A DNA stretch of 64,000 nt from Roseovarius amoyensis. Lineage in GTDB: Bacteria; Pseudomonadota; Alphaproteobacteria; Rhodobacterales; Rhodobacteraceae. Shown here in pieces: positions 1-64,000 of this stretch. The notes under the pieces were generated by a model. It searched no databases. It was not told where the DNA came from and saw only the letters and a program-made list of their open reading frames with translations. Where the stretch lies: positions 310,001 through 374,000 of the forward strand of contig NZ_QITQ01000001.1 of the NCBI RefSeq assembly GCF_003260265.1, given 5' to 3'. The number at the start of each line of letters is the position of its first letter. Position 1 is the first letter of the stretch. A program made the translations under genes and the position numbers.

Positions 1-558
1 GACGCCCACCACCAGCACCACCTGCGGGCGCTTGGGATAGATCGGCATCGGCCGCGCGACCGGTTCCATGATGCGGGTGATCTCGGCGGCCAGCAATTCC
101 TTGATCTCGCGGGTGGACAGCTTCTTGCCCATCCGCCCCTCGGCCATATTGGCAGTGACGCGCAGGGCGGTGTCCACCCCCATGTCGGCGGTGATCAGCA
201 GCTCTTCGAGGCTTTCCAGCATCTCGTCGTCGAGGGTGCGGCGCGGCTCTGCCCCGCGGCCCAGGACACGGCCCAGCAGGCCGGGTCGTTCAGAACGTTC
301 CTCGCGCTCTGTCTCTGGTACCGGCGCAGATGCGGGTACCGGCGCAGGTTCTGACGCAGGTGCAGGTTCTGCCGGGGGCGCCTTTGCCTCAGCCACCGGG
401 GGGCTGGGGGCCTCCGGGACTTGGGGCGCCGCCACATCAGACGCCGGCGCGCCGGGCTGCTCTGCCTCGGCGCCTTCCTCTACAATCGCGTCCAGCCCCT
501 GGCCCAGTTTGGACGAGGATTTGAACAACCGTTCCTTGAGTTTCGAAAACAACGCCAT
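1..558 (-). CDS. ftsY: FtsY, signal recognition particle receptor (N-terminal part)
   Basis: This is the GTPase receptor for the signal recognition particle, which docks ribosomes making membrane proteins at the inner membrane. Only the first 186 codons are present, because the gene runs off the left edge. Residues 1-20 (MALFSKLKERLF) form a basic amphipathic start. An acidic Pro/Ala/Glu-rich low-complexity stretch (about 25-100) follows, as is usual for the FtsY A region. The N-domain helical bundle comes next, with LDDEMLESLEELLITADMG and a KRPQVVLVVGV end leading into the missing G domain. The start at 558 is the first ATG of the frame. The GTPase motifs lie outside the window, so function is inferred from the N domain only. 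Confidence 0.93.
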   Translation of the reverse strand, partial: MALFSKLKERLFKSSSKLGQGLDAIVEEGAEAEQPGAPASDVAAPQVPEAPSPPVAEAKAPPAEPAPASEPAPVPASAPVPETEREERSERPGLLGRVLGRGAEPRRTLDDEMLESLEELLITADMGVDTALRVTANMAEGRMGKKLSTREIKELLAAEITRIMEPVARPMPIYPKRPQVVLVVGV

Positions 559-696
559 GCGACCTCCGCAACGATGTCTTTCGTCACCTAATCGCATCAC
601 GCCAAAGATGGAAGCCTTGGCCTGTCACGTACTGGCTGCCAATTGGCCCCAACACGCGATAACGTGGCAGGAAAACAGCGACCAGGGGGACAGACA

Positions 697-936
697 ATGA
701 CCGAACCGGCAAGACCCGCAACATGGCGCAGGGTCGTGGCCTTCATCCTCGACCTTGTCTTCAGCTTCTTCATCATCGGTTATGCCGTCGCCGCAATCAC
801 CGGCGACACGACCGAAGAGGGGTTTTCGCTGACCGGTTTTCCGGCGATCGTGATGTTCGCGCTCTGGATACTCTACATGGCCGGCATGCCGCGGCTGGGC
901 GGGCGGCTGTTCCAGCGCCTTCTCAAGGCAGTCTGA
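697..936 (+). CDS. Small RDD-like integral membrane protein, 79 aa
   Basis: This short inner-membrane protein has two predicted membrane segments (residues about 12-33 and 47-63). The RR..FILD pattern of the first helix and the GMPRLGGRLFQRLL ending resemble a compact RDD-family protein, whose roles are mostly unknown (some are linked to ion exchange). A purine-rich AGGGGGA sits 7 bases before the ATG at 697, which favours this start over an upstream in-frame ATG at 643. It lies between divergent ftsY and the convergent NuoEF-like gene, so it is probably monocistronic. Function is not predictable beyond membrane location. Confidence 0.7.
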   Translation: MTEPARPATWRRVVAFILDLVFSFFIIGYAVAAITGDTTEEGFSLTGFPAIVMFALWILYMAGMPRLGGRLFQRLLKAV

Positions 937-947
937 ATAGGCGCTTA

Positions 948-2633
948 TCAGACCTCATCGGGGAAGTGGCGCATCACCAGGCGGATCGGGTTGGGCGCGG
1001 CCTGTCCCAGACCGCAGATCGATGCGTCGGTCATCGCCTCGCAGAGGTCATTCAGCAGGTCGCGGTCCCAGCGGTCGGCCTGCATCAGCTTGACCGCCTT
1101 TTCGCAACCTACCCGGCACGGCGTGCACTGGCCGCAGCTTTCATCCTCGAAAAAGCGCAGCATGTTGAGCGCCGCATCCCGGACGCTGTCATGCTCTGAC
1201 AGCACCACCACCGCCGCCGAGCCGATGAACGTGTCATGCGGCTGCAGCGTGTCGAAATCGAGCGGCACATCATCCAGGCTGGCAGGCAGCAGGCCCGATG
1301 ACGGGCCGCCCGGCTGATAGGCCTTGAAGGTGTGCCCCTCGGCGATGCCGCCGGCGGCCTCGATCACGTCGCGGATGGTCGACCCGGCGGGCAGCAGGTA
1401 AACGCCCGGGTTCCTGACCCGGCCCGATACGGAATAGGACCGCAGGCCTTTTCTGCCGTTTTTTTCGGTAGTTGCGAGGACTTCCTTACCCTCGCGCAAA
1501 ACGCGGGACACCCAGTAGAGCGTTTCGATATTGTTGACCAATGTCGGCCGGCCAAAGATGCCGACCTGGGCGACGAAGGGTGGGCGGTGGCGCGGAAGGC
1601 CGCGCTTGCCCTCGATCGATTCGATCATCGCCGATTCCTCGCCACAGATATAGGCGCCGGCGCCGCGGCGCAGGTCGATATATCCCGGCGCGGCGATGCC
1701 GGCCTCCTCCAGCGCCTTGATCTCGCGGCGCAGGATTTCCAGCACGGCCGGGTATTCGTCGCGCATGTAGATGAAACAGGTTTCGGCCTCGACCGCCCAG
1801 GCGGAAATCAGCATTCCCTCAAGAAAAACATGGGGTTCTCGTTCGAGGTAAAAGCGATCCTTGAAGGTTCCCGGCTCACCCTCGTCGCCGTTCACGGCCA
1901 GGTAACGAGGGCCCGGCTCGGACCGCACAAAGCCCCATTTGCGCCCCGACGGAAAGCCCGCGCCGCCAAGTCCGCGCAGGCCGGAGGCAAGCAGTTCCTC
2001 CTGCACTGCCTCGAAATCGCCCTCGCGTCGCAGGCGCGCGAGAACCTCATATCCACCACTTTCACGATAGGCTGCAAGTCCTTGATAACTCTGGATATTC
2101 GGGCGGGTATTCCCCGCCTTGACCGCCGCCATGACCTTTTCGGGCGTGGCATGGTCGATGTGGTTGTGCCCCAGCTCCAGCACCGGCGCCGTATCGCAGC
2201 GCCCCATGCAGGGCGCGCGCAGCACGCGAACCTCGGACGGGTCCAGACCATCCTCCAGCGCCGCCTTCAGCGCCTCGGCGCCGGCCAGCTCGCACGACAG
2301 CGAATCGCAGACCCGGATTGTCAGCGCCGGCGGCGGAGTTTCGCCCTCTTTCACCACGTCGAAATGGGCATAGAAGGTCGCCACCTCATAGACCTCGGCC
2401 TGGGCGATGCCCAGTTCCTCGGCCAGGGCGCGCAGGTGGGCGGCGGACAGGTGGCCATAGGCATCCTGGATCAGGTGCAGGAATTCGATCAGCAGGTCGC
2501 GCCGGCGCGGGCGGTCGCCCAGCAGCGCGCGCACGTCTTGCCATGCGCGATCATCCACCTGCCGCCCCTTGGGTGTGCGGCGGCCCTTGCCGCGCCCCGA
2601 TTTCCAGACGCCCTTGCGTTCGTCCAATGCCAT
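948..2633 (-). CDS. NuoE-NuoF fusion: NAD-linked diaphorase subunit (formate dehydrogenase beta / HoxF type)
   Basis: This 561-aa flavoprotein subunit would exchange electrons between NAD(H) and Fe-S clusters. Residues 30-175 are a NuoE/thioredoxin-like 2Fe-2S domain with cysteines C109, C114, C142 and C146. Residues 185-480 are the NuoF FMN/NADH domain, with GLGGAGFPSG at 221-230, NGDEGEPG at 248-255 and an SLBB-like region. The C-terminus has the 4Fe-4S motif CxxCxxC (C500, C503, C506) plus C540. The fused order matches HoxF and some formate dehydrogenase beta subunits (FdsG+FdsB). No catalytic partner (FdsA-like molybdenum subunit, hydrogenase, NuoG) lies on either side within the window, so the electron donor is unknown. 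The start at 2633 was chosen because upstream sequence overlaps the divergent AlkB gene. Confidence 0.88.
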   Translation of the reverse strand: MALDERKGVWKSGRGKGRRTPKGRQVDDRAWQDVRALLGDRPRRRDLLIEFLHLIQDAYGHLSAAHLRALAEELGIAQAEVYEVATFYAHFDVVKEGETPPPALTIRVCDSLSCELAGAEALKAALEDGLDPSEVRVLRAPCMGRCDTAPVLELGHNHIDHATPEKVMAAVKAGNTRPNIQSYQGLAAYRESGGYEVLARLRREGDFEAVQEELLASGLRGLGGAGFPSGRKWGFVRSEPGPRYLAVNGDEGEPGTFKDRFYLEREPHVFLEGMLISAWAVEAETCFIYMRDEYPAVLEILRREIKALEEAGIAAPGYIDLRRGAGAYICGEESAMIESIEGKRGLPRHRPPFVAQVGIFGRPTLVNNIETLYWVSRVLREGKEVLATTEKNGRKGLRSYSVSGRVRNPGVYLLPAGSTIRDVIEAAGGIAEGHTFKAYQPGGPSSGLLPASLDDVPLDFDTLQPHDTFIGSAAVVVLSEHDSVRDAALNMLRFFEDESCGQCTPCRVGCEKAVKLMQADRWDRDLLNDLCEAMTDASICGLGQAAPNPIRLVMRHFPDEV

Positions 2634-2783
2634 GCCGGCCCCCTGTATCCGATGCCCGCAGCTTAGCCGGGGACGGGATGGCCATGCGAGGGCAAAAGCG
2701 ACAATTCCATCGCCGGAAACGTTGCCCGCGGCCCGCGCCGGGGTGTAAGGGTTGGGTGTCTCGGGGGCGAAAGGAAGACGCGC

Positions 2784-3827
2784 ATGTGGGCTTTCGCCGT
2801 GGTCACGGTGATACCGTTCCTGCTGATCGTGTCGGCCGCGTTGGCCGGCGGGGTCTGGGTGTGGCTGGCGCTGGGGTACATGACGGTGCTGGTGGCCCTG
2901 ATGGATCGAATCATCGGCGCCTGCGACCGCAACCGAGACCCGCAGGCCGAGTTCCCAGCGGCCGAGCTTTTGCTGGTCTGCCTGGGGGTCGGGCATTTCG
3001 GGCTGTTGGCGCTGGCGATCTGGGCCGTGGGCGGCACAAGCGGGCTGACCCTTGCCGAACGGGTCGGCGTCGCACTGGCGGCCGGGATGGTCTTTGGCCA
3101 GATATCGCACCCGGCGGCACATGAGCTGATCCACCGGCAGCGGCGCGCGCTGCGGCGGCTGGGCCGGCTGATCTATACCTCGCTGCTGATCGGCCACCAT
3201 GCCAGCGCGCATCTGCTGGTGCATCACCTGCATGTCGGCACCGATACCGACCCCAGCAGCGCGCCGCGCGGAATGGGGTTCTATCGCTTTGCCGGTCGGG
3301 CGTGGCGTGGGGCCTTTCTTGCCGGGCTCGCGGCCGAGAACCGCCGCCGACAGGGCCGCAACCTGCCGCTTTGGCAGCATCCTTATGCGCTTTACCTCGG
3401 GGGTGGCGCGCTGATGCTGATTCTGGCGGCGGTGCTGGCCGGGGCGGGCGGGGTTCTGGCGCTGTTGATCATGGCGGCGCATGCGCAGTTGCAAATCCAG
3501 ATGTCGGATTACGTGCAGCATTACGGCCTGCGCCGGCAAATCCGCCCCGATGGCCGGGCAGAGCCGGTGGGCCCGCAGCATTCGTGGAATTCGCCGCATG
3601 TGTTTTCGGCGGCCCTGTCGCTGAACGCCCCGCGCCATTCCGATCATCATGTCACGCCCTCGCGCCCCTACCCGGCACTGCAGTTAGAGCCCGAAACCAT
3701 GCCCTGCCTGCCCCGTCCACTGCCGGTGATGGCGGCGCTGGCACTGGTGCCGCCGGTCTGGTTCCGGATGATGGACCTGCGTTGCGAACGCTGGCAGAAC
3801 CGTGCAAGTAAGGGCAAATCCCGCTAG
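2784..3827 (+). CDS. alkB: AlkB-type alkane 1-monooxygenase, membrane di-iron
   Basis: Predicted integral-membrane non-heme di-iron hydroxylase, 347 aa, of the alkane 1-monooxygenase/xylene monooxygenase group; it would hydroxylate the terminal carbon of an alkane-like substrate using O2 and electrons from a rubredoxin or ferredoxin. The histidine boxes are visible in order: HPAAHELIHR (109-118), GHHASAHLLVHH (138-149) followed by GTDTDP, SDYVQHYGLRR, and NAPRHSDHHVTPSRPY. Several hydrophobic spans precede and separate them. No rubredoxin or rubredoxin reductase gene is adjacent, so the electron donor must be encoded elsewhere. It is divergent from the NuoEF fusion with a 150-bp gap. The exact substrate cannot be read from the sequence. 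Confidence 0.88.
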   Translation: MWAFAVVTVIPFLLIVSAALAGGVWVWLALGYMTVLVALMDRIIGACDRNRDPQAEFPAAELLLVCLGVGHFGLLALAIWAVGGTSGLTLAERVGVALAAGMVFGQISHPAAHELIHRQRRALRRLGRLIYTSLLIGHHASAHLLVHHLHVGTDTDPSSAPRGMGFYRFAGRAWRGAFLAGLAAENRRRQGRNLPLWQHPYALYLGGGALMLILAAVLAGAGGVLALLIMAAHAQLQIQMSDYVQHYGLRRQIRPDGRAEPVGPQHSWNSPHVFSAALSLNAPRHSDHHVTPSRPYPALQLEPETMPCLPRPLPVMAALALVPPVWFRMMDLRCERWQNRASKGKSR

Positions 3828-3859
3828 CCACCCGGCGCGGCATCTGCCAAGATCATGCC

Positions 3860-4255
3860 ATGTGGAAACGCGCCCTCTTGTCATGGTTCCTGATCGTCCT
3901 GCCCGCCGTCGCGCTGGCGGCGATGAGCGCCGAGGAATTCGACGAATACACCCTTGGAAAGACCTTCTACTACGGCTCGCTGGGAGAACCCTACGGGGCC
4001 GAGGAATACCTGCCCAACCGCCGCGTGATCTGGACCTTTCTGAACGGGGAATGCCAAAACGGCACCTGGTACGAGGAAGGCGGGCTGATCTGCTTTGTCT
4101 ACGACAGGGAGCCCGATCCGCAATGCTGGAGCTTCACCCGCTCTGCCGGCGGGCTGATCGCCCAGTTCGAGAACGACCCCCAACAGACAGAGTTGTACGA
4201 GGTGGAACGCACCAGCGATCCGCTGATCTGCCCGGGCCCGGATCTGGGTGTTTAG
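3860..4255 (+). CDS. Secreted hypothetical protein, 131 aa
   Basis: The first 20 residues form a typical Sec signal peptide (basic WKR, hydrophobic core, ALA-AM cleavage region). The mature part is acidic and rich in aromatic residues. It has four cysteines (in GECQNG, GLICF, DPQCW, LICPG), as expected for a periplasmic disulfide-bonded domain. I do not recognise a named family. It starts 32 bases after alkB on the same strand and could be co-transcribed, but nothing in the sequence links it to alkane oxidation. Confidence 0.7.
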   Translation: MWKRALLSWFLIVLPAVALAAMSAEEFDEYTLGKTFYYGSLGEPYGAEEYLPNRRVIWTFLNGECQNGTWYEEGGLICFVYDREPDPQCWSFTRSAGGLIAQFENDPQQTELYEVERTSDPLICPGPDLGV

Positions 4256-4310
4256 TATTTCACAAATGCGATCTGAAATGCTGATCTAGCAGCCGAAATA
4301 CTGCAAATAG

Positions 4311-4334
4311 AGTCGATATTGCGTATCAGCGACT
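4311..4334. terminator. AT-rich hairpin between the secreted protein and xseA
   Basis: AGTCGATA at 4311-4318 can pair with TATCAGCGACT at 4324-4334, leaving a three-base bulge and a five-base loop. It sits between the convergent ends of the secreted protein gene and xseA, where a bidirectional terminator would be expected. There is no T-run, so the assignment rests on position and pairing only. Confidence 0.3.
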
Positions 4335-4349
4335 AATCACCCACAAACT

Positions 4350-5846
4350 TCAAAACAACGATCCCTGACCGGGGGTTTCCGGTTTCGCCTTGCCTGATGC
4401 GGGCTTGCCCCTGGCCGGCCCCGTGGTCGAAACCGGCAGCCGGCCATCAGCAAACTCGATCTCCAGCGCGGCGGCACTCTGTGCCTCGGCGCGGCTGGTC
4501 ACCACTGTGTCGGGACCATGCACCACCGCGTAGCCGCGCCTGAGCGTCGCCTTGTAGCTCATCGAGGACATGAGCCGTTCCAACCCGTCGATCCGGTCGC
4601 GCCAGCGCGTCGTCTGGCGCTGCCCGGCGTCGGAAAGACGCCGTGCCAATGACTGCGTATCAGCGCGCTTGCGGGCGATATCGCGCTGGATCGCGGCGAC
4701 GTTCAGCCGGGCGGAAAGGTCGCGCAGGGCGCGGCGATGGCCGGACACTGCGCTGCGCAACAGCGCGGGGCGCAGGATGCCGCTTTGTTCATACAGCCGG
4801 ACACGGCGCAGCTGCACCGACCGGGTCAGCGCGGCGGGCAACGCATCGGTCAGCGCATCCAGCCGCTGGCGCGGGCCATCGAGCAACGTATCGGGACGCG
4901 GCAGCGCGCGGGACAGATCGCGCAGGCGTTGCCGGCGGTCGCCCAGCGACCGGCTGAGCGCATGGCTAAGCCGCGCCCCCTGCCCGTCCAGCCACGCCAG
5001 CAGGTCCAGCCGCACCGGCACCGCCAGTTCGGCCGCCGCCGTGGGCGTGGGCGCGCGCTTGTCCGCCGCATAATCGATCAGCGTGGTGTCGGTCTCGTGC
5101 CCCACGGCCGAGATCAGCGGGATCTCGGACGCGGCGGCGGCGCGCACGACCACCTCTTCGTTGAACCCCCACAGATCCTCGACCGAACCGCCGCCACGCG
5201 CGACGATGATCAGGTCGGGGCGCGGCAACGCGCCATCGGGCGTCAGCCGGTTGAAACCTGCGATGGCGCGCGCGACCTCGGGTGCGCACGCCTCACCCTG
5301 CACCGCCACCGGCCAGATCAGCACCTTGCGAGGGAAACGGTCGCGCAGCCGGTGCAGGATGTCGCGGATCACCGCGCCCGAGGGCGAAGTGACAACGCCG
5401 ATCACCTCTGGCAGGTATGGCAGCGCGCGCTTGCTTTCCTCGGCAAACAGCCCCTCGGCCGCCAGCGCCTTGCGGCGCGCCTCTAGCAGCGCCATCAACG
5501 CGCCCGCGCCCGCCGGTTTCAGGCTGTCAATCACGATCTGATAGCGCGACTGCCCGGCAAAGGTGGTCAGTCGGCCGGTTGCGACCACCTCCGTCCCCTC
5601 TTCGGGCTGGATGGTCAGCCGCGCGGCGTTGCCTTTCCAGATCACGCCGGCAAGCACCGAACGCTCGTCTTTCAGGTCCAGATAGACATGCCCCGACCGC
5701 GGGCGGCTGACGCGCCCCAACTCGCCGCGTACGCGAACAAAGCCGAATTCGCCCTCAATCACGCGCTTGACCGCGCCTGACAGCTCGGAAACGGTGAATT
5801 CGGGGGCGTTTTCGCCCGGTAAGGGGTCGTCGATCAGGTCTGACAT
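4350..5846 (-). CDS. xseA: Exodeoxyribonuclease VII large subunit
   Basis: This is the large subunit of the single-strand-specific exonuclease that works with XseB in the cytoplasm in DNA repair and degradation; 498 aa, normal for the family. Residues 15-110 form the OB-fold nucleic-acid-binding domain. The catalytic domain follows, with [33 protein letters not shown] and [17 protein letters not shown]. The C-terminal third is a long Arg/Leu-rich coiled coil, and a short Lys-rich tail ends in GQGSLF. It is divergent from purD with an 80-bp intergenic space. xseB is not in the window. Confidence 0.96.
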
Positions 5847-5926
5847 GGTTTCCCGAGGCTGGCTTGTCTCTGTCGCGGTGCCACCTTAGAACGCGGTGCA
5901 ACGAAGGCCAAGCGGAAGGGCGGCAG

Positions 5927-7189
5927 ATGAACATCCTCATTCTCGGCGGCGGCGGGCGCGAGCACGCACTGGCCTGGGCGGCGATGCAGAACCCCAAATG
6001 CGACAAGCTGATCGTTGCGCCGGGCAATGCCGGCATCGCGGGCATCGCCGAATGCGCCAACCTCGACATCAACGAGGGCGCGGCGGTGGTGAACTTCTGC
6101 GACGAAAACGCCATCGACTTCGTCATCATCGGGCCGGAGGCGCCGCTGGCGGCCGGTGTCGCCGACCGGCTGCGCGAGGCGGGCATCCTGGTTTTCGGCC
6201 CCTCGGCGGCGGCGGCGCGGCTGGAGGCCTCGAAAGGGTTCACCAAGGAGATATGCGACGCCGCGCAGGTGCCCACGGCGGCCTGGGCGCGTTTCACCGA
6301 TGCCCAAAGCGCGCGCGCCTACCTGCGGGAAAAGGGTGCGCCGATCGTGGTCAAGGCCGACGGGCTGGCCGCCGGCAAGGGGGTGGTCGTGGCCGAAACC
6401 CTGGCCCAGGCAGAGGCGGCGGTGGACGACATGTTCGGCGGCGCCTTTGGTGCGGCCGGCGCCGAGGTGGTGATCGAGGAATTCATGACCGGCGAAGAGG
6501 CGTCGTTCTTTGTGCTTTGCGACGGAGAGGCGGCATTGCCCATTGGCACCGCGCAGGACCACAAGCGCGTGGGCGAAGGCGATACCGGCCCCAATACCGG
6601 CGGCATGGGCGCCTATTCCCCCGCCCCGGTCATGACGCCCGAGGTGACCGCGCGCGCGCTGGAGGAAATCGTCAAGCCCACGCTGCGTGAAATGGCTCGG
6701 CGCGGCACGCCCTATCAGGGGGTGCTTTATCCCGGGCTGATGATCGAGGACGGCGCGCCGCGGCTGGTGGAATACAATGTCCGCTTTGGCGACCCCGAGG
6801 CGCAGGTGCTGATGATGCGGCTGGGCGCGCAGGCGTTCGACCTGATGCACGCGGCCGCGGACGGGCGGCTGGAAGAGGCACGGGTGAACTGGGCCGACGA
6901 TCACGCGATGACGGTGGTGATGGCGGCGCGGGGCTATCCCGGCGCCTATGAAAAGGGCAGCGTCATCAACGGGCTGGACGGGCTGGCGGAAGACGGGTTC
7001 CACATGGTCTTTCACGCCGGCACCGCGCGCGAGAGCGGAAAATTCACCGCTGCCGGCGGACGGGTCCTGAACGTCACCGCACGAGGGGCAAGCCTGCAAG
7101 AGGCGGCCGATCGCGCCTATGGCATGATCGAGCGGATTGACTGGCCCGAGGGCTTTTACCGGCGCGATATCGGCTGGCGTGCGCTTTGA
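5927..7189 (+). CDS. purD: Phosphoribosylamine-glycine ligase (GAR synthetase)
   Basis: PurD catalyses ATP-dependent joining of glycine to phosphoribosylamine, the second step of purine synthesis; 420 aa, full length. The N-terminus begins [17 protein letters not shown], and the substrate loop GPEAPLAAG is present. ATP-grasp motifs include [14 protein letters not shown], the family signature [12 protein letters not shown] and the metal-binding end RFGDPEAQV. The ATG at 5927 is preferred over upstream in-frame starts because it begins the conserved GGGGREH motif at residue 6 and has GGAAGGG upstream. As in many alphaproteobacteria it stands apart from other pur genes. Confidence 0.97.
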
Positions 7190-7272
7190 TCGCTGGGCGC
7201 GGCGGAACCTGATGGCGCCGGGCGAGAGAATGTGAAAAATGGCAAATGCTGCGGCGAAACCCCGCCCCCGGT

Positions 7273-7644
<372 letters not shown>

Positions 7645-7852
7645 CTAGCCAAGTGACCGGGGCGAGACCAGTCCCTTTTCCGTGAGCGGGCGTGCACGGT
7701 GCAAAATTTTGCGGATGCTGCGGCTTTGTCCGCGTGACAGCGTTGCCGTAATGCGCTGACAACAGGCCTGTTGCCATTGCCCGCTTCCCCGAAGCGGCGA
7801 AAACGGATAGACTGCGCCAAAACCAAGGCCATCGAGCCACGAGGCACCGAGC

Positions 7853-8707
7853 ATGACGCCCCGACCCCCACTTGCCGCCCTCATGGCGGCGCTCGCGCTT
7901 GGCGGCTGTCAGGCCGCGCTGCCGCAGATGGCAGAACCGGTGCATGTCAGCACCCGCGACGAGGCCCCGCCGGGCGCCGCGCCGGGCACCTGCTGGGGGC
8001 AGGACGAGACCCCCGCCGTGGTCGAGACAGTGACCGAACAGATCATCCTGCAACCGCCCGAGATATTGGCCGACGGCACTGTCCAGCGGCCCGCCGTCTA
8101 CAAGACCGAGACCCGCCAGCAGATCGTCAAGCCGCGCAAGACAACCTGGTTCGAGACCCCCTGCGAGCACGAGTTGACGCCGGAATTCATCGCCTCGCTG
8201 CAGCGGGCGCTGGCGGCGCGCGGGCGCTATCGCGGGGCGGTGACAGGGCGGATGGATGCACGCACCCGCACAGCCATCCGGGGCTTTCAGCGGCCGCAGG
8301 GGCTGGATTCCGGCATGATCTCGCTGGCTGCGGCGCGGCAGATGGGGTTGATCGCGCTCGACCGTCCCGATTCTGGCGCTGACATTGACGCCGCACCGGC
8401 CGCGCAGGTGGCGGTGCTCTCCGGCCCGGCCAAAGCGGCGGAGCAGCCCTCGGAGGACCAGCCCGACACCCGGCGCGCGGCAGAGGCGGAGGCAGAGGCA
8501 GAGGCCATCGCCCGCGCAGAAGCAGCAAGAGCGGAAGCAGAGGCAAGTGCCCGGGCCCAGGCAAAGGCCGAGGCAGATGCCAGGGCGCAGGCGGAAGCCG
8601 CCGAAAAGGCCGCCCGCAAGGCCGAGTTGCGCGCCGCGCTCGAGGCTGAGCGCGCAGCGCGCGCCGCAAAGGCCAAGCCATTGCCGGTGTCGTCCGAGAC
8701 TTACTGA
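7853..8707 (+). CDS. Peptidoglycan-binding-domain lipoprotein with Ala/Glu-rich tail
   Basis: The protein has 284 aa. Residues 1-19 are a lipoprotein signal ending in the lipobox LGGC, so Cys19 should be lipidated and anchor the protein in an outer or inner membrane leaflet. Residues about 110-170 (ITGRMDART-like region, RYRGAVTGRMDARTRTAIRG) match the PG_binding_1 fold. The last 90 residues are a low-complexity Ala/Glu/Arg repeat likely to be a coiled coil or extended spacer. It probably tethers the envelope to the cell wall, but no enzyme domain is present. The DNA of the repeat tract is locally repetitive (gcagaggcggag-type units). Confidence 0.8.
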   Translation: MTPRPPLAALMAALALGGCQAALPQMAEPVHVSTRDEAPPGAAPGTCWGQDETPAVVETVTEQIILQPPEILADGTVQRPAVYKTETRQQIVKPRKTTWFETPCEHELTPEFIASLQRALAARGRYRGAVTGRMDARTRTAIRGFQRPQGLDSGMISLAAARQMGLIALDRPDSGADIDAAPAAQVAVLSGPAKAAEQPSEDQPDTRRAAEAEAEAEAIARAEAARAEAEASARAQAKAEADARAQAEAAEKAARKAELRAALEAERAARAAKAKPLPVSSETY

Positions 8708-8806
8708 CCCGCCATCGCCAACGGCAGCCATTCCAAAACGACACAAGACGCGGGGGCGCGATTTGTGTCATCATGCCCTCCAGGACCCCGGACAAGAGGC
8801 CGCGCC

Positions 8807-9751
8807 ATGCCCGACATCCCGACGATGGAACACATCCTTGCCTATGCCCTTCGCGCACCGTCGAGCAACAACACCCAGCCCTGGCTGTTTCGCCCGGGCG
8901 AGGACAGCATTGACCTGCTGGCCGACCGCACCCGCGCCCTGCCCGCCAATGACCCCGACGACCGCGAACTGACGATCAGCTGCGGCTGCGCGCTGATGAA
9001 CCTGCGTGTGGGCACCGCCGCCCGGCACCTGGGCGGCCAGGTGACACTGCTGCCCGACCTCGACGAAGAGGACCTGCTGGCGCACCTGCAGATCGGCGGG
9101 CCGGCGGATGCTGACCTGGCCGCATTGGCCCCGGCCATAGAATTGCGCCAGACCTTTCGCGCCGGTTTCCAAAAGCGCCCCGTGTCGCATGATCATGTCG
9201 CCGAGCTGCTGGATGCCGCCACGACCGAGGGCGCATGGTTCGTCCCCCTGCACGACGAGGCCGCGCGCGAAAAAGCCGCCGAACTGGTGGCCGAGGGCGA
9301 CGCCGCACTGTGGCAGGACAGCAGCTGGCGGCGGGAACTGGCGCAGTGGATGCATCCGCGCCGCAAGGGCGACGGGTTGACCCTGCCGTGGCTGACGCTG
9401 CCGGCGGCGCGGCTGGTGGTGCGCAGCTTCGACATGGGCGGGGGCGTCGCCGCCCATGACGCCCACCTGACCGAAGGCTCACCTCTGCTGGCGGTGCTGG
9501 GCACACGCGGCGATGGCCCGCGCGACTGGCTGATCGCCGGGCAGGCGCTGCAACGGTTGTTGCTCGTCGGGGTCGGACTGGGGTTGCAGGCGTCCTATCT
9601 GAACCAGCCGCTGCAGGTGGCGCGCCTGCGCCCGCAGCTGGCAGAGCAGAGCGGCCAGGACGGCGCACCGCAGATCCTGCTGCGGATGGGCTATACCGAT
9701 GACCGGCTGGTGCCCTCGCCGCGCCGGCGGCTGGAAGACATGGTCATATAG
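8807..9751 (+). CDS. Acg-family FMN-binding nitroreductase-like oxidoreductase
   Basis: Predicted flavoprotein, 314 aa, of the nitroreductase superfamily subgroup that includes mycobacterial Acg. The N-terminus APSSNNTQPWLF is the FMN-phosphate-binding signature, followed by DLLADRTRALPANDPDDREL and the SCGCALMNL helix typical of this subgroup. The C-terminal half contains the second nitroreductase-like unit. Acg proteins are proposed to sequester flavin rather than act as classical nitroreductases, so enzymatic activity is uncertain. The start at 8807 has AAGAGG ten bases upstream. It converges with the Mrp gene. Confidence 0.85.
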   Translation: MPDIPTMEHILAYALRAPSSNNTQPWLFRPGEDSIDLLADRTRALPANDPDDRELTISCGCALMNLRVGTAARHLGGQVTLLPDLDEEDLLAHLQIGGPADADLAALAPAIELRQTFRAGFQKRPVSHDHVAELLDAATTEGAWFVPLHDEAAREKAAELVAEGDAALWQDSSWRRELAQWMHPRRKGDGLTLPWLTLPAARLVVRSFDMGGGVAAHDAHLTEGSPLLAVLGTRGDGPRDWLIAGQALQRLLLVGVGLGLQASYLNQPLQVARLRPQLAEQSGQDGAPQILLRMGYTDDRLVPSPRRRLEDMVI

Positions 9752-9785
9752 CGCCAGGCATCAACCGGGCGCGCGCCTGCGTGCA

Positions 9786-10877
9786 TCAGGCCACGCCACC
9801 CTTGACCAGCCGGTCGGCAAGCTGCAGATAAATCTCGGCCATCGGGCCGTCACCCGCCGCCACGGGGGTGCCGGCATCGCCTGCAACCCGTGTATCCAGG
9901 TCGATCGGCAGTTCCGTCAGCAGCGGCACGCCCAGTTTTTCGGCCTCGGCCCGCACGCCGCCATGGCCAAAGATATGCGCCTCGTGGCCGCAGTTTTCAC
10001 AGCGATAGACGGACATGTTTTCAATCAGCCCCAGCACCGGGGTTTCGAGCGTCTTGAACATGCTGATCGCCTTGCGCGCATCCAGCAGCGCCACGTCCTG
10101 CGGGGTCGAAACCACCAGCGCCCCGGTGGGCTGCGCCCGCTGGCAAAGGGTCAGCTGCACGTCACCGGTGCCCGGCGGCAGATCGACGATCAGCACGTCC
10201 AGCTCGCCCCAGTTGACCTGTGAAATCAGCTGTTGCAGCGCCCCCATCAACATCGGCCCGCGCCAGATTACCGCCTGATCGGGGTCCAGCATCAGCCCGA
10301 TCGACATGAAGGTGACGCCGTGAGCAACCAGCGGCTCGATGATCTTGCCATCGGGGCTGGCGGGGCGGCGTTGCAGCCCCATCATCCGCGGCTGGCTGGG
10401 GCCATAGATGTCGGCATCCAGCAGCCCCACGCGCCGCCCGCGCCGCGCCAGCGCGACGGCGAGGTTCGAGGAGACGGTGGATTTGCCCACCCCGCCCTTA
10501 CCCGAGGCGATGGCGAGGATCGAATGCACGCTGGCGGGGCGGATCGATTCCTGACCGCCCTTGGCGTGCCCCCCGATCTTGAGCGACGGCGCACCGCCGG
10601 GGCCGCCGCCGGGCGCCCCCTTTGCCGCAGGCCCGTGGGCCGTCAGCGCCACCGACACCCCGGTCACCCCCGGCAGGGCGCGCACCGCCTGTTCGGCCCG
10701 GGCGCGCAACGGCTCCATCATGCGGGCCACCTCGGGGCTGGGGGCCTCGATGACAAAGCGCACCATCCCGCCCTCGATGCTGAGCGCACGCACCATGTCG
10801 CGCGAGATCAGGTTGCCGCCGTCGGGAAGTTCCTGTCGTGCCAGTTCCGCCTCGATCGCCGCGCGTATGTCCGCCAT
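9786..10877 (-). CDS. apbC: Mrp/ApbC/NBP35-type Fe-S cluster carrier ATPase
   Basis: This cytoplasmic P-loop ATPase binds and transfers iron-sulfur clusters; 363 aa. Residues 1-80 are the DUF59/MIP18-like domain. The deviant Walker [11 protein letters not shown] follows, then [12 protein letters not shown], the Walker B-like VDLPPGTGD and the metal/cluster-binding CxxC of RCENCGHE. A clear Shine-Dalgarno CAGGAG lies upstream of the ATG at 10877. It is monocistronic here and divergent from the DUF1127 gene, with a 250-bp intergenic region. Confidence 0.95.
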
Positions 10878-10998
10878 GCTGATGCTCCTGCAATTGCTGT
10901 CGGCATAAGTGGCAGTTTTTCCAGCCGCCGCAAGGGCGCAGCGGTTCACCGGGACATCGGGTCGCGCGGTTACGCCGGATCAATGGGTCAGCAAGGCT

Positions 10999-11015
10999 TA
11001 TGCATATGCTGCATA
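10999..11015. promoter_or_regulatory. Palindrome in the ApbC-DUF1127 intergenic region
   Basis: TATGCA and TGCATA face each other around a five-base spacer, 110 bases before the DUF1127 start. A dyad of this kind in a divergent promoter region may bind a regulator. No consensus -35/-10 could be assigned with confidence to either side. Related DUF1127-sRNA loci in Rhodobacter are transcribed by RpoH-type sigma factors, so a sigma-70 promoter need not be visible. Confidence 0.25.
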
Positions 11016-11127
11016 GCGGCATTGTCGAACGATCTATTGTGCACCCGCAGCATTTACTTATGTTTGTCTCAACAAATGCAGACGCGGTCCAATAACTGGA
11101 CTGCACAGCACGAACGGAGCCAAAGCC

Positions 11128-11343
11128 ATGGTCTTCAACACAGAATCCCGCACCGCCTCTTCCGGTCTCGCACTGGAATTCAGCGCAGCCGTGCATCACC
11201 TCATGCAGCGTCTGCATGACTACAAGACCTACCGCAAAACCGTGCGCGAGCTTTCCAAGCTCGACGACCGCACGCTGGCGGAACTCTGCATTCACCGCTC
11301 GGGCATCACTGCCGAAGCGCGCAAGGCCGTGTACGACGTGTAA
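11128..11343 (+). CDS. ccaF1: DUF1127 small protein, CcaF1-like
   Basis: This 71-aa basic protein has the DUF1127 domain at its C-terminus (YRKTVRELSKLDDRTLAELCI followed by HRSGITAEARKAVYDV). It is followed immediately by hairpins carrying CCTCCTCCC loops, the same gene order as RSP_6037 (CcaF1) and the CcsR small RNAs of Rhodobacter sphaeroides. In that organism the protein was shown to bind RNA and to assist sRNA maturation. The orthology is therefore based on domain, size and synteny. The downstream RNAs are probably co-transcribed with it and processed from the same transcript. Expression is likely stress-induced, which is inferred from the relative and not seen in the sequence. Confidence 0.85.
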   Translation: MVFNTESRTASSGLALEFSAAVHHLMQRLHDYKTYRKTVRELSKLDDRTLAELCIHRSGITAEARKAVYDV

Positions 11344-11351
11344 CAGATATT

Positions 11352-11430
11352 TGGGCGCTCCCGTCTCCTCCTCCCTCGGGGACGCCCAGATCCGGCAGCG
11401 GCATCTCTCCTCCTCCCTGGTGCTTCTGCC
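11352..11430 (+). ncRNA. CcsR/Cuckoo-type small RNA unit 1 (two CCTCCTCCC hairpins)
   Basis: Two consecutive hairpins start nine bases after the DUF1127 stop. Hairpin 1: TGGGCG (11352-11357) pairs with CGCCCA (11383-11388), extended by an inner TCCCG/CGGGGA stem, and its loop holds CCTCCTCCC at 11367-11375. Hairpin 2: GGCAG (11394-11398) plus GCA pair with TGC plus CTGCC (11426-11430), and the loop holds CCTCCTCCC at 11409-11417. The exposed anti-Shine-Dalgarno loop motif defines the Cuckoo/CcsR family, known to modulate C1 metabolism and pyruvate dehydrogenase genes in R. sphaeroides. RNA ends are not determined; each hairpin could instead be a separate mature RNA. Confidence 0.82.
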
Positions 11431-11467
11431 ACTGCTTCAAGACCCACAGGTCCTGAAGAATTCGTAA

Positions 11468-11545
11468 GGTCCCTTCCTCCTCCCTGGGGCCGAGCGTATA
11501 GGAACGGCGGCGCCTACCTCCTCCCAGGCGCCGCCGTTTTCTTTT
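11468..11545 (+). ncRNA. CcsR/Cuckoo-type small RNA unit 2 (two CCTCCTCCC hairpins)
   Basis: This second pair of hairpins is separated from unit 1 by a 37-base spacer. Hairpin 3: GGTCCC (11468-11473) pairs with GGGGCC (11486-11491), with CCTCCTCCC at 11476-11484 in the loop. Hairpin 4: ACGGCGGCGCCT (11504-11515) pairs perfectly with AGGCGCCGCCGT (11526-11537), with CCTCCTCCC at 11517-11525. The T-rich end makes hairpin 4 double as the terminator of the whole DUF1127-sRNA transcript. The stems differ in sequence between copies while the nine-base loop motif is identical in all four, so it is the loop that is conserved. Confidence 0.82.
11504..11545 (+). terminator. Intrinsic terminator of the DUF1127-sRNA transcript
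   Basis: A perfect 12-bp GC-rich stem with a 10-base loop is followed by TTTTCTTTT. It is the strongest Rho-independent terminator in this part of the window, and its loop contains the fourth CCTCCTCCC motif. Confidence 0.88.
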
Positions 11546-11578
11546 CCCAGATCAATAATTTAGCAGGCCTGCGCAGAC

Positions 11579-11854
11579 TCAGTTCAGCGCCCGGCGTCGC
11601 CTCTGACGAACAGGTGCGGGCGGCAATGGCCATGTGGCCTGCCGCAAGAACCCCACAAAGGCACGGGCGGCGGCGCTTTCAGCCGCCCTGGCTGCATCGC
11701 TATGCAGCGCGACGCGTGCGTGTTCCGGCACCGCAGAGTCACCTTCCAGCGCAAACATCCATTCCAGAAAACCCAACCGGGCCATGCCCTCGGCCTCGTC
11801 GCCGGTTGCGGGGCTGCGTTCCAGCCCCTGAAGTATCCGCAAGGCGGCCGCCAT
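11579..11854 (-). CDS. Hypothetical protein, 91 aa
   Basis: This is a probable small soluble protein. AGAGAGA lies 3-10 bases before the ATG at 11854, and the reading frame has normal codon bias for the window. The sequence is mostly helical (MAAALRILQGLERSPATGDE, GMARLGFLEWMFALEGD), with an Ala-rich middle and an Arg-rich end. I do not recognise a family. It converges with the sRNA terminator and is divergent from glpD across 410 bases. Confidence 0.5.
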   Translation of the reverse strand: MAAALRILQGLERSPATGDEAEGMARLGFLEWMFALEGDSAVPEHARVALHSDAARAAESAAARAFVGFLRQATWPLPPAPVRQRRRRALN

Positions 11855-12040
11855 CGTCTCTCTCTACTCTCCGGCCGCACCCCGGGCCGGGTTGGGGCAG
11901 GGGTCGGACAGGCGGCGGGGCATGCCTCGCGCCCGCACCACCCTCCGCGGCTTGACGTCATTCAGAGGCTGGTTTCCGGGCTTGCGGGGTTGGCAGGGGC
12001 GCCTTCCCGGGCCGGTTTGCGGCCCAGTGGCATATTGCCC

Positions 12041-12070
12041 CTGCCCCCGGTCTTACCGTTGCGGGGGCAG
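12041..12070. repeat. Inverted repeat in the 410-base gap before glpD
   Basis: CTGCCCCCG (12041-12049) and CGGGGGCAG (12062-12070) form a perfect 9-bp stem with a 12-base loop. It has no T-run. The gap from 11855 to 12264 holds no supportable gene; this dyad and the one at 12139-12170 are the only structures I see there. Either could belong to a glpD leader or an operator. Confidence 0.4.
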
Positions 12071-12138
12071 CGCCGGAGTTGCACCGGCTTCCCAATTCTC
12101 CACCGTCCCGAACGGGGCGGCGGCACCTCTGGACAGAA

Positions 12139-12170
12139 GTCTTGCACGGGTTTCGCCGACCGCGCAAGAC
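12139..12170. repeat. Second inverted repeat upstream of glpD
   Basis: GTCTTGC (12139-12145) and GCAAGAC (12164-12170) form a 7-bp stem enclosing a CGG/CCG inner pairing. It lies about 95 bases before the glpD start, a position suitable for an operator or a 5' leader hairpin. The regulator is unknown; no glpR is present in the window. Confidence 0.35.
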
Positions 12171-12264
12171 CGGATCGGCGTGCGCGCAGCGACCATTTCC
12201 TTTGCCCGGTCGTGCGCCTATCCTTCGATCCGATTCAGGGCGACAAACGGGACGGTCGCAAGGC

Positions 12265-13854
12265 ATGGGCGCAAGTGGCATGGGACAGGACCGTACGACC
12301 GATCTGTTCATCATCGGCGGCGGCATCAACGGCTGCGGCATTGCGCGCGACGCCGCCGGGCGCGGGCTGTCGGTCTGCCTGGCCGAAAAGGGCGACCTGG
12401 GCGGGGCGACCTCTTCGGCCTCGACCAAGCTTTTCCACGGCGGGCTGCGGTACCTGGAATATTTCGAATTCCGCCTGGTGCGAGAGGCACTTGCCGAACG
12501 CGAACGTCTGCTGCGGGCGATGCCCCATATCAGCCGGCCGATGCGATTCGTGCTGCCGCTATGCCCCGAGATGCGTTTCGACACCGAAACTCCGGCCGCG
12601 CGTCTGCTGAGGCTGACGATGCCCTGGCTGCGCGGGCGTCGCCCGGCCTGGATGATCCGGGCGGGGCTGTGGCTCTATGATCACATGGGTGGGCGCAACA
12701 TCCTGCCCGGCACACAGTCGCTGGCACTGGCCGGCACCCCCGAGGGCGCGCCGCTGCAGGATCGGTTTGCCCGTGCGTTCGAGTATTCCGATTGCTGGGT
12801 CGACGATTCGCGGTTGGTGGCGCTGAATGCGCGCGACGCCGCCCAGCGCGGGGCCGAGGTGCTGACCCGCCACCGCGTCACCGACGCCCGGCGCGAAGGC
12901 GGGGTATGGCAGGTCACGCTGGAGGATAGCGAAACCGGCACCATCCATCGGCGCAGTGCAAGGGCGCTGGTCAACGCCGCCGGCCCCTGGGCGGGCGAGG
13001 TGGCGGGGCTGGCCGGGGACCATGCAAGAAAGGCGCGGCTGCGGCTGGTGCGCGGCAGCCATATCGTGACCCGCCGGCTTTTCGATCACGACAAGTGCTA
13101 TTTCCTGCAAGGCCGCGACGGCCGTATCGTCTTTGCCATCCCCTATGAGGACGATTTCACGCTGATCGGCACCACTGACGCTGACCACCCCGACCCCGCC
13201 ACGCCGCCGGTCTGCACCGGCGCCGAGGCCGAATACCTGTGTGCCTTCGTCTCGGACTATTTCCGCCAACCGGTAGGCTTGAAAGACATCGTCTGGCGCT
13301 ATTCCGGCGTGCGCCCGCTTTATGACGAAGGCGCGGTTTCGGCCACGGCGGCAACGCGGGACTATGTGCTGCGGCTTGAAACCGGCGGGCAGGACGGCGG
13401 CGCGCCGCTGCTCAATGTGTTCGGCGGCAAGATCACCACCTATCGCAGGCTGGCCGAAAGCGCGCTGGAACAGCTCTCGCCGCATATCGGGAAACGGGCC
13501 ACACCCTGGACCGCCGGTGCCCCGCTGCCGGGGGGCGATTTCGCGGTCGACGGGGTCGGGGCGCTGATCGACGGATTGAGCACGGATTTCGCCTTTCTCG
13601 ATGCACGCACGGCGCGGCGTTTGGTGCGCGCCTATGGCAGCGATGCGCGCGAGATCCTTGCCGGGGCGCGCAGCATCGCCGACCTGGGCCACCATTTCGG
13701 CGCTGGGCTGTTTGAGCGCGAGGTGCGCTGGCTGATGGACCGGGAATTCGCCCGCACCGCCCGCGACGTGGTCTGGCGACGCAGCAAGCTGGGCCTGCGG
13801 ATGGGCGCCGAAGAAATCGCAGCGCTGGAACGCTGGATGCGCATGAACACCTGA
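12265..13854 (+). CDS. glpD: Aerobic glycerol-3-phosphate dehydrogenase
   Basis: This membrane-associated FAD enzyme oxidises glycerol-3-phosphate to dihydroxyacetone phosphate and passes electrons to quinone; 529 aa, normal size. The N-terminus carries the dinucleotide-binding motif FIIGGGINGCGIARDAAGRG. The family segment SSASTKLFHGGLRYLEYFEF follows, then LRLVRGSHIV, IPYEDDFTLIGTTD and a C-terminal helical domain with RDVVWRRSKLGLRM. An alternative ATG lies five codons downstream at 12280. glpK begins 27 bases after the stop, so the two form a glycerol operon. No glpF facilitator gene is present nearby. Confidence 0.96.
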   Translation: MGASGMGQDRTTDLFIIGGGINGCGIARDAAGRGLSVCLAEKGDLGGATSSASTKLFHGGLRYLEYFEFRLVREALAERERLLRAMPHISRPMRFVLPLCPEMRFDTETPAARLLRLTMPWLRGRRPAWMIRAGLWLYDHMGGRNILPGTQSLALAGTPEGAPLQDRFARAFEYSDCWVDDSRLVALNARDAAQRGAEVLTRHRVTDARREGGVWQVTLEDSETGTIHRRSARALVNAAGPWAGEVAGLAGDHARKARLRLVRGSHIVTRRLFDHDKCYFLQGRDGRIVFAIPYEDDFTLIGTTDADHPDPATPPVCTGAEAEYLCAFVSDYFRQPVGLKDIVWRYSGVRPLYDEGAVSATAATRDYVLRLETGGQDGGAPLLNVFGGKITTYRRLAESALEQLSPHIGKRATPWTAGAPLPGGDFAVDGVGALIDGLSTDFAFLDARTARRLVRAYGSDAREILAGARSIADLGHHFGAGLFEREVRWLMDREFARTARDVVWRRSKLGLRMGAEEIAALERWMRMNT

Positions 13855-13881
13855 CGCGCGAACACCAAAGGGGGAGGAGAC

Positions 13882-15369
13882 ATGAGCCATATCCTGGCCA
13901 TCGACCAGGGCACCACGTCCAGCCGGGCGTTGGTCTTTGCCCCCGACATGCGTGTGTGCGGCCTCGGCCAGCAGGAGATCACCCAGCATTTCCCCGCCCC
14001 CGGCCATGTCGAACACGACCCGGCCGAGATCTGGGAAACCACGCGCGCCACCGCCCGTGCAGCACTTGATCAGGCCGGGGTTGGCGCGGACCGTATCGCC
14101 GGCATCGGCATCACCAACCAGCGCGAAACCACCGTGGTGTGGGAGCGCGCCACCGGCCGCCCCATCCACCGCGCCATTGTGTGGCAGGACCGGCGCACCG
14201 CCCCGGCCTGCGACGCCCTGCGCGAGGCCGGTTGCGAGGCCGCGATGACAGCGGCCACGGGGCTGTTGCTGGACCCGTATTTTTCCGCCACCAAGATCGC
14301 CTGGATGCTTGATAACGTGCCCGGGGCGCGGGCGCGGGCAGAGGCGGGCGAGCTGCTGTTCGGCACCATTGATTGTTACCTGATCTGGCAACTGACCGGC
14401 GGGCGCGTGCACGCCACTGACGCCACCAATGCCTCTCGCACCGCGCTTTACGATATCCGCAAGGGCTGCTGGAGCGCGGATATGTGCGCCATGTTCGGCG
14501 TGCCGATGGCGATGCTTCCCGATGTGCGCGACTGCGCGGCCGAGTTCGGCACCACCGATCCGGCGCTGTTTGGCTGTGCAATCCCCATTCGGGGCGTGGC
14601 GGGCGACCAGCAGGCGGCGGCGATGGGGCAGGCCTGTTTTTCCCCCGGCATGGTCAAGGCCACATACGGCACCGGATGTTTCGCCCTGCTCAACACGGGC
14701 GCGACACCCGTGCGGTCGGAAAACCGGCTGCTGACCACTGTCGCATCACGGCTCGACGGGCGCATGATCTATGCGCTGGAAGGGTCGATCTTTGTCGCCG
14801 GGGCGGTGGTGCAATGGCTGCGCGACGAGCTGGGGATCATCACCGAGGCCAAGCAGGTTCAGCCGCTGGCCGAGACCGCCGACCCCGACCAGCAGGTGAT
14901 CATGGTGCCCGCCTTCACCGGGCTGGGCGCGCCCCACTGGCAGCCGGATTGTCGCGGCGCGATTTTCGGGCTGGCACGCAATTCGGGCCCCGCCGAACTG
15001 GCGCGCGCGGCGCTGGAAAGCGTGGGGTTCCAGACCCGCGACCTGCTGGATGCGATGGCCGCCGACTGGCCCGACGGCGGGCGTGGCGCGGTGCTGCGCG
15101 TGGATGGCGGGATGAGCGCCTCGGACATGGCGATGCAGTTTTTGGCCGACATCACCGGCGCCCCCGTCGACCGTCCGGCGGGGTTGGAAACCACGGCGCT
15201 GGGGGCGGCGTGGCTGGCCGGACGGCAGGCCGGCATCTGGCCGGACGAGGCCGGATTTGCGGAACAGTGGCAACTGGAACGCCGGTTCCAACCCGGCCGT
15301 GATGCGGGCTGGCGGCAGCACCGGCACGCGCGCTGGCAACGTGCGGTGGCGGCGGCGATGACAGTCTGA
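13882..15369 (+). CDS. glpK: Glycerol kinase
   Basis: This cytoplasmic FGGY-family kinase phosphorylates glycerol with ATP; 495 aa, full length. The phosphate-1 loop is [12 protein letters not shown], followed by the family signatures [15 protein letters not shown] and [14 protein letters not shown]. The second FGGY domain has [13 protein letters not shown] and [25 protein letters not shown] just before the ATG is a very strong ribosome-binding site. It completes the glpD-glpK pair that channels glycerol into glycolysis. The stop is followed directly by the remains of a proline racemase gene. Confidence 0.97.
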
Positions 15370-15509
15370 GCTGTCCCCACCATCGGGCGAGCAGGCACAC
15401 GCCCGGCGCATACGCGGGCCAGGTGGGGCCAGCACAACGGCAGGCATTGCATGGACTGGTTCCATCGGCCCCCCCAAAGGCATAAACCTGTCCGCAACAC
15501 CGGGGGAAA

Positions 15510-15898
15510 CCATCACCCATCTGTGGGGCGCGCCCACGGCCGCGGGAACGGACGATCGCGGCGCGGTCACGGTGTCATCCGGAGGCTATGACCCGGCCCG
15601 CCCCGACGCCGTGCCTGGCGCGCTGGATCGCTCGCCCTGCGGCACCGGGATCAGCGCGCGCATGGCGGTGATGCACGCCCGAGGGCAGTTGCAGCCGGGC
15701 GAGGATTATGTGCATGCCGGTCCGCTCGGCACCACCTTTACCAGACGGATCGAAGAGCTGACACGGGTCGGATCGCACGACGCCATCGTGCCGTCGATCT
15801 CGGGACAGGGGTGGAAATACGGGCTGTTGAGCTGGCTTCTGGACCCCACGGACCCATTTCCGCAAGGCTATACCGTCGGGGATATCTGGGCGGGCTGA
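15510..15898 (+). pseudogene. Proline racemase family, C-terminal remnant (5'-truncated)
   Basis: About 110 residues match the C-terminal third of the proline racemase / trans-3-hydroxyproline dehydratase / hydroxyproline epimerase family. They include the second catalytic-cysteine motif DRSPCGTGISARMAVMHARG, the GPLGTTFTRRIEE strand, and the family ending DPTDPFPQGYTVGDIWAG. A usual family member is about 330-350 aa and needs an N-terminal half with a first catalytic Cys or Thr. Here the frame stays open upstream into glpK but contains nothing resembling that half, so the enzyme cannot be functional. The usual ITG of the SGxAWITG motif is also replaced by KYG. This is a decayed gene, not a start-codon error. 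Confidence 0.8.
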
Positions 15899-15920
15899 AC
15901 GCGGGGCGCGCGCGCGCCTG

Positions 15921-16517
15921 TCAGCCGATCGCCGCCATCTCGTTCAGCCGCGCGACGTACCGCGCCAGCGTGTCGATCTCGAGGTTCACCAGGTCGCCCA
16001 CCACCACCGATCCCCAGTTGGTGACCTCCTTGCTGTGCGGAATGAGGTTGATACCAAAGGTGCTGTCGGAAACCTCATTCACGGTCAGTGAGGTGCCGTT
16101 CAGCGCGACCGACCCCTTGGGCGCGATAAAGCGGGCCAGGTCGGCGGGCGCGCGCAGGGTGACGCGGGTGCTGTCGCCCTCGTCCTGCATCCCGATCACC
16201 TCGGCCACGCCATCGACATGACCCGAAACGATATGACCGCCCAGCTCATCCCCGACCCTGAGCGCGCGTTCAAGGTTGATGCGCGCGCCCTCGGCCCAGC
16301 GGCCAAGGTTCGTCTTTGACAGGGTTTCGGCCGAGGCATCGACCGCGAACCAGTCATCCCCCTTTTCCACCACGGTCAAACAGACACCGTTACAGGCGAT
16401 CGAGGCGCCGATGTCGACGGTTTTCATGTCATACCGCGTGCCGATCCGCGCACGCATGTCGCCGCGCCGCTCGACCTTGCGCATCTGTCCGATGTCGGTG
16501 ACTATTCCGGTGAACAT
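15921..16517 (-). CDS. ribE: Riboflavin synthase alpha chain
   Basis: This enzyme dismutates two 6,7-dimethyl-8-ribityllumazine molecules to riboflavin; 198 aa, normal size. The two lumazine-binding repeats are visible. Repeat 1 begins MFTGIVTDIG and contains SIACNGVCLTV and FAVDASAETLSKTNL. Repeat 2 contains GGHIVSGHVDGVAEV and SVALNGTSLTVNEVSD. A good ribosome-binding site (AGGAGAAGG) precedes the ATG at 16517. Other rib genes are not adjacent, and I see no FMN riboswitch in the 165 bases upstream. Confidence 0.96.
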   Translation of the reverse strand: MFTGIVTDIGQMRKVERRGDMRARIGTRYDMKTVDIGASIACNGVCLTVVEKGDDWFAVDASAETLSKTNLGRWAEGARINLERALRVGDELGGHIVSGHVDGVAEVIGMQDEGDSTRVTLRAPADLARFIAPKGSVALNGTSLTVNEVSDSTFGINLIPHSKEVTNWGSVVVGDLVNLEIDTLARYVARLNEMAAIG

Positions 16518-16682
16518 CCGCCTTCTCCTGCCTTGTCGTGCGCCTTGCGGCCGTATCCGGCCCCGCCTTGGCACTACTCGTTGCGGGGCCTGCGGGCAAG
16601 ACCAGGGGCGTTACGGGTCTTAATTTCGTCCAACTTTCGGGGTATGAAGCTGGGCAAGGTACACAACAGGTGCATTCTGTAA

Positions 16683-17969
16683 ATGGTTACGGGCGACGGG
16701 CGGGTATTTCTGTTTCTGCAAGGGCCTCACGGGCCCTTTTTCTATCGCCTGGGGCGGCTGATCCGCCGCACCGGGGCACAGGCCTGGCGGGTGGGCTTCA
16801 ACGCCGGTGACCGCGCATTCTGGCCCGATGGCAAAACCTATATCCCCTTTCGCGACCCGCATCAGGACTGGCCCGACCGCTGTGCCGCGCTGATCGAGGA
16901 AAAGGGCGTGACGGATCTGGTGCTTTACGGCGACACGCGTCCCATCCATGCCGAGGCCATTACCATCGCCCGCGCCCGCGGCCTGACGATCCATGTCTTT
17001 GAAGAAGGCTACATGCGCCCCTACTGGGTGACGTATGAGCGCGGCGGATCGAACGGCAACTCGAAGCTGATGCAGATGAGCGTTGAAAACATGCGCAAGG
17101 CGCTCAGCCACGCCGACACCGACACGGCCCTGCCGCCCGCCAGCTGGGGCGACACCCGCCAGCACATCTTTTACGGCGCGCTCTACCATGGCTGCGTGAT
17201 GCTGCTGAATTTCGGCTACCGCACGTTTCGCCCCCATCGCGCGCTCAGCGTCAGGCAGGAATTTTACCTATACCTCAAGCGCTTGCTGCTGATGCCAGTG
17301 CAGGCGATAGAGCGGCGCATCGCAACGCTGCGGGTGCGCCACGGCGGATTTCCCTATCACCTGGCGCTGTTGCAACTGGAACATGACGCGTCGTTCCAGG
17401 CGCATTCGCCGTTTTCCACCATGACCGAGTTTTTGCAGGCGGTGATCGAGGGCTTTGCCCAGGGGGCGCCACGGCATCACCACCTGGTGGTCAAGGCCCA
17501 CCCGCTGGAGGACGGCCGCGCACCGATCCGGCGCGAGTTGCGGCGCCTGGCGCAGGAACACGGCATCTCCGACAGGGTGCATTTCGTGCGCGGCGGCAAG
17601 CTGGCGCAGCTGCTGGATGAAACGGTCAGCGCCGTTACCATCAACTCCACCGCCGGTCAGCAGGTGTTGTGGCGGGGCATCCCGCTAAAGACCTTCGGCG
17701 CGGCAGTCTATGCCAAACCGGAATTTGTCTCGGGCAAGTCACTGCGCGCCTTCTTTGCCCAGCCGGAACGCCCGGACCGGCGCGCCTATGCCGATTTCCG
17801 CCGTTATCTGCTGGAAACCAGCCAGGTTGCGGGGGGGTTCTATTCCTCCTCGGGACGGCGGCAATTGCTGCGGCAGGCGGTCGATATGATGCTGAATCCC
17901 GATGACCCTTACGACGCGCTGGAAAGCGGCACCGCGGCACCGCGGCAACAGTTGCGCATCGTGACGTGA
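16683..17969 (+). CDS. kpsS: KpsS-like capsule beta-Kdo transferase
   Basis: This cytoplasmic glycosyltransferase of the capsule synthesis/export family starts the poly-Kdo linker on the lipid carrier; 428 aa. Family features are FLFLQGPHGPFFYRLGRL at the start, LVLYGDTRPIHAEAI, HVFEEGYMRPYWVTYERGG, LVVKAHPLEDG and VTINSTAGQQVLWRGIPLKTFG. It is the first gene of a three-gene set with the export lipoprotein and kpsC. The ABC transporter (KpsM/T), KpsE and Kdo-supply genes are not in the window, so the set is either scattered or split. The substrate is inferred from the family. Confidence 0.9.
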   Translation: MVTGDGRVFLFLQGPHGPFFYRLGRLIRRTGAQAWRVGFNAGDRAFWPDGKTYIPFRDPHQDWPDRCAALIEEKGVTDLVLYGDTRPIHAEAITIARARGLTIHVFEEGYMRPYWVTYERGGSNGNSKLMQMSVENMRKALSHADTDTALPPASWGDTRQHIFYGALYHGCVMLLNFGYRTFRPHRALSVRQEFYLYLKRLLLMPVQAIERRIATLRVRHGGFPYHLALLQLEHDASFQAHSPFSTMTEFLQAVIEGFAQGAPRHHHLVVKAHPLEDGRAPIRRELRRLAQEHGISDRVHFVRGGKLAQLLDETVSAVTINSTAGQQVLWRGIPLKTFGAAVYAKPEFVSGKSLRAFFAQPERPDRRAYADFRRYLLETSQVAGGFYSSSGRRQLLRQAVDMMLNPDDPYDALESGTAAPRQQLRIVT

Positions 17970-18067
17970 CCAAACAAACGTCGGACGCTGGATTTTTGGT
18001 ACGGATTCCGTTAGCTTGCATGAAAAACGCCGAGGCAGAACAATAATCAGGTCGAGGAGACCGAGCA

Positions 18068-19216
18068 GTGAAACCCCGAACCTTTGGCAGGGCGCGCGTT
18101 GTCGCCCTTTTTCTGATTGCCGCACTTGTGGCCTCCTGTGGCACGCTTCCGCGGGTCGGGCCCAACAAGCGCGAGATTTATGCAGGGTCGGTCCAGCAGC
18201 AGGGCGACGCCTTTGTCGTTGCTGCCAACGACCGGGTGACGCGGGCCACCGCGGTACAGCCGGCGCTGGGGTTCACCGAGGACTTCAAGAATGCCGGCAT
18301 TCTGCAGTCGGACATCATCCGCCCGGGCGATACGCTGGGCCTGACGATCTGGGAAAATGTCGATGACGGCCTGCTGGCAGGGGAGGCGACCAACCAGACC
18401 ATCCTGGAAGAGGTGCAGGTCGACGGGGCCGGGTTCATCTTTGTGCCCTATGCCGGGCGCATCCGCGCCGCCGGCAACACACCCGAGGCCATCCGCCGCA
18501 TCATCACCGGCAAGCTGGAAGAACAGACACCCGACCCGCAGGTCGAGGTGCGCCGCCTGGCCGGCGATGGCTCTACCGTCTCGCTGGTGGGCTCGGTGGG
18601 CGCGCAAGGCGTCTATCCGATCGAACGTCCGTCGCGGACCCTGTCGGGCATGCTGGCCTCTGCCGGGGGCGTGACGATCGACCCCGAGATCGCCCAGATC
18701 ACCGTGATACGCGGCGATCAGCGGTCCAAGGTGTGGTTCCAGGACCTGTACAAATATCCCGAATTCGACATCGCTCTGCGCGGCGGCGACCGGATCCTGG
18801 TCGAAGAGGACACACGCGCCTTTACCGCGCTGGGGGCCACCGGCGCGCAGGCCCGCCTGCCCTTTGCCAGCCCCACGATCAGCGCAGTCGAGGCCATCGC
18901 CCAGGTCGGCGGGCTGCAGACCGCCAGCGCCGATCCGACGGGTGTCTTCATCCTGCGCAACGAACCGGCCGAAATCGCAAACCAGGTGCTGGGCCGCGAC
19001 GACCTGGTCGGCGCGCAGCGCATGGTCTACGTGCTGGACCTGACCCAGCCGAACGGCATGTTCGTGGCCCGCGATTTCGCGGTGCGCGACGACGATACGC
19101 TTTATGTCACCGAGGCGCCGTTCGCCCAGTGGTCCAAGGTGATATCGGCCCTGACCGGTACGCTCGGAACGGTCGGCTCGCTCGCGACGGCGGCGGACAC
19201 GCTGAGCGGATCGTAA
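18068..19216 (+). CDS. Wza/KpsD-like polysaccharide export lipoprotein
   Basis: Predicted outer-membrane lipoprotein forming the export channel for capsular polysaccharide; 382 aa. The signal peptide ends in the lipobox LVASC (Cys24). The Poly_export domain follows (SDIIRPGDTLGLTIWENVD, GFIFVPYAGRIRAAGNTPE), then SLBB-type units (VSLVGSVGAQGVYPIE, LSGMLASAGGV and ISAVEAIAQVGGLQ). The start is GTG at 18068 with GGAG ten bases upstream. It overlaps kpsC by one base (TAATG), so the two are translationally coupled. The absence of the usual long C-terminal region suggests the shorter Wza-type architecture. Confidence 0.88.
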   Translation: MKPRTFGRARVVALFLIAALVASCGTLPRVGPNKREIYAGSVQQQGDAFVVAANDRVTRATAVQPALGFTEDFKNAGILQSDIIRPGDTLGLTIWENVDDGLLAGEATNQTILEEVQVDGAGFIFVPYAGRIRAAGNTPEAIRRIITGKLEEQTPDPQVEVRRLAGDGSTVSLVGSVGAQGVYPIERPSRTLSGMLASAGGVTIDPEIAQITVIRGDQRSKVWFQDLYKYPEFDIALRGGDRILVEEDTRAFTALGATGAQARLPFASPTISAVEAIAQVGGLQTASADPTGVFILRNEPAEIANQVLGRDDLVGAQRMVYVLDLTQPNGMFVARDFAVRDDDTLYVTEAPFAQWSKVISALTGTLGTVGSLATAADTLSGS

Positions 19217-21252
19217 TGGTCCCACCCCACGACGAAAACCCCGCCGGCCGCCCGCGCGACCGGCGGGTTTTCTTTTTCAACGCCGGTTTCCTGCGCGCCC
19301 GCCGGGTGCGGCGCATCATGGCGCTGGCGGGGTATGGGCTGCGCCTTGGCTGGCCTTCGGCGAACGACCTCGTGGCGGTCTGGGGGCGTTCGCCCTATGC
19401 CCGCCGGGGCGAGGCGGTTGCCGCCCGCACCGGCGCCGGGCTGATACGGGTTGAAGACGCTTTCCTGCGTTCGCTCTTTCCGGGCCGCGCCAACGGCGCG
19501 CCGCCGCTGGGCCTGCTGATCGACAGCCGAGGGGTGCATTTCGACCCCGCCGCCCCGTCCGATCTGGAAACCCTGCTGGCGACGCGCCCCCTGGATGACA
19601 CCGTGCTGTTGGACCGCGCCCGCGGCGCCATCGCGCGCCTGCAAGAGGCGCATCTGAGCAAATACACCGCCTTTGACCCCGGCCACCCCTGCCCCGCGCC
19701 GGGCTATGTGCTGTTGGTCGATCAGACCCGCGGCGATGCAAGCGTCACCTGCAGTGGCGCCGACGCGGCCACGTTCCGCGACATGCTGGTGCATGCGCAG
19801 ATGGAAAACCCCGGCGCGCCGGTACTGATCAAGACCCACCCCGAAACCGCGCAGGGGCACCGGGCGGGTCATTTCTCGGCCGCCGACGAAAGCGACCGGG
19901 TGCGCCTGTTTTCCGATCCGGTCAGCCCCTGGACGCTGCTGGATGGCGCCATCGCTGTCTATACCGTCAGCTCGCAACTGGGGTTCGAGGCGATCTTTGC
20001 CGGACACCGGCCGCAGGTCTTTGGCCGGCCGTTCTATGCCGGCTGGGGCCTGACTGACGACCGCCACCCGGACCCGATGCCGCGCCGCGGGCGGCGGCTG
20101 TCCAAGGCGCAGCTATTCGCGGCGGCGATGATCCTCTACCCAAAATGGTACGACCCCTTCCGCGACCGGCTGTGCCCGATCGAGGATGCGATTTCGGCGC
20201 TGGAGACCGAGACCCGCGCCTGGCGCGAGGATCACCTGGGCTGGACAGCCTGGGGCATGCGGATGTGGAAACGCGCGCCGCTGCAGGGGTTTTTCGGGCG
20301 TCATGCCCGGCTGCGCTTTGCCCGCGCCGGACAGCCTGCGCGTGAACGCGACGGGACGCGCACGATGGTTTGGGCCGGGCGCGCCGACGAGGCCCCGCAG
20401 GGCGCGGTTCGGGTCGAGGACGGCTTCCTGCGTTCGCGCGGATTGGGGGCGGAACTGGTGCCACCGCTGTCGCTGGTCTGTGACGATCTCGGCATCTACT
20501 ACGACCCCGGACATGAAAGCCGACTGGAACGCTGGATCGCCGCGCGCACGCAGCTGCGCCCCGACCAACAGGCGCGAGCCGAGGCGCTGATCCGCGCGAT
20601 CCGGCAAGCTGGGCTGAGCAAATACAACCTTGGCAACCCGCCCCCCGACCTGCCCGCCGGGCACCGCATCCTGGTGCCAGGCCAGGTCGAGGATGACGCC
20701 TCGATCCGGCTGGGCGCGGGGGACATCAACACCAACCTTGCGCTGCTGGAACGGGTGCGCACTGAGAACCCCGACGCGGTGATCCTTTACAAGCCGCACC
20801 CAGATGTCGAGGCCGGTCTGCGCCCCGGCCAGGTGCCCGCCGCCGATCTGGAAAGGCTGGCCGACCTGGTGCTGACCGGCACCGACCCGGCCGCTCTGCT
20901 GGAACAGGTGAACGCGGTGTGGACGATGACGTCGCTGATGGGGTTCGAGGCGCTCTTGCGTGGCATTCCGGTCACGACCACCGGCGCGCCTTTCTATGCC
21001 GGCTGGGGGCTGACGCAGGACATGGGCCGGGTGCCGGCGCGGCGGGTGGCGCGGCCGACGCTGGCGGGGCTCGTCCACGCGGTACTGATCGACTATCCGC
21101 GCTACCGCGATCCGGTGACCGGCCTACCCTGCCCGCCAGAGGTGGTGGCCGAACGTCTGGCCACGGGCGCCCTGCCCCGCCCTGGCCCCGGCAACCGGGC
21201 GCTGGCCCGCCTGCAGGGGGTGTTCGCCTCTTACGCGTGGGTCTGGCGATAG
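19216..21252 (+). CDS. kpsC: KpsC-like capsule beta-Kdo transferase, two transferase domains
   Basis: This dual glycosyltransferase extends the poly-Kdo linker of group 2-type capsules; 678 aa, typical size. Two homologous halves are evident. Half 1 (about 18-330) has NDLVAVWGRSPYARRG, RVEDAFLRS, HLSKYTAFDP and FYAGWGLTDDRHP. Half 2 (about 340-670) has VRVEDGFLRSRGLGAEL, LSKYNLGNPPPDLP, LVPGQVEDDASI, VILYKPHPDVEAG and APFYAGWGLTQDM. Homology to KpsC begins near residue 18, so the start at 19216 fits. The first codons contain a terminator-like hairpin (19235-19277), which is unusual inside a coding sequence. Confidence 0.92.
   Translation: MVPPHDENPAGRPRDRRVFFFNAGFLRARRVRRIMALAGYGLRLGWPSANDLVAVWGRSPYARRGEAVAARTGAGLIRVEDAFLRSLFPGRANGAPPLGLLIDSRGVHFDPAAPSDLETLLATRPLDDTVLLDRARGAIARLQEAHLSKYTAFDPGHPCPAPGYVLLVDQTRGDASVTCSGADAATFRDMLVHAQMENPGAPVLIKTHPETAQGHRAGHFSAADESDRVRLFSDPVSPWTLLDGAIAVYTVSSQLGFEAIFAGHRPQVFGRPFYAGWGLTDDRHPDPMPRRGRRLSKAQLFAAAMILYPKWYDPFRDRLCPIEDAISALETETRAWREDHLGWTAWGMRMWKRAPLQGFFGRHARLRFARAGQPARERDGTRTMVWAGRADEAPQGAVRVEDGFLRSRGLGAELVPPLSLVCDDLGIYYDPGHESRLERWIAARTQLRPDQQARAEALIRAIRQAGLSKYNLGNPPPDLPAGHRILVPGQVEDDASIRLGAGDINTNLALLERVRTENPDAVILYKPHPDVEAGLRPGQVPAADLERLADLVLTGTDPAALLEQVNAVWTMTSLMGFEALLRGIPVTTTGAPFYAGWGLTQDMGRVPARRVARPTLAGLVHAVLIDYPRYRDPVTGLPCPPEVVAERLATGALPRPGPGNRALARLQGVFASYAWVWR
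19235..19277 (+). terminator. Terminator-like hairpin inside the 5' end of kpsC
   Basis: AAAACCCCGCCGG (19235-19247) pairs with CCGGCGGGTTTT (19260-19271) with one bulged C, followed by CTTTTTC. It has the form of a Rho-independent terminator but lies at codons 7-20 of kpsC, just after the export lipoprotein gene. It could end or attenuate transcription so that kpsC is made at lower levels than kpsS and the lipoprotein. Translating ribosomes would tend to melt it. Confidence 0.6.
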
Positions 21253-21352
21253 GCTGCAAGGTGCGCAGGGCCGCGCCAATCCGGCGCAGGCCACTTGCCC
21301 TTGTCCCGCTTCCCGCATAAACCGCGCCGAAAGCCAACGGAACACCCGCGCC

Positions 21353-22591
21353 ATGCCCATTCTCGTGATGAAATTCGGCGGCACCTCTGTCGCCAATATC
21401 GACCGCATCCGCCGCGCGGCCAAGCGTGTGGGCGTCGAAGTGGCCAAGGGCTATGACGTGATCGTCATCGTCTCGGCCATGGCCGGGCGCACCAACGAAC
21501 TGGTGGGCTGGGTCGACGAGATCTCGCCGATGTACGATGCCCGCGAATACGACTCTGTCGTCAGCTCGGGCGAAAACGTCACCGCCGGGCTGATGGCGCT
21601 GACCTTGCAGGAAATGGACGTGCCCGCGCGCAGCTGGCAGGGCTGGCAGGTGCCGGTGCGCACCACCTCGGCCCATTCGGCCGCCCGGATCGAGGAAATT
21701 CCAACCGACAACATCAACGCCAAGTTCGCCGAGGGGATGCGCGTGGCCGTGGTCGCCGGTTTTCAGGGCGTCAGCCCCGAGGGCCGTATCACCACGCTGG
21801 GGCGCGGCGGGTCGGATACCACCGCAGTGGCCTTTGCCGCAGCGTTCGACGCCGAACGCTGCGACATCTACACCGACGTGGACGGCGTCTATACCACCGA
21901 TCCGCGCGTGTGCGAAAAGGCGCGCAAGCTGGACCGAATCGCGTTCGAGGAAATGCTGGAACTGGCCAGCCTCGGCGCCAAGGTGCTGCAAACCCGTTCG
22001 GTCGAGCTGGCGATGCGTTATAATGTCACGCTCAGGGTTCTGTCGAGCTTCGAGGAACAGTCGGACAGTGCCGGCACGCTGGTCTGCAGCGAGGAGGAAA
22101 TCATGGAATCAAACGTCGTCAACGGAATCGCCTTTTCGCGCGATGAGGCCAAGATGACACTGGTCTCGGTCGCTGACCGCCCCGGCATCGCCGCGGCCAT
22201 CTTCGGCCCGCTGTCCGAGGCCGGGGTGAACGTGGACATGATCATCCAAAACATCGCCGAGGAAGGGCGCACAGACATGACCTTTTCCTGCCCCATCACC
22301 CAGGTTCCGCGGGCCGAAAAGGCGCTGGAAGACGCCAAAACAAAGGGCGATATCAATTTCCGCGAACTGATCGCCGATACTGGCGTAGCCAAGGTTTCGG
22401 CGGTGGGCATCGGCATGCGCAGTCAGTCCGGCGTGGCCGCCAAGATGTTCCGCACGCTCAGCGACGAGGGCGTCAACATCAAGGTCATTGCAACCTCAGA
22501 GATAAAGATTTCCGTTCTGATCGACCGGAAATATATGGAACTCGCGGTTCAGGCCCTGCATGATGCCTTCGGATTAGACAAGGCCGCCTGA
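21353..22591 (+). CDS. lysC: Aspartate kinase
   Basis: The enzyme phosphorylates aspartate, the first step to lysine, threonine and methionine; 412 aa, typical for the LysC/Ask class. The catalytic domain has MKFGGTSVANIDRI, the substrate loop SSGENVTAGLMALTL and GRGGSDTTAVAFAAAF. The regulatory end carries two ACT domains (KMTLVSVADRPGIAAAIFG and ISVLIDRKYMELAVQALHDA), so allosteric inhibition by lysine/threonine is expected. ptsP follows 58 bases downstream on the same strand, a gene order common in Rhodobacterales. Confidence 0.96.
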   Translation: MPILVMKFGGTSVANIDRIRRAAKRVGVEVAKGYDVIVIVSAMAGRTNELVGWVDEISPMYDAREYDSVVSSGENVTAGLMALTLQEMDVPARSWQGWQVPVRTTSAHSAARIEEIPTDNINAKFAEGMRVAVVAGFQGVSPEGRITTLGRGGSDTTAVAFAAAFDAERCDIYTDVDGVYTTDPRVCEKARKLDRIAFEEMLELASLGAKVLQTRSVELAMRYNVTLRVLSSFEEQSDSAGTLVCSEEEIMESNVVNGIAFSRDEAKMTLVSVADRPGIAAAIFGPLSEAGVNVDMIIQNIAEEGRTDMTFSCPITQVPRAEKALEDAKTKGDINFRELIADTGVAKVSAVGIGMRSQSGVAAKMFRTLSDEGVNIKVIATSEIKISVLIDRKYMELAVQALHDAFGLDKAA

Positions 22592-22649
22592 TACACCTGC
22601 CCGCACCCGACGGGTAAGGGGCCGCCGCTCGGACGGGCAAGAACAGCGC

Positions 22650-24899
22650 ATGACAGCGACGCCGAACAACAAGACCGACACCCGGCAGATGCTTGGCCGG
22701 CTGCGCGCAGTCATGGCCGAGGATGGCGCCGGGCAGGACCGGCTGGATCGTATCACCCAACTGATCGCCGAAGAGATGCACACCGAGGTCTGTTCGATCT
22801 ACCTGTTCCGCGACACCGACACGTTGGAACTGTGCGCCACCGAGGGCCTGAACCCCGAGTCGGTTCACCACACCCGCATGCGTCTGGGCGAGGGGCTGGT
22901 CGGCCGGGTGGCCAAACGCGGGCAGGCCATCAACACCGACGACGCCCCCGGCACCCGCGGCTTTCGCTATATGCCCGAAACCGGCGAAGAGGCGTATTCG
23001 TCCTTTCTCGGGCTGCCGATCCAGCGGCTGGGCGAAACGCTGGGCGTGATGGTGGTGCAGTCGCGGCAGGCGCGCGTTTTTTCCGAGGCCGAGGTGCACG
23101 CGGTCGAGGTGGTGGCGATGGTCATCGCCGAGATGGCCGAGTTGGGCGCCTTCGTGGGCGAAGGCGCGGCGATGTTGGCGCGGCACAGCCAGGCGGCGCT
23201 GTTTCAGGGCGCCGCCGCGCAGGAGGGCGCCGCGCAGGGCCATGTCTGGCTGCACGAGCCGCGGGTGGTGATCACCAACCTCATCGCCGAGAACCCCCAC
23301 CGCGAACGCGAGCGCCTGATCGAGGCAGTGGAGCAGTTGCGCGTGGGCGTCGACCGGATGCTGTCGAGCGCCGGAACCGGCGATAGCGACCATATGCAGG
23401 TGCTTGAGGCCTACCGCATGTTCGCCAATTCCAAGGGCTGGATGCGCCGGATGGAAGAGGACATCTCGCGCGGCCTGTCGGCAGAGGCGGCGGTGGAAAA
23501 GGAACAATCGGCCGCCCGCGCCCGGATGAGCCAGGTTACCGACGTCTATCTGCGTGACCGGCTGCACGACCTGGACGACCTGTCCAATCGCCTGCTGCGC
23601 CTTCTGACCGGTCAGGGAACCGAAACAGGCGCCGAAATGCCCGCCGACCCGGTGCTGGTGGCGCGCAATATCGGCCCGGCCGAGCTGCTGGATTACGGCA
23701 GGCGGCTGCGGGGTGTCGTGCTGGAGGAAGGCTCGGTCGGCAGTCATGCCACCATCGTCGCCCGCGCGCTGGCGATCCCCCTGGTCATCCATGCCAAGCG
23801 GATCACCACCGAGGCGCTGAACGGAGACCAGATCCTGGTCGACGGCGATCGCGGTGTGGTGCATCTGCGCCCCGACGAAAGCGTCGTCAGCGCCTTTCGC
23901 GACAAGATGGCGATGCGCGCCAAGGCGCAGGAACGCTATTCCTCGATCCGGGACAAGCCGGCCGAAACGCTGTGCGGCACGCGCATCGCGCTGCACATGA
24001 ACGCCGGTCTGATGGCCGATCTGCCCAGCCTCGAAAACTCGGGCGCCGAGGGCGTGGGGCTGTTCAGAACCGAATTGCAGTTCCTGATCCGCAACCACAT
24101 GCCCAAGCGCGCGGAGCTGAGCCAGCTTTACACCCGCGTGATGGAGGCCGCCAAAGGCCGCCGTGTGGTGTTTCGCACCCTCGACATCGGGTCGGACAAG
24201 GTGCTGCCCTACATGACTACGGTGGACGAGCCCAACCCGGCGCTGGGCTGGCGCGCGATTCGGGTGGGGCTGGACAAGCCCGGGGTGATGCGGATGCAGT
24301 TGCAGGCGCTTGTGCGCGCCGCCGCCGGGCGCCCCCTGTCGGTGATGTTCCCCTTTGTCGCCCAGCGCGAGGAATTCGCCGCCGCGCGGGCCGAGATGGA
24401 CAAGGCGCTGGAACGCGAACGCATTCTCGGCCACCCCCTGCCCGAAAAGCTGGAGGTGGGCGCAATGCTGGAAACGCCGTCGCTGGCCTTTGCGCCCGAC
24501 AGTTTCTACCGCGAGGTCGATTTCCTTTCGATCGGGGGCAACGACCTGAAACAGTTCTTCTTTGCCGCCGACCGCGACAACGAGCTGGTGCGCCGCCGCT
24601 ACGACACGCTCAACGTCAGTTTCCTGACCTTTCTCGAAGGCATTGCCGAACGGTGCGCACGGCTGGGAACGCCGCTGTCGTTTTGCGGCGAAGATGCCGG
24701 ACGCCCGGTCGAAGCGGCCTGTTTTGCCGCGATCGGGTTTCGCATGCTGTCGATACGGCCGGCCTCGATCGGGCCGGTGAAGTCGATCCTGCACCGGACC
24801 GACCTGGGCGAATTGCGCGCCGTCATCCACCAGGCGCGCGAGGACGGCGCGCAATCGGTGCGCCCCACGGTGATGGAGTATCTGCGCGGCAAGCTCTGA
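22650..24899 (+). CDS. ptsP: PTS enzyme I-Ntr (PtsP), GAF domain phosphotransferase
   Basis: PtsP autophosphorylates from phosphoenolpyruvate and starts the nitrogen-related phosphorelay to NPr and EIIA-Ntr; 749 aa. Residues about 20-165 form a GAF sensor domain (HTEVCSIYLFRDTDTLELC), which can respond to glutamine/2-oxoglutarate in relatives. The central PEP-utiliser part has the phospho-acceptor His366 in GSVGSHATIVARAL. The C-terminal barrel has GLFRTELQFLI, FRTLDIGSDKVLPY, LSIGGNDLKQFFFA and LSFCGEDAGRP. ptsN and the NPr gene are not in the window. Confidence 0.95.
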   Translation: MTATPNNKTDTRQMLGRLRAVMAEDGAGQDRLDRITQLIAEEMHTEVCSIYLFRDTDTLELCATEGLNPESVHHTRMRLGEGLVGRVAKRGQAINTDDAPGTRGFRYMPETGEEAYSSFLGLPIQRLGETLGVMVVQSRQARVFSEAEVHAVEVVAMVIAEMAELGAFVGEGAAMLARHSQAALFQGAAAQEGAAQGHVWLHEPRVVITNLIAENPHRERERLIEAVEQLRVGVDRMLSSAGTGDSDHMQVLEAYRMFANSKGWMRRMEEDISRGLSAEAAVEKEQSAARARMSQVTDVYLRDRLHDLDDLSNRLLRLLTGQGTETGAEMPADPVLVARNIGPAELLDYGRRLRGVVLEEGSVGSHATIVARALAIPLVIHAKRITTEALNGDQILVDGDRGVVHLRPDESVVSAFRDKMAMRAKAQERYSSIRDKPAETLCGTRIALHMNAGLMADLPSLENSGAEGVGLFRTELQFLIRNHMPKRAELSQLYTRVMEAAKGRRVVFRTLDIGSDKVLPYMTTVDEPNPALGWRAIRVGLDKPGVMRMQLQALVRAAAGRPLSVMFPFVAQREEFAAARAEMDKALERERILGHPLPEKLEVGAMLETPSLAFAPDSFYREVDFLSIGGNDLKQFFFAADRDNELVRRRYDTLNVSFLTFLEGIAERCARLGTPLSFCGEDAGRPVEAACFAAIGFRMLSIRPASIGPVKSILHRTDLGELRAVIHQAREDGAQSVRPTVMEYLRGKL

Positions 24900-24990
24900 T
24901 CGTGGGCGCTGGCGCCGGGCGTCGGGTGTGCCGCTGCACCCCGAGACCGAAACTTTCCACCTTCCGCTGCGCGACCCTTGATATGGATCA

Positions 24991-25020
24991 ATGCGCATAT
25001 GCGCATATATTTATATATGC
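24991..25020. promoter_or_regulatory. Probable ArsR operator: overlapping palindromes before arsR
   Basis: A perfect 18-bp palindrome (GCATATAT, TT, ATATATGC) covers 25003-25020, seven bases before the arsR start. It is preceded and partly overlapped by ATGCGCATATGCGCAT (24991-25006), a tandem of two self-complementary octamers. The AT-rich dyad in this otherwise GC-rich region fits an ArsR/SmtB-type autoregulatory site. Binding here would cover the promoter and start region and be relieved by trivalent arsenic. Confidence 0.7.
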
Positions 25021-25027
25021 ATGTCTC

Positions 25028-25315
25028 ATGCAAAAGATCCTCACTGCCCTTTGCGATTCCACCCGCCGTGCCGCGCTCGCCATCCTCTGGGACGGGGGCG
25101 AGCATTGCGTTTGCGAGTTGATGGACCGGCTCGGCGCCAGCCAGAGCCGCATGTCGCGCCACATGAAGGTGCTGCGCGAGGCCGGTCTCGTGCTCGACCG
25201 GCGTGATGCGCAATGGGTGCGCTATCGCCGCAACCCCGATCTCGCACCGGAATTCGCGGCGGTCGTCACCGCCGTGCTGGCCGCCGAACACCACACCGAA
25301 CTGGAAACGACATGA
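25028..25315 (+). CDS. arsR: ArsR-family arsenical-responsive repressor
   Basis: This 95-aa winged-helix repressor is a dimer that leaves its operator on binding As(III)-type inducers. The metal-sensing pair C27-x-C29 sits in the GEHCVCELMDRL recognition region, as in the ELCVCDL of classical ArsR. The helix-turn-helix is ASQSRMSRHMKVLREAGLV, followed by the wing DRRDAQWVRYRR. The ATG at 25028 was chosen because it directly precedes MQKILTALCDSTRRAAL, the usual first helix; there is no good ribosome-binding site, so the mRNA may be leaderless. It overlaps arsP by ATGA. Confidence 0.92.
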   Translation: MQKILTALCDSTRRAALAILWDGGEHCVCELMDRLGASQSRMSRHMKVLREAGLVLDRRDAQWVRYRRNPDLAPEFAAVVTAVLAAEHHTELETT

Positions 25316-26370
25316 CCACGGACGTCACAACACCCCGCCAACGCCCCCATGCGCCTGATTGGTTCTGGTATGTGGGGGTCATTGCCGCGGCAGTCCTCTG
25401 GTGGCTGGTCTACCGGCAACTGATCCCCTTTTCCGAGTGGGTCACCGCCCTGTTCCCCGTGGCGCGCGACAGCCACCTCGGAGAGGCGATCGCCTTCTTT
25501 GCCTATGACGTGCCCAAGGTGCTGATGCTGCTGACCGGCATCGTCTTTGTAACTGGCGTTCTGCGCAGCTGGTTCAGCCCGGAAAAGACCCGCGCCATCC
25601 TGGCCGGTCGCAACGAGATATGGGGATACCCGCTGGCCGCCATCCTGGGCGTGCTGACGCCATTTTGTTCGTGTTCTTCGGTGCCGCTCTTTATCGGGTT
25701 CGTGTCGGCGGGCATCCCGCTGGGGGTGACCTTTTCCTTTCTGATCGCGGGGCCGATGGTGGGGCCCGTGGGCCTTGGCCTGCTTTACGCCCTTGTCGGG
25801 TGGAAGATCGCCTCGATCTATCTCGTCTTCGGCTTTTCCATCGCCACCGTCGCGGGCATCATCATGGGCCGGATGGGGCTGGAACGGCACCTGCAGGACT
25901 GGGTGCGCGAGCTGAACGCGGGTCCGACGGGCGATCTGCCCGAGGACAGGCTGACCATGGTCGGCCGGCTGAAGATCGGCCTCGAACAGGTGCGCGAGAT
26001 CGTCGGCAAGGTCTGGATCTGGGTTCTGATCGGCATCGCCATCGGCGCGGGCATCCACGGCTATGTGCCAGAGGCGCTGATGCTCAGGATCATGGGGGGC
26101 GAGGCATGGTGGTCTGTCCCCGCCGCAGTGGTCGTCGGGGTGCCGATGTACACCAATGCCGCCGGCGTCATCCCCATTGTCGAGGCGCTGCTGGGCAAGG
26201 GGGCCGCGCTGGGCACAACGCTGGCCTTCATGATGTCGGTGATCGCGTTGTCCCTGCCTGAGATGATCATTCTCAAGCAGGTGCTGACCCTGCGGCTGAT
26301 CGCGATCTTCATCGCGGTGGTCTCGGCCGGCATCCTCGCCACCGGATTCCTGTTCAACTTCCTTCTGTGA
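25312..26370 (+). CDS. arsP: ArsP-family permease (organoarsenical/metalloid efflux)
   Basis: Predicted inner-membrane permease, 352 aa, of the ArsP/YraQ (DUF318) family, with about eight hydrophobic helices in two halves. The signature TPFCSCSSVPLF (residues 116-127) supplies the cysteine pair C119/C121 thought to bind trivalent arsenicals. The second half carries the matching VPMYTNAAGVIPIVEALLGK motif. It is translationally coupled to the ArsR repressor and followed 37 bases later by a small thioredoxin, supporting a role in arsenical export. Whether it prefers methylarsenite or another metalloid cannot be read directly. Confidence 0.85.
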   Translation: MTTDVTTPRQRPHAPDWFWYVGVIAAAVLWWLVYRQLIPFSEWVTALFPVARDSHLGEAIAFFAYDVPKVLMLLTGIVFVTGVLRSWFSPEKTRAILAGRNEIWGYPLAAILGVLTPFCSCSSVPLFIGFVSAGIPLGVTFSFLIAGPMVGPVGLGLLYALVGWKIASIYLVFGFSIATVAGIIMGRMGLERHLQDWVRELNAGPTGDLPEDRLTMVGRLKIGLEQVREIVGKVWIWVLIGIAIGAGIHGYVPEALMLRIMGGEAWWSVPAAVVVGVPMYTNAAGVIPIVEALLGKGAALGTTLAFMMSVIALSLPEMIILKQVLTLRLIAIFIAVVSAGILATGFLFNFLL

Positions 26371-26407
26371 CCTGCCCGGTCAAACCAACATCGTGAAAGG
26401 ACATTCC

Positions 26408-26644
26408 ATGAAAACCGTCAAGATCTACGGCCCCGGCTGCAAGCGCTGCGAGGCGACCGAGGCCATGGTCCGCGAGGCAGGCGAAAAGCTGGGCATCGAG
26501 CTGGACGTGGAAAAGGTCACCGATGCGCGGTCCATCGCCATGGCGGGGGTCATGTCGACGCCGGGGATCTCGGTCGACGGCAAGCTGGTTCATGCCGGCG
26601 GGTTGCCGGACGAGGCCAGCCTGACAAACTGGCTATCGGCCTGA
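26408..26644 (+). CDS. Small thioredoxin/redox-active disulfide protein (CxxC)
   Basis: This minimal thioredoxin fold has 78 aa, with the active site C11-K-R-C14 in IYGPGCKRCEAT and the cis-Pro region VMSTPGISVDGK. Proteins of this size (redox-active disulfide protein 2 type) are often encoded beside ArsP/YraQ permeases. A GAAAGGA ribosome-binding site lies upstream. It may hold or reduce the cysteine-bound metalloid for the permease. The role is inferred from the operon. Its 3' end overlaps the convergent EcsC gene by 12 bases. Confidence 0.85.
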   Translation: MKTVKIYGPGCKRCEATEAMVREAGEKLGIELDVEKVTDARSIAMAGVMSTPGISVDGKLVHAGGLPDEASLTNWLSA

Positions 26645-27412
26645 CGCGGCGGCGGGCGGGCCGGCGATGCGCTGGCGGAAGGCACCCAGCACCTCGTCAT
26701 GGGGCATGTCGGCCTCGATCGCCAGCCGCCGCAGCCCGAAATGCACCTGCGCCATCTGCTGGTAATAGCCGGTATAGACATAGTTGGTCGCCGCCCCGGC
26801 CGCGGCGCCCAGCACCGGCACCGTCTGCGCCGCCAGTTTCTGGCCCAGTACCGCCGCCAGCCGCGGCGCCACGCGCGAGATCAGCGCATTCAGCGCCGGC
26901 CCGGTGACGGTCAGCCTTGTGCCGAGAAAGCCCGTATCAGCACCATCATCGTGATCGAGCGGCCCGGCGACGGAAAATACCTGGATGCAGTCGTACTGTA
27001 CCGCCGGTTCGGCCGGGTCGAACCCGGCATCCACCGCCGCATCCTGGATCGCCCGTAACAAGACGGTCACCGTGAGCGGCAACTCGATCAGTGCCGTGGG
27101 CAGCCCGCCCACGCCGCCAAACCCGCCCATGGTGGTGCTCAGCGCACGGGTCATCCAGCCGGGCCTCTGCCCCACTACCCCGCGCGAACCCTGCGCCGCC
27201 GCCATCGCGGCGCGCAGCGCGGCATCGGTGCGCGTGGCCAGCCCCGCCCGCAGCGCTGGCGGCAACCGGTCGAGCAGCCCTTCGGCCTGTCCCCCGATGA
27301 GGTTGAGCAGTTCGATCCCGGCATTACCAGCCCGCCGGTGGCGCGCGGCCAGCGTATCAAGCCGGGCCTGCACCTCCTTGGGCGAAATCGGAGCGTCCAG
27401 CAGTTCCATCAT
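26633..27412 (-). CDS. EcsC-family protein
   Basis: The protein has 259 aa and resembles the EcsC family (GGQAEGLLDRLP, ALSTTMGGFGGVGGLPTALIELPLTVTVLLRAIQ, VPVLGAAAGAATNYVYTGYYQQMA). The glycine-rich hydrophobic segments suggest membrane association. The biochemical role of this family is not established. The start at 27412 is the first of two adjacent ATGs, with AAGGAGAGG eight bases upstream. It has no clear functional link to its neighbours. Confidence 0.82.
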   Translation of the reverse strand: MMELLDAPISPKEVQARLDTLAARHRRAGNAGIELLNLIGGQAEGLLDRLPPALRAGLATRTDAALRAAMAAAQGSRGVVGQRPGWMTRALSTTMGGFGGVGGLPTALIELPLTVTVLLRAIQDAAVDAGFDPAEPAVQYDCIQVFSVAGPLDHDDGADTGFLGTRLTVTGPALNALISRVAPRLAAVLGQKLAAQTVPVLGAAAGAATNYVYTGYYQQMAQVHFGLRRLAIEADMPHDEVLGAFRQRIAGPPAAASGR

Positions 27413-27459
27413 AGGTGCCTCTCCTTGCTGACAAGAGATCGGCACCGGTGGGGGCCAAG

Positions 27460-27942
27460 TCAAGTGCAGCGCGTCACCGCGCCCGTCACCGCATCCCATG
27501 CGCCCGGGGTCAGCGCCGCGCCCAGCACCCGCGCCGGGTTGGTGGGCGGCGGCATCTCGACCCCCGTCAGACGATGAAATCCGAAGCGGCCGTAATAGGG
27601 GGCGTCGCCAACCAGCATGACCCGCTGCCAGCCCAGTTCACGCGCACGTTCCAGAGCCTGCAGGATCAGAAAGCCGCCCAGCCCCTCGCCCTGGTGGGTG
27701 GGATGTACGGCGACGGGGCCCAGCAGCAGGCAGCAGTGCCCGCCCACACGCACCGGCCAGTGACGTATCGCGCCGGCGATCACCCCCTCTTCGCGGGCGA
27801 CGAGGCACAGTTCGGCCACTGGCGCCACCCCTTCGCGCAGGCGATAGGACGAGAGTGCCTCGCGCCCGGGCGCAAAGCACAGGTCGAAAAGGGCCTCGGC
27901 CTCCCACCAGTCATCGCCCGTCTCGGGTGTCAGCTCGAACAC
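27460..27942 (-). CDS. GNAT-family N-acetyltransferase
   Basis: The protein has 160 aa. The GNAT acetyl-CoA-binding segment is clear: LLLGPVAVHPTHQGEGLGGFLILQALERA, with the Q-G-x-G-x-G/A pattern. It is followed by VMLVGDAPYYGRFGF, the typical YYGRFGF end of the YhbS-like subgroup. The substrate is unknown. It may share an operon with the EcsC gene (47-base gap) and is divergent from the flavin reductase gene. Confidence 0.88.
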   Translation of the reverse strand: MFELTPETGDDWWEAEALFDLCFAPGREALSSYRLREGVAPVAELCLVAREEGVIAGAIRHWPVRVGGHCCLLLGPVAVHPTHQGEGLGGFLILQALERARELGWQRVMLVGDAPYYGRFGFHRLTGVEMPPPTNPARVLGAALTPGAWDAVTGAVTRCT

Positions 27943-28027
27943 GCGGAAATCCTGTCAGAAATCGGCTGGCCATGCGCCTAGCACGACGCTAGGACAGGTA
28001 CAAACCCGCAATATGCCGGAGCGCACG

Positions 28028-28633
28028 ATGTTCTACAGACCAGAGGACGGCCACGGCCTGCCCCACAATCCGTTCAACGCCATTGTCACCCCCCGCCCCA
28101 TCGGCTGGATCGCCACGCGCGCCGCGGACGGGTCGGAAAACCTGGCGCCCTATTCCTTTTTCAACGCCGTGGCCTATGTGCCGCCGCAGGTCATGTTCGC
28201 CTCGACCTCGGCCAAGCCCGACCGCGACGGCACCAAGGACAGCGTCGCCAACATTCGCGACACCGGCGTGTTTTGCGTCAACATCGTGGAATACGCCATG
28301 CGCGATGCCATGAACCAGACCTCGGGCGCGTGGAACAGGGATGTCGACGAGTTCGATCTGGCCGGGATCGAGCGGGCCGAATGCGAAACCATCGCCTGTT
28401 CGCGCGTGGCCGGCGCACCGGCGTCGCTGGAATGCCGTCTGACACAGATCATCGAGTTGCCGGGAGAGGCCAATTTCACCGTCTTTGGCGAGGTCACTGG
28501 CATCCACCTGCGCGACAACTGCCTGAAGGACGGCATCTTTGACGTGCTGCGGTTCAACCCGCTGGCGCGGATGGGGTACCGCGATTACACCGTCGTGCGC
28601 GAGAAATTCTCGCTGGCCCGGCCCGGCGAATAG
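28028..28633 (+). CDS. Flavin reductase-like FMN-binding protein
   Basis: The protein has 201 aa and belongs to the flavin reductase (FMN-binding split barrel) family. Characteristic parts are IVTPRPIGWIATRAADGSEN, APYSFFNAVAYVPPQVMFAS, KDSVANIRDTGVFCVNIV and the C-terminal FNPLARMGYRDY. GGAG seven bases upstream favours the ATG at 28028 over one at 28013. The short-chain members of this subgroup bind FMN and reduce it for a partner oxygenase or act independently. No oxygenase is adjacent. The physiological substrate is unknown. Confidence 0.88.
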   Translation: MFYRPEDGHGLPHNPFNAIVTPRPIGWIATRAADGSENLAPYSFFNAVAYVPPQVMFASTSAKPDRDGTKDSVANIRDTGVFCVNIVEYAMRDAMNQTSGAWNRDVDEFDLAGIERAECETIACSRVAGAPASLECRLTQIIELPGEANFTVFGEVTGIHLRDNCLKDGIFDVLRFNPLARMGYRDYTVVREKFSLARPGE

Positions 28634-28639
28634 CGCCGC

Positions 28640-29671
28640 TCAGGCTGGCCCGGCAAACCCGCTGCCTCCCGGCTTGGGGTCGTGGAACACGCATCGCCCC
28701 CGCCCCGCCGCCTTGGCCGCGTATAGCGCGGTATCGGCGCCCCGCATCATCCGGGTGACGTCGACAGGGTCGTAGTCGGTGCTGAGGCAAGCGCCGATAC
28801 TGGCCGACACCCGCAATTCGCGCCCGTCATGCATCACCGGCCGTTCGATCGAATCGATCAGCCGCCTTGCCAGGCGCGAGATTTCTTCGCGCCCTCCGGC
28901 GCGGGGCAGCACCAGCAAAAACTCGTCACCGCCGACGCGGATCTGGGTGTCGCGCTCGCGGGTGCCCTCGGTCAGCCGTTCGGCCACGGCCTGCAGCACC
29001 CGGTCGCCGGCAGCGTGGCCAAAGCCGTCATTCACCGCCTTGAACCAGTCGAGATCGAGATGCAGCAGCGCAAAGGACCGGCCCGACCGGACAGCATCGT
29101 CCAGCACCGGTTCCAGCGCGCGCCGGTTCCTCAGCCCGGTCAGCTTGTCGGTATAGGCCGCCTGCTCGGCCTGGGCGCGCGCGCCGTCCAGCCGCAGGTT
29201 CAGCCGGCGCAATTCATCCATGGCGGTCGACTTCGCCTCGACCAGGTAGAGCAGTTCGACCGCCAGGTCGGTGGCGGCAAAGTCGGTGCCGGTCAGCGCG
29301 TATTCGCGCACTGCATCGACAATGGAAATGCCGAACGAGAGGTTCAGCACCGCACCGCCGGGCAGGCCAAATTCATCCCCCAAAGGCACCAGAACGCCCT
29401 TCAGCTCGGTTCGGGGCCGGTCGCGCAAGGCAAAATGCAGCTTTTGCCGCGCCAATGCCAGCAGCCCGGCCATGTGGCCCTCGGCGCGCGGGCGGCGCAG
29501 TTCCATCACCTCCAACAGCCGCCGGCCGTTCAACTGGCGGTCAGGCCTGAGCTTGCACAAGGCCGGGCCGGCATGCCGGATATGCCCGGTGGCGTCGATC
29601 AGCGCGTGCATCGGGCATAGCGTGTCAAGCATCTGCGCCAACGCAGCCGGGTCAGAGCGTCCGGCACTCAT
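28640..29671 (-). CDS. Diguanylate cyclase with HNOBA-like N-terminal domain
   Basis: Synthesises cyclic di-GMP; 343 aa. Residues 10-145 resemble the H-NOX-associated (HNOBA, PAS-like) domain, followed by a coiled coil (about 145-172) and the GGDEF domain. The active-site GGDEF is intact at 247-251, and an RxxD inhibitory site is present at 238-241, so product feedback is expected. DLDWFKAVNDGFGHAAGD is typical of active cyclases. The gene is translationally coupled (ATGA) to the upstream H-NOX-like gene, so the H-NOX protein should be its regulatory partner. Confidence 0.93.
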   Translation of the reverse strand: MSAGRSDPAALAQMLDTLCPMHALIDATGHIRHAGPALCKLRPDRQLNGRRLLEVMELRRPRAEGHMAGLLALARQKLHFALRDRPRTELKGVLVPLGDEFGLPGGAVLNLSFGISIVDAVREYALTGTDFAATDLAVELLYLVEAKSTAMDELRRLNLRLDGARAQAEQAAYTDKLTGLRNRRALEPVLDDAVRSGRSFALLHLDLDWFKAVNDGFGHAAGDRVLQAVAERLTEGTRERDTQIRVGGDEFLLVLPRAGGREEISRLARRLIDSIERPVMHDGRELRVSASIGACLSTDYDPVDVTRMMRGADTALYAAKAAGRGRCVFHDPKPGGSGFAGPA

Positions 29672-30264
29672 TGCGCACCTGCCGCCAGCTCGAAATTTCG
29701 GCCCTCGGCAAAGGCGGTTTCCAGCAGGGTTATCGCAATGATCTCTTCGTTACCCTTCGCGCCCTTGTGTTCCAGCACGACCAGCGCGCCGTAATCATCG
29801 GCCATCGCGCGCAAAAGTCCCAGCATCACATGACCATACCGGTTGCGCAGGCCGTCAGTGGCGCCCACCGCGAGGCTGAAACGATGCGCCGCGTGTTCAT
29901 GCAATTCCAGCTGCGGCAGCAAAAGGTCGGGCACGGCCAGCCGCACCCGCGCCGGCAGGTCATCCAGCGAGTACAGGAAATCAACGAAATCGGTACCGCT
30001 GAAGCGCAACAGCCGCCTGACCGCCGTCGATGCCCGCGCCGACACCAGGAAGGTGCCGATATCCTCCAGCACCTCGTCTTGCCCCTTGCCCAGCGTCTGG
30101 AAAAGCGCGTCGAGCACCCTTTCGGTGATGGCACCGTCATAGACCTGCATCGCATCAAACGCGCAGGAGCCAAGCCCGGCGCGGCGGCAGACATCTTTCC
30201 AAAATCCCTCGTCATAGGTTTCGCACGCAAACCTTTCGATGGCCTGATTGACCAGCCCGTGCAT
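29668..30264 (-). CDS. H-NOX-like protein lacking the heme-ligand histidine
   Basis: The 198-aa protein has the heme NO/O2-binding (H-NOX) fold signature at its N-terminus (MHGLVNQAIERFACETYDEGFW) and the central GxFLV/LLRFSGTDFVDFLYSLDDL segment. In functional H-NOX proteins this segment is followed by the proximal heme histidine (LDxLH). Here residue 104 is proline (LDDLPARV). The downstream Tyr-x-Ser-x-Arg heme-propionate motif is also not recognisable in RFSLAVGATDGLRNRYG. Canonical heme binding therefore looks impossible. It is coupled to the diguanylate cyclase and probably still acts as its protein-protein regulator. The domain call is by pattern, not by profile search. Confidence 0.85.
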   Translation of the reverse strand: MHGLVNQAIERFACETYDEGFWKDVCRRAGLGSCAFDAMQVYDGAITERVLDALFQTLGKGQDEVLEDIGTFLVSARASTAVRRLLRFSGTDFVDFLYSLDDLPARVRLAVPDLLLPQLELHEHAAHRFSLAVGATDGLRNRYGHVMLGLLRAMADDYGALVVLEHKGAKGNEEIIAITLLETAFAEGRNFELAAGAQ

Positions 30265-30394
30265 GATACGCCTCCACGCCCCCGGCGCAAATGTCGCAGC
30301 GCGGGCTTAAGAAAGGCTCAATAATTGCAATTGTCGGCATTGCGCGCAAAGGGCGCATGCGCGCCGCCCCGGCGCGGGGGCTGGCGGGACCGGC

Positions 30395-31957
30395 TCAGAA
30401 ATCGGTCGGTGCGCCACCCTCGGCCTTGCGGCGTTCGACGAAGGCGGCAAGTTCCTCGTGTATGCCCTCGTCCATCGGCGGCGGCTCGAACCCCGCCACG
30501 ATATCGCGCCAGACATGGTGGGCGCGCTCGGCCGTCCACTGGGCGCCTGCGGCCTCCCACGCCTCGTAGTTGCGCCAGTCACTCAGGAACGGCTGGTAGA
30601 ACGCGGTGGTATAGCGGTCCTGGGTGTGCTGGATGCCAAAGAAATGCCCCTCGTCGCCGACCTCGCGCACCGCCTCGGTGGCGATCTCGTCGGGGCCGGC
30701 GGCCCAGATCATCGGGTCCATGTAGCGCTGGATCTGTTGCAGCACCTCGCAATCCATGACGAATTTCTCGGGGCTGGCGATCAGCCCACCCTCCAGCCAG
30801 CCGGCGGCGTGATAGACCATGTGCGCGCCCGCCTGCACCGCCGACCACAGGCTGTTGGAGGTTTCCCACATCGCCTGTGCGTCGGGCACGTTGGCCGCGC
30901 AGACACCCGAGGCGCGCAGCGGCAGCTTGTAAAGGCGGGCAAGCTGGCCCGTCATCTGGGTGGCGCGCATGTATTCGGGCGTGCCGAATGCCGGCGCCCC
31001 TGATTTCATATCGACGTTCGAGGTGAATGTGCCGATGGCACAGGGCGCGCCGGGGCGGACCACCTGCGCCAGCACCACCGCGCTCAGCGCCTCGGCCAGG
31101 CTTTGGGCCACCGCGCCGGCCATCGTCACCGGCGCCATGGCACCGGCCAGCGTGAACGGCGTCACCACCAGCCCCTGCCCCCGCCGCGCCAGCCGCATCC
31201 AGCCGTCCAGCATCGGATAGTCGTGCTTGAGCGGCGAGGTCGAGTTGATGTTGGTGAACATGTGCGGGCGGGCCTCGAACGCCTCGTGCGTCAACCCGGC
31301 ACTGATGCGCACCATTTCCATCACGTCCTCGACCCGTTCGGCGCCCAGCGCATAGGCATGGGCGACCTTGTCGGTCAGCGTCAGCTTGTCATAAAGCACG
31401 TCCAGGTGCCGCACCGAGGGGTGGATGTCCTGCGGTTCGACCGGATAGCCGCCGACGAAATGGATGCAGTTGAAATACTGGCTGAGCTTCAGCAGGGTGC
31501 GGCACATCTCGCGGTTGCCGGTAACCTTGCGCCCCAATTCCATGTCCCAGTATCCGGGGGGCGACGAGACGTTGCCGAAATTCAAGTGCCGCCCACCCAT
31601 GGTGATCTGGCGGTCGGGGTTGCGTGGCGTGATAGCCCAGCTTTCGGGCGCGTGGGCGATCATCTCCATCATGAAATCGCGGCCCATGCGCACCCGCTCG
31701 CCGTCGATGTCGCAGCCGCCGGTGGCCTTGAGTATCTCGACCGCCTCGGGGTTCAGAAAGGTGATGCCGATCTCTTCGAGGATGCGCATCGCACCATCGT
31801 GGATCGCGGCAACACCTTCGGCGCTCAGCGGTTCGACCGGGGGGTCGATGTTGATCGGCGGGTTCCAAGGCATCTGCTCGATCGCCGCGGTGCCGCGCCG
31901 GGCGGCATTTCCCGCACGGCCGCCGCTGCGCCGTCTGCGTTTGGCTTCGTCTGCCAT
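30395..31957 (-). CDS. Trimethylamine methyltransferase family protein (MttB superfamily, non-pyrrolysine)
   Basis: The protein has 520 aa. It matches the MttB/MtgB barrel family (ILEEIGITFLNPEAVEILKA, SPPGYWDMELGRKVTGN, EMVRISAGLTHEAFEARPHM, HMVYHAAGWLEGGLIASPEK). Relatives demethylate quaternary amines such as glycine betaine to a corrinoid protein. There is no in-frame TAG in the gene, so it does not encode pyrrolysine. No corrinoid protein (MttC-like) or activase lies nearby, so the acceptor is unknown. The ATG at 31957 has GGAG six bases upstream, which favours it over 31972. The N-terminus is Arg-rich. Confidence 0.88.
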   Translation of the reverse strand: MADEAKRRRRSGGRAGNAARRGTAAIEQMPWNPPINIDPPVEPLSAEGVAAIHDGAMRILEEIGITFLNPEAVEILKATGGCDIDGERVRMGRDFMMEMIAHAPESWAITPRNPDRQITMGGRHLNFGNVSSPPGYWDMELGRKVTGNREMCRTLLKLSQYFNCIHFVGGYPVEPQDIHPSVRHLDVLYDKLTLTDKVAHAYALGAERVEDVMEMVRISAGLTHEAFEARPHMFTNINSTSPLKHDYPMLDGWMRLARRGQGLVVTPFTLAGAMAPVTMAGAVAQSLAEALSAVVLAQVVRPGAPCAIGTFTSNVDMKSGAPAFGTPEYMRATQMTGQLARLYKLPLRASGVCAANVPDAQAMWETSNSLWSAVQAGAHMVYHAAGWLEGGLIASPEKFVMDCEVLQQIQRYMDPMIWAAGPDEIATEAVREVGDEGHFFGIQHTQDRYTTAFYQPFLSDWRNYEAWEAAGAQWTAERAHHVWRDIVAGFEPPPMDEGIHEELAAFVERRKAEGGAPTDF

Positions 31958-32045
31958 CGGTATCTCCGTCATGCGCTGGATGCCATGCAAGCACTCTGCG
32001 CGGGACGGGGTATGCCGGTTTGCGACGCCTGCTGTCGCTAAGGGA

Positions 32046-32939
32046 TCATCCGTGCGCCTGCTTGGGGCGCAGGCCGCGGCCGGTCACGAAAAGATAGATG
32101 GCAAGGCTGACCACCACGATGATCCCGCCCAGCACCATGCCGGCGGTCGGTCGTTCGCCCACGCCAAGCCAGACCCAGAACGGCCCCAGTACCGTTTCCA
32201 GCAGCATCAGCAGGCTGACATTGGCTGTCTGTGTGTGGCGCGAGGCCATCGACAGACAAAAGAACGACACCGGCAGGATGATCCCCCCGGTCACCGCCAT
32301 CGCCCAGGGCTGGCCCTGCATCAGCGCACCCGGGCCTGTCACCGTCAGCCCGACCAGCCCCGCCCCCCAGGCGCCAAGGCCGATCGCCAGCAGGATCGGC
32401 AGCCCCGGACGCGCGCGCAGGGTGACAAAGCTGAGGGCCAGCACCAGCGCCACCATCAGCCCCAGAAACGCCCCGGTCAGCGCGCCGGCGTCCAGCGTCA
32501 CCCCCGTGCCCTGCCCGTCCGAGACCGCGACGGCGATTCCCACCATCACCGCCGCCATCGCCGCCCAGGTCGCGGCGCTGGTCGGCTCTCCCAGCCCGAT
32601 CCGGCTGAGCAGCGCGGAAAACACCGGCACCGCCGCCACCCCGATCAGCACCATCGCAACCGGTGCCGAGGCGATGCCGAGGCAGAACAGGACCGAATTC
32701 AGCACCTGGCAGCCGATAATGATCAGCCCGGCACCCGATTTCAGGCTGGCCAGTTCGCCCCGCCGGTCGCGGCTGAGCACAGCCCAGGCCAGCACCATCA
32801 CCGTGCCCATGATCAGCCCCCGCCAGGCGACCATCTGAAAGCCCGACATCTGCGACAGCCGCATGAACAGCGCATCGGGCGTCAGGAACAGCGCCCCCGC
32901 GGCGGCCACCGCCAGCCCGAACAGCGGGTGTCGCCTCAT
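32046..32939 (-). CDS. EamA/DMT-family transporter
   Basis: This is a ten-helix inner-membrane protein of 297 aa, with the two EamA repeats (about 8-135 and 150-288). It has the usual glutamate-containing end of repeat 2 (LMLLETVLGPFWVWLGVGERPT). Such proteins export metabolites or amino acids. The substrate is unknown. It overlaps the HAD phosphatase gene by ATGA and forms a three-gene operon with DUF3572 and HAD. Confidence 0.88.
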   Translation of the reverse strand: MRRHPLFGLAVAAAGALFLTPDALFMRLSQMSGFQMVAWRGLIMGTVMVLAWAVLSRDRRGELASLKSGAGLIIIGCQVLNSVLFCLGIASAPVAMVLIGVAAVPVFSALLSRIGLGEPTSAATWAAMAAVMVGIAVAVSDGQGTGVTLDAGALTGAFLGLMVALVLALSFVTLRARPGLPILLAIGLGAWGAGLVGLTVTGPGALMQGQPWAMAVTGGIILPVSFFCLSMASRHTQTANVSLLMLLETVLGPFWVWLGVGERPTAGMVLGGIIVVVSLAIYLFVTGRGLRPKQAHG

Positions 32940-33658
32940 GGCCGGTCCAGCCAGCCCGGCAGGGCGCCGATATCGGGCAGCACCGCATCGGCCAGCGACA
33001 CCAGGTCATCATGCCCGGCAACGCCGGTCAGCACCGCGAGCGTCTGCATGCCCGCCGCGCGGCCCGCGATCAGGTCATGCGCGCTGTCGCCCACCATCGC
33101 CACGCGGGCGGGGTTCAGCCGGTGGACGCGGGCAAAGGCCAGCAGCGGGTCGGGGTCAGGCTTGGCCCCGAACCCGGAATCGAAACCGGCGATGAAATCG
33201 AAATGCGCCGCCACTCCGGCAGTCTGCAACTGGGCATGCGCGGCGGTTTCGCTGTCATTGGTCATCACGCCCAGGATCAGCCCCCGCGCCCTGAGCACAT
33301 CCAAGAGCGGCACCAGCGGCACCGGCGGCGCCAGCGGCGCGCGCGCCGCCAGTTCCGTCATCAGCGCCTCGAGCGCGGCGATGTCGGGGGGGCCGTCTGC
33401 GGAACCCAGCCCGCAGGCGATGCATTCAGCCGCCTCTCGGTTGGTCTGCGCAATGATCGGGCTCTCGGGATGAAAGTGGCCGGTGGTACTGTCAAATGCC
33501 ATTGCCTCTGCCACTGCCAGGCCCCGGGCGGGGTCGCCGCCGGCAAGGCAGTCGATCAGCTCATGCGCCCAGGCGCTCCAGGTGGCGTGGAATTCAAACA
33601 GGGTGCCATCCTTGTCGAACAGCAGCGCGTCAAGCTTTCTGACCGGAACGTTCACCAT
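32936..33658 (-). CDS. HAD-superfamily phosphatase (phosphoglycolate phosphatase-like)
   Basis: The protein has 240 aa. HAD motif I is LLFDKDGTLFEF (nucleophile Asp, with the less common Lys after it), motif II is GVMTNDSET, and motifs III/IV lie in GFGAKPDPDPLLAF and VAMVGDSAHDLIAGRAAGM. The cap domain between motifs I and II is helical, as in Gph. The substrate is probably a small phosphate ester. The start at 33658 lies seven bases after the DUF3572 stop, so both are read from one transcript. Confidence 0.9.
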   Translation of the reverse strand: MVNVPVRKLDALLFDKDGTLFEFHATWSAWAHELIDCLAGGDPARGLAVAEAMAFDSTTGHFHPESPIIAQTNREAAECIACGLGSADGPPDIAALEALMTELAARAPLAPPVPLVPLLDVLRARGLILGVMTNDSETAAHAQLQTAGVAAHFDFIAGFDSGFGAKPDPDPLLAFARVHRLNPARVAMVGDSAHDLIAGRAAGMQTLAVLTGVAGHDDLVSLADAVLPDIGALPGWLDRP

Positions 33659-33665
33659 GTTGACC

Positions 33666-33950
33666 TCAGGTCCAGTGCATCTGCGCACCGCCCGGCAGGG
33701 CCGCACGCGCCGCCATCGGGGCGGTAAAATCCAGCCCCTCGGCGTCGCAAAACCCTGTGACCCAGGCGTCGTCCATCAGCACGAAATCCAGCACGGAACC
33801 AAGAAATTCAGGCTCTTGCGCGCGTTCGCGCAGGTCCATCGCGGACGCCCCGGTGGCGCCCAAAAAGACCGGCAACAGCTCGTCATTACCGGCCAGCCAG
33901 GCCAGGCATCTGAGTGCAATCGCTTCGGCGGAATCCCGCGACAGGCTCAT
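33666..33950 (-). CDS. DUF3572 family protein
   Basis: This 94-aa acidic helical protein matches the short alphaproteobacterial DUF3572 family (SAEAIALRCLAWLAGNDELLPVFLGATGAS, LDFVLMDDAWVTGFC). Its function is unknown. It heads the DUF3572-HAD-EamA operon and is divergent from the PleD-like gene across 88 bases, a neighbourhood often seen in Rhodobacterales. No strong ribosome-binding site is seen. Confidence 0.8.
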   Translation of the reverse strand: MSLSRDSAEAIALRCLAWLAGNDELLPVFLGATGASAMDLRERAQEPEFLGSVLDFVLMDDAWVTGFCDAEGLDFTAPMAARAALPGGAQMHWT

Positions 33951-34038
33951 TAGAGTTAATTCCCGGAAAGGTTTTCTTAACCTCTGACAGGGATAGTCGA
34001 TGCACCGACAAGAGCAAGTCCGAAGGACCGTTTTCCCG

Positions 34039-35436
34039 ATGACCGGAAAGATACTCATCGTCGACGCGCTCGCCACCAACCGGATCGTGCTGAAGGCACG
34101 GCTTACTGCAGCATTTTACGAAGTTCTGCAGGCCGGATCCGGGGCCGAGGCGGCGACCGTGGCGCGCGACGCCCGGCCCGACCTGCTGTTGCTGGGCGGG
34201 GCCCTGCCGGACATAGGGGTCGGGGAACTGGTCACAGCGCTGGCCGAGGGGTGCGGCCCCGATTGCGTGCTGCCCACGGTGGTGGCGCTGTTGCCGGACG
34301 ACGCCGCCGCGCAGCGTGCCGACGCGCTGGCCGGCGGCGCCAGCGATGTCATTTCCAGGCCGGTCGATCACCGGTACCTGCTGGCGCGGTTGCGGGCGCT
34401 GTTGCGTCAGCGTCACCTCGACGCCGACCTCGGCGTGCCGGCGGCAACCGCCGATGCGCTGGGTTTCGCCGAAGAGCCCTGCGCGTTCCGCCCTCCGGCG
34501 CGACTGACAGTTATGGCCGGCACCGCGGCACGCGCGCATACCCTGCGCCAGCGCCTGGCGCCGGCGCTGCCGGACGTCACCTGCACCTTTGCCGAGGACG
34601 GCACCAGGGCCATGGCCGCGCTGCGCCGGGGCACCGACGCCGTTTTGCTGGAGGTGGGGGAAACCAACCTCGATACCGCGCCCGCCCTTCTGGCCGAGTT
34701 GCAGACGGCACCCGCAACCCGCCATGCCCGAATCGTCGTCCTGCTCGACCGCGCCGCTGCCGACCTGGCGGTGCCGCTGCTGGACATGGGCGCCAGCGAG
34801 GTTCTGCCGACGCCCGTCGACGACCGCGAGCTGACGCTGCGGATCTCCGCCCAGATCGCGCACAAGACGCGGGCCGACGTCCTGCGCGGCCGGCTGGAAA
34901 GCGGGTTGCAGGCGGCCGTCATCGACCCGCTGACCGGGCTATACAACCGTCGTTACGGGCTGAGCTTTCTGCGTCGCATCCTGGCCCAGCCACAAGGGGG
35001 CGGCGGCCTGTGCGCGGTAATGGTTGCCGATCTCGACCATTTCAAGGCGATCAATGACGGCTTCGGCCATGCCGCCGGCGACAGGGTGCTGGCGCAGGTC
35101 TCGGCGCGGATGCGGGCCAATCTGCCCGCCGGGGCGATAATCGCGCGGCTGGGGGGTGAGGAATTCGTGATCGTCGTTCCCGACACCTCGCCGGATGCGG
35201 CGCGCAGGCTGGCCGGCACGATCTGCCGCCATGTCCGCGAAAAGCCCGTGACGATGCCGGGCGGGGCGGGGGCTGTGGCGGTCACGGTCAGCATCGGGGT
35301 GACGCTGGCCCTGCCCGACCCCGCCGCTGGCCCGGCCCAGGCCGAAGCCCTGCTGGCCGAGGCCGACCGCGCGCTTTACGCGTCGAAATCCGGCGGGCGC
35401 AACACCGTTACTTTTCGCTGCCGTCCCGCGGCCTGA
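34039..35436 (+). CDS. pleD: PleD-like diguanylate cyclase with two degenerate receiver domains
   Basis: The protein has 465 aa arranged REC-REC-GGDEF as in Caulobacter PleD. The catalytic GGEEF is at 372-376, with DLDHFKAINDGFGHAAGD upstream, so c-di-GMP synthesis is expected. The first receiver keeps the shape (KILIVDALATNRIVLKARL) but has Ala10 for the second acidic residue, Gly53 (LLLLGGALPD) in place of the phospho-acceptor Asp, and Arg for the conserved Lys (SRPVD). The second receiver is degenerate, as in PleD. The inhibitory RxxD before GGEEF is also missing (PAGA). Phosphorylation and product inhibition therefore seem lost. Confidence 0.93.
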   Translation: MTGKILIVDALATNRIVLKARLTAAFYEVLQAGSGAEAATVARDARPDLLLLGGALPDIGVGELVTALAEGCGPDCVLPTVVALLPDDAAAQRADALAGGASDVISRPVDHRYLLARLRALLRQRHLDADLGVPAATADALGFAEEPCAFRPPARLTVMAGTAARAHTLRQRLAPALPDVTCTFAEDGTRAMAALRRGTDAVLLEVGETNLDTAPALLAELQTAPATRHARIVVLLDRAAADLAVPLLDMGASEVLPTPVDDRELTLRISAQIAHKTRADVLRGRLESGLQAAVIDPLTGLYNRRYGLSFLRRILAQPQGGGGLCAVMVADLDHFKAINDGFGHAAGDRVLAQVSARMRANLPAGAIIARLGGEEFVIVVPDTSPDAARRLAGTICRHVREKPVTMPGGAGAVAVTVSIGVTLALPDPAAGPAQAEALLAEADRALYASKSGGRNTVTFRCRPAA

Positions 35437-35914
35437 CGTCGCCGCCGTCCCTGTGACGGCGCTGCAGCTCGGCCTGCAGCCGTTCGGCATACGCCGCGCG
35501 TTCGGCATCGTCCATCCTGGCCAGCCGCGCCACCAGCATCGCCTGCCCCTTGCTGATCCGTTCCTCGACCCCGTCCTGAATACGGGCCAGCCGTGCCTCG
35601 ACCGCCTGCGGGTCGAACGGGGTCGCCTGCAGATCGGCGACGAGGCCGGTGAAATCCTCGCGCAGACGCTGACGCGACCAGGCGCGGTCGTGATGCGCGG
35701 CGCGCATTTCACGCGCCAGCGCACGGCGGTCATCGGGGGCCAGCGCACGGGTCAGCGGCCCCCCCATCGCCTGCATCCGGGGCGGACCACGGTGCTGCCA
35801 CCTGTCGCCCGACAGCATCGCACCGCCAATGACGCCGACCACGAGCAGGTTCAGTGCCAGTGACACGATCAGCGCAATGCGCAGCCCCTTGCCGGTCTTG
35901 GTCTTGTCAGCCAT
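35408..35914 (-). CDS. Periplasmic heavy-metal sensor (CpxP/Spy-like), membrane anchored
   Basis: The protein has 168 aa. A membrane anchor covers residues 12-35 (RIALIVSLALNLLVVGVIGGAM). The periplasmic part is helical and Arg/Glu-rich, with the LTRALAPDDRRALAREMRAAH and WSRQRLREDF pattern of the CpxP/heavy-metal resistance family. It overlaps the anti-sigma gene by ATGA and is the third member of the sigma/anti-sigma set. It probably senses or buffers envelope stress. The 3' end overlaps the convergent pleD by 29 bases. Confidence 0.85.
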   Translation of the reverse strand: MADKTKTGKGLRIALIVSLALNLLVVGVIGGAMLSGDRWQHRGPPRMQAMGGPLTRALAPDDRRALAREMRAAHHDRAWSRQRLREDFTGLVADLQATPFDPQAVEARLARIQDGVEERISKGQAMLVARLARMDDAERAAYAERLQAELQRRHRDGGDVRPRDGSEK

Positions 35915-36285
35915 CACGACGCTCCTTCCGCGAGGATAAAGGCGGATTCGAGATCGACGTCGATCATCAACGTCGCCGTGTCTCCGCCCATCATCTGTTG
36001 CGCCATCGCGGTCAGCCCGTCAGGCGGCGCGGCACCGATCCAGACACCGGCCACCGCCGCGGTGGCAAGGCCCGCCATCGCCGGCCAGCCACCGAGGGCA
36101 TTAACCAATCCCGCCAGCAGGCCCGAACGCGACGGCCGTGGCGGCGGGGCCACATGCACCGCCTGTTCGCGGTCGGCATCCGCCACGATGCGCGCCATCA
36201 GCGCGGCATCGGGTTCGGGGGCCCGCGCCTTCAGGGCCTCGAAATGTGCGGCCAGCGGATTGGGGCTGTCATGTTCGTGTGTCAT
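35914..36285 (-). CDS. Probable anti-sigma factor, single membrane span
   Basis: The protein has 123 aa. It has a cytoplasmic helical N-terminus (MTHEHDSPNPLAAHFEALKA), a linker, one hydrophobic span (about 67-88: LAGLVNALGGWPAMAGLATAAVAGV) and a short acidic periplasmic end. Its start overlaps the sigma gene stop by 17 bases, and a CpxP-like gene follows, the usual order sigma/anti-sigma/sensor. No named anti-sigma domain could be recognised, so the role is inferred from context. Confidence 0.72.
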   Translation of the reverse strand: MTHEHDSPNPLAAHFEALKARAPEPDAALMARIVADADREQAVHVAPPPRPSRSGLLAGLVNALGGWPAMAGLATAAVAGVWIGAAPPDGLTAMAQQMMGGDTATLMIDVDLESAFILAEGAS

Positions 36286-36865
36286 CGGTATATCCCAGTT
36301 CATTGCGCCGGGCGGACAGATCCGCCGCAAGCGCGCGTTTTCCTCGGGCCACGAGGCTTTCGACTGCCTCGACACTTACGCCCATGATCTCTGCGATCTC
36401 GGGGTTGGCAAGTTCCTCGAGATGGCGCAGCACCACCGCCTGACGCTGCCGTTCCGGCAGTTGGCCCAGCGCCGCCTGCAGCGCCTCGGCGCGGGTGCGG
36501 TCCTGCAGGCTGTCGGCGGGGCCGGCGGCCCCATCGACCGGCTCGGGCACCGCGTCCAGCGGCTCTGCCCTCCCCCGCCGGCGCAGCCGGTCGGTGCACA
36601 GGTTGGCGGTCACGCGGTATAGCCATGTGCGCGGCGTGGCCTCGTCCGAGCGCCAGTCAGGGGCGATGCGCCAAAGGCGCAACATCGCCTCCTGCGTCAC
36701 CTCCTCGGCCTCGGCCAGATTGCCCAGAAGCCGTTGCGCATGGGCCAGAACGCGCGGCGCCAGCCGGGCCGTCAGCGTACGCGCTGCGGTCCCGTCGCCA
36801 TTGGCATAAAGCGTCAGCAACGCTGAATCCGGTATTTCGCTCTGGTCGTCGAACGGCATTGTCAT
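36269..36865 (-). CDS. ECF RNA polymerase sigma factor
   Basis: The protein has 198 aa. Region 2 is LLTLYANGDGTAARTLTARL... EEVTQEAMLRLWRIAPDWR with TWLYRVTANLCTDRLRRR. Region 4 is ALGQLPERQRQAVVLRHLEELANPEIAEIMGVSVEAVESLVARGKRAL (shown here in pieces; the helix-turn-helix spans NPEIAEIMGVSVEAVESL). It is probably held inactive by the downstream membrane protein and released on envelope or metal stress. The upstream EF-hand gene is on the same strand and may be a target. The start could also be ATG 36859. Confidence 0.92.
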   Translation of the reverse strand: MTMPFDDQSEIPDSALLTLYANGDGTAARTLTARLAPRVLAHAQRLLGNLAEAEEVTQEAMLRLWRIAPDWRSDEATPRTWLYRVTANLCTDRLRRRGRAEPLDAVPEPVDGAAGPADSLQDRTRAEALQAALGQLPERQRQAVVLRHLEELANPEIAEIMGVSVEAVESLVARGKRALAADLSARRNELGYTDDTRT

Positions 36866-36958
36866 CGTCCAGGCAGGTATCCTTGGCGGGAGGAGGGGTG
36901 AGGCGGCAGTCAGTGTGACCGCCGCCCGGCCCCTTGGCAAGGCCGGGGGCTGGCCGGA

Positions 36959-37507
36959 TCAGTCCTGGCAGTCCTGCATGCCGCGGTGTTCGCCGCGGTG
37001 CTTGCCGCCGTGATCACCGCCATGCCGGCCCTTGTGGCCATCCCTGCCGCCGTGGCGGCGGTCGTGGCGATCACTCATCTTTTCGAACTCCTCGGCCGAA
37101 ACGGTACCGTCGCGGTCACGATCCATGCGCGAGAACATCCGCATACCATCGCCGCGCTGCAGCTCGTCGGCGCTCAGGTTGCCGTCGCCATCGGCATCGC
37201 GCCAGCCGATCATCCGGTCGAGCATCTTTTCGCGCTTCTCGGCTTGGCGCTTGGCCATCTGGGCGTCCAGCTCGGCGCGGCTGAGCTTGCCATCGCCATC
37301 CGTATCGGCAGCGGCAAAGCGGGCCTTGCGATGGTTTTCCATCTCGGCGCGGGTCAGTTTGCCGTCGCCGTCAGCGTCGAGTTCGGTAAAGCTCGGGCGC
37401 GCGCCCTTGCCGGCCATGGCATCGTCCGTACCCTGGGCGATACCCTGCATCCCGGTTCCGGCGAGGATTGCGGCGCTGAGGGCGGCCATCACAAATGAGT
37501 TTTTCAT
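36959..37507 (-). CDS. Secreted EF-hand calcium-binding protein with His/Gly-rich tail
   Basis: The protein has 182 aa with a Sec signal peptide (about 1-24). Four EF-hand loops are readable: DADGDGKLTRAE (44-55), DTDGDGKLSRAE (68-79), DADGDGNLSADE (104-115) and DRDRDGTVSAEE (129-140). The tail (146-178) is a His/Gly/Arg-rich stretch that could bind transition metals. It should bind calcium in the periplasm. It lies 93 bases upstream of the ECF sigma gene on the same strand, so it may be in its regulon. Function beyond ion binding is unknown. Confidence 0.88.
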   Translation of the reverse strand: MKNSFVMAALSAAILAGTGMQGIAQGTDDAMAGKGARPSFTELDADGDGKLTRAEMENHRKARFAAADTDGDGKLSRAELDAQMAKRQAEKREKMLDRMIGWRDADGDGNLSADELQRGDGMRMFSRMDRDRDGTVSAEEFEKMSDRHDRRHGGRDGHKGRHGGDHGGKHRGEHRGMQDCQD

Positions 37508-37534
37508 ATCTGCTTCTCCTGGTCTGCTTGTCCC

Positions 37535-37552
37535 GGTTTCGTTGGTGAAACC
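37535..37552. promoter_or_regulatory. Inverted repeat in the EF-hand gene leader
   Basis: GGTTTC and GAAACC form a 6-bp dyad with a six-base spacer, 28 bases upstream of the EF-hand start codon. It may be a leader hairpin or an operator. No ECF promoter pair could be assigned with confidence in the 254-base gap between this gene and the DUF983 gene. Confidence 0.3.
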
Positions 37553-37761
37553 CGTTTGCGACCGGCACCGTTTCTGCCCCGGTCACACCCCTTGAACGCA
37601 TCAGGTCCGCGCTTCCGTCGCTGCTACGCGAAAAAATCTTCGTCCTCTAAAAGATGAGCGGATTTTGCACCTTTTGCGACATCGCGCCGCAAGGGCATTT
37701 CGTGCCTTAGCGTTGACCCCGGTAGAATCGGCATCTATCTGCGTTACTCATGAGGGACACC

Positions 37762-38169
37762 ATGACCGACCAGACAGCAGACGATACCGCCATCACCGAC
37801 ACCGCCGAGCGTGAGCTCTGGCCAGCCGTCAGGCGGGGCTTTCGACGCAAATGCCCGAAATGCGGCGCCGGGCCGCTGATGTGCAGTTATCTAAAGGTGC
37901 GCGACCGCTGCACCGTCTGCCAGGAAGACCTGAGCCAGCACCGTGCCGATGACGGGCCGGCCTATCTGACGATCCTGGTCGTGGGGCACCTGATGGCGCC
38001 GCTGCTGCATATCGTCTTTACCACCTTCCGGCCCGAACCGCTGGTACTTTTCACTATATTTTCTGTTGGCTGCGTCACCCTGTCGCTATATCTTCTGCCG
38101 AGGCTGAAAGGGTCGATCGTCGGTTTTCAATGGGCCCGGCGGATGCACGGGTTCGGCGGCGCCGACTAG
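37762..38169 (+). CDS. DUF983 zinc-ribbon membrane protein
   Basis: The protein has 135 aa. The N-terminal CPKCGAGPLMCSYLKVRDRC and TVCQED give two CxxC-type pairs that should bind zinc. They are followed by two hydrophobic spans (YLTILVVGHLMAPLLHIVF and VLFTIFSVGCVTLSLYLL) and a short basic end. This layout is typical of the DUF983 family in alphaproteobacteria. The role is unknown. The ATG at 37762 has GAGGGA six bases upstream. A Nudix gene follows on the same strand. Confidence 0.87.
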   Translation: MTDQTADDTAITDTAERELWPAVRRGFRRKCPKCGAGPLMCSYLKVRDRCTVCQEDLSQHRADDGPAYLTILVVGHLMAPLLHIVFTTFRPEPLVLFTIFSVGCVTLSLYLLPRLKGSIVGFQWARRMHGFGGAD

Positions 38170-38239
38170 ACCGCCGCTTTGTTCGGACCGCGCATTCAGA
38201 CCGCGCATTCGGACCACGAGACCGAACGAGGAAGAACAA

Positions 38240-38935
38240 ATGACGATAGACAAGACCGCCGTACGAGACGCCGCCACGCTGGTGGTGCTGCGCGACCGCG
38301 AAACCACGCCGCGGGTCCTGATGGGCCAGCGCGGCGCCAAGGCGGCATTCATGCCCAACAAGTTCGTCTTTCCCGGCGGGGCGGTCGACCAGGCCGACGC
38401 ACAGGTTCCGCTGGCCGCGCCCCTGCCCCAGCCCTGCCGCGGGCGGTTACTGGATGAATGCGCCAGCGATATTTCGCACGCCCTCGCAGTCGCCGCGGTC
38501 CGCGAGCTGTGGGAAGAAACCGGGCTGATGCTGGGTAGCGACGGCGCCTGGCCCAGAACACCGCCCGAGGACTGGAAGGACTTTGCCGCGGCCGGGCGCC
38601 TGCCCTCGGCAGAGGGGATGCAGTTCATATTCCGCGCAATCACGCCGCCGGGACGGCCGCGCCGGTTCGATGCGCGTTTTTTCCTGGTCGACGCGGGGCG
38701 GATCGAGGGCGATCTCGACGATTTCTCGGCCGCCTGTGACGAGCTTTCGCACCTGCAATGGGTGCCGCTGGAAGAGGCGCGCGCGCTGGATCTGCCGTTC
38801 GTCACCGAGGTGGTGCTGGCCGAAACCGCCGCCCGGCTGCATGAACCCGGCCCGCCGGCATCAGTGCCGTTCTTTCGCAACGGCGCCGAGGCCAGCTTTC
38901 ATCTGCGTCTCTACGGCGTCGAGATGAACGACTGA
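38240..38935 (+). CDS. Nudix hydrolase
   Basis: The protein has 231 aa. The Nudix signature is present: FPGGAVD followed by AVAAVRELWEETGLML, which contains the metal-binding REx2EE core. The C-terminal part has FDARFFLVDAGRIEGD and LSHLQWVPLEEARAL, typical of the larger NUDT7/CoA-type and DUF-linked Nudix enzymes of alphaproteobacteria. It would hydrolyse a nucleoside diphosphate-linked compound. The substrate is not identifiable. It converges with the EamA gene five bases away. Confidence 0.88.
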   Translation: MTIDKTAVRDAATLVVLRDRETTPRVLMGQRGAKAAFMPNKFVFPGGAVDQADAQVPLAAPLPQPCRGRLLDECASDISHALAVAAVRELWEETGLMLGSDGAWPRTPPEDWKDFAAAGRLPSAEGMQFIFRAITPPGRPRRFDARFFLVDAGRIEGDLDDFSAACDELSHLQWVPLEEARALDLPFVTEVVLAETAARLHEPGPPASVPFFRNGAEASFHLRLYGVEMND

Positions 38936-38940
38936 GGCCC

Positions 38941-39843
38941 CTACCCCAGCAGTACAAGTCCCAGGATGCTGGCCGCCAACAGCGCGATGCCGACGTATTC
39001 GCGGCAGGCGACGCGTTCGCGGAAGAACAGCACCGACGCCAGCAGTGAAAATATCAGTTCGACCTGGCCCACGGCAAAGACATAGGCCGCGTTCTGCAGC
39101 GTGAAGGCGGTGAACCATCCAACCGATCCGCCCAGACCGGCCAGCCCCATCCAGACGCCCTGCCTGCGCGCGCCCCAGATCCGTGCCAGTTGCCCGGGTT
39201 CGGCCCGCGCCAGCCACAGCCCCATCCCCACTGTCTGCATCAGCGTGACCGCCGCTACTGCGACCGTGGCGCGCAGAAAGGCGTCTTCGCTCGCCACCTC
39301 CAGCGTGGCGCCGCGATAGGACACCGCAGAGACGGCGAACAACGCGCCCGAGGCCAGCCCCAGACCCGCCGAACGGTTCCACAGCCGCCGCAGCAGACCG
39401 CCCGCCAGCCCCGGCATGTCGGATAGCACCAGCACCCCCCAGAGCCCCAGCACGATGGCGCCCAGCGCCGGCAGGCTGATCCGGTCGCCCAACACCACGA
39501 ACCCCACCAGCGCTGTCTGTATGACCTCGGTCTTCTTGAAGGTGATGCCGACGGCAAAGCTCCGCCGCGCGAACAGCAGCACCACGCACCAGGTGGCCAG
39601 GATCTGCATCAGTCCGCCGATTGCGGCGTAAAGCCAGAACAGGGCCGTGAGGGGCGGCAGCGCCTGGCACAGCCATGCCAGATAACCCGCCGCCAGGATC
39701 AGGGCCACGGGCGCGGCATAGGCAAAACGCGCATAGGTCGCCCCGGCAGCGGACAGCGCCCCCATGCTGAGCAATTTCTGCAACATAAAGCGCAGCGTCT
39801 GAAACGCCGCCGCCACGATAGAAAGGGCAACCCAGGCCTCCAT
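38941..39843 (-). CDS. EamA/DMT-family transporter
   Basis: Inner-membrane protein of 300 aa with about ten helices, two EamA repeats. Recognisable parts are AFQTLRFMLQKLLSMGALSAAG, RRSFAVGITFKKTEVIQTALVGFVVLGD (in pieces) and the second repeat ending LLASVLFFRERVACREYVGI. It differs from the EamA protein at 32 kb and is not a duplicate. The ATG at 39843 was preferred; a GTG at 39852 is an alternative. The substrate is unknown. Confidence 0.86.
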   Translation of the reverse strand: MEAWVALSIVAAAFQTLRFMLQKLLSMGALSAAGATYARFAYAAPVALILAAGYLAWLCQALPPLTALFWLYAAIGGLMQILATWCVVLLFARRSFAVGITFKKTEVIQTALVGFVVLGDRISLPALGAIVLGLWGVLVLSDMPGLAGGLLRRLWNRSAGLGLASGALFAVSAVSYRGATLEVASEDAFLRATVAVAAVTLMQTVGMGLWLARAEPGQLARIWGARRQGVWMGLAGLGGSVGWFTAFTLQNAAYVFAVGQVELIFSLLASVLFFRERVACREYVGIALLAASILGLVLLG

Positions 39844-39903
39844 ACCCAACACCTATGCCCGGGTTGAGCGGGCTTTACCAGACCCGGCGGCGGCAGACGG
39901 GAG

Positions 39904-40824
39904 CTATGGCGTCGGTTCCCGCCCCTTGCCCTGCGACAGCGGATGCGGCACCGGGTCCTTGGCCGTCAGGAAATGGCGGGCAAAGACCTCGGCATAGGAT
40001 CGGTAGTAATAGCCGCCATTGCGGCGCAGATAGGTGTCGCGGTTCTGGTCGAACAGGCGCGGCAGGCGATACCACGGCGCGCGCGGGTGCATGTGGTGAA
40101 CCACATGCAGGTTGTTGTTGAGAAAGATCAGCGCCAGCGGCCCGCAATCCTCGATCACCACGGTGCGCCCGCTGGCGCGTTCATGCGCCTGGTGTTCCAG
40201 AAAGGTGCGGATCTTGAGGATCGACATGCCGCCATAGGCCGCCACGAGATAGGCCCAGAACGGCATCGGGGACAACGCCACCAACACCACAACCGGCACG
40301 ACGCCCAGCGCGTGCAGCACCCAGGCCAGCAAAACGCCCGGATCGCCCGCGCGGATGGCGCGCGAGTCGTCGCGCAGCAGGCACCAGATGCCGATCGCCG
40401 GACCCAGCACCATGCGCCCGGCCAGGGTATTGTTGACCCGCAGCACCGCCCGGCCCCAGCGCGGCAGGCGCGCCCACACCGCCGGGTCCAGATAGTTCGA
40501 TTCCGGGTCGTCATAGGGGTCGGTCAGCACCTCGTCATGATGGTGCGCCAGGTGCAGGTCGCGAAAGCGGCGATATGGCACGAAAAGCCCAGGGCAGACG
40601 AATACCAGCGCCTCGTTCAGCAGGGCATTGCGGAAAGGATGGCCGTGCAGCACCTCATGCGTCAGCGAGGAATGCAGCGCGATGGCCAGCGCCGCCAGCC
40701 CGATGCCCAGCGGCAGCCATACGCCTGCCGCCCAGAACACCGCCAGCACCCACAGCCCGTAGCACGCCACCAGTATCGCAAGGGTCGGCCACTCGGTCTG
40801 TGTCGGCAACGAACGCTCAGACAT
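39904..40824 (-). CDS. Membrane fatty acid desaturase family protein
   Basis: Predicted di-iron membrane desaturase or hydroxylase, 306 aa. The three histidine boxes are HSSLTHEVLHGH, HLAHHHDE and NNNLHVVHHMHP, with further His residues in FLEHQAHERAS. Hydrophobic spans flank the first and third boxes. The subgroup is close to the acyl-lipid desaturase/beta-carotene-hydroxylase-like families, so substrate and regioselectivity are uncertain. Its start overlaps the end of the DUF2061 gene by eight bases, so the two are co-expressed. Confidence 0.88.
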   Translation of the reverse strand: MSERSLPTQTEWPTLAILVACYGLWVLAVFWAAGVWLPLGIGLAALAIALHSSLTHEVLHGHPFRNALLNEALVFVCPGLFVPYRRFRDLHLAHHHDEVLTDPYDDPESNYLDPAVWARLPRWGRAVLRVNNTLAGRMVLGPAIGIWCLLRDDSRAIRAGDPGVLLAWVLHALGVVPVVVLVALSPMPFWAYLVAAYGGMSILKIRTFLEHQAHERASGRTVVIEDCGPLALIFLNNNLHVVHHMHPRAPWYRLPRLFDQNRDTYLRRNGGYYYRSYAEVFARHFLTAKDPVPHPLSQGKGREPTP

Positions 40825-41023
40825 GGCGACGGCCCCAGTTGATGCGCGACCAGACACGTTCGTAGATCACATAAGACACCAGCCCGATCGCCGTGTTGAC
40901 CGCCGCCATGATCCCGCCGATGGCGGCAGAGCCGGTCAGCGCCAGACCGACCGCGCTCATCATCAGCAGGCCGATCGCATTCCACAGCAGTGCTTTCACA
41001 AGCGTGCGCGCTCGCGTTTCCAT
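40817..41023 (-). CDS. DUF2061 small membrane protein
   Basis: This 68-aa protein has two hydrophobic segments (WNAIGLLMMSAVGLALTGS and IGGIMAAVNTAIGLVSYVIYE) and ends with RVWSRINWGRRHV, as is typical of the DUF2061 family. Family function is unknown. The gene precedes and overlaps the desaturase gene, so the protein may assist it in the membrane. It is divergent from the XRE regulator, which could control it. Confidence 0.85.
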   Translation of the reverse strand: METRARTLVKALLWNAIGLLMMSAVGLALTGSAAIGGIMAAVNTAIGLVSYVIYERVWSRINWGRRHV

Positions 41024-41096
41024 TCCTTCCCTCTTCGATTGTTTGGGTCACACAACCGATACGCCCACTGCCGCAACGGGGGAACTCCGAATACAG

Positions 41097-41125
41097 TTAA
41101 CATTGTTCCACATTGTTTGTATAAT
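41097..41125 (+). promoter_or_regulatory. Near-consensus sigma-70 promoter of the XRE regulator, with direct repeat
   Basis: TTAACA (41097-41102) and TATAAT (41120-41125) are separated by exactly 17 bases. Transcription would begin about 41132, at or one base before the ATG, so the mRNA should be leaderless. ACATTGTT occurs twice (41100-41107 and 41110-41117), with starts 10 bp apart and placed over the -35 and spacer. That position suits an operator for autorepression. Confidence 0.8.
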
Positions 41126-41132
41126 TCACCAC

Positions 41133-42002
41133 ATGATGGAAAAAACCGACAAACGCGCCCGCGCGGCCCTGTTTCGCAGCCGTCTTGCCGAGGCGATGGA
41201 GGCACGCGGCACCAGCCAGAGCGCGCTGGCCCGCGCCGTGGGGGTGGACCGCTCGACCGTGTCGCAACTGATCAAGGGCACAGGCCCAAGGCTGCCCAAC
41301 GCGCAGGTGGTGGGCGAATGCGCCGCTGCGCTGGGGGTGTCGGCCGACTGGCTGCTGGGGCTGACCGACCGGCCCGAAACCGCCGCTGACATCCTGGCCA
41401 GCAGCCTGTCGCTGACCGAGGCGCCACGTGCGCTGGTCGATGAACAGATATTTCTGTGGCACCAGGAGGCCGCAGGTTACAAGATACGTCACGTTCCCGC
41501 CGGGCTGCCCGACATGCTGAAGACGCGGGAATTCCTGCAATGGGAATACGCCCCGCACCTGGGCCGCAGCATCGACCAGGCCATCGGCGCGTCAGAGGAC
41601 CGGCTGGCATGGATGCGGGACGCGCAATCCGACTACGAGATCGCGCTGCCAATATACGAGCTGCAGTCCTTTCTGCAGGCTGAGGGCTATTATTCCGGCC
41701 TGCCCTATCCGGTTCGGGCCGCGCAGGTGGAATTCCTGCTGGAGGTTTGTGAACAGCTATACCCCCGGTTGCGGATATATCTCTTTGACGCACGGCGGCT
41801 TTATTCCGCGCCGCTGACCGTATTCGGCCCGCTGCTGGCGGCGATCTATATCGGGCAGAACTACATGGTCTTTCGCGATACCGAACGGGTGCAGGCACTG
41901 ACCGGGCATTTCGACCACCTGGTGCGCGAGGCCCATGTCACCGCACGCAACCTGCCGAGCCATGTTCGCGCCCTCTGGGCTGGAACCCCGAATCGAGGCT
42001 AG
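41133..42002 (+). CDS. XRE-family transcriptional regulator
   Basis: The protein has 289 aa. The N-terminal helix-turn-helix is clear (LAEAMEARGTSQSALARAV and GVDRSTVSQLIKGTGPRLP), with LGVSADWLLGLTD closing the domain. The remaining 200 residues have no recognised ligand-binding fold to me but are aromatic-rich and well folded-looking. The regulator probably binds its own promoter, at the ACATTGTT repeats. The divergent DUF2061-desaturase pair is the nearest candidate target. The mRNA appears leaderless. The signal is unknown. Confidence 0.88.
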   Translation: MMEKTDKRARAALFRSRLAEAMEARGTSQSALARAVGVDRSTVSQLIKGTGPRLPNAQVVGECAAALGVSADWLLGLTDRPETAADILASSLSLTEAPRALVDEQIFLWHQEAAGYKIRHVPAGLPDMLKTREFLQWEYAPHLGRSIDQAIGASEDRLAWMRDAQSDYEIALPIYELQSFLQAEGYYSGLPYPVRAAQVEFLLEVCEQLYPRLRIYLFDARRLYSAPLTVFGPLLAAIYIGQNYMVFRDTERVQALTGHFDHLVREAHVTARNLPSHVRALWAGTPNRG

Positions 42003-42054
42003 TATGCCAGATCATCCGCGCCGCGCCAGGCTTTGGCGCAAAAGGAGACACGCC

Positions 42055-42411
42055 ATGACCGACCGCCGCCTTTTCATTGCCGGGGCGCTGGCCGCGATGG
42101 CCACGCTTGCCACCGGGGCCGCAGCCCAGCAGACGCCCGTCTACCACATCGCCGGGACCTATGACGCGCGGGGGATGAACCCCGACGGCTCGGTCTATCG
42201 CGGCGCGGTGCAGATTTCCCAGCAGGGCAGCGCCGTCGAGGTCTATTGGAACGTCGCCAGCCAGAGCTATACCGGGCGCGGCCAGATCGAGGGCCGCGTC
42301 GTCACCGTCGATTGGGGTAGTCCAACGCCTGTCGTCTATGTGCTGATGGGGCGCGAATTGCACGGCACCTGGGAAAACGGCACCGCACTGGAAAAGCTGA
42401 CCCCGCGCTGA
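42055..42411 (+). CDS. Secreted hypothetical protein, 118 aa
   Basis: A Sec signal peptide covers about residues 1-27 (MTDRRLFIAGALAAMATLAT, ending GAAA-QQ). The mature part is a small beta-rich domain (YHIAGTYDARGMNPDGSVYR, QSYTGRGQIEGRVVTVDWG). The strong ribosome-binding site AAAGGAGA supports the start. I do not recognise a family. It lies 52 bases after the XRE gene on the same strand. Confidence 0.72.
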   Translation: MTDRRLFIAGALAAMATLATGAAAQQTPVYHIAGTYDARGMNPDGSVYRGAVQISQQGSAVEVYWNVASQSYTGRGQIEGRVVTVDWGSPTPVVYVLMGRELHGTWENGTALEKLTPR

Positions 42412-42417
42412 GCCGCG

Positions 42418-42648
42418 TCAATAGCGCATCGGATGCGCGCGGTCGGCGTCATCGATGGCCTGGCGCGCCTCTTTTGTCAGCGTTACATCGGCGCGGCCCA
42501 GCGCGGTTGCAAGCCTGGCCCGCGACGCCACCATGAAGATCGCCAAGCAGGCAAACGGCTGCCCCATCACCCATTCCAGCGCCATCTGCACCGGGGCGAG
42601 CCCGTGTTTCCGCGCAATGCTCAGACAGGCATCGACAGCGGCAAAGGC
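42418..42648 (-). pseudogene. Aldo/keto reductase, C-terminal remnant
   Basis: Reading the minus strand, 76 codons to the stop at 42418 match the end of the Tas/YajO-type aldo/keto reductase family: IARKHGLAPVQMALEWVM, QPFACLAIFMVASRARLATA and LGRADVTLTKEARQAIDDAD, ending RAHPMRY. A complete enzyme has about 320-350 residues with the catalytic D-Y-K-H upstream. The bases from 42649 to 42851 contain no such sequence, so most of the gene is missing. This explains the 440-base gap between the secreted protein and the YceI gene. Confidence 0.8.
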
Positions 42649-42851
42649 GCGATCGGCGACATGCGCGCCCTCGGCGGCTCCGACACGGCATCGTGGCTCA
42701 AGGCCCCCGGGACATCCCGCCGCGCACGCCTTTGCCGTCCGGGGGCTGGCGCGTTGCCCGGTGAGCAGCTAGACAAAGGGCTGGCCCCGGCCAGCGCCAG
42801 ACAACCCGCACCCCCGCCCATACGAGGCCCAATCCGCAATTGCCAAAAGCC

Positions 42852-43421
42852 ATGATCAGGGTTCTGCTGTTCTGCCTTGTCAGCCTTGCCGGAGTTGCCG
42901 CCACGCCGGCATGCGCCGCGCCCGAGGACTATGAGCTGGACAAAAACCGCTCGGCGGTGAAATTCGGTTTTGTCTTTGACGGTGCGGACATGACCGGCCA
43001 CATGCCGGTACATGCGGCGCAGATAACGCTCGATGTCGACAACCTGCCGGCCAGCCGGGTCGACGTGGCGCTTGACGCGCGCGCCGCACGAGCGGGGTTT
43101 TTCTTGGCAACGCAGGCGATGCGGGGGGCGTCGATGCTCGACACCGCGACCCATCCGCTGATCCGGTTCCGGTCCACCTCTGTCACCGGCAGGCTGCGCG
43201 ACGCCACCGTGACGGGCGAGCTGACCCTGCGTGGCGTCACCCGCCCCGTCATTCTGCGCGCCGCCGTCTACCGTCAGCCCGAAACCGCGCCCACAGACCG
43301 CGACCGGCTGATCGTTCTGCTGACCGGCCAGGTCAACCGCACGGAGTTTGGCGCCAGCGGCTATCCCGGCGTGATCGGGGACACCATCACCCTGCGCATC
43401 CTCGCCTATATCGCGAAATAG
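42852..43421 (+). CDS. YceI-family secreted lipid-binding-fold protein
   Basis: The protein has 189 aa with a Sec signal peptide (about 1-25, ending ACAAPED). The YceI lipocalin-like barrel is recognisable: YELDKNRSAVKFGFVFDG, FFLATQAMRGASMLDTATHP, VTGELTLRGVTRPVILRA and a conserved end DTITLRILAYI. Relatives bind polyprenoid-type lipids in the periplasm. It may have that role here, but no partner is adjacent. The ATG at 42852 was chosen over a TTG at 42840. Confidence 0.9.
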   Translation: MIRVLLFCLVSLAGVAATPACAAPEDYELDKNRSAVKFGFVFDGADMTGHMPVHAAQITLDVDNLPASRVDVALDARAARAGFFLATQAMRGASMLDTATHPLIRFRSTSVTGRLRDATVTGELTLRGVTRPVILRAAVYRQPETAPTDRDRLIVLLTGQVNRTEFGASGYPGVIGDTITLRILAYIAK

Positions 43422-43500
43422 TCACGAGCCGCGCAAAACGACACCGCCATGTCGAAAACGCGCCAGCCGACCCGGATCAGGCTGCCATGCTGGGGCGGAC

Positions 43501-44724
43501 ATGCGGACACTTATCTCATTCGCCGCCCTCATCCTGTCGGTGATCCTGCTACAGCTTTCGTCTGGCGGGGTGGTGCCGCTGGATGCGCTGTCGGGGCTCA
43601 AGCTGGGCTTCAGCGCCACCCAGATCGGTCTGTTGGGGTCGGCCCATTTCGTGGGCTTCTTCATCGGCTGCTGGTGGGCGCCGCGTCTGATGGGCAACGT
43701 CGGACATTCCCGCGCCTTCGCCGCCTTTACCGCCACCGGGGCGATCGGCCTGCTGGCGCATATGCTGTTTGTCGAGCCGCACGCCTGGGCGCTGATGCGG
43801 GTGGCGACAGGCATGTGCGTGGCCGGGTGCTATACGGTGATCGAGGCGTGGCTGCAGGCCAAGGTCGACAACAACGCGCGCGCACGCTCAATGGGCACCT
43901 ACCGGATGGCCGACATGGGCGCATCGCTGATGGCGCAGCTGGTGATCTCGGTTCTCGAACCGGCCAGCTATGTGTCCTACAACATCCTTGCCATCATCTG
44001 CTGCGCCTCGCTGCTGCCACTGACGCTGACCACCGTGCGCCAGCCCGAAACACCGCCGGCGCCCCGGTTGCGCCCGGGGTTGCTGATCCGCTGCTCACCG
44101 CTGGCCACGGCGGGGGTGCTGGTGGCGGCGCTGTCGAGCGCATCATTTCGCATGGTCGGCCCGCTTTACGGCGAGGGCGTGGGCCTGGACGCCAGCCAGA
44201 TCGCCTGGTTCCTGGCCGCCTTCGTGCTGGGCGGCGCGCTGGCGCAATACCCGGCGGGGTGGCTGGCGGACAAGTACGACCGGCGTCATGTCCTGATCGT
44301 GCTTTCGGTCCTGACCATCGTCGCCTGCCTTGTCACTGCATCGCTCGACGGGCTGAGCGCGGGCGGCGTGATGCTGACGGCGTTCCTGTTCGGCATGTTC
44401 TCATTTCCGATCTATTCAGTGTCGGCGGCCCACGCCAACGACTTTGCCGACAGCAGCCAGCGGGTCGAGCTGTCGGCCGCGCTGATGTTCTTTTACGCGG
44501 TGGGTGCCATCGCCGCGCCGCTGGCGGCCTCGGCGCTGGTCGATCTTTTCGGCCCGCCGGCAATGTTCCTGCTGATCGCCGCGGGGCACGCATTTCTGAT
44601 CGTCTTCGGGCTGGTGCGGATGCGCGCGCGCAGCGCCGCCGGGCCACGCACCCGCTATGTCTGGTCGCCACGCACCAGTTTCATCATCGGCCGGCTGACC
44701 GGCACCTCACGCGAGGACCGCTGA
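43501..44724 (+). CDS. MFS transporter
   Basis: Inner-membrane protein of 407 aa with about 12 helices. The MFS signature loops are present: LMGNVGHSRAFAAF between helices 2 and 3, and LADKYDRRHVLIVLS in the second half. The family is the YcaD-like/efflux subgroup by appearance (GMCVAGCYTVIEAWLQAKVD). The substrate is unknown. It lies 76 bases upstream of metG without a visible terminator, which is probably a chance neighbourhood. Confidence 0.9.
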   Translation: MRTLISFAALILSVILLQLSSGGVVPLDALSGLKLGFSATQIGLLGSAHFVGFFIGCWWAPRLMGNVGHSRAFAAFTATGAIGLLAHMLFVEPHAWALMRVATGMCVAGCYTVIEAWLQAKVDNNARARSMGTYRMADMGASLMAQLVISVLEPASYVSYNILAIICCASLLPLTLTTVRQPETPPAPRLRPGLLIRCSPLATAGVLVAALSSASFRMVGPLYGEGVGLDASQIAWFLAAFVLGGALAQYPAGWLADKYDRRHVLIVLSVLTIVACLVTASLDGLSAGGVMLTAFLFGMFSFPIYSVSAAHANDFADSSQRVELSAALMFFYAVGAIAAPLAASALVDLFGPPAMFLLIAAGHAFLIVFGLVRMRARSAAGPRTRYVWSPRTSFIIGRLTGTSREDR

Positions 44725-44800
44725 ACATCGCTGCCCTCTGGCACCCGGTGGCAAGCTTCGCTAAAGGAAGCGTGACATTGGCCGAAGGACGCAGCGCGAC

Positions 44801-46519
44801 ATGGCACGCCACCTGATCACATCCGCCATCCCCTATATCAACGGGGTCAAGCATTTGGGCAACCTGGTGGGCAGCCAGTTGCCCGCCGACCTCTTTGCCC
44901 GCTACCAGCGCGGGCGCGGGCACGAGGTGCTGTTCCTCTGCGCCACCGACGAACACGGCACCCCGGCCGAGCTGGCCGCCACCAAGGCCGGCAAGCCGGT
45001 GGCCGACTACTGCGCCGAGATGCACGATGTGCAAGAGGCGCTTTCCAGGGGCTTTCGCCTGAGCTTTGATCATTTCGGCCGCTCCTCCAGCCCGCAGAAC
45101 CACAAGCTGACCCAGCATCTGGCCGCGCGCCTGCACGAGGCCGGGTTGATCGAAGTGGTGACGGAACAACAGGTCTATTCCATTGCCGACGGTCGTTTCC
45201 TGCCCGACCGCTATATCGAGGGCACCTGCCCCAACTGCGGCTATGACAAGGCCCGGGGCGATCAGTGCGAGAACTGCACCAAGCAACTTGACCCCACCGA
45301 CCTGATCGACCCGCGCAGCGCGATTTCCGGATCGACCGATCTGGAAACGCGCGAGACCAAGCACCTTTTCCTGCGCCAGAGCCGGATGCGCGATACGCTG
45401 AATGAATGGATCGACGCCAAGACCGACTGGCCGGTGCTGACCACCTCGATCGCGCGCAAATGGCTTAACGATGGCGACGGGCTGCAGGACCGGGGCATTA
45501 CCCGCGATCTTGATTGGGGTATCCCCGTGCAATTCGACGGCGCGCAGTGGTCGGGAATGGAGGGCAAGGTTTTCTACGTGTGGTTCGACGCACCGATCGA
45601 ATATATCGCCTGCGCCGCCGAATGGGCCGACGCGCAGGGGCTGGACGAAAGCCAATGGCAACGCTGGTGGCGTACCGACAATGGCGCAGACGACGTGCGC
45701 TATACCCAGTTCATGGGCAAGGACAACGTCCCCTTTCACACGCTCAGCTTTCCCGCCACGCTGATGGGATCGGGCGAGCCGTGGAAGCTGGTCGATTACA
45801 TCAAGTCGTTTAATTATCTGAATTACGACGGCGGCCAGTTTTCGACCAGCCAGGGCCGCGGCGTGTTCATGGATGACGCGCTGGATATTCTGCCGGCGGA
45901 TTACTGGCGCTGGTGGCTGCTGTCCCATGCGCCGGAAAGTTCCGACAGCGAATTCACCTGGGAAAACTTTCAGGTCAGCGTCAACAAGGACCTGGCCGAT
46001 GTGTTGGGTAATTTCGTCAGCCGCGTGACCAAGTTCTGCCGCTCGAAATTCGGCGAAGAGGTGCCCCAGGGCGGCGAATACGGCCCCCGCGAAGAGGCGT
46101 TGATTTCCGACCTGACGGCCAAGATCGCCGCCTATCAGGCGCATATGGATGCGATCGAGGTTCGCAAGGCGGCGGCGGCCCTGCGGGCGATCTGGGTTGC
46201 GGGCAACGAATACCTGCAAGAGGCCGCGCCCTGGGCCGCCTTCAAGGAAGACCCGGCGCGCGCCGCGGCGCAGATCCGGCTGGCGCTGAACCTTATCCCG
46301 GTCTACGCGGTGCTTTCGGCGCCGTTCATCCCCGACGCCAGCGCGGCGATGCTGGCAGCGATGAACGCACAGGGCGCCGGCTGGCCCGACGACGTGACCG
46401 CCGCCCTGTCCGCCCTGCCGGCCGGTCATGGTTTCACGGTGCCCGATGTATTGTTTGCAAAGATCACCGATGAACAGCGCGAAGACTGGCAGGCGCGTTT
46501 CTCTGGCGGGCGCGGCTGA
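44801..46519 (+). CDS. metG: Methionyl-tRNA synthetase
   Basis: Charges tRNA-Met with methionine; 572 aa. The HIGH-type motif is [11 protein letters not shown], and the zinc knuckle has [19 protein letters not shown] (four Cys). The signature equivalent to KMSKS reads QFSTS in [15 protein letters not shown], so neither lysine is conserved; related alphaproteobacterial enzymes usually show KFSTS. The anticodon-binding domain follows ([12 protein letters not shown]). The enzyme is expected to be active because this is a single essential gene. The C-terminal dimerisation domain of the long form is absent, as in type 1 short forms. Confidence 0.95.
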
Positions 46520-46669
46520 TACGCCGCTGGGCACGCCGACCTTGTCCATTTGCAACACTCTCGGGATTTGCATTCAAATTCGGGATGCCGGTTCAGTTTT
46601 TTTTGATTTCCCATATTCCCTATTACATATATGAATAGCTTTGGTGAAACCAATTTCAGGAAGCCCGTA

Positions 46670-47002
46670 ATGACCATCAAGAAATCAGATTTGGCTGATA
46701 TGAGCCTTCCCGAACTCCGGCAATTGCAAAACGCTGTTGCCGCAGCAATCGCGACACAGGAAAAGAAAGCGCTCAAGGAGGCGAAAGCCGCTATCGAAAA
46801 GACCGCTCGGGAAATGGGCTTTTCGATAAGCGAGATTTTCGGTGCCGATGCCGCAAAAAACATTGGAAAACAAACCGTAAGCGCCCCAAAATACGCCGAC
46901 CCTGCCGATCCGTCGCGCACCTGGACCGGCCGCGGGCGCAAACCCAATTGGATCAAGGCGTATCTTGATCAGGGCAAATCACTGGACGATCTTGCAATCT
47001 GA
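46670..47002 (+). CDS. hvrA: H-NS-family nucleoid protein (HvrA/Spb-like)
   Basis: The protein has 110 aa. An N-terminal coiled coil (LADMSLPELRQLQNAVAAAI, KALKEAKAAIEKTA) mediates oligomerisation, and the C-terminus has the H-NS DNA-binding motif TWTGRGRKPNWI. HvrA of Rhodobacter regulates photosynthesis and nitrogen genes, so a regulatory or xenogeneic-silencing role is expected. AGGA eight bases upstream supports ATG 46670. The upstream leader is markedly AT-rich (T-run near 46598) compared with the window. Two tandem hairpins follow the gene. Confidence 0.88.
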   Translation: MTIKKSDLADMSLPELRQLQNAVAAAIATQEKKALKEAKAAIEKTAREMGFSISEIFGADAAKNIGKQTVSAPKYADPADPSRTWTGRGRKPNWIKAYLDQGKSLDDLAI

Positions 47003-47016
47003 ATCGCGGCCGCCCT

Positions 47017-47045
47017 CCGAATTGGCATTAACGGTGCCAATTCGG
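47017..47045 (+). terminator. Strong hairpin after the H-NS-like gene
   Basis: CCGAATTGGCA (47017-47027) pairs perfectly with TGCCAATTCGG (47035-47045), giving an 11-bp stem and seven-base loop, 15 bases after the stop codon. There is no T-run, so it may act as an RNA-stabilising hairpin or a weak terminator. A second hairpin follows. Confidence 0.6.
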
Positions 47046-47062
47046 CCGAGCGCACGGCGCAT

Positions 47063-47088
47063 GCCGGGGTTGTTTGATTAACCTCGGC
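47063..47088. repeat. Second hairpin between hvrA and tRNA-Leu
   Basis: GCCGGGGTT pairs with AACCTCGGC over nine positions (one G-T) with an eight-base loop. It may terminate the tRNA-Leu transcript on the minus strand or the H-NS gene on the plus strand. Confidence 0.45.
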
Positions 47089-47137
47089 GGTCGCCCTTAA
47101 CGTGCGCGCCAATAGTCGGATACTGATTCGATCAAAT

Positions 47138-47223
47138 TGGTACCCGCGGCCGGACTCGAACCGGCACGGCCTTTCGGCCTGGGGATTTTAAGTCCCCTGT
47201 GTCTACCATTCCACCACGCGGGC
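47138..47223 (-). tRNA. tRNA-Leu(UAA)
   Basis: Read on the minus strand this is an 86-base cloverleaf with an encoded CCA end. The acceptor stem is GCCCGCG paired with CGCGGGT. The anticodon loop contains TAA (ACTTAAAAT), giving leucine. The long variable arm GGCCGAAAGGCC is that of a class II tRNA, and the T-loop GGTTCGAGTCC is standard. Confidence 0.97.
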
Positions 47224-47289
47224 CTGCGGCGCGCAGAATAGCCACAATAGCCCGCGTGTAAACGGCCCAATTGGGACGGTGGGGCATCG

Positions 47290-47841
47290 CTATATGTCGT
47301 CTTCGGTCGCCTCCAGCGCCGGTAGCAGGCCGCGCTCGCTCAGCCAGGGATTGAGCCTGAGCGCAGCGCGCAGCGCCAGCGCCGCCTCGCCATTGCGGCC
47401 CAGCGCGACCAGCGTCAGCGCCTTGCCCGACATCGCACCCAAGTGGCGCGGCGACAGCTCCAGCGTGCGTTCCAGGTCGGGCAGCGCCACAGCATAATCC
47501 TGTCGGATGTAATTGACAAAGGCGCGCTGGTTGTAGCCCTCGGCATAGTTGGGGCAATAGTCGATCAGTGCATCAAAGGCGGCAACAGCGCCGTTCAGAT
47601 CGAACGCCGCACGCCGTGTCATGCCCTCGTCCAGCAGTTCCTGCGCGTGGGGGTCGGGGGCGTCGGCCCATATTTCCCACATATCGTTGGAAATCAGCCG
47701 CGCGCTCTGGGCGTCGGGGGCCTGCTGCACCGCCTCGATCAGCTGCGTCAGCTCATCCGCCCTGTCCGGTGGTGGCGGGCAATCCCCGGCCCGGGCCGGC
47801 GCCGCCAGAACGAACAGCATCATGCCAAGATACCGTTTCAT
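47290..47841 (-). CDS. Secreted TPR-repeat protein
   Basis: The protein has 183 aa with a signal peptide (about 1-18, ARA-GD). Tetratricopeptide repeats cover residues 75-180 ([60 protein letters not shown]). It probably acts as a periplasmic protein-binding scaffold. No specific partner can be named. It lies downstream of putR on the same strand but 32 bases from it. Confidence 0.85.
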
Positions 47842-47873
47842 GCGTTGGGATTATGACGCGCCCGCCCGCGCAA

Positions 47874-48350
47874 TCAAATCACATCCTCAAGAGCGTCTTC
47901 CTTGACCGCCTCCATCGCCACGTAGGTCGAGGTGCTGGCGACATGCGGCAGGGTCGAGACCCGATCGGCCAGGACACGCCGGTAATCGGCCATGCTGTGA
48001 GTGCGGATTTTCAGCAGATAGTCGAAATTGCCCGCGATCATGTAGGCCTGTTCGATCTCGGGCACCCGCAGCACCGCGGCATTGAAGGCCGCAAGCGCCG
48101 CCTCACGCGTGTCGTGCAGACGCACCTCGACAAAGCTGACGTGATCCTGCCCCAGCCTGATCGGGTCGATCTGGGCACGATAGCCGGTGATAACGCCGCT
48201 TTTTTCCAGCCGCCGCAGCCGCGCCTGGGTGGGCGATTTCGACAGGCCTATCGCGCGGGCCAGGTCGGTGATGCTGATCCGTCCATCCCCGGCCAGGACA
48301 TGCAGAATCGCGCGGTCGAACCGGTCAAGATCGGGCTGGTCATCTTGCAT
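47874..48350 (-). CDS. putR: Lrp/AsnC-family regulator, probable PutR
   Basis: The protein has 158 aa. The N-terminal AsnC helix-turn-helix is clear (LDRFDRAILHVLAGDGRISI, TDLARAIGLSKSPTQARLRRLEKSGVITGY), and the C-terminal RAM ligand-binding domain follows (AYMIAGNFDYLLKIRTHSM). It is divergent from putA with 118 bases between, the classic arrangement for the proline-activated PutR regulator. GGGGG lies before the ATG at 48350. The proline response is inferred from context. Confidence 0.93.
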   Translation of the reverse strand: MQDDQPDLDRFDRAILHVLAGDGRISITDLARAIGLSKSPTQARLRRLEKSGVITGYRAQIDPIRLGQDHVSFVEVRLHDTREAALAAFNAAVLRVPEIEQAYMIAGNFDYLLKIRTHSMADYRRVLADRVSTLPHVASTSTYVAMEAVKEDALEDVI

Positions 48351-48425
48351 TGTCGTGCCCCCATTTTTCGGGATATTCGCCCGTGTTTTGGCATTATTCG
48401 GGAAATATGACAAGTTTGACAGTGA

Positions 48426-48431
48426 TATAAT
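48426..48431 (+). promoter_or_regulatory. Probable -10 element of putA in the putR-putA intergenic region
   Basis: TATAAT occurs 38 bases before the putA start, with no good -35 hexamer at 16-18 bases (AAATAT-type sequence instead). A promoter with a perfect -10 and no -35 is typical of activator dependence. This fits PutR as a proline-responsive activator binding in the AT-rich stretch 48360-48410. Confidence 0.5.
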
Positions 48432-48468
48432 GGGTCAATTCTCTTTGGCCTCATGATCGGATACCGCC

Positions 48469-51400
48469 ATGCCGTATGACAGCGACCAGCGCCGCGCCAT
48501 CGACCTTGCCACCTATGCCGCTGAGGGCGAAACGATCACGAAACTGATCGCGCTCGCCGATCTGGACAGCGACAGGCGCGCGCGCATCTGTCGACGCGCG
48601 ACAGAGCTGGTGCGCGACATCCGCAGCCAGTCGAGTCCCGGCCTGATGGAGGTGTTCCTGGCCGAATATGGCCTTTCCACCGACGAGGGCATCGCCCTTA
48701 TGTGCCTGGCAGAGGCGCTGCTGCGCGTGCCCGATGCCGAAACCATCCACGCGCTGATCGAGGACAAGATCGCGCCCAGCGACTGGGGCCGCCACATGGG
48801 GCATTCCACCTCGCCGCTGGTCAATGCCTCGACCTGGGCCTTGATGCTGACCGGCAAGGTGCTGAAAGACGACGAACCCGGCCCCGTGGGCCACCTGCGC
48901 GGCGCCATCCGCCGGCTGGGCGAGCCGGTAATCCGCACCGCCGTCGGCCGCGCGATGAAGGAAATGGGCCGCCAGTTCGTGCTGGGCGAAACCATCGAAT
49001 CCGCGATGACACGCGCCGCCGGGATGGAAAACAAGGGCTATACCTATTCCTATGACATGCTGGGCGAGGCCGCGCGCACCGATGCCGACGCGAACCGCTA
49101 TCACCTGGCCTATTCCCGCGCCATCACCGCCATTTCCACCGCCGCCACCAACCGCGACATCCGCGACAATCCCGGCATCTCGATCAAGCTGTCGGCGCTG
49201 TTTCCACGCTATGAGGTGGCGCAGCGCGACCGGGTGATGGACGTTCTGGTGCCGCGCCTGCGCGGTCTGGCCCTGCTCGCCCGGTCGGCGGGCATGGGGC
49301 TGAACATCGACGCCGAAGAGGCCGACCGTCTGTCGCTGTCGCTCGACGTGATCGAGGCGGCGCTGTCGGAACCTGCTCTGACGGGCTGGGACGGATTTGG
49401 CGTGGTGGTGCAGGCCTATGGCCAGCGCGCCTCGCTGGTGATCGACTATCTCTATGCCCTTGCCCAGCGCCTTGACCGGCGCATCATGGTGCGTCTGGTC
49501 AAGGGTGCCTACTGGGACACAGAGGTCAAGCGCGCCCAGGTCGAGGGGGTCGCCGGCTTTCCGGTCTTTACCTCCAAACCTGCTACCGATGTTTCCTACA
49601 TCGCCAACGCGCGCAAGCTGCTTGGGATGACCGACCGCATCTATCCCCAATTCGCCACCCACAACGCCCATACGGCGGCGGCGATCCTCGAAATGGCGCC
49701 GAACCGCGAGGTGTTCGAGTTCCAACGCCTGCACGGAATGGGCGAGGCGTTGCATGACCTGATCAAGGCGGCCGAGGGCACACGCTGCCGCATCTATGCC
49801 CCGGTTGGCGCGCATCGCGACCTGCTGGCCTACCTGGTGCGGCGGCTTTTGGAAAACGGCGCCAACTCGAGCTTTGTCAACCAGATCGTCGACGAAGATG
49901 TGCCGCCCCAAGAGGTCGCGCGCGACCCGTTCGAGGCGATCGCGGACGACACGCCACGCCTGCCCGACGGCCCAGCGCTGTTCCTGCCCGAACGGAAAAA
50001 TTCCAAGGGCTTCGACCTGACCCACCAGCCAACGCTTGACGCGATAGAGGCCGCGCGCAGCCGCTTTGCCAACCACCATTGGCAGGCCGCACCCATCATT
50101 GCCGGCACTGCCGCGCCCCGGCCCGCACACGCCGCAACCAACCCCGCCGACCCGGCCGACAGCCCCGGCGAGGTGCGCTTTGCCAGCGACGCCGATATTC
50201 AAACTGCGCTGGCGGCGGCCGAGCCGTGGCAGGCCACGGCGGCAGAGCGCGCCCTTGTGCTGACCCGGGTGGCCGACCTCTATGAGGAAAACCACGGCGA
50301 GCTGTTCGCGGTGATCGCGCGCGAGGCCGGCAAATCCTTGCCCGATGCGGTGGCCGAGCTGCGCGAGGCGGTCGATTTCCTGCGCTACTACGCCGCCAAC
50401 GCGCCCGAGGCCACGCCGGTCGGCACCTTTACCTGCATCAGCCCGTGGAACTTTCCGCTGGCGATCTTCACCGGCCAGATCAGCGCCGCGCTGGCGGCGG
50501 GCAACGCGGTGCTTGCCAAACCGGCCGAGCAGACCCCGCTGATCGCCCATGTGGCGGTGCGCCTGATGCATGAGGCCGGCGTGCCCCGCACGGTGCTGCA
50601 ACTGCTGCCCGGTGCGGGCGAGGTGGGCGCGGCGCTGACCTCCGACCCGCGCGTCGGCGGCGTGGCCTTTACCGGCTCGACCGAGACGGCGATGAAGATC
50701 CGCGCCGCGATGGCCGAGAACCTGACCCCCGGCGCGCCGCTTATCGCCGAAACCGGCGGGCTGAACGCGATGATCGTCGATTCGACCGCCCTGCCCGAAC
50801 AGGCGGTGCAGGCCATCGTCGAAAGCGCGTTCCAGTCGGCCGGGCAACGCTGTTCGGCGCTGTGCTGCCTTTATGTGCAGGAAGACATTGCCGACAGCCT
50901 GACCGAAATGCTGACCGGCGCGATGGATGAGTTGCGGCTCGATGCGCCCTGGCACCTGCACACCGATGTCGGCCCGGTGATCGACGAAGAGGCCCGCGCC
51001 GGCATCATGGCCCATATCCAGTCTGCCCGCGCAGAGGGGCGGCTGATCCACGAGATCAAGACCCCCAACGCCGGCACCTTCGTTGCACCGACGCTGATCC
51101 GCGTGGGCGGCATTGCCGATCTGGAGCGCGAGATCTTCGGCCCTGTCCTGCACCTTGCGACCTTCCGCGCCAACGAACTCGATGCTGTGATCGACGCCAT
51201 CAACGCCACCGGCTATGGCCTGACCTTCGGGCTGATGACCCGCATCGATGACCGCGTTCAGCATGTGACCGAACGCGTCAGGGCCGGCAACATGTATGTC
51301 AACCGCAACCAGATCGGCGCCATCGTCGGCAGCCAGCCCTTTGGCGGCGAAGGGCTTTCGGGCACCGGCCCCAAGGCGGGCGGGCCGCATTACCTGGCGC

Positions 51401-51897
51401 GCTTTACCCGCCAGGATGCAGCCATGCAGGGCAACAACTGGCCGGGGCAGGACACCGGCGATCTGGTCGCGCGCCTGCGGCAGGCCAATTCCGGCGCCGG
51501 TGAAAGGCTGGATGATCTGGTGCTGCCCGGCCCCACGGGCGAATCGAACCGGCTGGGCAGCTATAGCCGCGATGCGCTGCTCTGCCTCGGCCCGGGCGAG
51601 ACCACCGCGCACGCGCAGGCAGAGGCGGTGCGCGCCATTGGCGGCGCCGCGGTCGAGGTTGCGGGCACGGTCACACCCGAGGTTCTGACAGGGCTGCAGG
51701 GGCTCTCTGGCGTGCTGTGGTGGGGGGATGCGGACAGGGGCCGCGCCTATGCCGGGGCGCTTGCCGCCCGCAAGGGGCCGATCCTGCCGCTGATCACCGG
51801 CCTGCCCGATGCCGCCCATGTCGCGCATGAACGCCATGTCTGCGTCGACACCACCGCCGCCGGCGGCAACGCCGCGCTTTTGGGCGGGGCGGCCTGA
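48469..51897 (+). CDS. putA: Bifunctional proline dehydrogenase / P5C dehydrogenase (PutA)
   Basis: Oxidises proline to glutamate in two steps; 1142 aa. The N-terminal part is the PRODH barrel (FAD), with ISIKLSALFPRYEVAQRDRV, LVIDYLYALAQRLDRRIMVR and LVKGAYWDTEVKRAQVEG. The C-terminal half is the aldehyde dehydrogenase, with CISPWNFPLAIFTGQI, ETGGLNAMIVDSTA (general base Glu) and the catalytic Cys in QSAGQRCSALC. The last 110 residues form the usual substrate-channel and dimer flap. There is no N-terminal ribbon-helix-helix, so regulation is by PutR, not autogenous. Confidence 0.97.
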   Translation: MPYDSDQRRAIDLATYAAEGETITKLIALADLDSDRRARICRRATELVRDIRSQSSPGLMEVFLAEYGLSTDEGIALMCLAEALLRVPDAETIHALIEDKIAPSDWGRHMGHSTSPLVNASTWALMLTGKVLKDDEPGPVGHLRGAIRRLGEPVIRTAVGRAMKEMGRQFVLGETIESAMTRAAGMENKGYTYSYDMLGEAARTDADANRYHLAYSRAITAISTAATNRDIRDNPGISIKLSALFPRYEVAQRDRVMDVLVPRLRGLALLARSAGMGLNIDAEEADRLSLSLDVIEAALSEPALTGWDGFGVVVQAYGQRASLVIDYLYALAQRLDRRIMVRLVKGAYWDTEVKRAQVEGVAGFPVFTSKPATDVSYIANARKLLGMTDRIYPQFATHNAHTAAAILEMAPNREVFEFQRLHGMGEALHDLIKAAEGTRCRIYAPVGAHRDLLAYLVRRLLENGANSSFVNQIVDEDVPPQEVARDPFEAIADDTPRLPDGPALFLPERKNSKGFDLTHQPTLDAIEAARSRFANHHWQAAPIIAGTAAPRPAHAATNPADPADSPGEVRFASDADIQTALAAAEPWQATAAERALVLTRVADLYEENHGELFAVIAREAGKSLPDAVAELREAVDFLRYYAANAPEATPVGTFTCISPWNFPLAIFTGQISAALAAGNAVLAKPAEQTPLIAHVAVRLMHEAGVPRTVLQLLPGAGEVGAALTSDPRVGGVAFTGSTETAMKIRAAMAENLTPGAPLIAETGGLNAMIVDSTALPEQAVQAIVESAFQSAGQRCSALCCLYVQEDIADSLTEMLTGAMDELRLDAPWHLHTDVGPVIDEEARAGIMAHIQSARAEGRLIHEIKTPNAGTFVAPTLIRVGGIADLEREIFGPVLHLATFRANELDAVIDAINATGYGLTFGLMTRIDDRVQHVTERVRAGNMYVNRNQIGAIVGSQPFGGEGLSGTGPKAGGPHYLARFTRQDAAMQGNNWPGQDTGDLVARLRQANSGAGERLDDLVLPGPTGESNRLGSYSRDALLCLGPGETTAHAQAEAVRAIGGAAVEVAGTVTPEVLTGLQGLSGVLWWGDADRGRAYAGALAARKGPILPLITGLPDAAHVAHERHVCVDTTAAGGNAALLGGAA

Positions 51898-51969
51898 GCG
51901 GGCACCACAACACCGGGCCGCGTCGAGTGACTGCTTGACGGGGCCCGGCTTTGCCCCCAGCTTGCTGGC

Positions 51970-52716
51970 ATGTTTCCGATCCGCGACCATAACCCCTCGG
52001 GGCGCAAACCATATGTGACGTGGGCGTTGATCGCGGCCAATGTCCTGATTTTCCTTTCATATTGGCCGCTTTTTGATAACCCGCGCGCGCTGACCCTGTT
52101 CTTTTACGACTGGGGCATGGTGCCGGCCCAGGTCACCCACCAGGGCGCCTATTCCGGCATCGTCAGTTCGATGTTCCTGCATGGCGGGCTGCTGCACCTG
52201 GCGGGCAACATGCTGTTCCTGTGGATTTTCGGCGACAATATGGAAGACGAGATGGGGCACATGCGCTATCTCTTCTTCTATCTCGCCTGCGGCATCGGCG
52301 CGGCACTGGCACAGGTGATGGCCGCCCCCGACGCAACCGTACCCACGGTCGGCGCCTCGGGCGCGATCGCGGGCGTGATGGGCGGCTACCTGCTGCTCTT
52401 TCCCAAAGCGCGCGTGGATGTGCTGATATTTTTCATCTTCCTGATCCGCATCATCACCATCCCCGCCTGGATCATGCTGGCGATCTGGTTCGGCTTGCAG
52501 CTTATCGGCAGCGTGGGCACGGATGCGACCCAGGGCGGCGTTGCCTACTGGGCCCATGCCGGCGGTTTCGTCATCGGCGGGCTGCTGACGCTGCCGGTCC
52601 TTCTGCGCAAGGGCGGGCAGGCATTCTGGAGCCGCACCCACGGCCACCCGCCGCACCCCGATGCCGAATACACCTATACGCGCAGCCACATCCCGACGGT
52701 GAGGCGGAAACGATGA
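51970..52716 (+). CDS. Rhomboid-family intramembrane serine protease
   Basis: Inner-membrane protein of 248 aa with six or seven helices. The catalytic serine is in GASGAIAGVMGGY and the histidine in YWAHAGGFVIGG. The HGGLLHLAGNMLFLWIFGDN motif supplies the conserved HxxxN oxyanion helpers. It should cleave transmembrane substrates. Substrates are unknown. It overlaps the following GFA gene by ATGA. Confidence 0.93.
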   Translation: MFPIRDHNPSGRKPYVTWALIAANVLIFLSYWPLFDNPRALTLFFYDWGMVPAQVTHQGAYSGIVSSMFLHGGLLHLAGNMLFLWIFGDNMEDEMGHMRYLFFYLACGIGAALAQVMAAPDATVPTVGASGAIAGVMGGYLLLFPKARVDVLIFFIFLIRIITIPAWIMLAIWFGLQLIGSVGTDATQGGVAYWAHAGGFVIGGLLTLPVLLRKGGQAFWSRTHGHPPHPDAEYTYTRSHIPTVRRKR

Positions 52717-53081
52717 CCAAGGCGCGCGCCACCTGCCATTGCGGCGCAGTTGAACTGCACCTCACCATGCCCGCCGAGGGGCTGGCCGGGGCGCATCGCT
52801 GCGATTGCAGCTTCTGCCGCCGGCGCGGGGCGGCCACCATCGGCGTGCCCGTCGACGCGTTGGAGGTGGTCAGGGGGGCCGACAAGCTGACGCTTTACAC
52901 CTGGAATACCGGCACCGCGCGGCACTGGTTCTGTTCGGTCTGCGGCATCTACACCCATCACCGGCGGCGTTCGAACCCCGGCGAATACGGCGTCAATATC
53001 GGCTGCATCGACGGCGTAAACCCGGCCTTGCTGGAGCCGATCCCGTGGTCGGACGGGGTGAACCACCCCTCGGACAGGTAA
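52713..53081 (+). CDS. GFA/CENP-V zinc-binding family protein
   Basis: The protein has 122 aa. Zinc-ligand cysteines follow the GFA pattern: TCHCGAVEL, CDCSFCRRRGA and WFCSVCGIYTHHRR. The family includes glutathione-dependent formaldehyde-activating enzyme, but members without a clear glutathione pocket often have unknown substrates. It is translationally coupled to the rhomboid gene. Confidence 0.9.
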   Translation: MTKARATCHCGAVELHLTMPAEGLAGAHRCDCSFCRRRGAATIGVPVDALEVVRGADKLTLYTWNTGTARHWFCSVCGIYTHHRRRSNPGEYGVNIGCIDGVNPALLEPIPWSDGVNHPSDR

Positions 53082-53094
53082 CGCCCGGCGGCAC

Positions 53095-53883
53095 TTAGCC
53101 GCCTCGGACGAGACCCGCGAACTTGTTAAAGATCACCTCGTTGGCGCAGATCACCTCGCCATCGGCAAGGATATCACGCCCCTCGCGCAGCGGATCGGCC
53201 AGCCCACCCGCCTCGCGCACGATAATCAACCCGGCGGCGATGTCCCAGGCGTTCAGGCGGCGTTCCCAGAACCCCTCGTAGCGACCGGCGGCGACATAGG
53301 CCATGTCCAGCGCCGCCGAACCCCAACGCCGCACCCCGGCGCAGGACGGCATCAGGCGCGCCAGTTCCTGCAACGTCTGCGGCAGGTCCGAGCGCCCGCC
53401 AAAGGGCACGCCGGTCGCAAAAAGCGCCTCGATCATGCGCGCACGGTTCGACACCCGCAGGCGGGTTTCATTCAGCCACGCGCCCTCGCCCTTTTCGGCC
53501 CAGAAAAGTTCATCCTTGGCCGCGTCGAAAACGACACCGGCCACCACTTGGCCCTTGTGTTCGAGCGCGATCGAGATCGCCCAGTGCGGCAGCCCGTGCA
53601 GAAAATTGGTGGTCCCGTCCAGCGGATCGACGATCCAGCGGCGGGTCGGGTCCTCGCCCGGCTCTTCGCCGCCCTCTTCGGCCAGCCAACCGTAATTGGG
53701 CCGCGCGCCGCGCAATTCGTCATGCAGGATCTTTTCGGCCGCGATGTCGGCACGACTGACGAAATCACCCGCCCCCTTCATCGAGGATTGCAGGTTCTCC
53801 ACTTCGCGGAAATCCTTGACCAGCGACCGCCCCGCCTTGCGCGCCGCCTTGATCATGATGTTGAGGTTGGCGCTGCCGTGCAT
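53095..53883 (-). CDS. suhB: Inositol monophosphatase family protein (SuhB)
   Basis: The protein has 262 aa. The metal/phosphate motifs are present: WIVDPLDGTTNFLHGLPHWA and LNAWDIAAGLIIVREAGG, plus EEGGEE (catalytic Glu). SuhB dephosphorylates myo-inositol-1-phosphate and related compounds, and in enterobacteria it also assists rRNA antitermination. Downstream it faces the GFA gene. Upstream (plus-side) is a 319-base gap with a long hairpin. Confidence 0.93.
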   Translation of the reverse strand: MHGSANLNIMIKAARKAGRSLVKDFREVENLQSSMKGAGDFVSRADIAAEKILHDELRGARPNYGWLAEEGGEEPGEDPTRRWIVDPLDGTTNFLHGLPHWAISIALEHKGQVVAGVVFDAAKDELFWAEKGEGAWLNETRLRVSNRARMIEALFATGVPFGGRSDLPQTLQELARLMPSCAGVRRWGSAALDMAYVAAGRYEGFWERRLNAWDIAAGLIIVREAGGLADPLREGRDILADGEVICANEVIFNKFAGLVRGG

Positions 53884-53975
53884 CTCAAGGCTCCAATGTC
53901 GAGGATCAGGGCGCGCGTATACGCCGGGGCGCCCAGACTGGCAAGGGGGCGCTGGCCGCCGACGGCGCGCTGTTT

Positions 53976-54001
53976 GGGTATTTGAAACCAGAAAGTAGCA
54001 G
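53976..54001. repeat. Short intergenic repeat copy
   Basis: Read on the minus strand, CTGCTACTTTCTGGTTT is nearly identical to the 3' arm of the hairpin at 54141-54157 (CTGCTTCTTTCTGGTTG). With the 5' arm of the hairpin this makes three related copies in 180 bases. It suggests a family-specific dispersed intergenic repeat. Confidence 0.55.
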
Positions 54002-54069
54002 TAACGAATTCTTAATCCTGCGTCTCCAGAGTCATTGCCGCGGTACAGGCTGGGGAGCCGATGACCGCA

Positions 54070-54154
54070 CCAGGAAGAAGCAGCCCTGCCGGCCGGCGCG
54101 ACCAGATAGTGTGGCGCGTGCCGGTCAGGGCGCTTCGACCCTGCTTCTTTCTGG
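54070..54154. repeat. Long imperfect hairpin element between suhB and DUF3592
   Basis: The outer stem is CCAGGAAGAAGCAG (54070-54083) with CTGCTTCTTTCTGG (54141-54154), 14 positions with one G-T. Inside, CCCTG pairs with CAGGG (54126-54130), and CCGG and CGCG (54093-54100) pair with CGCG and CCGG (54115-54124) around a 14-base loop. The 3' side has a ten-base bulge. Nearly thirty base pairs in an 85-base element is well above random. Neither strand has a convincing gene; it may be a structured RNA, a miniature mobile-element-like palindrome or a double terminator. The rest of the 319-base gap is otherwise featureless. Confidence 0.6.
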
Positions 54155-54202
54155 TTGAAGATATCCCGGTCGCGTCTGTGCCGTTTGCGCCCCGGCCCGC
54201 CG

Positions 54203-54937
54203 TTACTCGGCCCGGTCGCCGATGTCGCCGGCCCACCAGCTGCGCTTGAGTCCCTGATAGATGCGTACAGGGGCGCCGGGGCCGAACCCCTCCAACTCTT
54301 CAGCCTTGTGCAGCAGGCTCTTTCCTTCGCGTCCCTGCCCGTCGCGCCACTTCAGCCGGTAACGGGGGCGGTTGTTGACCCTGACCGAGGTGCGAAAAAC
54401 CTCTGTCACCTCTGCTGTCTCAAAGGCGCCATAGCGGCGCGCGCGCACCGCCTCGACCACCCAGCGCCCGACCACCCAGAAAAGCCCCAGCCAGATCGCG
54501 CCCAGAACCATCATGACGATCTGCAGGATGCGCGCGCCGCGGGCGTTGCTGCCGCGGGTGATCTCGACCTTTTGCGGCGCGCTTTCGAGGTACCACAGGT
54601 CGATCTCTTCGCCTTCGATGGCGCGGTGATACTCACCCTTGCTGACCGATTTGCTCATGGCGATCCGTTCGCCGGCCTGCGTGCTGAATTCAAGGTCCAG
54701 CCAACGGGTGATGGTCTTGTCGCCGTCAGAATCGGTGCTTTCGGTGATGTATTTCTCGGTCACCAGCGCCAGCGTGTGCCGGCCCTCGGCCTCGAACCGT
54801 TTGGCGGTGACGAACATCAACTGCCCGATCAGGGCCATCACCAGCAACGGCACGCCCAGTCCAATGACGAACCAGCCGCCCATTTTCAGAAACAGGCGCC
54901 ACATCGGCACCGGGGAAAGGGGCGTATCGCCGGTCAT
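54203..54937 (-). CDS. DUF3592 membrane protein
   Basis: The protein has 244 aa with two membrane segments (about 13-40: LFLKMGGWFVIGLGVPLLVM and 138-162: LQIVMMVLGAIWLGLFWVV). Between them is the DUF3592 beta-domain (ALVTEKYITESTDSDGDKTI, ITRWLDLEFSTQAGERIAMS), and the second domain repeats the pattern (AEVTEVFRTSVRVNNRPRYR). The function is unknown. It is divergent from valS. The start at 54937 is the ATG closest to the first membrane segment. Confidence 0.85.
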   Translation of the reverse strand: MTGDTPLSPVPMWRLFLKMGGWFVIGLGVPLLVMALIGQLMFVTAKRFEAEGRHTLALVTEKYITESTDSDGDKTITRWLDLEFSTQAGERIAMSKSVSKGEYHRAIEGEEIDLWYLESAPQKVEITRGSNARGARILQIVMMVLGAIWLGLFWVVGRWVVEAVRARRYGAFETAEVTEVFRTSVRVNNRPRYRLKWRDGQGREGKSLLHKAEELEGFGPGAPVRIYQGLKRSWWAGDIGDRAE

Positions 54938-55063
54938 GCGCCCGATCCTGCGACAAAGACCCGCAAAATCCAAGTGCCGGCATAACGGCTTTCCCTTGGC
55001 GCGCACATTCGCTATTCGGGGCGCGATCCTTTTGGGGCAATACACGCAAGGGAAGCGCGAGAG

Positions 55064-58039
55064 ATGGCGATGGACAAGACATTCGACGCCAAACAGGCCG
55101 AGGGCCGCATCTACGACGCCTGGGAAAGCGCCGGGGCCTTTCGCGCCGGGGCCAATGCCAACCGCGACGAAACCTTCTGCATCATGATCCCGCCGCCCAA
55201 CGTGACCGGCAGTCTGCACATGGGGCATGCCTTCAACAACACCTTGCAGGACATCCTGGTGCGCTGGCACCGGATGCGGGGTTATGACACGCTGTGGCAG
55301 CCCGGGCAGGACCATGCCGGCATCGCCACGCAGATGGTGGTCGAACGCCAGCTTGCACAAGAGGGCAAGCGCCGGACCGATTTCACGCGCGAGGAATTCC
55401 TGGCCAAGGTCTGGGAATGGAAGCAGGAATCAGGCGGCACGATCATCAACCAGCTCAAGCGGCTTGGGGCCTCGTGCGACTGGTCGCGCAACGCCTTCAC
55501 CATGTCCGGCGCGCCCGGCGCGCCCGAGGGCGAAGAGGGCAATTTCCACGACGCGGTGATCAAGGTCTTTGTCGACATGTACAACAAGGGCCTCATCTAC
55601 CGCGGCAAGCGGCTGGTGAACTGGGACCCGCATTTTGAGACCGCGATTTCGGACCTCGAGGTCGAGAATACCGAGGTGCCGGGTTCGATGTGGCACTTCA
55701 AGTACCCGCTGGCGGGGGGCGAGACCTATACCTATGTCGAACGCAACGCCGACGGCAATGTCGTGCTGGAGGAAGAGCGCGACTATATTTCCATCGCCAC
55801 GACCCGGCCCGAAACCATGCTGGGCGATGGCGCGGTGGCGGTGCACCCCTCGGATGAACGCTACGCGCCAATCGTGGGGAAACTTTGCGAAATCCCGGTG
55901 GGGCCCAAGGAACACCGGCGGCTGATCCCGATCATCACCGACGAATACCCCGACCCGAATTTCGGATCGGGCGCGGTCAAGATCACCGGCGCGCATGACT
56001 TCAACGACTACGGCGTCGCCAGCCGCAACAACATCCCGATGTACCGGCTGATGGACACAAGCGCGCATATGCGCAGCGACGGCGCGGATTACGCCACCTG
56101 CGCGAAACGCGCGCAGGAAATTGCCGAGGGCGCCGATTTCACCGTCGAAGAGGTGGACGCGCTGAACCTCGTGCCCGACGACCTGCGCGGGCTGGACCGC
56201 TTTGAAGCCCGTGAAAAGGTGGTCGATCAGATCACCAGTGAAGGTTTGGCGGTCATGGTTGAAAATGATCAAGGCGAACTGGTCCCGCTTGTGGATAAAA
56301 AGCCGATCATGCAGCCGTTTGGTGATCGCTCGAAAGTCGTAATCGAACCTATGCTGACCGATCAGTGGTTCGTCGACACCGCCCAGATCGTCGGGCCGGC
56401 CATCGACGCGGTGCGCAGCGGCGAAACCACGATCATGCCCGAATCCGACCGCAAGGTGTATTTCCACTGGCTGGAAAACATCGAGCCCTGGTGCATTTCC
56501 CGCCAGCTGTGGTGGGGGCATCAGATCCCGGTGTGGTATGGTCGTCGCGCGAAAGACGGAGGTGGTTACGAGAATCTGAAAAGCACAAGAGACATGATTT
56601 GTTGCGCTTCAGAGCAGCAGGCCATTGAGTGGGCAAAGGCGAACTACTCAAACGACAAAATCGTCGTTCTACAGGAACCGCCTAGCAGCAATGACGATGC
56701 AGTATTTTCAGATCCGGAAGCCGAATACATTTGGCGCGACCCCGACGTGCTCGACACCTGGTTTTCCTCCGGCCTCTGGCCCATCGGTACACTGGGCTGG
56801 CCCGAGGACACGCCGGAGCTGAAAAAATACTTTCCCACCAACGTGTTGATCACCGGCTTCGACATCATCTTCTTCTGGGTCGCTCGGATGATGATGATGC
56901 AGTACGCCGTCGTCGGGCAGCGCCCGTTCGATCATGTCTACGTTCATGCCCTCGTCCGTGACGAGAAGGGCAAGAAGATGTCCAAGAGCCTGGGCAACGT
57001 GCTCGACCCGCTGGAGCTGATCGACGAGTACGGCGCCGACGCGGTGCGCTTTACCCTGACGGCGATGGCGGCGATGGGGCGTGACCTCAAGCTTTCGACG
57101 CAACGCATTGCCGGCTATAGGAATTTCGGCACCAAGTTGTGGAATGCCGCGCGTTTCGCCGAAATGCATGGCGCGACCGGATCGATCGGCACCATCCCGC
57201 AGCCGAAAATCACCGTAAACCGTTGGATCGTCGGGGAAACTGCCAAGGTCCGTAATATCGTCGATCTGTCACTTTCCGAGTTCCGCTTCAACGACGCGGC
57301 CAATGCGCTCTATGCCTTTGTCTGGGGAAAGGTGTGCGATTGGTATGTCGAGTTTTCCAAGCCCCTGCTGATGGACGGCACCGAAACCGAGCAGGCCGAG
57401 ACCCGCGAAACCATGGCCTGGGTAATTGACCAATGCCTGGTGCTGCTGCACCCGATCATGCCCTTCATCACCGAAGAGCTGTGGCAGACGCTGGGCAAGC
57501 GCGACAAGATGCTGGTGCATGGCGACTGGCCGACCTACGGGGACGAACTGATCGACGCCGACGCCGACCGGGAAATCAACTGGGTCATCTCGCTGATCGA
57601 GGCGATCCGTTCCGCCCGGGCGCAGGTGAACGTGCCGGCCGGGCTGCAGGTGCCGGTGCTGGTGACCGAGATCGACGCGGCGGGCGAACAGGCCTGGGAG
57701 CGCAACGAGGCGATGATCAAGCGCCTCGCGCGGATCGACAGCCTGACGCGCACCGACACCCTGCCCAAGGGCGCGATCACCATCCCGGTCGAGGGCGGCG
57801 TCTTTGCCCTGCCCGTGGCCGACCTGATCGACGTGGCGGCGGAAAAGGCGCGGCTGGAAAAATCCGTGGCCAAGCTGGAAAAGGAAATCAACGGCCTGCG
57901 CAAGCGCCTGGACAACCCCAAATTCGCCGAAAGCGCCCCCGCCGACGTGGTCGAGGAAACCCGCGACAACCTGCGTGCCCGCACCGCCGAAGAAGCCAAG
58001 CTGCGTGATGCGTTGAACCGGCTGGCGGAAGTGGCCTGA
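55064..58039 (+). CDS. valS: Valyl-tRNA synthetase
   Basis: Charges tRNA-Val; 991 aa. The HIGH motif is [15 protein letters not shown] and the KMSKS loop is [10 protein letters not shown]. The editing domain (about 210-380) and C-terminal coiled coil ([24 protein letters not shown], residues 925-990) are present. Two blocks, about 56240-56345 and 56530-56740, are clearly lower in GC and use different codons than the rest; the second covers a variable connective region ([18 protein letters not shown] to [13 protein letters not shown]). The frame is intact, so the enzyme should be functional. The blocks look like imported DNA. Confidence 0.96.
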
Positions 58040-58042
58040 GCC

Positions 58043-59149
58043 ATGGCCGGGCCGCGCTATACCGCCCTGATCGACGGCTTGCCGGCCAGCGTGCCCTTTG
58101 TCGGCCCCGAGGAACTGGAACGCGCGCGGGGCGAGCCGTTCAGCGCCCGGCTGGGCGCCAACGAAAGCGTTTTCGGTCCCTCGCCCAAGGCGTTGGAGGC
58201 GATGCAGGCAGAGCTGGCGCATGTCTGGAAATACGGCGATCCCAACAGCCATGACCTGCGCGCCGCGCTGGCCGCACATCACGGCGTGGCGGTGGAAAAC
58301 GTGCTGGTGGGCGAGGGTATAGATGGGCTGCTGGGCAACCTGGTGCGGCTCTTGATCGAGCCGGGCGACGTGGTGGTCACCTCCGACGGGGCCTATCCGA
58401 CCTTCAATTACCATGTCACCGGGTTCGGCGGTGTGCTGAAAACGGTGCCCTATCGGGATGACGCCGAAGACCCCGATGCCCTGGTTGCCCACGCGGCAGA
58501 GACCGGCGCCAAGATCGTCTATGTCGCCAACCCAGACAACCCGATGGGCAGCTGGCACCAAGGCGAGGCGATTGCCGCCGCGCTGGATGCACTGCCCGAC
58601 GGGTGCCTGATGGTGCTTGACGAGGCCTATGTCGAATTCGCGCCCGAGGGCACCGCCGCGCCGGTGGCCGCCGATGACCCAAGGGTGATCCGCATGCGCA
58701 CCTTTTCAAAGGCTTACGGCATGGCCGGGGCTCGGGTGGGCTATGCGCTGGGGCAGACCGACCTGATCCGCGCCTTCGACAAGATCCGCAACCATTTCGG
58801 CATGAACCGGGTGGCGCAAGCGGGTGCACTGGCGGCGTTGCAAGATGGAGCCTGGCTGGCCCATGTGCAGGCCGAGGTCGCCAGGGCGCGCGAGGAAATC
58901 ACCCGCATTGCGGAACAGAACGGGCTGAGCGCCCTGCCCTCTGCCACCAACTTTGTCGCCGTGGATTGCGGCGGTGACGGGGTGCTGGCCAAGCGCATCG
59001 TTCAGGCGTTGGGCGCACGCGGGGTCTTTGTTCGCATGCCCTTCGTTGCGCCGCAAAACCGCTGTATCCGCGTCAGTTGCGGCCGCCCGCAGGACCTGGA
59101 CATTCTGGCCGAGGCTCTGCCCGGTGCGCTTGCAGAGGCCCGCGGCTGA
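58043..59149 (+). CDS. PLP aminotransferase, HisC-like fold type I
   Basis: The protein has 368 aa. It matches the histidinol-phosphate/aromatic aminotransferase group: RLGANESVFGPSPKALEAM, YGDPNSHDLRAAL, VLVGEGIDGLLGNLVRLL, ANPDNPMGSWH, VLDEAYVEFAPEG and the PLP-lysine motif RMRTFSKAYGMAGARVGYAL. It starts three bases after the valS stop, so it is probably in the same transcript. It is unlinked to other his genes. The exact substrate (histidinol phosphate or aromatic amino acid) is uncertain. Confidence 0.9.
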   Translation: MAGPRYTALIDGLPASVPFVGPEELERARGEPFSARLGANESVFGPSPKALEAMQAELAHVWKYGDPNSHDLRAALAAHHGVAVENVLVGEGIDGLLGNLVRLLIEPGDVVVTSDGAYPTFNYHVTGFGGVLKTVPYRDDAEDPDALVAHAAETGAKIVYVANPDNPMGSWHQGEAIAAALDALPDGCLMVLDEAYVEFAPEGTAAPVAADDPRVIRMRTFSKAYGMAGARVGYALGQTDLIRAFDKIRNHFGMNRVAQAGALAALQDGAWLAHVQAEVARAREEITRIAEQNGLSALPSATNFVAVDCGGDGVLAKRIVQALGARGVFVRMPFVAPQNRCIRVSCGRPQDLDILAEALPGALAEARG

Positions 59150-59171
59150 ACCGCACGTCCTGCAATTTTTT

Positions 59172-59199
59172 CTGACAGGCGCCGATTTTGCGCTAAAAT
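59172..59199 (+). promoter_or_regulatory. Promoter of the 60-aa membrane protein
   Basis: CTGACA (59172-59177) and TAAAAT (59194-59199) are separated by 16 bases. Transcription would start at about 59206, exactly at the ATG, so the small mRNA should be leaderless. Confidence 0.6.
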
Positions 59200-59205
59200 C
59201 GGGTC

Positions 59206-59388
59206 ATGAAACGCGGGGTTCTGCCAAAAGCACCCAACTACACCAATGCTGCACTTGTGATGGCCTTGGTCAATCTTTTGTGGATATTTGCCGTGCTCTG
59301 GGCAGTTTTCGGCATGCCAGTGGTGCTGGCCATCGGGTATGTGCTGAACTTGGCGATCTCGCGCTTTAGCCGGCGCGCGGGCGCCTAG
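59206..59388 (+). CDS. Small membrane protein, 60 aa
   Basis: The protein has one long or two short hydrophobic segments (ALVMALVNLLWIFAVLWAVF and PVVLAIGYVLNLAI), a basic N-terminus (MKRGVLPKAPNY) and a basic C-terminus (RFSRRAGA). A sigma-70-like promoter ends seven bases before the ATG. It overlaps the convergent aminotransferase gene by four bases. I do not recognise a family; the promoter and composition support it being real. Confidence 0.65.
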   Translation: MKRGVLPKAPNYTNAALVMALVNLLWIFAVLWAVFGMPVVLAIGYVLNLAISRFSRRAGA

Positions 59389-60584
59389 GGCGCCGCGATC
59401 ACCCCTGCGGCGGCGGCCAGGGCGCCGGAGCCGTGCACGATATCCAGCGCCTGCATACCCGCCTCCATCGCACCCAGGACCCCCAGCACCATATGCGCAT
59501 TGACATGCCCCATGTGGCCGATGCGAAAGGCACCGTCGGCGCCGGGGTCGGCGGCGCTTTCCATGCCCAGCCCGATGCCCAGTGTGACACCTGTGTGCTG
59601 TTCCATCCAGCCGCGCAGGCGGGTGGCGTCTGGTGGGTTCAGCGCCAGCGCCGTCACCGCGCGACTGCGATGCGCCGGGTCGGCGATGTTCAATCTCAGC
59701 GCGCCGCCCTGCCCCCATGCCTCGCACGCGGCCCAGATGGCGTGCGCCAGGCGTTCGTGCCGGTCCCAGACGGCCTCGACCCCCTCGGCATGAATGATGT
59801 CCAGCGCGGCGCGCAGCCCATAGAGGTGATGGGTTGGTGCGGTACCCCCGAAATACTGGTAGAACCGTTCGGGCGCGGCGCGCGGCACCCAGTCCCAGTA
59901 TTTCGACACGACAGACAGCCGGGCGCGCGCGCTGGCGGCACGGTCGTTGAAAAAGACAAAACCCAGCCCCGGCGGCAGCATCAGCCCCTTCTGGCTGGCG
60001 GCGACGGCGACATCGGCACCCCAGTCATCCATCTCGAACCGGTCGCAGCCCAGCGAGGCGATGCAATCGGCCATCAGCAACGCGGGATGACCACCGGTGG
60101 CGTCGATCGCATGGCGCAGGCCGGCGATGTCGTTACGCAGGGAACTGGCGGTGTCCACATGGGTGGCCATTACCGCCTTGATGCGCCCATCGGTATCGGC
60201 CCTGAGCGCGGCCTCGACACGGGCCGGGTCGGCCGGGGTCCGGGTGCCGCAGTCGATCAACTCGACCTCCAGCCCGCGGGCTTGGGCGATCTCGGCCCAG
60301 CCGTGGCCGAAACGCCCGGTGGCCACGACCAGCACGCGTTCACCCGGGGCGACGGTGTTGGCCAACGCTGCCTCCCACGCGCCGTGACCGTTGGCGATGT
60401 AGATCGCGACGTCGCCCTCGGTCCGCGCGACGCGCTTCAGATCGGGGATCAGCCCGGCGGTAAGATCGACGATCTCGCCCTCGTAGATGTTGGGCGCCGC
60501 GCGGTGCATGGCCCGCAACACCGCGTCGGGCACCACGCTGGGGCCCGGTATCGCCCGGTAGGGCCGCCCGCCGGCATCGGTCAT
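59385..60584 (-). CDS. Class V PLP aminotransferase (serine/alanine-glyoxylate type)
   Basis: The protein has 399 aa. The N-terminus RAIPGPSVVPDAVLRAM is that of the alanine/serine-glyoxylate aminotransferase family. VMATHVDTASSLRNDIAGLR, MADCIASLGCDRFEMDDWGADVAVAASQKGL (shown in part; the PLP lysine is in AASQKGLMLPPGLGFV) and YWDWVPRAAPERFYQYFGGTAP follow. Relatives use glyoxylate as acceptor, including the serine-pathway and beta-hydroxyaspartate-pathway enzymes. The donor cannot be read from the sequence, and no bhc or serine-cycle genes are adjacent. Confidence 0.9.
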   Translation of the reverse strand: MTDAGGRPYRAIPGPSVVPDAVLRAMHRAAPNIYEGEIVDLTAGLIPDLKRVARTEGDVAIYIANGHGAWEAALANTVAPGERVLVVATGRFGHGWAEIAQARGLEVELIDCGTRTPADPARVEAALRADTDGRIKAVMATHVDTASSLRNDIAGLRHAIDATGGHPALLMADCIASLGCDRFEMDDWGADVAVAASQKGLMLPPGLGFVFFNDRAASARARLSVVSKYWDWVPRAAPERFYQYFGGTAPTHHLYGLRAALDIIHAEGVEAVWDRHERLAHAIWAACEAWGQGGALRLNIADPAHRSRAVTALALNPPDATRLRGWMEQHTGVTLGIGLGMESAADPGADGAFRIGHMGHVNAHMVLGVLGAMEAGMQALDIVHGSGALAAAAGVIAAP

Positions 60585-60734
60585 CTGGGTAATCTCCTGT
60601 TACTTGCCGGACGGACCTTACGCCGCCGCGCGACGGCGTCAATCGCCCGCGCGCCGCTTGCCTTGTGCGCCGGTTGCCCCTAGACGGGTCGCGCCCGATC
60701 AGCGGGGCGCAGGACGTGGAGCGCAAAAATCGCA

Positions 60735-61418
60735 ATGAAGCTTTTCAAACGGATCGCCGACTGGGAACGGGATCTGCGCGCCCATTACAATACCGATCTT
60801 TCGACGCCCGAGAACCGCCGCCGCGCGCACATCTACAACCTGTGGTTCGATCACGCCGTTCTGCGCACGATCTGGACCAATTTCGACGAGGTGGCGCCGG
60901 GTGTCTATCGCTCGAACCAGCCGACGCATCGCCGGTTTGAAAAGCTCAAGGCGATGGGCATAAAGTCGATCCTGAACCTGCGCGGCGCCGGCGGTGCTGC
61001 CCACTACCTGGTCGAAGAGGAAAGTTGCCGCGAACTGGGGCTGAACCTGGTCAACGTCACCTTTCACGCCCGCCACGCCGCCCCGACCGGGGATATTCTG
61101 AAGGTGATCGAGGCGTTCCGCACCATCGAGCGCCCCTTCGTGATGCATTGCAAGTCGGGCGCCGACCGCGCCGGTTTTGCCTCGGCCATCTATCTGATCG
61201 TGATCGAGGGCCGCCCGGTATCCGAGGCGCGGCGTATGCTGAGCGCGCGCTACATCCATTTCCATTGGACGAAGACCGGCGTGCTGGATTACATCCTCGA
61301 CCTTTACGAGGCCCGCAACGCGCGCGATCCGATCTCGTTCGAGGATTGGGTCGCCAGCGAATACGATTTCAAGGCGGTGCAACAGGCGTTCAACGAAACC
61401 AAGCGGACGATTTTCTGA
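60735..61418 (+). CDS. Tyrosine/dual-specificity phosphatase family protein
   Basis: The protein has 227 aa. The catalytic loop HCKSGADRAG (C139, R145) has the CX5R form. The N-terminal half contains VAPGVYRSNQPTHRRFEKLK and MGIKSILNLRGAG, as in the DSP-like bacterial phosphatases. The general acid may lie in the TFHARHAAPTGD loop. The substrate may be protein, lipid or inositol phosphates. It is divergent from the class V aminotransferase. Confidence 0.9.
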   Translation: MKLFKRIADWERDLRAHYNTDLSTPENRRRAHIYNLWFDHAVLRTIWTNFDEVAPGVYRSNQPTHRRFEKLKAMGIKSILNLRGAGGAAHYLVEEESCRELGLNLVNVTFHARHAAPTGDILKVIEAFRTIERPFVMHCKSGADRAGFASAIYLIVIEGRPVSEARRMLSARYIHFHWTKTGVLDYILDLYEARNARDPISFEDWVASEYDFKAVQQAFNETKRTIF

Positions 61419-61424
61419 GGGCCA

Positions 61425-62096
61425 TTAATACCGCCTTACCAGCCGCGCCGGGTCTGCGCCGCACAGATAGCACACCAGCAGCCACAGGTTGCGCGCGCCC
61501 CGCCTGAACCAGCCATCGCGGACATATCTTTCGGCGTTCGTGGTCACCGTCGCGGGCAGGACCACCAGCCGCCGCCCCAGCCGCCGCGCCAGGGCCACAT
61601 CCTCCATCAGCGGAATATCGGGGAACCCGCCCGCGCGGTCATATTCGGCCCGCGTGATCAACAGCCCCTGGTCGCCATACGGCAGATGCAGCAGACGTGT
61701 GCGCAGGTTGGCCCACCCCGCCACCAACCGCGCCGCCCTGCCCCCACGATCGAAACGCAGGCGGAAACAGGCAGGCCGGCCCGTGGGCAGATGCGCCTGC
61801 ACGCATCCCGCCCAGTCCGGCGGCAACACCGTGTCGGCATGCAGGAAAAGCAGCCACTCCCCCCCCGCCACTGCGGCCCCGCGCTGCAATTGCCCGCCGC
61901 GCGACGGCGCGCCACGAACGATAACCGCCCCCGCCGCTCTGGCCAGCGCCAGCGTGTCGTCATCCGACCCGCCGTCCGAGACCACGATTTCGTGCACGAG
62001 GCCCGTCTCCTGCGCCTCAAACAGCGCCGACAGGCTGCGCGCCAGCCCCTGGCCCGCGTTCAGCGTCGGGATTACCACCGAAAGCCCTGGTTGCAT
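61425..62096 (-). CDS. Family 2 glycosyltransferase, TIGR04283 type
   Basis: The protein has 223 aa. It starts LSVVIPTLNAGQGLARSLSA and has IVVSDGGSDDDTLALARAAG, the Mn/UDP-binding LFLHADTVLPPDWAG, LPYGDQGLLITRAEYDRAGG and FPDIPLMEDVALARRLGRR. This order and the C-terminal LCGADPARLVRRY match the family annotated as TIGR04283, members of which are linked to arsenosugar synthesis in some cyanobacteria. It is not adjacent to the arsenic operon (36 kb away) or to a radical SAM enzyme, so that link should not be assumed. Confidence 0.88.
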   Translation of the reverse strand: MQPGLSVVIPTLNAGQGLARSLSALFEAQETGLVHEIVVSDGGSDDDTLALARAAGAVIVRGAPSRGGQLQRGAAVAGGEWLLFLHADTVLPPDWAGCVQAHLPTGRPACFRLRFDRGGRAARLVAGWANLRTRLLHLPYGDQGLLITRAEYDRAGGFPDIPLMEDVALARRLGRRLVVLPATVTTNAERYVRDGWFRRGARNLWLLVCYLCGADPARLVRRY

Positions 62097-62161
62097 GCTG
62101 TTACCCTGTTCCCCCGCCCATCAACGCATATATTACACCCACGAACCAAATAGGAGGCGGG

Positions 62162-62908
62162 ATGACTCGCACGGTATTTGAAATTTCCGGCACCGATGCC
62201 GAACATTTCCTGCAAGGGCTGGTGACCAATGATGTCGCCAAGCTGAATGACGGGCTGGTCTATGCCGCCCTGCTGACGCCGCAGGGCAAGTACATCGCCG
62301 ATTTCTTTCTGTTCCGGCGGGGGGATGCGATCATGCTGGACGTCGATGCCGCGCTGGCCGCCGACCTGGCCCGCCGGCTGACGATGTACAAGCTGCGCGC
62401 CGATGTGAATATTACTGAGACGGGGCTGAAGCTGCGACGCGGCACCGGCACGCCGTCCGAGGGTGCGATGACCGATCCGCGCCACCCGGATATGGGCTGG
62501 CGGCTATATGGCGACGAAGAGGGCGACGACGGCACCGATTTCGACGCGCTGCGGGTGCGCCACTGCATCCCCGAGACGGGCATCGAGCTGACGCCGGAGA
62601 CATTCATCCTCGAGGCCGGGTTCGAGCGGCTCAATGGCGTCGATTTCCGCAAGGGCTGTTATGTCGGGCAAGAGGTGACAGCGCGGATGAAGCACAAGAC
62701 CACCCTGCAAAAGGGGCTGGTCACAGTGCGCATAGATGGCGCCGCGCCTGTCGGCACCCCGATCACGGCCGGGGGCAAGCCCGCGGGTACGCTGTTCACC
62801 CAGTCGGGGGATCAGGCCATCGCCTATCTGCGCTTCAACCGCGCGGGGGGCGAGATGCAGGCGGGTAATGCCATCCTGATGCTGGAGCATCAGGACAAGG
62901 CGGGCTGA
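62162..62908 (+). CDS. ygfZ: YgfZ/IBA57-type folate-binding Fe-S assembly protein
   Basis: The protein has 248 aa. It has the GcvT-like fold: MTRTVFEISGTDAEHFLQGL, VTNDVAKLNDGLVYAALLTP and the conserved signature KGCYVGQEVTARMKHK with its essential cysteine. YgfZ acts in the assembly or repair of 4Fe-4S proteins with tetrahydrofolate. The AGGAGG ribosome-binding site six bases before the ATG is optimal. It is shorter than E. coli YgfZ, as usual for alphaproteobacterial members. Confidence 0.92.
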   Translation: MTRTVFEISGTDAEHFLQGLVTNDVAKLNDGLVYAALLTPQGKYIADFFLFRRGDAIMLDVDAALAADLARRLTMYKLRADVNITETGLKLRRGTGTPSEGAMTDPRHPDMGWRLYGDEEGDDGTDFDALRVRHCIPETGIELTPETFILEAGFERLNGVDFRKGCYVGQEVTARMKHKTTLQKGLVTVRIDGAAPVGTPITAGGKPAGTLFTQSGDQAIAYLRFNRAGGEMQAGNAILMLEHQDKAG

Positions 62909-62926
62909 AACCAGGTCGGCCGGGCG

Positions 62927-63490
62927 TCAGGCGCGCTCGGCATATTCCATGGTTTCGGTGTTGACGATGATATCCTCGTCCTGGCCGACAAAGGGCGGCA
63001 CCATCACCTTGACCCCGTTGTCCAGAACCGCGGGCTTGAAACTGTTGGCGGCGGTCTGGCCCTTGACCACCGGCTCGGTCTCGACCACGCGGCAGGTGAC
63101 CTTGGCCGGCAGCGTGGCGTTCAGCGCCTCGCTTTCGTAGAATTCCACGGTGATGGTCATTCCGTCCTGCAGGAACGGGCGGCGTTCGCCCAGGATGTCG
63201 GCCGGCAGTTCGATCTGTTCATAGGTTTCGGTGTCCATGAACACCAGCTTGCCGTTATCCTCGTACAGGAATTGCTGGTCTTTCTGTTCCAGGCGCACCC
63301 GCTCTACCTTGTCGGCGCTGCGGAACCTTTCGTTCAGCTTGCTACCATTGCGCAGGTTGCGCAGCTCTACCTGGGCAAAGGCGCCGCCCTTGCCGGGCTT
63401 GACGTGGTCCACCTTCACCGCGCTCCAGAGCCCGTCATTATGCTCGAGCACATGGCCGGGGCGGATTTCGTTTCCGTTGATCTTGGGCAT
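62927..63490 (-). CDS. efp: Elongation factor P
   Basis: Rescues ribosomes stalled at polyproline; 187 aa. The N-terminal domain has the loop KPGKGGAF with Lys34 at the modification position, followed by [20 protein letters not shown]. The middle and C-terminal OB domains have [20 protein letters not shown] and [19 protein letters not shown]. The loop with Lys suggests EpmA-type beta-lysylation or no modification; the modifying enzyme genes are not in the window. Confidence 0.97.
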
Positions 63491-63578
63491 GGGGTCTTTC
63501 TCGTGGCAAAAGGTTGATCAGATCTTGACGGGCCCTATATCTTGGGTTGGCCTGCGGGGCAACATGACCGATTTCGTT

Positions 63579-63611
63579 ATGCGTATGCAGAAAGACTTGC
63601 GCAATACGCAT
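63579..63611. promoter_or_regulatory. Inverted repeat before the DUF6280 gene
   Basis: ATGCGTAT (63579-63586) and ATACGCAT (63604-63611) form a perfect 8-bp dyad with a 17-base spacer in the 218-base divergent region between efp and DUF6280. It may be an operator or leader hairpin; no regulator is evident. Confidence 0.35.
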
Positions 63612-63708
63612 GACAGATATGCACCAAAGGGCTATCCGAATCGGGCGAAGTCCTCCATAACCAGCCCAACACCAGAAACGCAAGAGCAATAAGAACCAAG
63701 GACGGATC

Positions 63709-64000
63709 ATGAAAGATTTCGTTGACGGCACGGCTTTCAATGCCGAACAGGGCAACCGTGCGCGCAAACTTTTCGCAGCCGTGGTACTGGCCGCACTGGA
63801 CGATGCCATTGCAGACGACAAGAAGTATGGCAACGGTCCGGAACAGATCGCCCGCTGGGCGCGCTCGCGCGATGGCCGCGAGGTACTGAGCTGTGCCGGC
63901 ATCGACCCGAACGAACGCGTCGTGGGCGGGCTGATGGAATTCGTATCCAAGGGTGTGCGCACCTCGGTGGCGCTGTCGCGCGAAGAAAGCGAGCGTCGTC
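63709..64000 (+). CDS. DUF6280-type small protein (3' end cut by window edge)
   Basis: 97 codons are visible: MKDFVDGTAFNAEQGNRARK, LFAAVVLAALDDAIADDKKY, GNGPEQIARWARSRDGREVL, CAGIDPNERVVGGLMEFVSK. It matches a highly conserved small alphaproteobacterial family of unknown function; the protein appears nearly complete, and the stop lies just beyond 64000. A ribosome-binding-site-like AAGGAC lies 8 bases before the ATG. The strong conservation suggests a basic cellular role, but none is known to me. Confidence 0.8.
   Translation, partial: MKDFVDGTAFNAEQGNRARKLFAAVVLAALDDAIADDKKYGNGPEQIARWARSRDGREVLSCAGIDPNERVVGGLMEFVSKGVRTSVALSREESERR

Follow-up and report, generated by a model that had tools for sequence, protein, structure and literature searches.

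The H-NOX protein encoded in the window (the whole stretch of 64,000 nucleotides of Roseovarius amoyensis DNA analysed here) carries a proline, Pro104, at the place of the proximal histidine that ligates heme. We found that this loss of the ligand is frequent among its relatives, that the coupling of the hnox gene to a diguanylate cyclase gene and the active site of that cyclase are conserved, that selection on hnox is purifying, and that the predicted fold is that of H-NOX. Our preferred explanation, in which we have somewhat better than even confidence, is that the His-less H-NOX is a heme-independent subunit that restrains the cyclase through an HNOBA-like domain, and that its orthologue in Dinoroseobacter shibae is the H-NOX controlling Dgc1. 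The features concerned are collected in Table 1.

Table 1. Features of the hnox-cyclase locus (positions are those of the window)
Feature	Position	Strand	Basis
hnox, HNOB protein of Group 5 type, 198 aa	29668..30264	minus	ORF, Pfam, phmmer, AF2, Foldseek
CCG codon of Pro104, aligned on the proximal heme His	29953..29955	minus	phmmer alignment, codon reading
H-NOX residues 83-88 (RRLLRF); Arg83, Arg84 and Arg87 (nearly) invariant	30001..30018	minus	subfamily alignments
Partner diguanylate cyclase, 343 aa	28640..29671	minus	ORF, Pfam; AF2 (pLDDT 93.7, pTM 0.70)
N-terminal HNOBA-like domain of the cyclase, residues 1-113	29333..29671	minus	Pfam, partner scan
Long coiled-coil-like helix, residues 136-172, from the N-terminal domain to GGDEF	29156..29266	minus	AF2 model
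GGDEF active-site motif, residues 247-251	28919..28933	minus	identical in all 58 sequences of alignment A3
RxxD inhibitory site (I-site), residues 238-241	28949..28960	minus	sequence, partner alignment

The H-NOX protein and its heme motifs

A preliminary description of this DNA had placed an H-NOX-like open reading frame here without stating the strand, and our searches agreed with it. The protein matched the Pfam family HNOB (PF07700) at 79.9 bits (cut-off 25.5) over profile positions 1-162 of 163, and a profile search of the source genome gave no second HNOB match; the NCBIfam profiles gave no match to this protein. Against Nostoc Alr2278, phmmer returned an E value of 2.5e-14; query residue 35 is followed by a gap of one residue, and the alignment then runs without gaps past the heme motif. 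In this gap-free part, LDDLPARV was aligned on LDNLHARV of Nostoc. Thus, Pro104 stands where heme-binding, NO-sensing H-NOX proteins have their heme-ligating histidine, as had been proposed.

The YxSxR motif had been called unrecognisable, and its columns in the family alignment indeed hold V133, A135 and D137. However, the absence of this motif is not diagnostic as had been supposed, because none of the 15 His-bearing subfamily members among the matches listed has all three residues together, the probable D. shibae NO sensor included. YxSxR is broken in His-members too, and it is therefore a trait of the subfamily and not a sign of lost heme. Since the motif is uninformative, the argument rests on residue 104.

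The best AF2 model of the H-NOX protein, made from alignment A1 (the window protein and 78 of the 113 listed sequences), had a pLDDT of 90.3 and a pTM of 0.86. It showed an H-NOX fold, in line with the check that the preliminary description had recommended, and Pro104 lies inside helix 93-110. The PDB top matches in Foldseek were Nostoc H-NOX structures, the best being 4iae (E 5.7e-13, TM 0.78/0.84), and the structural alignment gave 26% identity to Nostoc H-NOX. The fold is thus shared with the canonical bacterial proteins (Nostoc Alr2278, Shewanella, Legionella Hnox1), which differ in that both the proximal His and YxSxR are present. In addition, sGC beta-1 was among the fold matches of both the H-NOX and the cyclase models. 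For the H-NOX model, the TM by query to human sGC beta-1 was 0.80-0.81 in the NO-activated states and 0.78 in the inactive state, whereas Manduca sGC gave 0.62 (active) and 0.69 (inactive). The two point opposite ways, and no conclusion on the conformation of the H-NOX was drawn from them.

H122, H124 and H127 had been named as other candidates for the proximal ligand. We ruled them out, because they are not conserved: among the 80 distinct Pro-members, 31% have H124 and 5% have H122, and H127 is outside the four commonest residues at its column. Meanwhile, other positions hardly vary. Arg83, Arg84 and Arg87 hold in the subfamily with either His or Pro at 104, and from the sequences they may form a core stretch or a stretch in contact with the partner. 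Gly70 and Gly149, which we take to be the hinge glycines of the H-NOX literature, are invariant across all residue-104 classes. Furthermore, the heme-pocket proline P117 occurs in 100% of the 80 distinct Pro-members, in which much of the proximal helix is conserved too.

Residue 104, the cyclase partner and selection across the family

Matches to PF07700 were found in 221 of 295 genomes of the same family (Rhodobacteraceae). We read the best-placed 150 matches, including that of the own genome, and the counts cover these. Among these matches listed, 28 were of the canonical type (27 recognised by the YxSxR pattern, and L113), whereas 122 belonged to the subfamily of the window protein. The 122 members come from 122 genomes and 121 genera, with those of the window included and L115, a broken gene, counted. 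Residue 104 was Pro in 86, His in 15 and another residue in 21 of them (R 5, A 4, Q 3, N 2, T 2, and E, D, K, S and G 1 each). The orthologues, which the preliminary description had advised to check, thus lack the His in 107 of the 122 cases listed. The His-less state is not the singular oddity that it had seemed, and the group has already been published (PMC8738867). As a separate observation, the H-NOX of L029, from the same family and canonical in type, has YxSxR and a Gln at the proximal His position.

A further 80 loci, picked because they resemble the window protein and hence biased towards Pro, were kept outside the 122. The residue-conservation table and the tree were based on 114 sequences, after copies identical to other loci had been removed. 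On the best tree, the His label changes between His and non-His at least 12 times, and 4 of these changes are forced by well-supported branches; this is a quick tree (114 members and 4 outgroup rows) with 63 of its 115 inner branches below support 80, and the direction of change is not readable from it. His104 was kept or regained in scattered lineages, and this is a point against our preferred explanation. In 289 genomes drawn from the class, matches of at least 50% identity were confined to Rhodobacteraceae. There were three weaker matches, at 29% (canonical, same family), 30% and 23% (other families); the first two read LDDMHDSI and LDSMHTRV, both with His.

The preliminary description had also reported that hnox is coupled to an intact cyclase with an I-site, and this held: the two genes overlap by 4 bases (29668-29671), GGDEF is intact and RxxD is present. 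To count this coupling among relatives, a GGDEF gene was taken as the partner if its start lay between 60 bases before and 400 bases after the end of hnox. Of the 194 distinct sequences (listed places and likeness-chosen loci), 189 had 1.1 kb or more of downstream DNA, and a GGDEF partner adjoins hnox in 188 of these 189; the sole exception is L113, with its canonical-type H-NOX. The GGDEF motif was present in 188/188 partners, RxxD in 186/188 and the same 4-base overlap in 142/188. A sigma-70 scan found no promoter-like site in 28500-30600, and five terminator-like sites were observed there against 1.9 expected.

The HNOBA profile of Pfam matched the window cyclase at 21.3 bits, slightly below the cut-off of 23.4, and it matched 55 of the 58 partner cyclases scanned at E<=0.01. 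A sequence search of PDB chains found no relative of the N-terminal part of the cyclase (best E 0.018, an unrelated methyltransferase). The AF2 model of the cyclase was made from the window cyclase and sequences of 57 of 111 candidate loci (alignment A3). Its match to human sGC beta-1 (8hbf_B; rank 12, E 4.7e-16, 314 columns, rmsd 13.7 A, TM 0.34 by query) is weak, and PAS-GGDEF-EAL and other GGDEF proteins outrank it.

Selection was estimated from pairs of relatives. In the comparison of the window with L032, its nearest relative, YN00 gave a dN/dS of 0.13 (hnox) and 0.12 (cyclase), and NG86 gave about 0.21 for both genes. Among 14 close Pro-Pro pairs, which partly share members and are not all independent, the values were 0.03-0.17 (NG86). 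The selection on hnox is purifying. Because dN/dS is low both against L032 and in the Pro-Pro pairs, hnox is not decaying.

Two neighbouring genes may be mentioned here. An MTTB-family (trimethylamine methyltransferase) gene lies directly upstream of hnox on the same strand (window 30395-31990, minus). An MTTB gene upstream of hnox in the same orientation was seen in 58 of the 76 loci with sufficient upstream sequence, a biased count drawn from the 80 loci selected for likeness to the window protein. A figure legend of PMC8738867 also has MTTB among the neighbour families, with the group unspecified. About 4 kb from the H-NOX/cyclase pair, there is a second diguanylate cyclase (window 34000-35436, plus strand) with a receiver (two stretches) and GGDEF, and it is PleD-like. 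P. denitrificans has been described with one H-NOX-linked and one receiver-linked GGDEF protein (PMC5588039).

Published relatives

Kumar and Spiro described the H-NOX proteins of P. denitrificans and R. sphaeroides as lacking the axial His (PMC5588039). A review of 2022 then defined an H-NOX 'Group 5' from the P. denitrificans sequence Pden_3719, in which fewer than 10% of proteins have the proximal His, most have Pro and no Cys is conserved (PMC8738867). The window protein shares HNOB and Pro at the His position with this group, and we found no difference between the two. The share of His among the matches listed (15/122) is near that of the review, though the sample is another one. Furthermore, no Cys is conserved in the subfamily; the top Cys columns reach 58%, Cys133 being present in 58% of the members with other residues at 104 and in 56% of the Pro-members. 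The GGDEF partner is also as in P. denitrificans, the source of Group 5. Thus, the window protein fits Group 5, as judged by its features and not by the published network, and it is of a kind already described. How Group 5 proteins sense anything is a question posed by the review itself (PMC8738867), and we found no spectra or other biochemistry of any His-less member in the literature searched.

The P. denitrificans pair HnoX/DgcA (Pden_3719/3720) resembles the window pair in its overlapping genes, its His-less H-NOX and its cyclase, whose N-terminal domain was then called unknown (it is HNOBA-like in the relatives scanned here). It differs in species and in that an NO effect via H-NOX has been proposed. 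According to PMC5588039, the hnoX mutant was partly deficient in attached growth, without BapA, and consumed NO faster, while the dgcAB mutant overproduced biofilm. Kumar and Spiro suggested that DgcA is inhibited by H-NOX under NO. They also reported that NO stimulates biofilm even in hnoX and dgc mutants, that is, by an independent route (PMC5588039). These phenotypes fit a His-less protein that still restrains its cyclase, and an NO response is compatible with them as well. The authors' proposal that NO acts through H-NOX, together with the faster NO use of the hnoX mutant, counts against our preferred explanation.

In D. shibae, the His is probably kept. The genome of L188, which we take to be D. 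shibae DFL12, has an H-NOX that reads LDDLHDRA, with Cys, Trp and Arg in the YxSxR columns. Its neighbours are a HAD phosphatase, MTTB, hnox and dgc, as at the window locus, with a membrane-protein gene between MTTB and hnox. The D. shibae H-NOX/Dgc1 pair (Dshi_2815 and its neighbour) thus shares the locus order and the two-protein design of the window pair, but it differs in His104 and in its response: citing papers describe this H-NOX as an NO sensor that inhibits Dgc1 on NO binding (PMC7232146, PMC8846402). The shared locus and this inhibition count in favour of our preferred explanation.

Possible mode of action and its meaning

According to our preferred explanation, the protein has lost its axial heme His but retained its fold, its partner gene and probably also its contact with the cyclase. 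The H-NOX would dock on its co-translated cyclase, at the HNOBA-like domain, and in this state would lower c-di-GMP synthesis without an Fe-His switch. The His-less protein would then have neither heme nor dependence on NO, and its part may be akin to that of the heme-less H-NOX of the sGC alpha subunit. The alpha subunit of sGC has an H-NOX without heme, and sGC beta-1 has its parts in the order H-NOX, H-NOXA/PAS, coiled coil and cyclase. The window pair repeats this order split over two genes. However, the pair is encoded by two genes, has a GGDEF domain where sGC has a class III cyclase domain, and lacks the axial His; the models lend weak structural support to the sGC-like order, which counts against the explanation.

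NO itself is probably not missing from the host. The source genome has strong cytochrome cd1 (nirS-type) and related matches (G000 contig C33, 138261-146647), and therefore NO is probably made by the host and probably a relevant signal for it, so that an absence of NO is probably not the reason for the loss of His. The likely relevance of NO counts against our preferred explanation. We also considered denitrification as a reason for keeping the His. A nirK or nirS-type match (nirK over the cut-off, or a strong PF02239 match, which nirF and nirN can also give) was present in 9 of the 15 genomes with His and in 36 of the other 107 among the matches listed; with a Fisher p of 0.083 and too few independent pairs, this idea is not supported.

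Conservation of P117 and the proximal helix would be unsurprising if heme were still bound, and this counts against the heme-independent explanation. Heme might be held loosely, or NO might be sensed via another axial ligand (His2, another His, Met or water), so that the Pro protein mimics the state after breakage of the Fe-His bond. We regard this as rather unlikely, although P117 and the pocket helices are conserved and 2kil, titled as the Fe(II)CO state of the Shewanella H-NOX H103G mutant, is among the fold matches, so that heme can sit without a protein His. His2 is present in 93% of the 80 distinct Pro-members, but it is about as common in His-members (80%), and therefore there is no compensating gain. 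Nor is any His conserved in Pro-members alone (His145 is present in 60% of Pro-members vs 33% of His-members, and His76 in 80% vs 60%), and YxSxR is absent as well. Alternatively, some other small molecule may occupy the vacated pocket and give the pair a new signal to sense, which seems to us unlikely. The fold, Gly70 and Gly149 stay constrained, and residue 135, at the former propionate site, shifts in a way that would suit a pocket mouth reshaped along with the ligand: it is W, H, F or Y in 11/15 His-members and 9/86 Pro-members among the matches listed (Fisher p about 1e-6), small residues being mostly in Pro104 members. However, members with other residues at 104 are intermediate (12/21 listed), and the shift is inseparable from shared ancestry, with 4 independent pairs on supported branches that favour neither direction. 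No new invariant polar residue is specific to Pro-members either. The possible link between residues 104 and 135, strong by Fisher before relatedness is corrected for, was kept as a lead.

A redox switch via zinc-binding Cys, as in the H-NOX of V. cholerae and C. crescentus, is a mechanism that exists in other H-NOX proteins (PMC7108781, PMC12329717), and the window protein has Cys14, Cys26 and Cys34. Nevertheless, Cys14 is present in 18% of Pro-members, Cys26 and Cys34 are outside the four commonest residues, and the frequent Cys133 of Pro-members is Val here. The three conserved Cys and one His/Gln of the zinc-binding redox type were not found in the subfamily alignment, in agreement with the lack of conserved Cys in Group 5 (PMC8738867), and we consider such a switch very improbable. 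Finally, the gene might be a decaying relic of an NO sensor, given that both heme motifs are lost and that the His-bearing L115 is broken by a stop codon within hnox. This idea is hardly credible, being contradicted for the group by the conserved coupling and fold and by dN/dS values of 0.03-0.17 in the Pro-Pro pairs and 0.13-0.21 against L032.

The usual view of H-NOX proteins is that they sense NO through heme. A 2025 paper on a P. denitrificans hnox mutant introduces the protein in this way, and the word 'histidine' is absent from its main text. In the window protein, classical gas sensing has seemingly been lost and the regulatory job seemingly kept, a pattern that is already in print. A wider reading, which we put forward tentatively and hold to be less likely than not, is that, throughout the family, a whole H-NOX branch gave up NO sensing by heme iron and now either senses another signal without heme or acts as a constitutive brake on c-di-GMP synthesis. 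The axial His would then have been lost repeatedly, and perhaps regained, at a single orthologous locus, and the pocket mouth would have been reshaped at residue 135. Heme-free regulation by H-NOX is stated as an open question in PMC8738867. The occurrence of His-bearing and His-less orthologues at one locus, next to the same partner, offers a natural experiment on heme-free regulation of a cyclase by the H-NOX fold.
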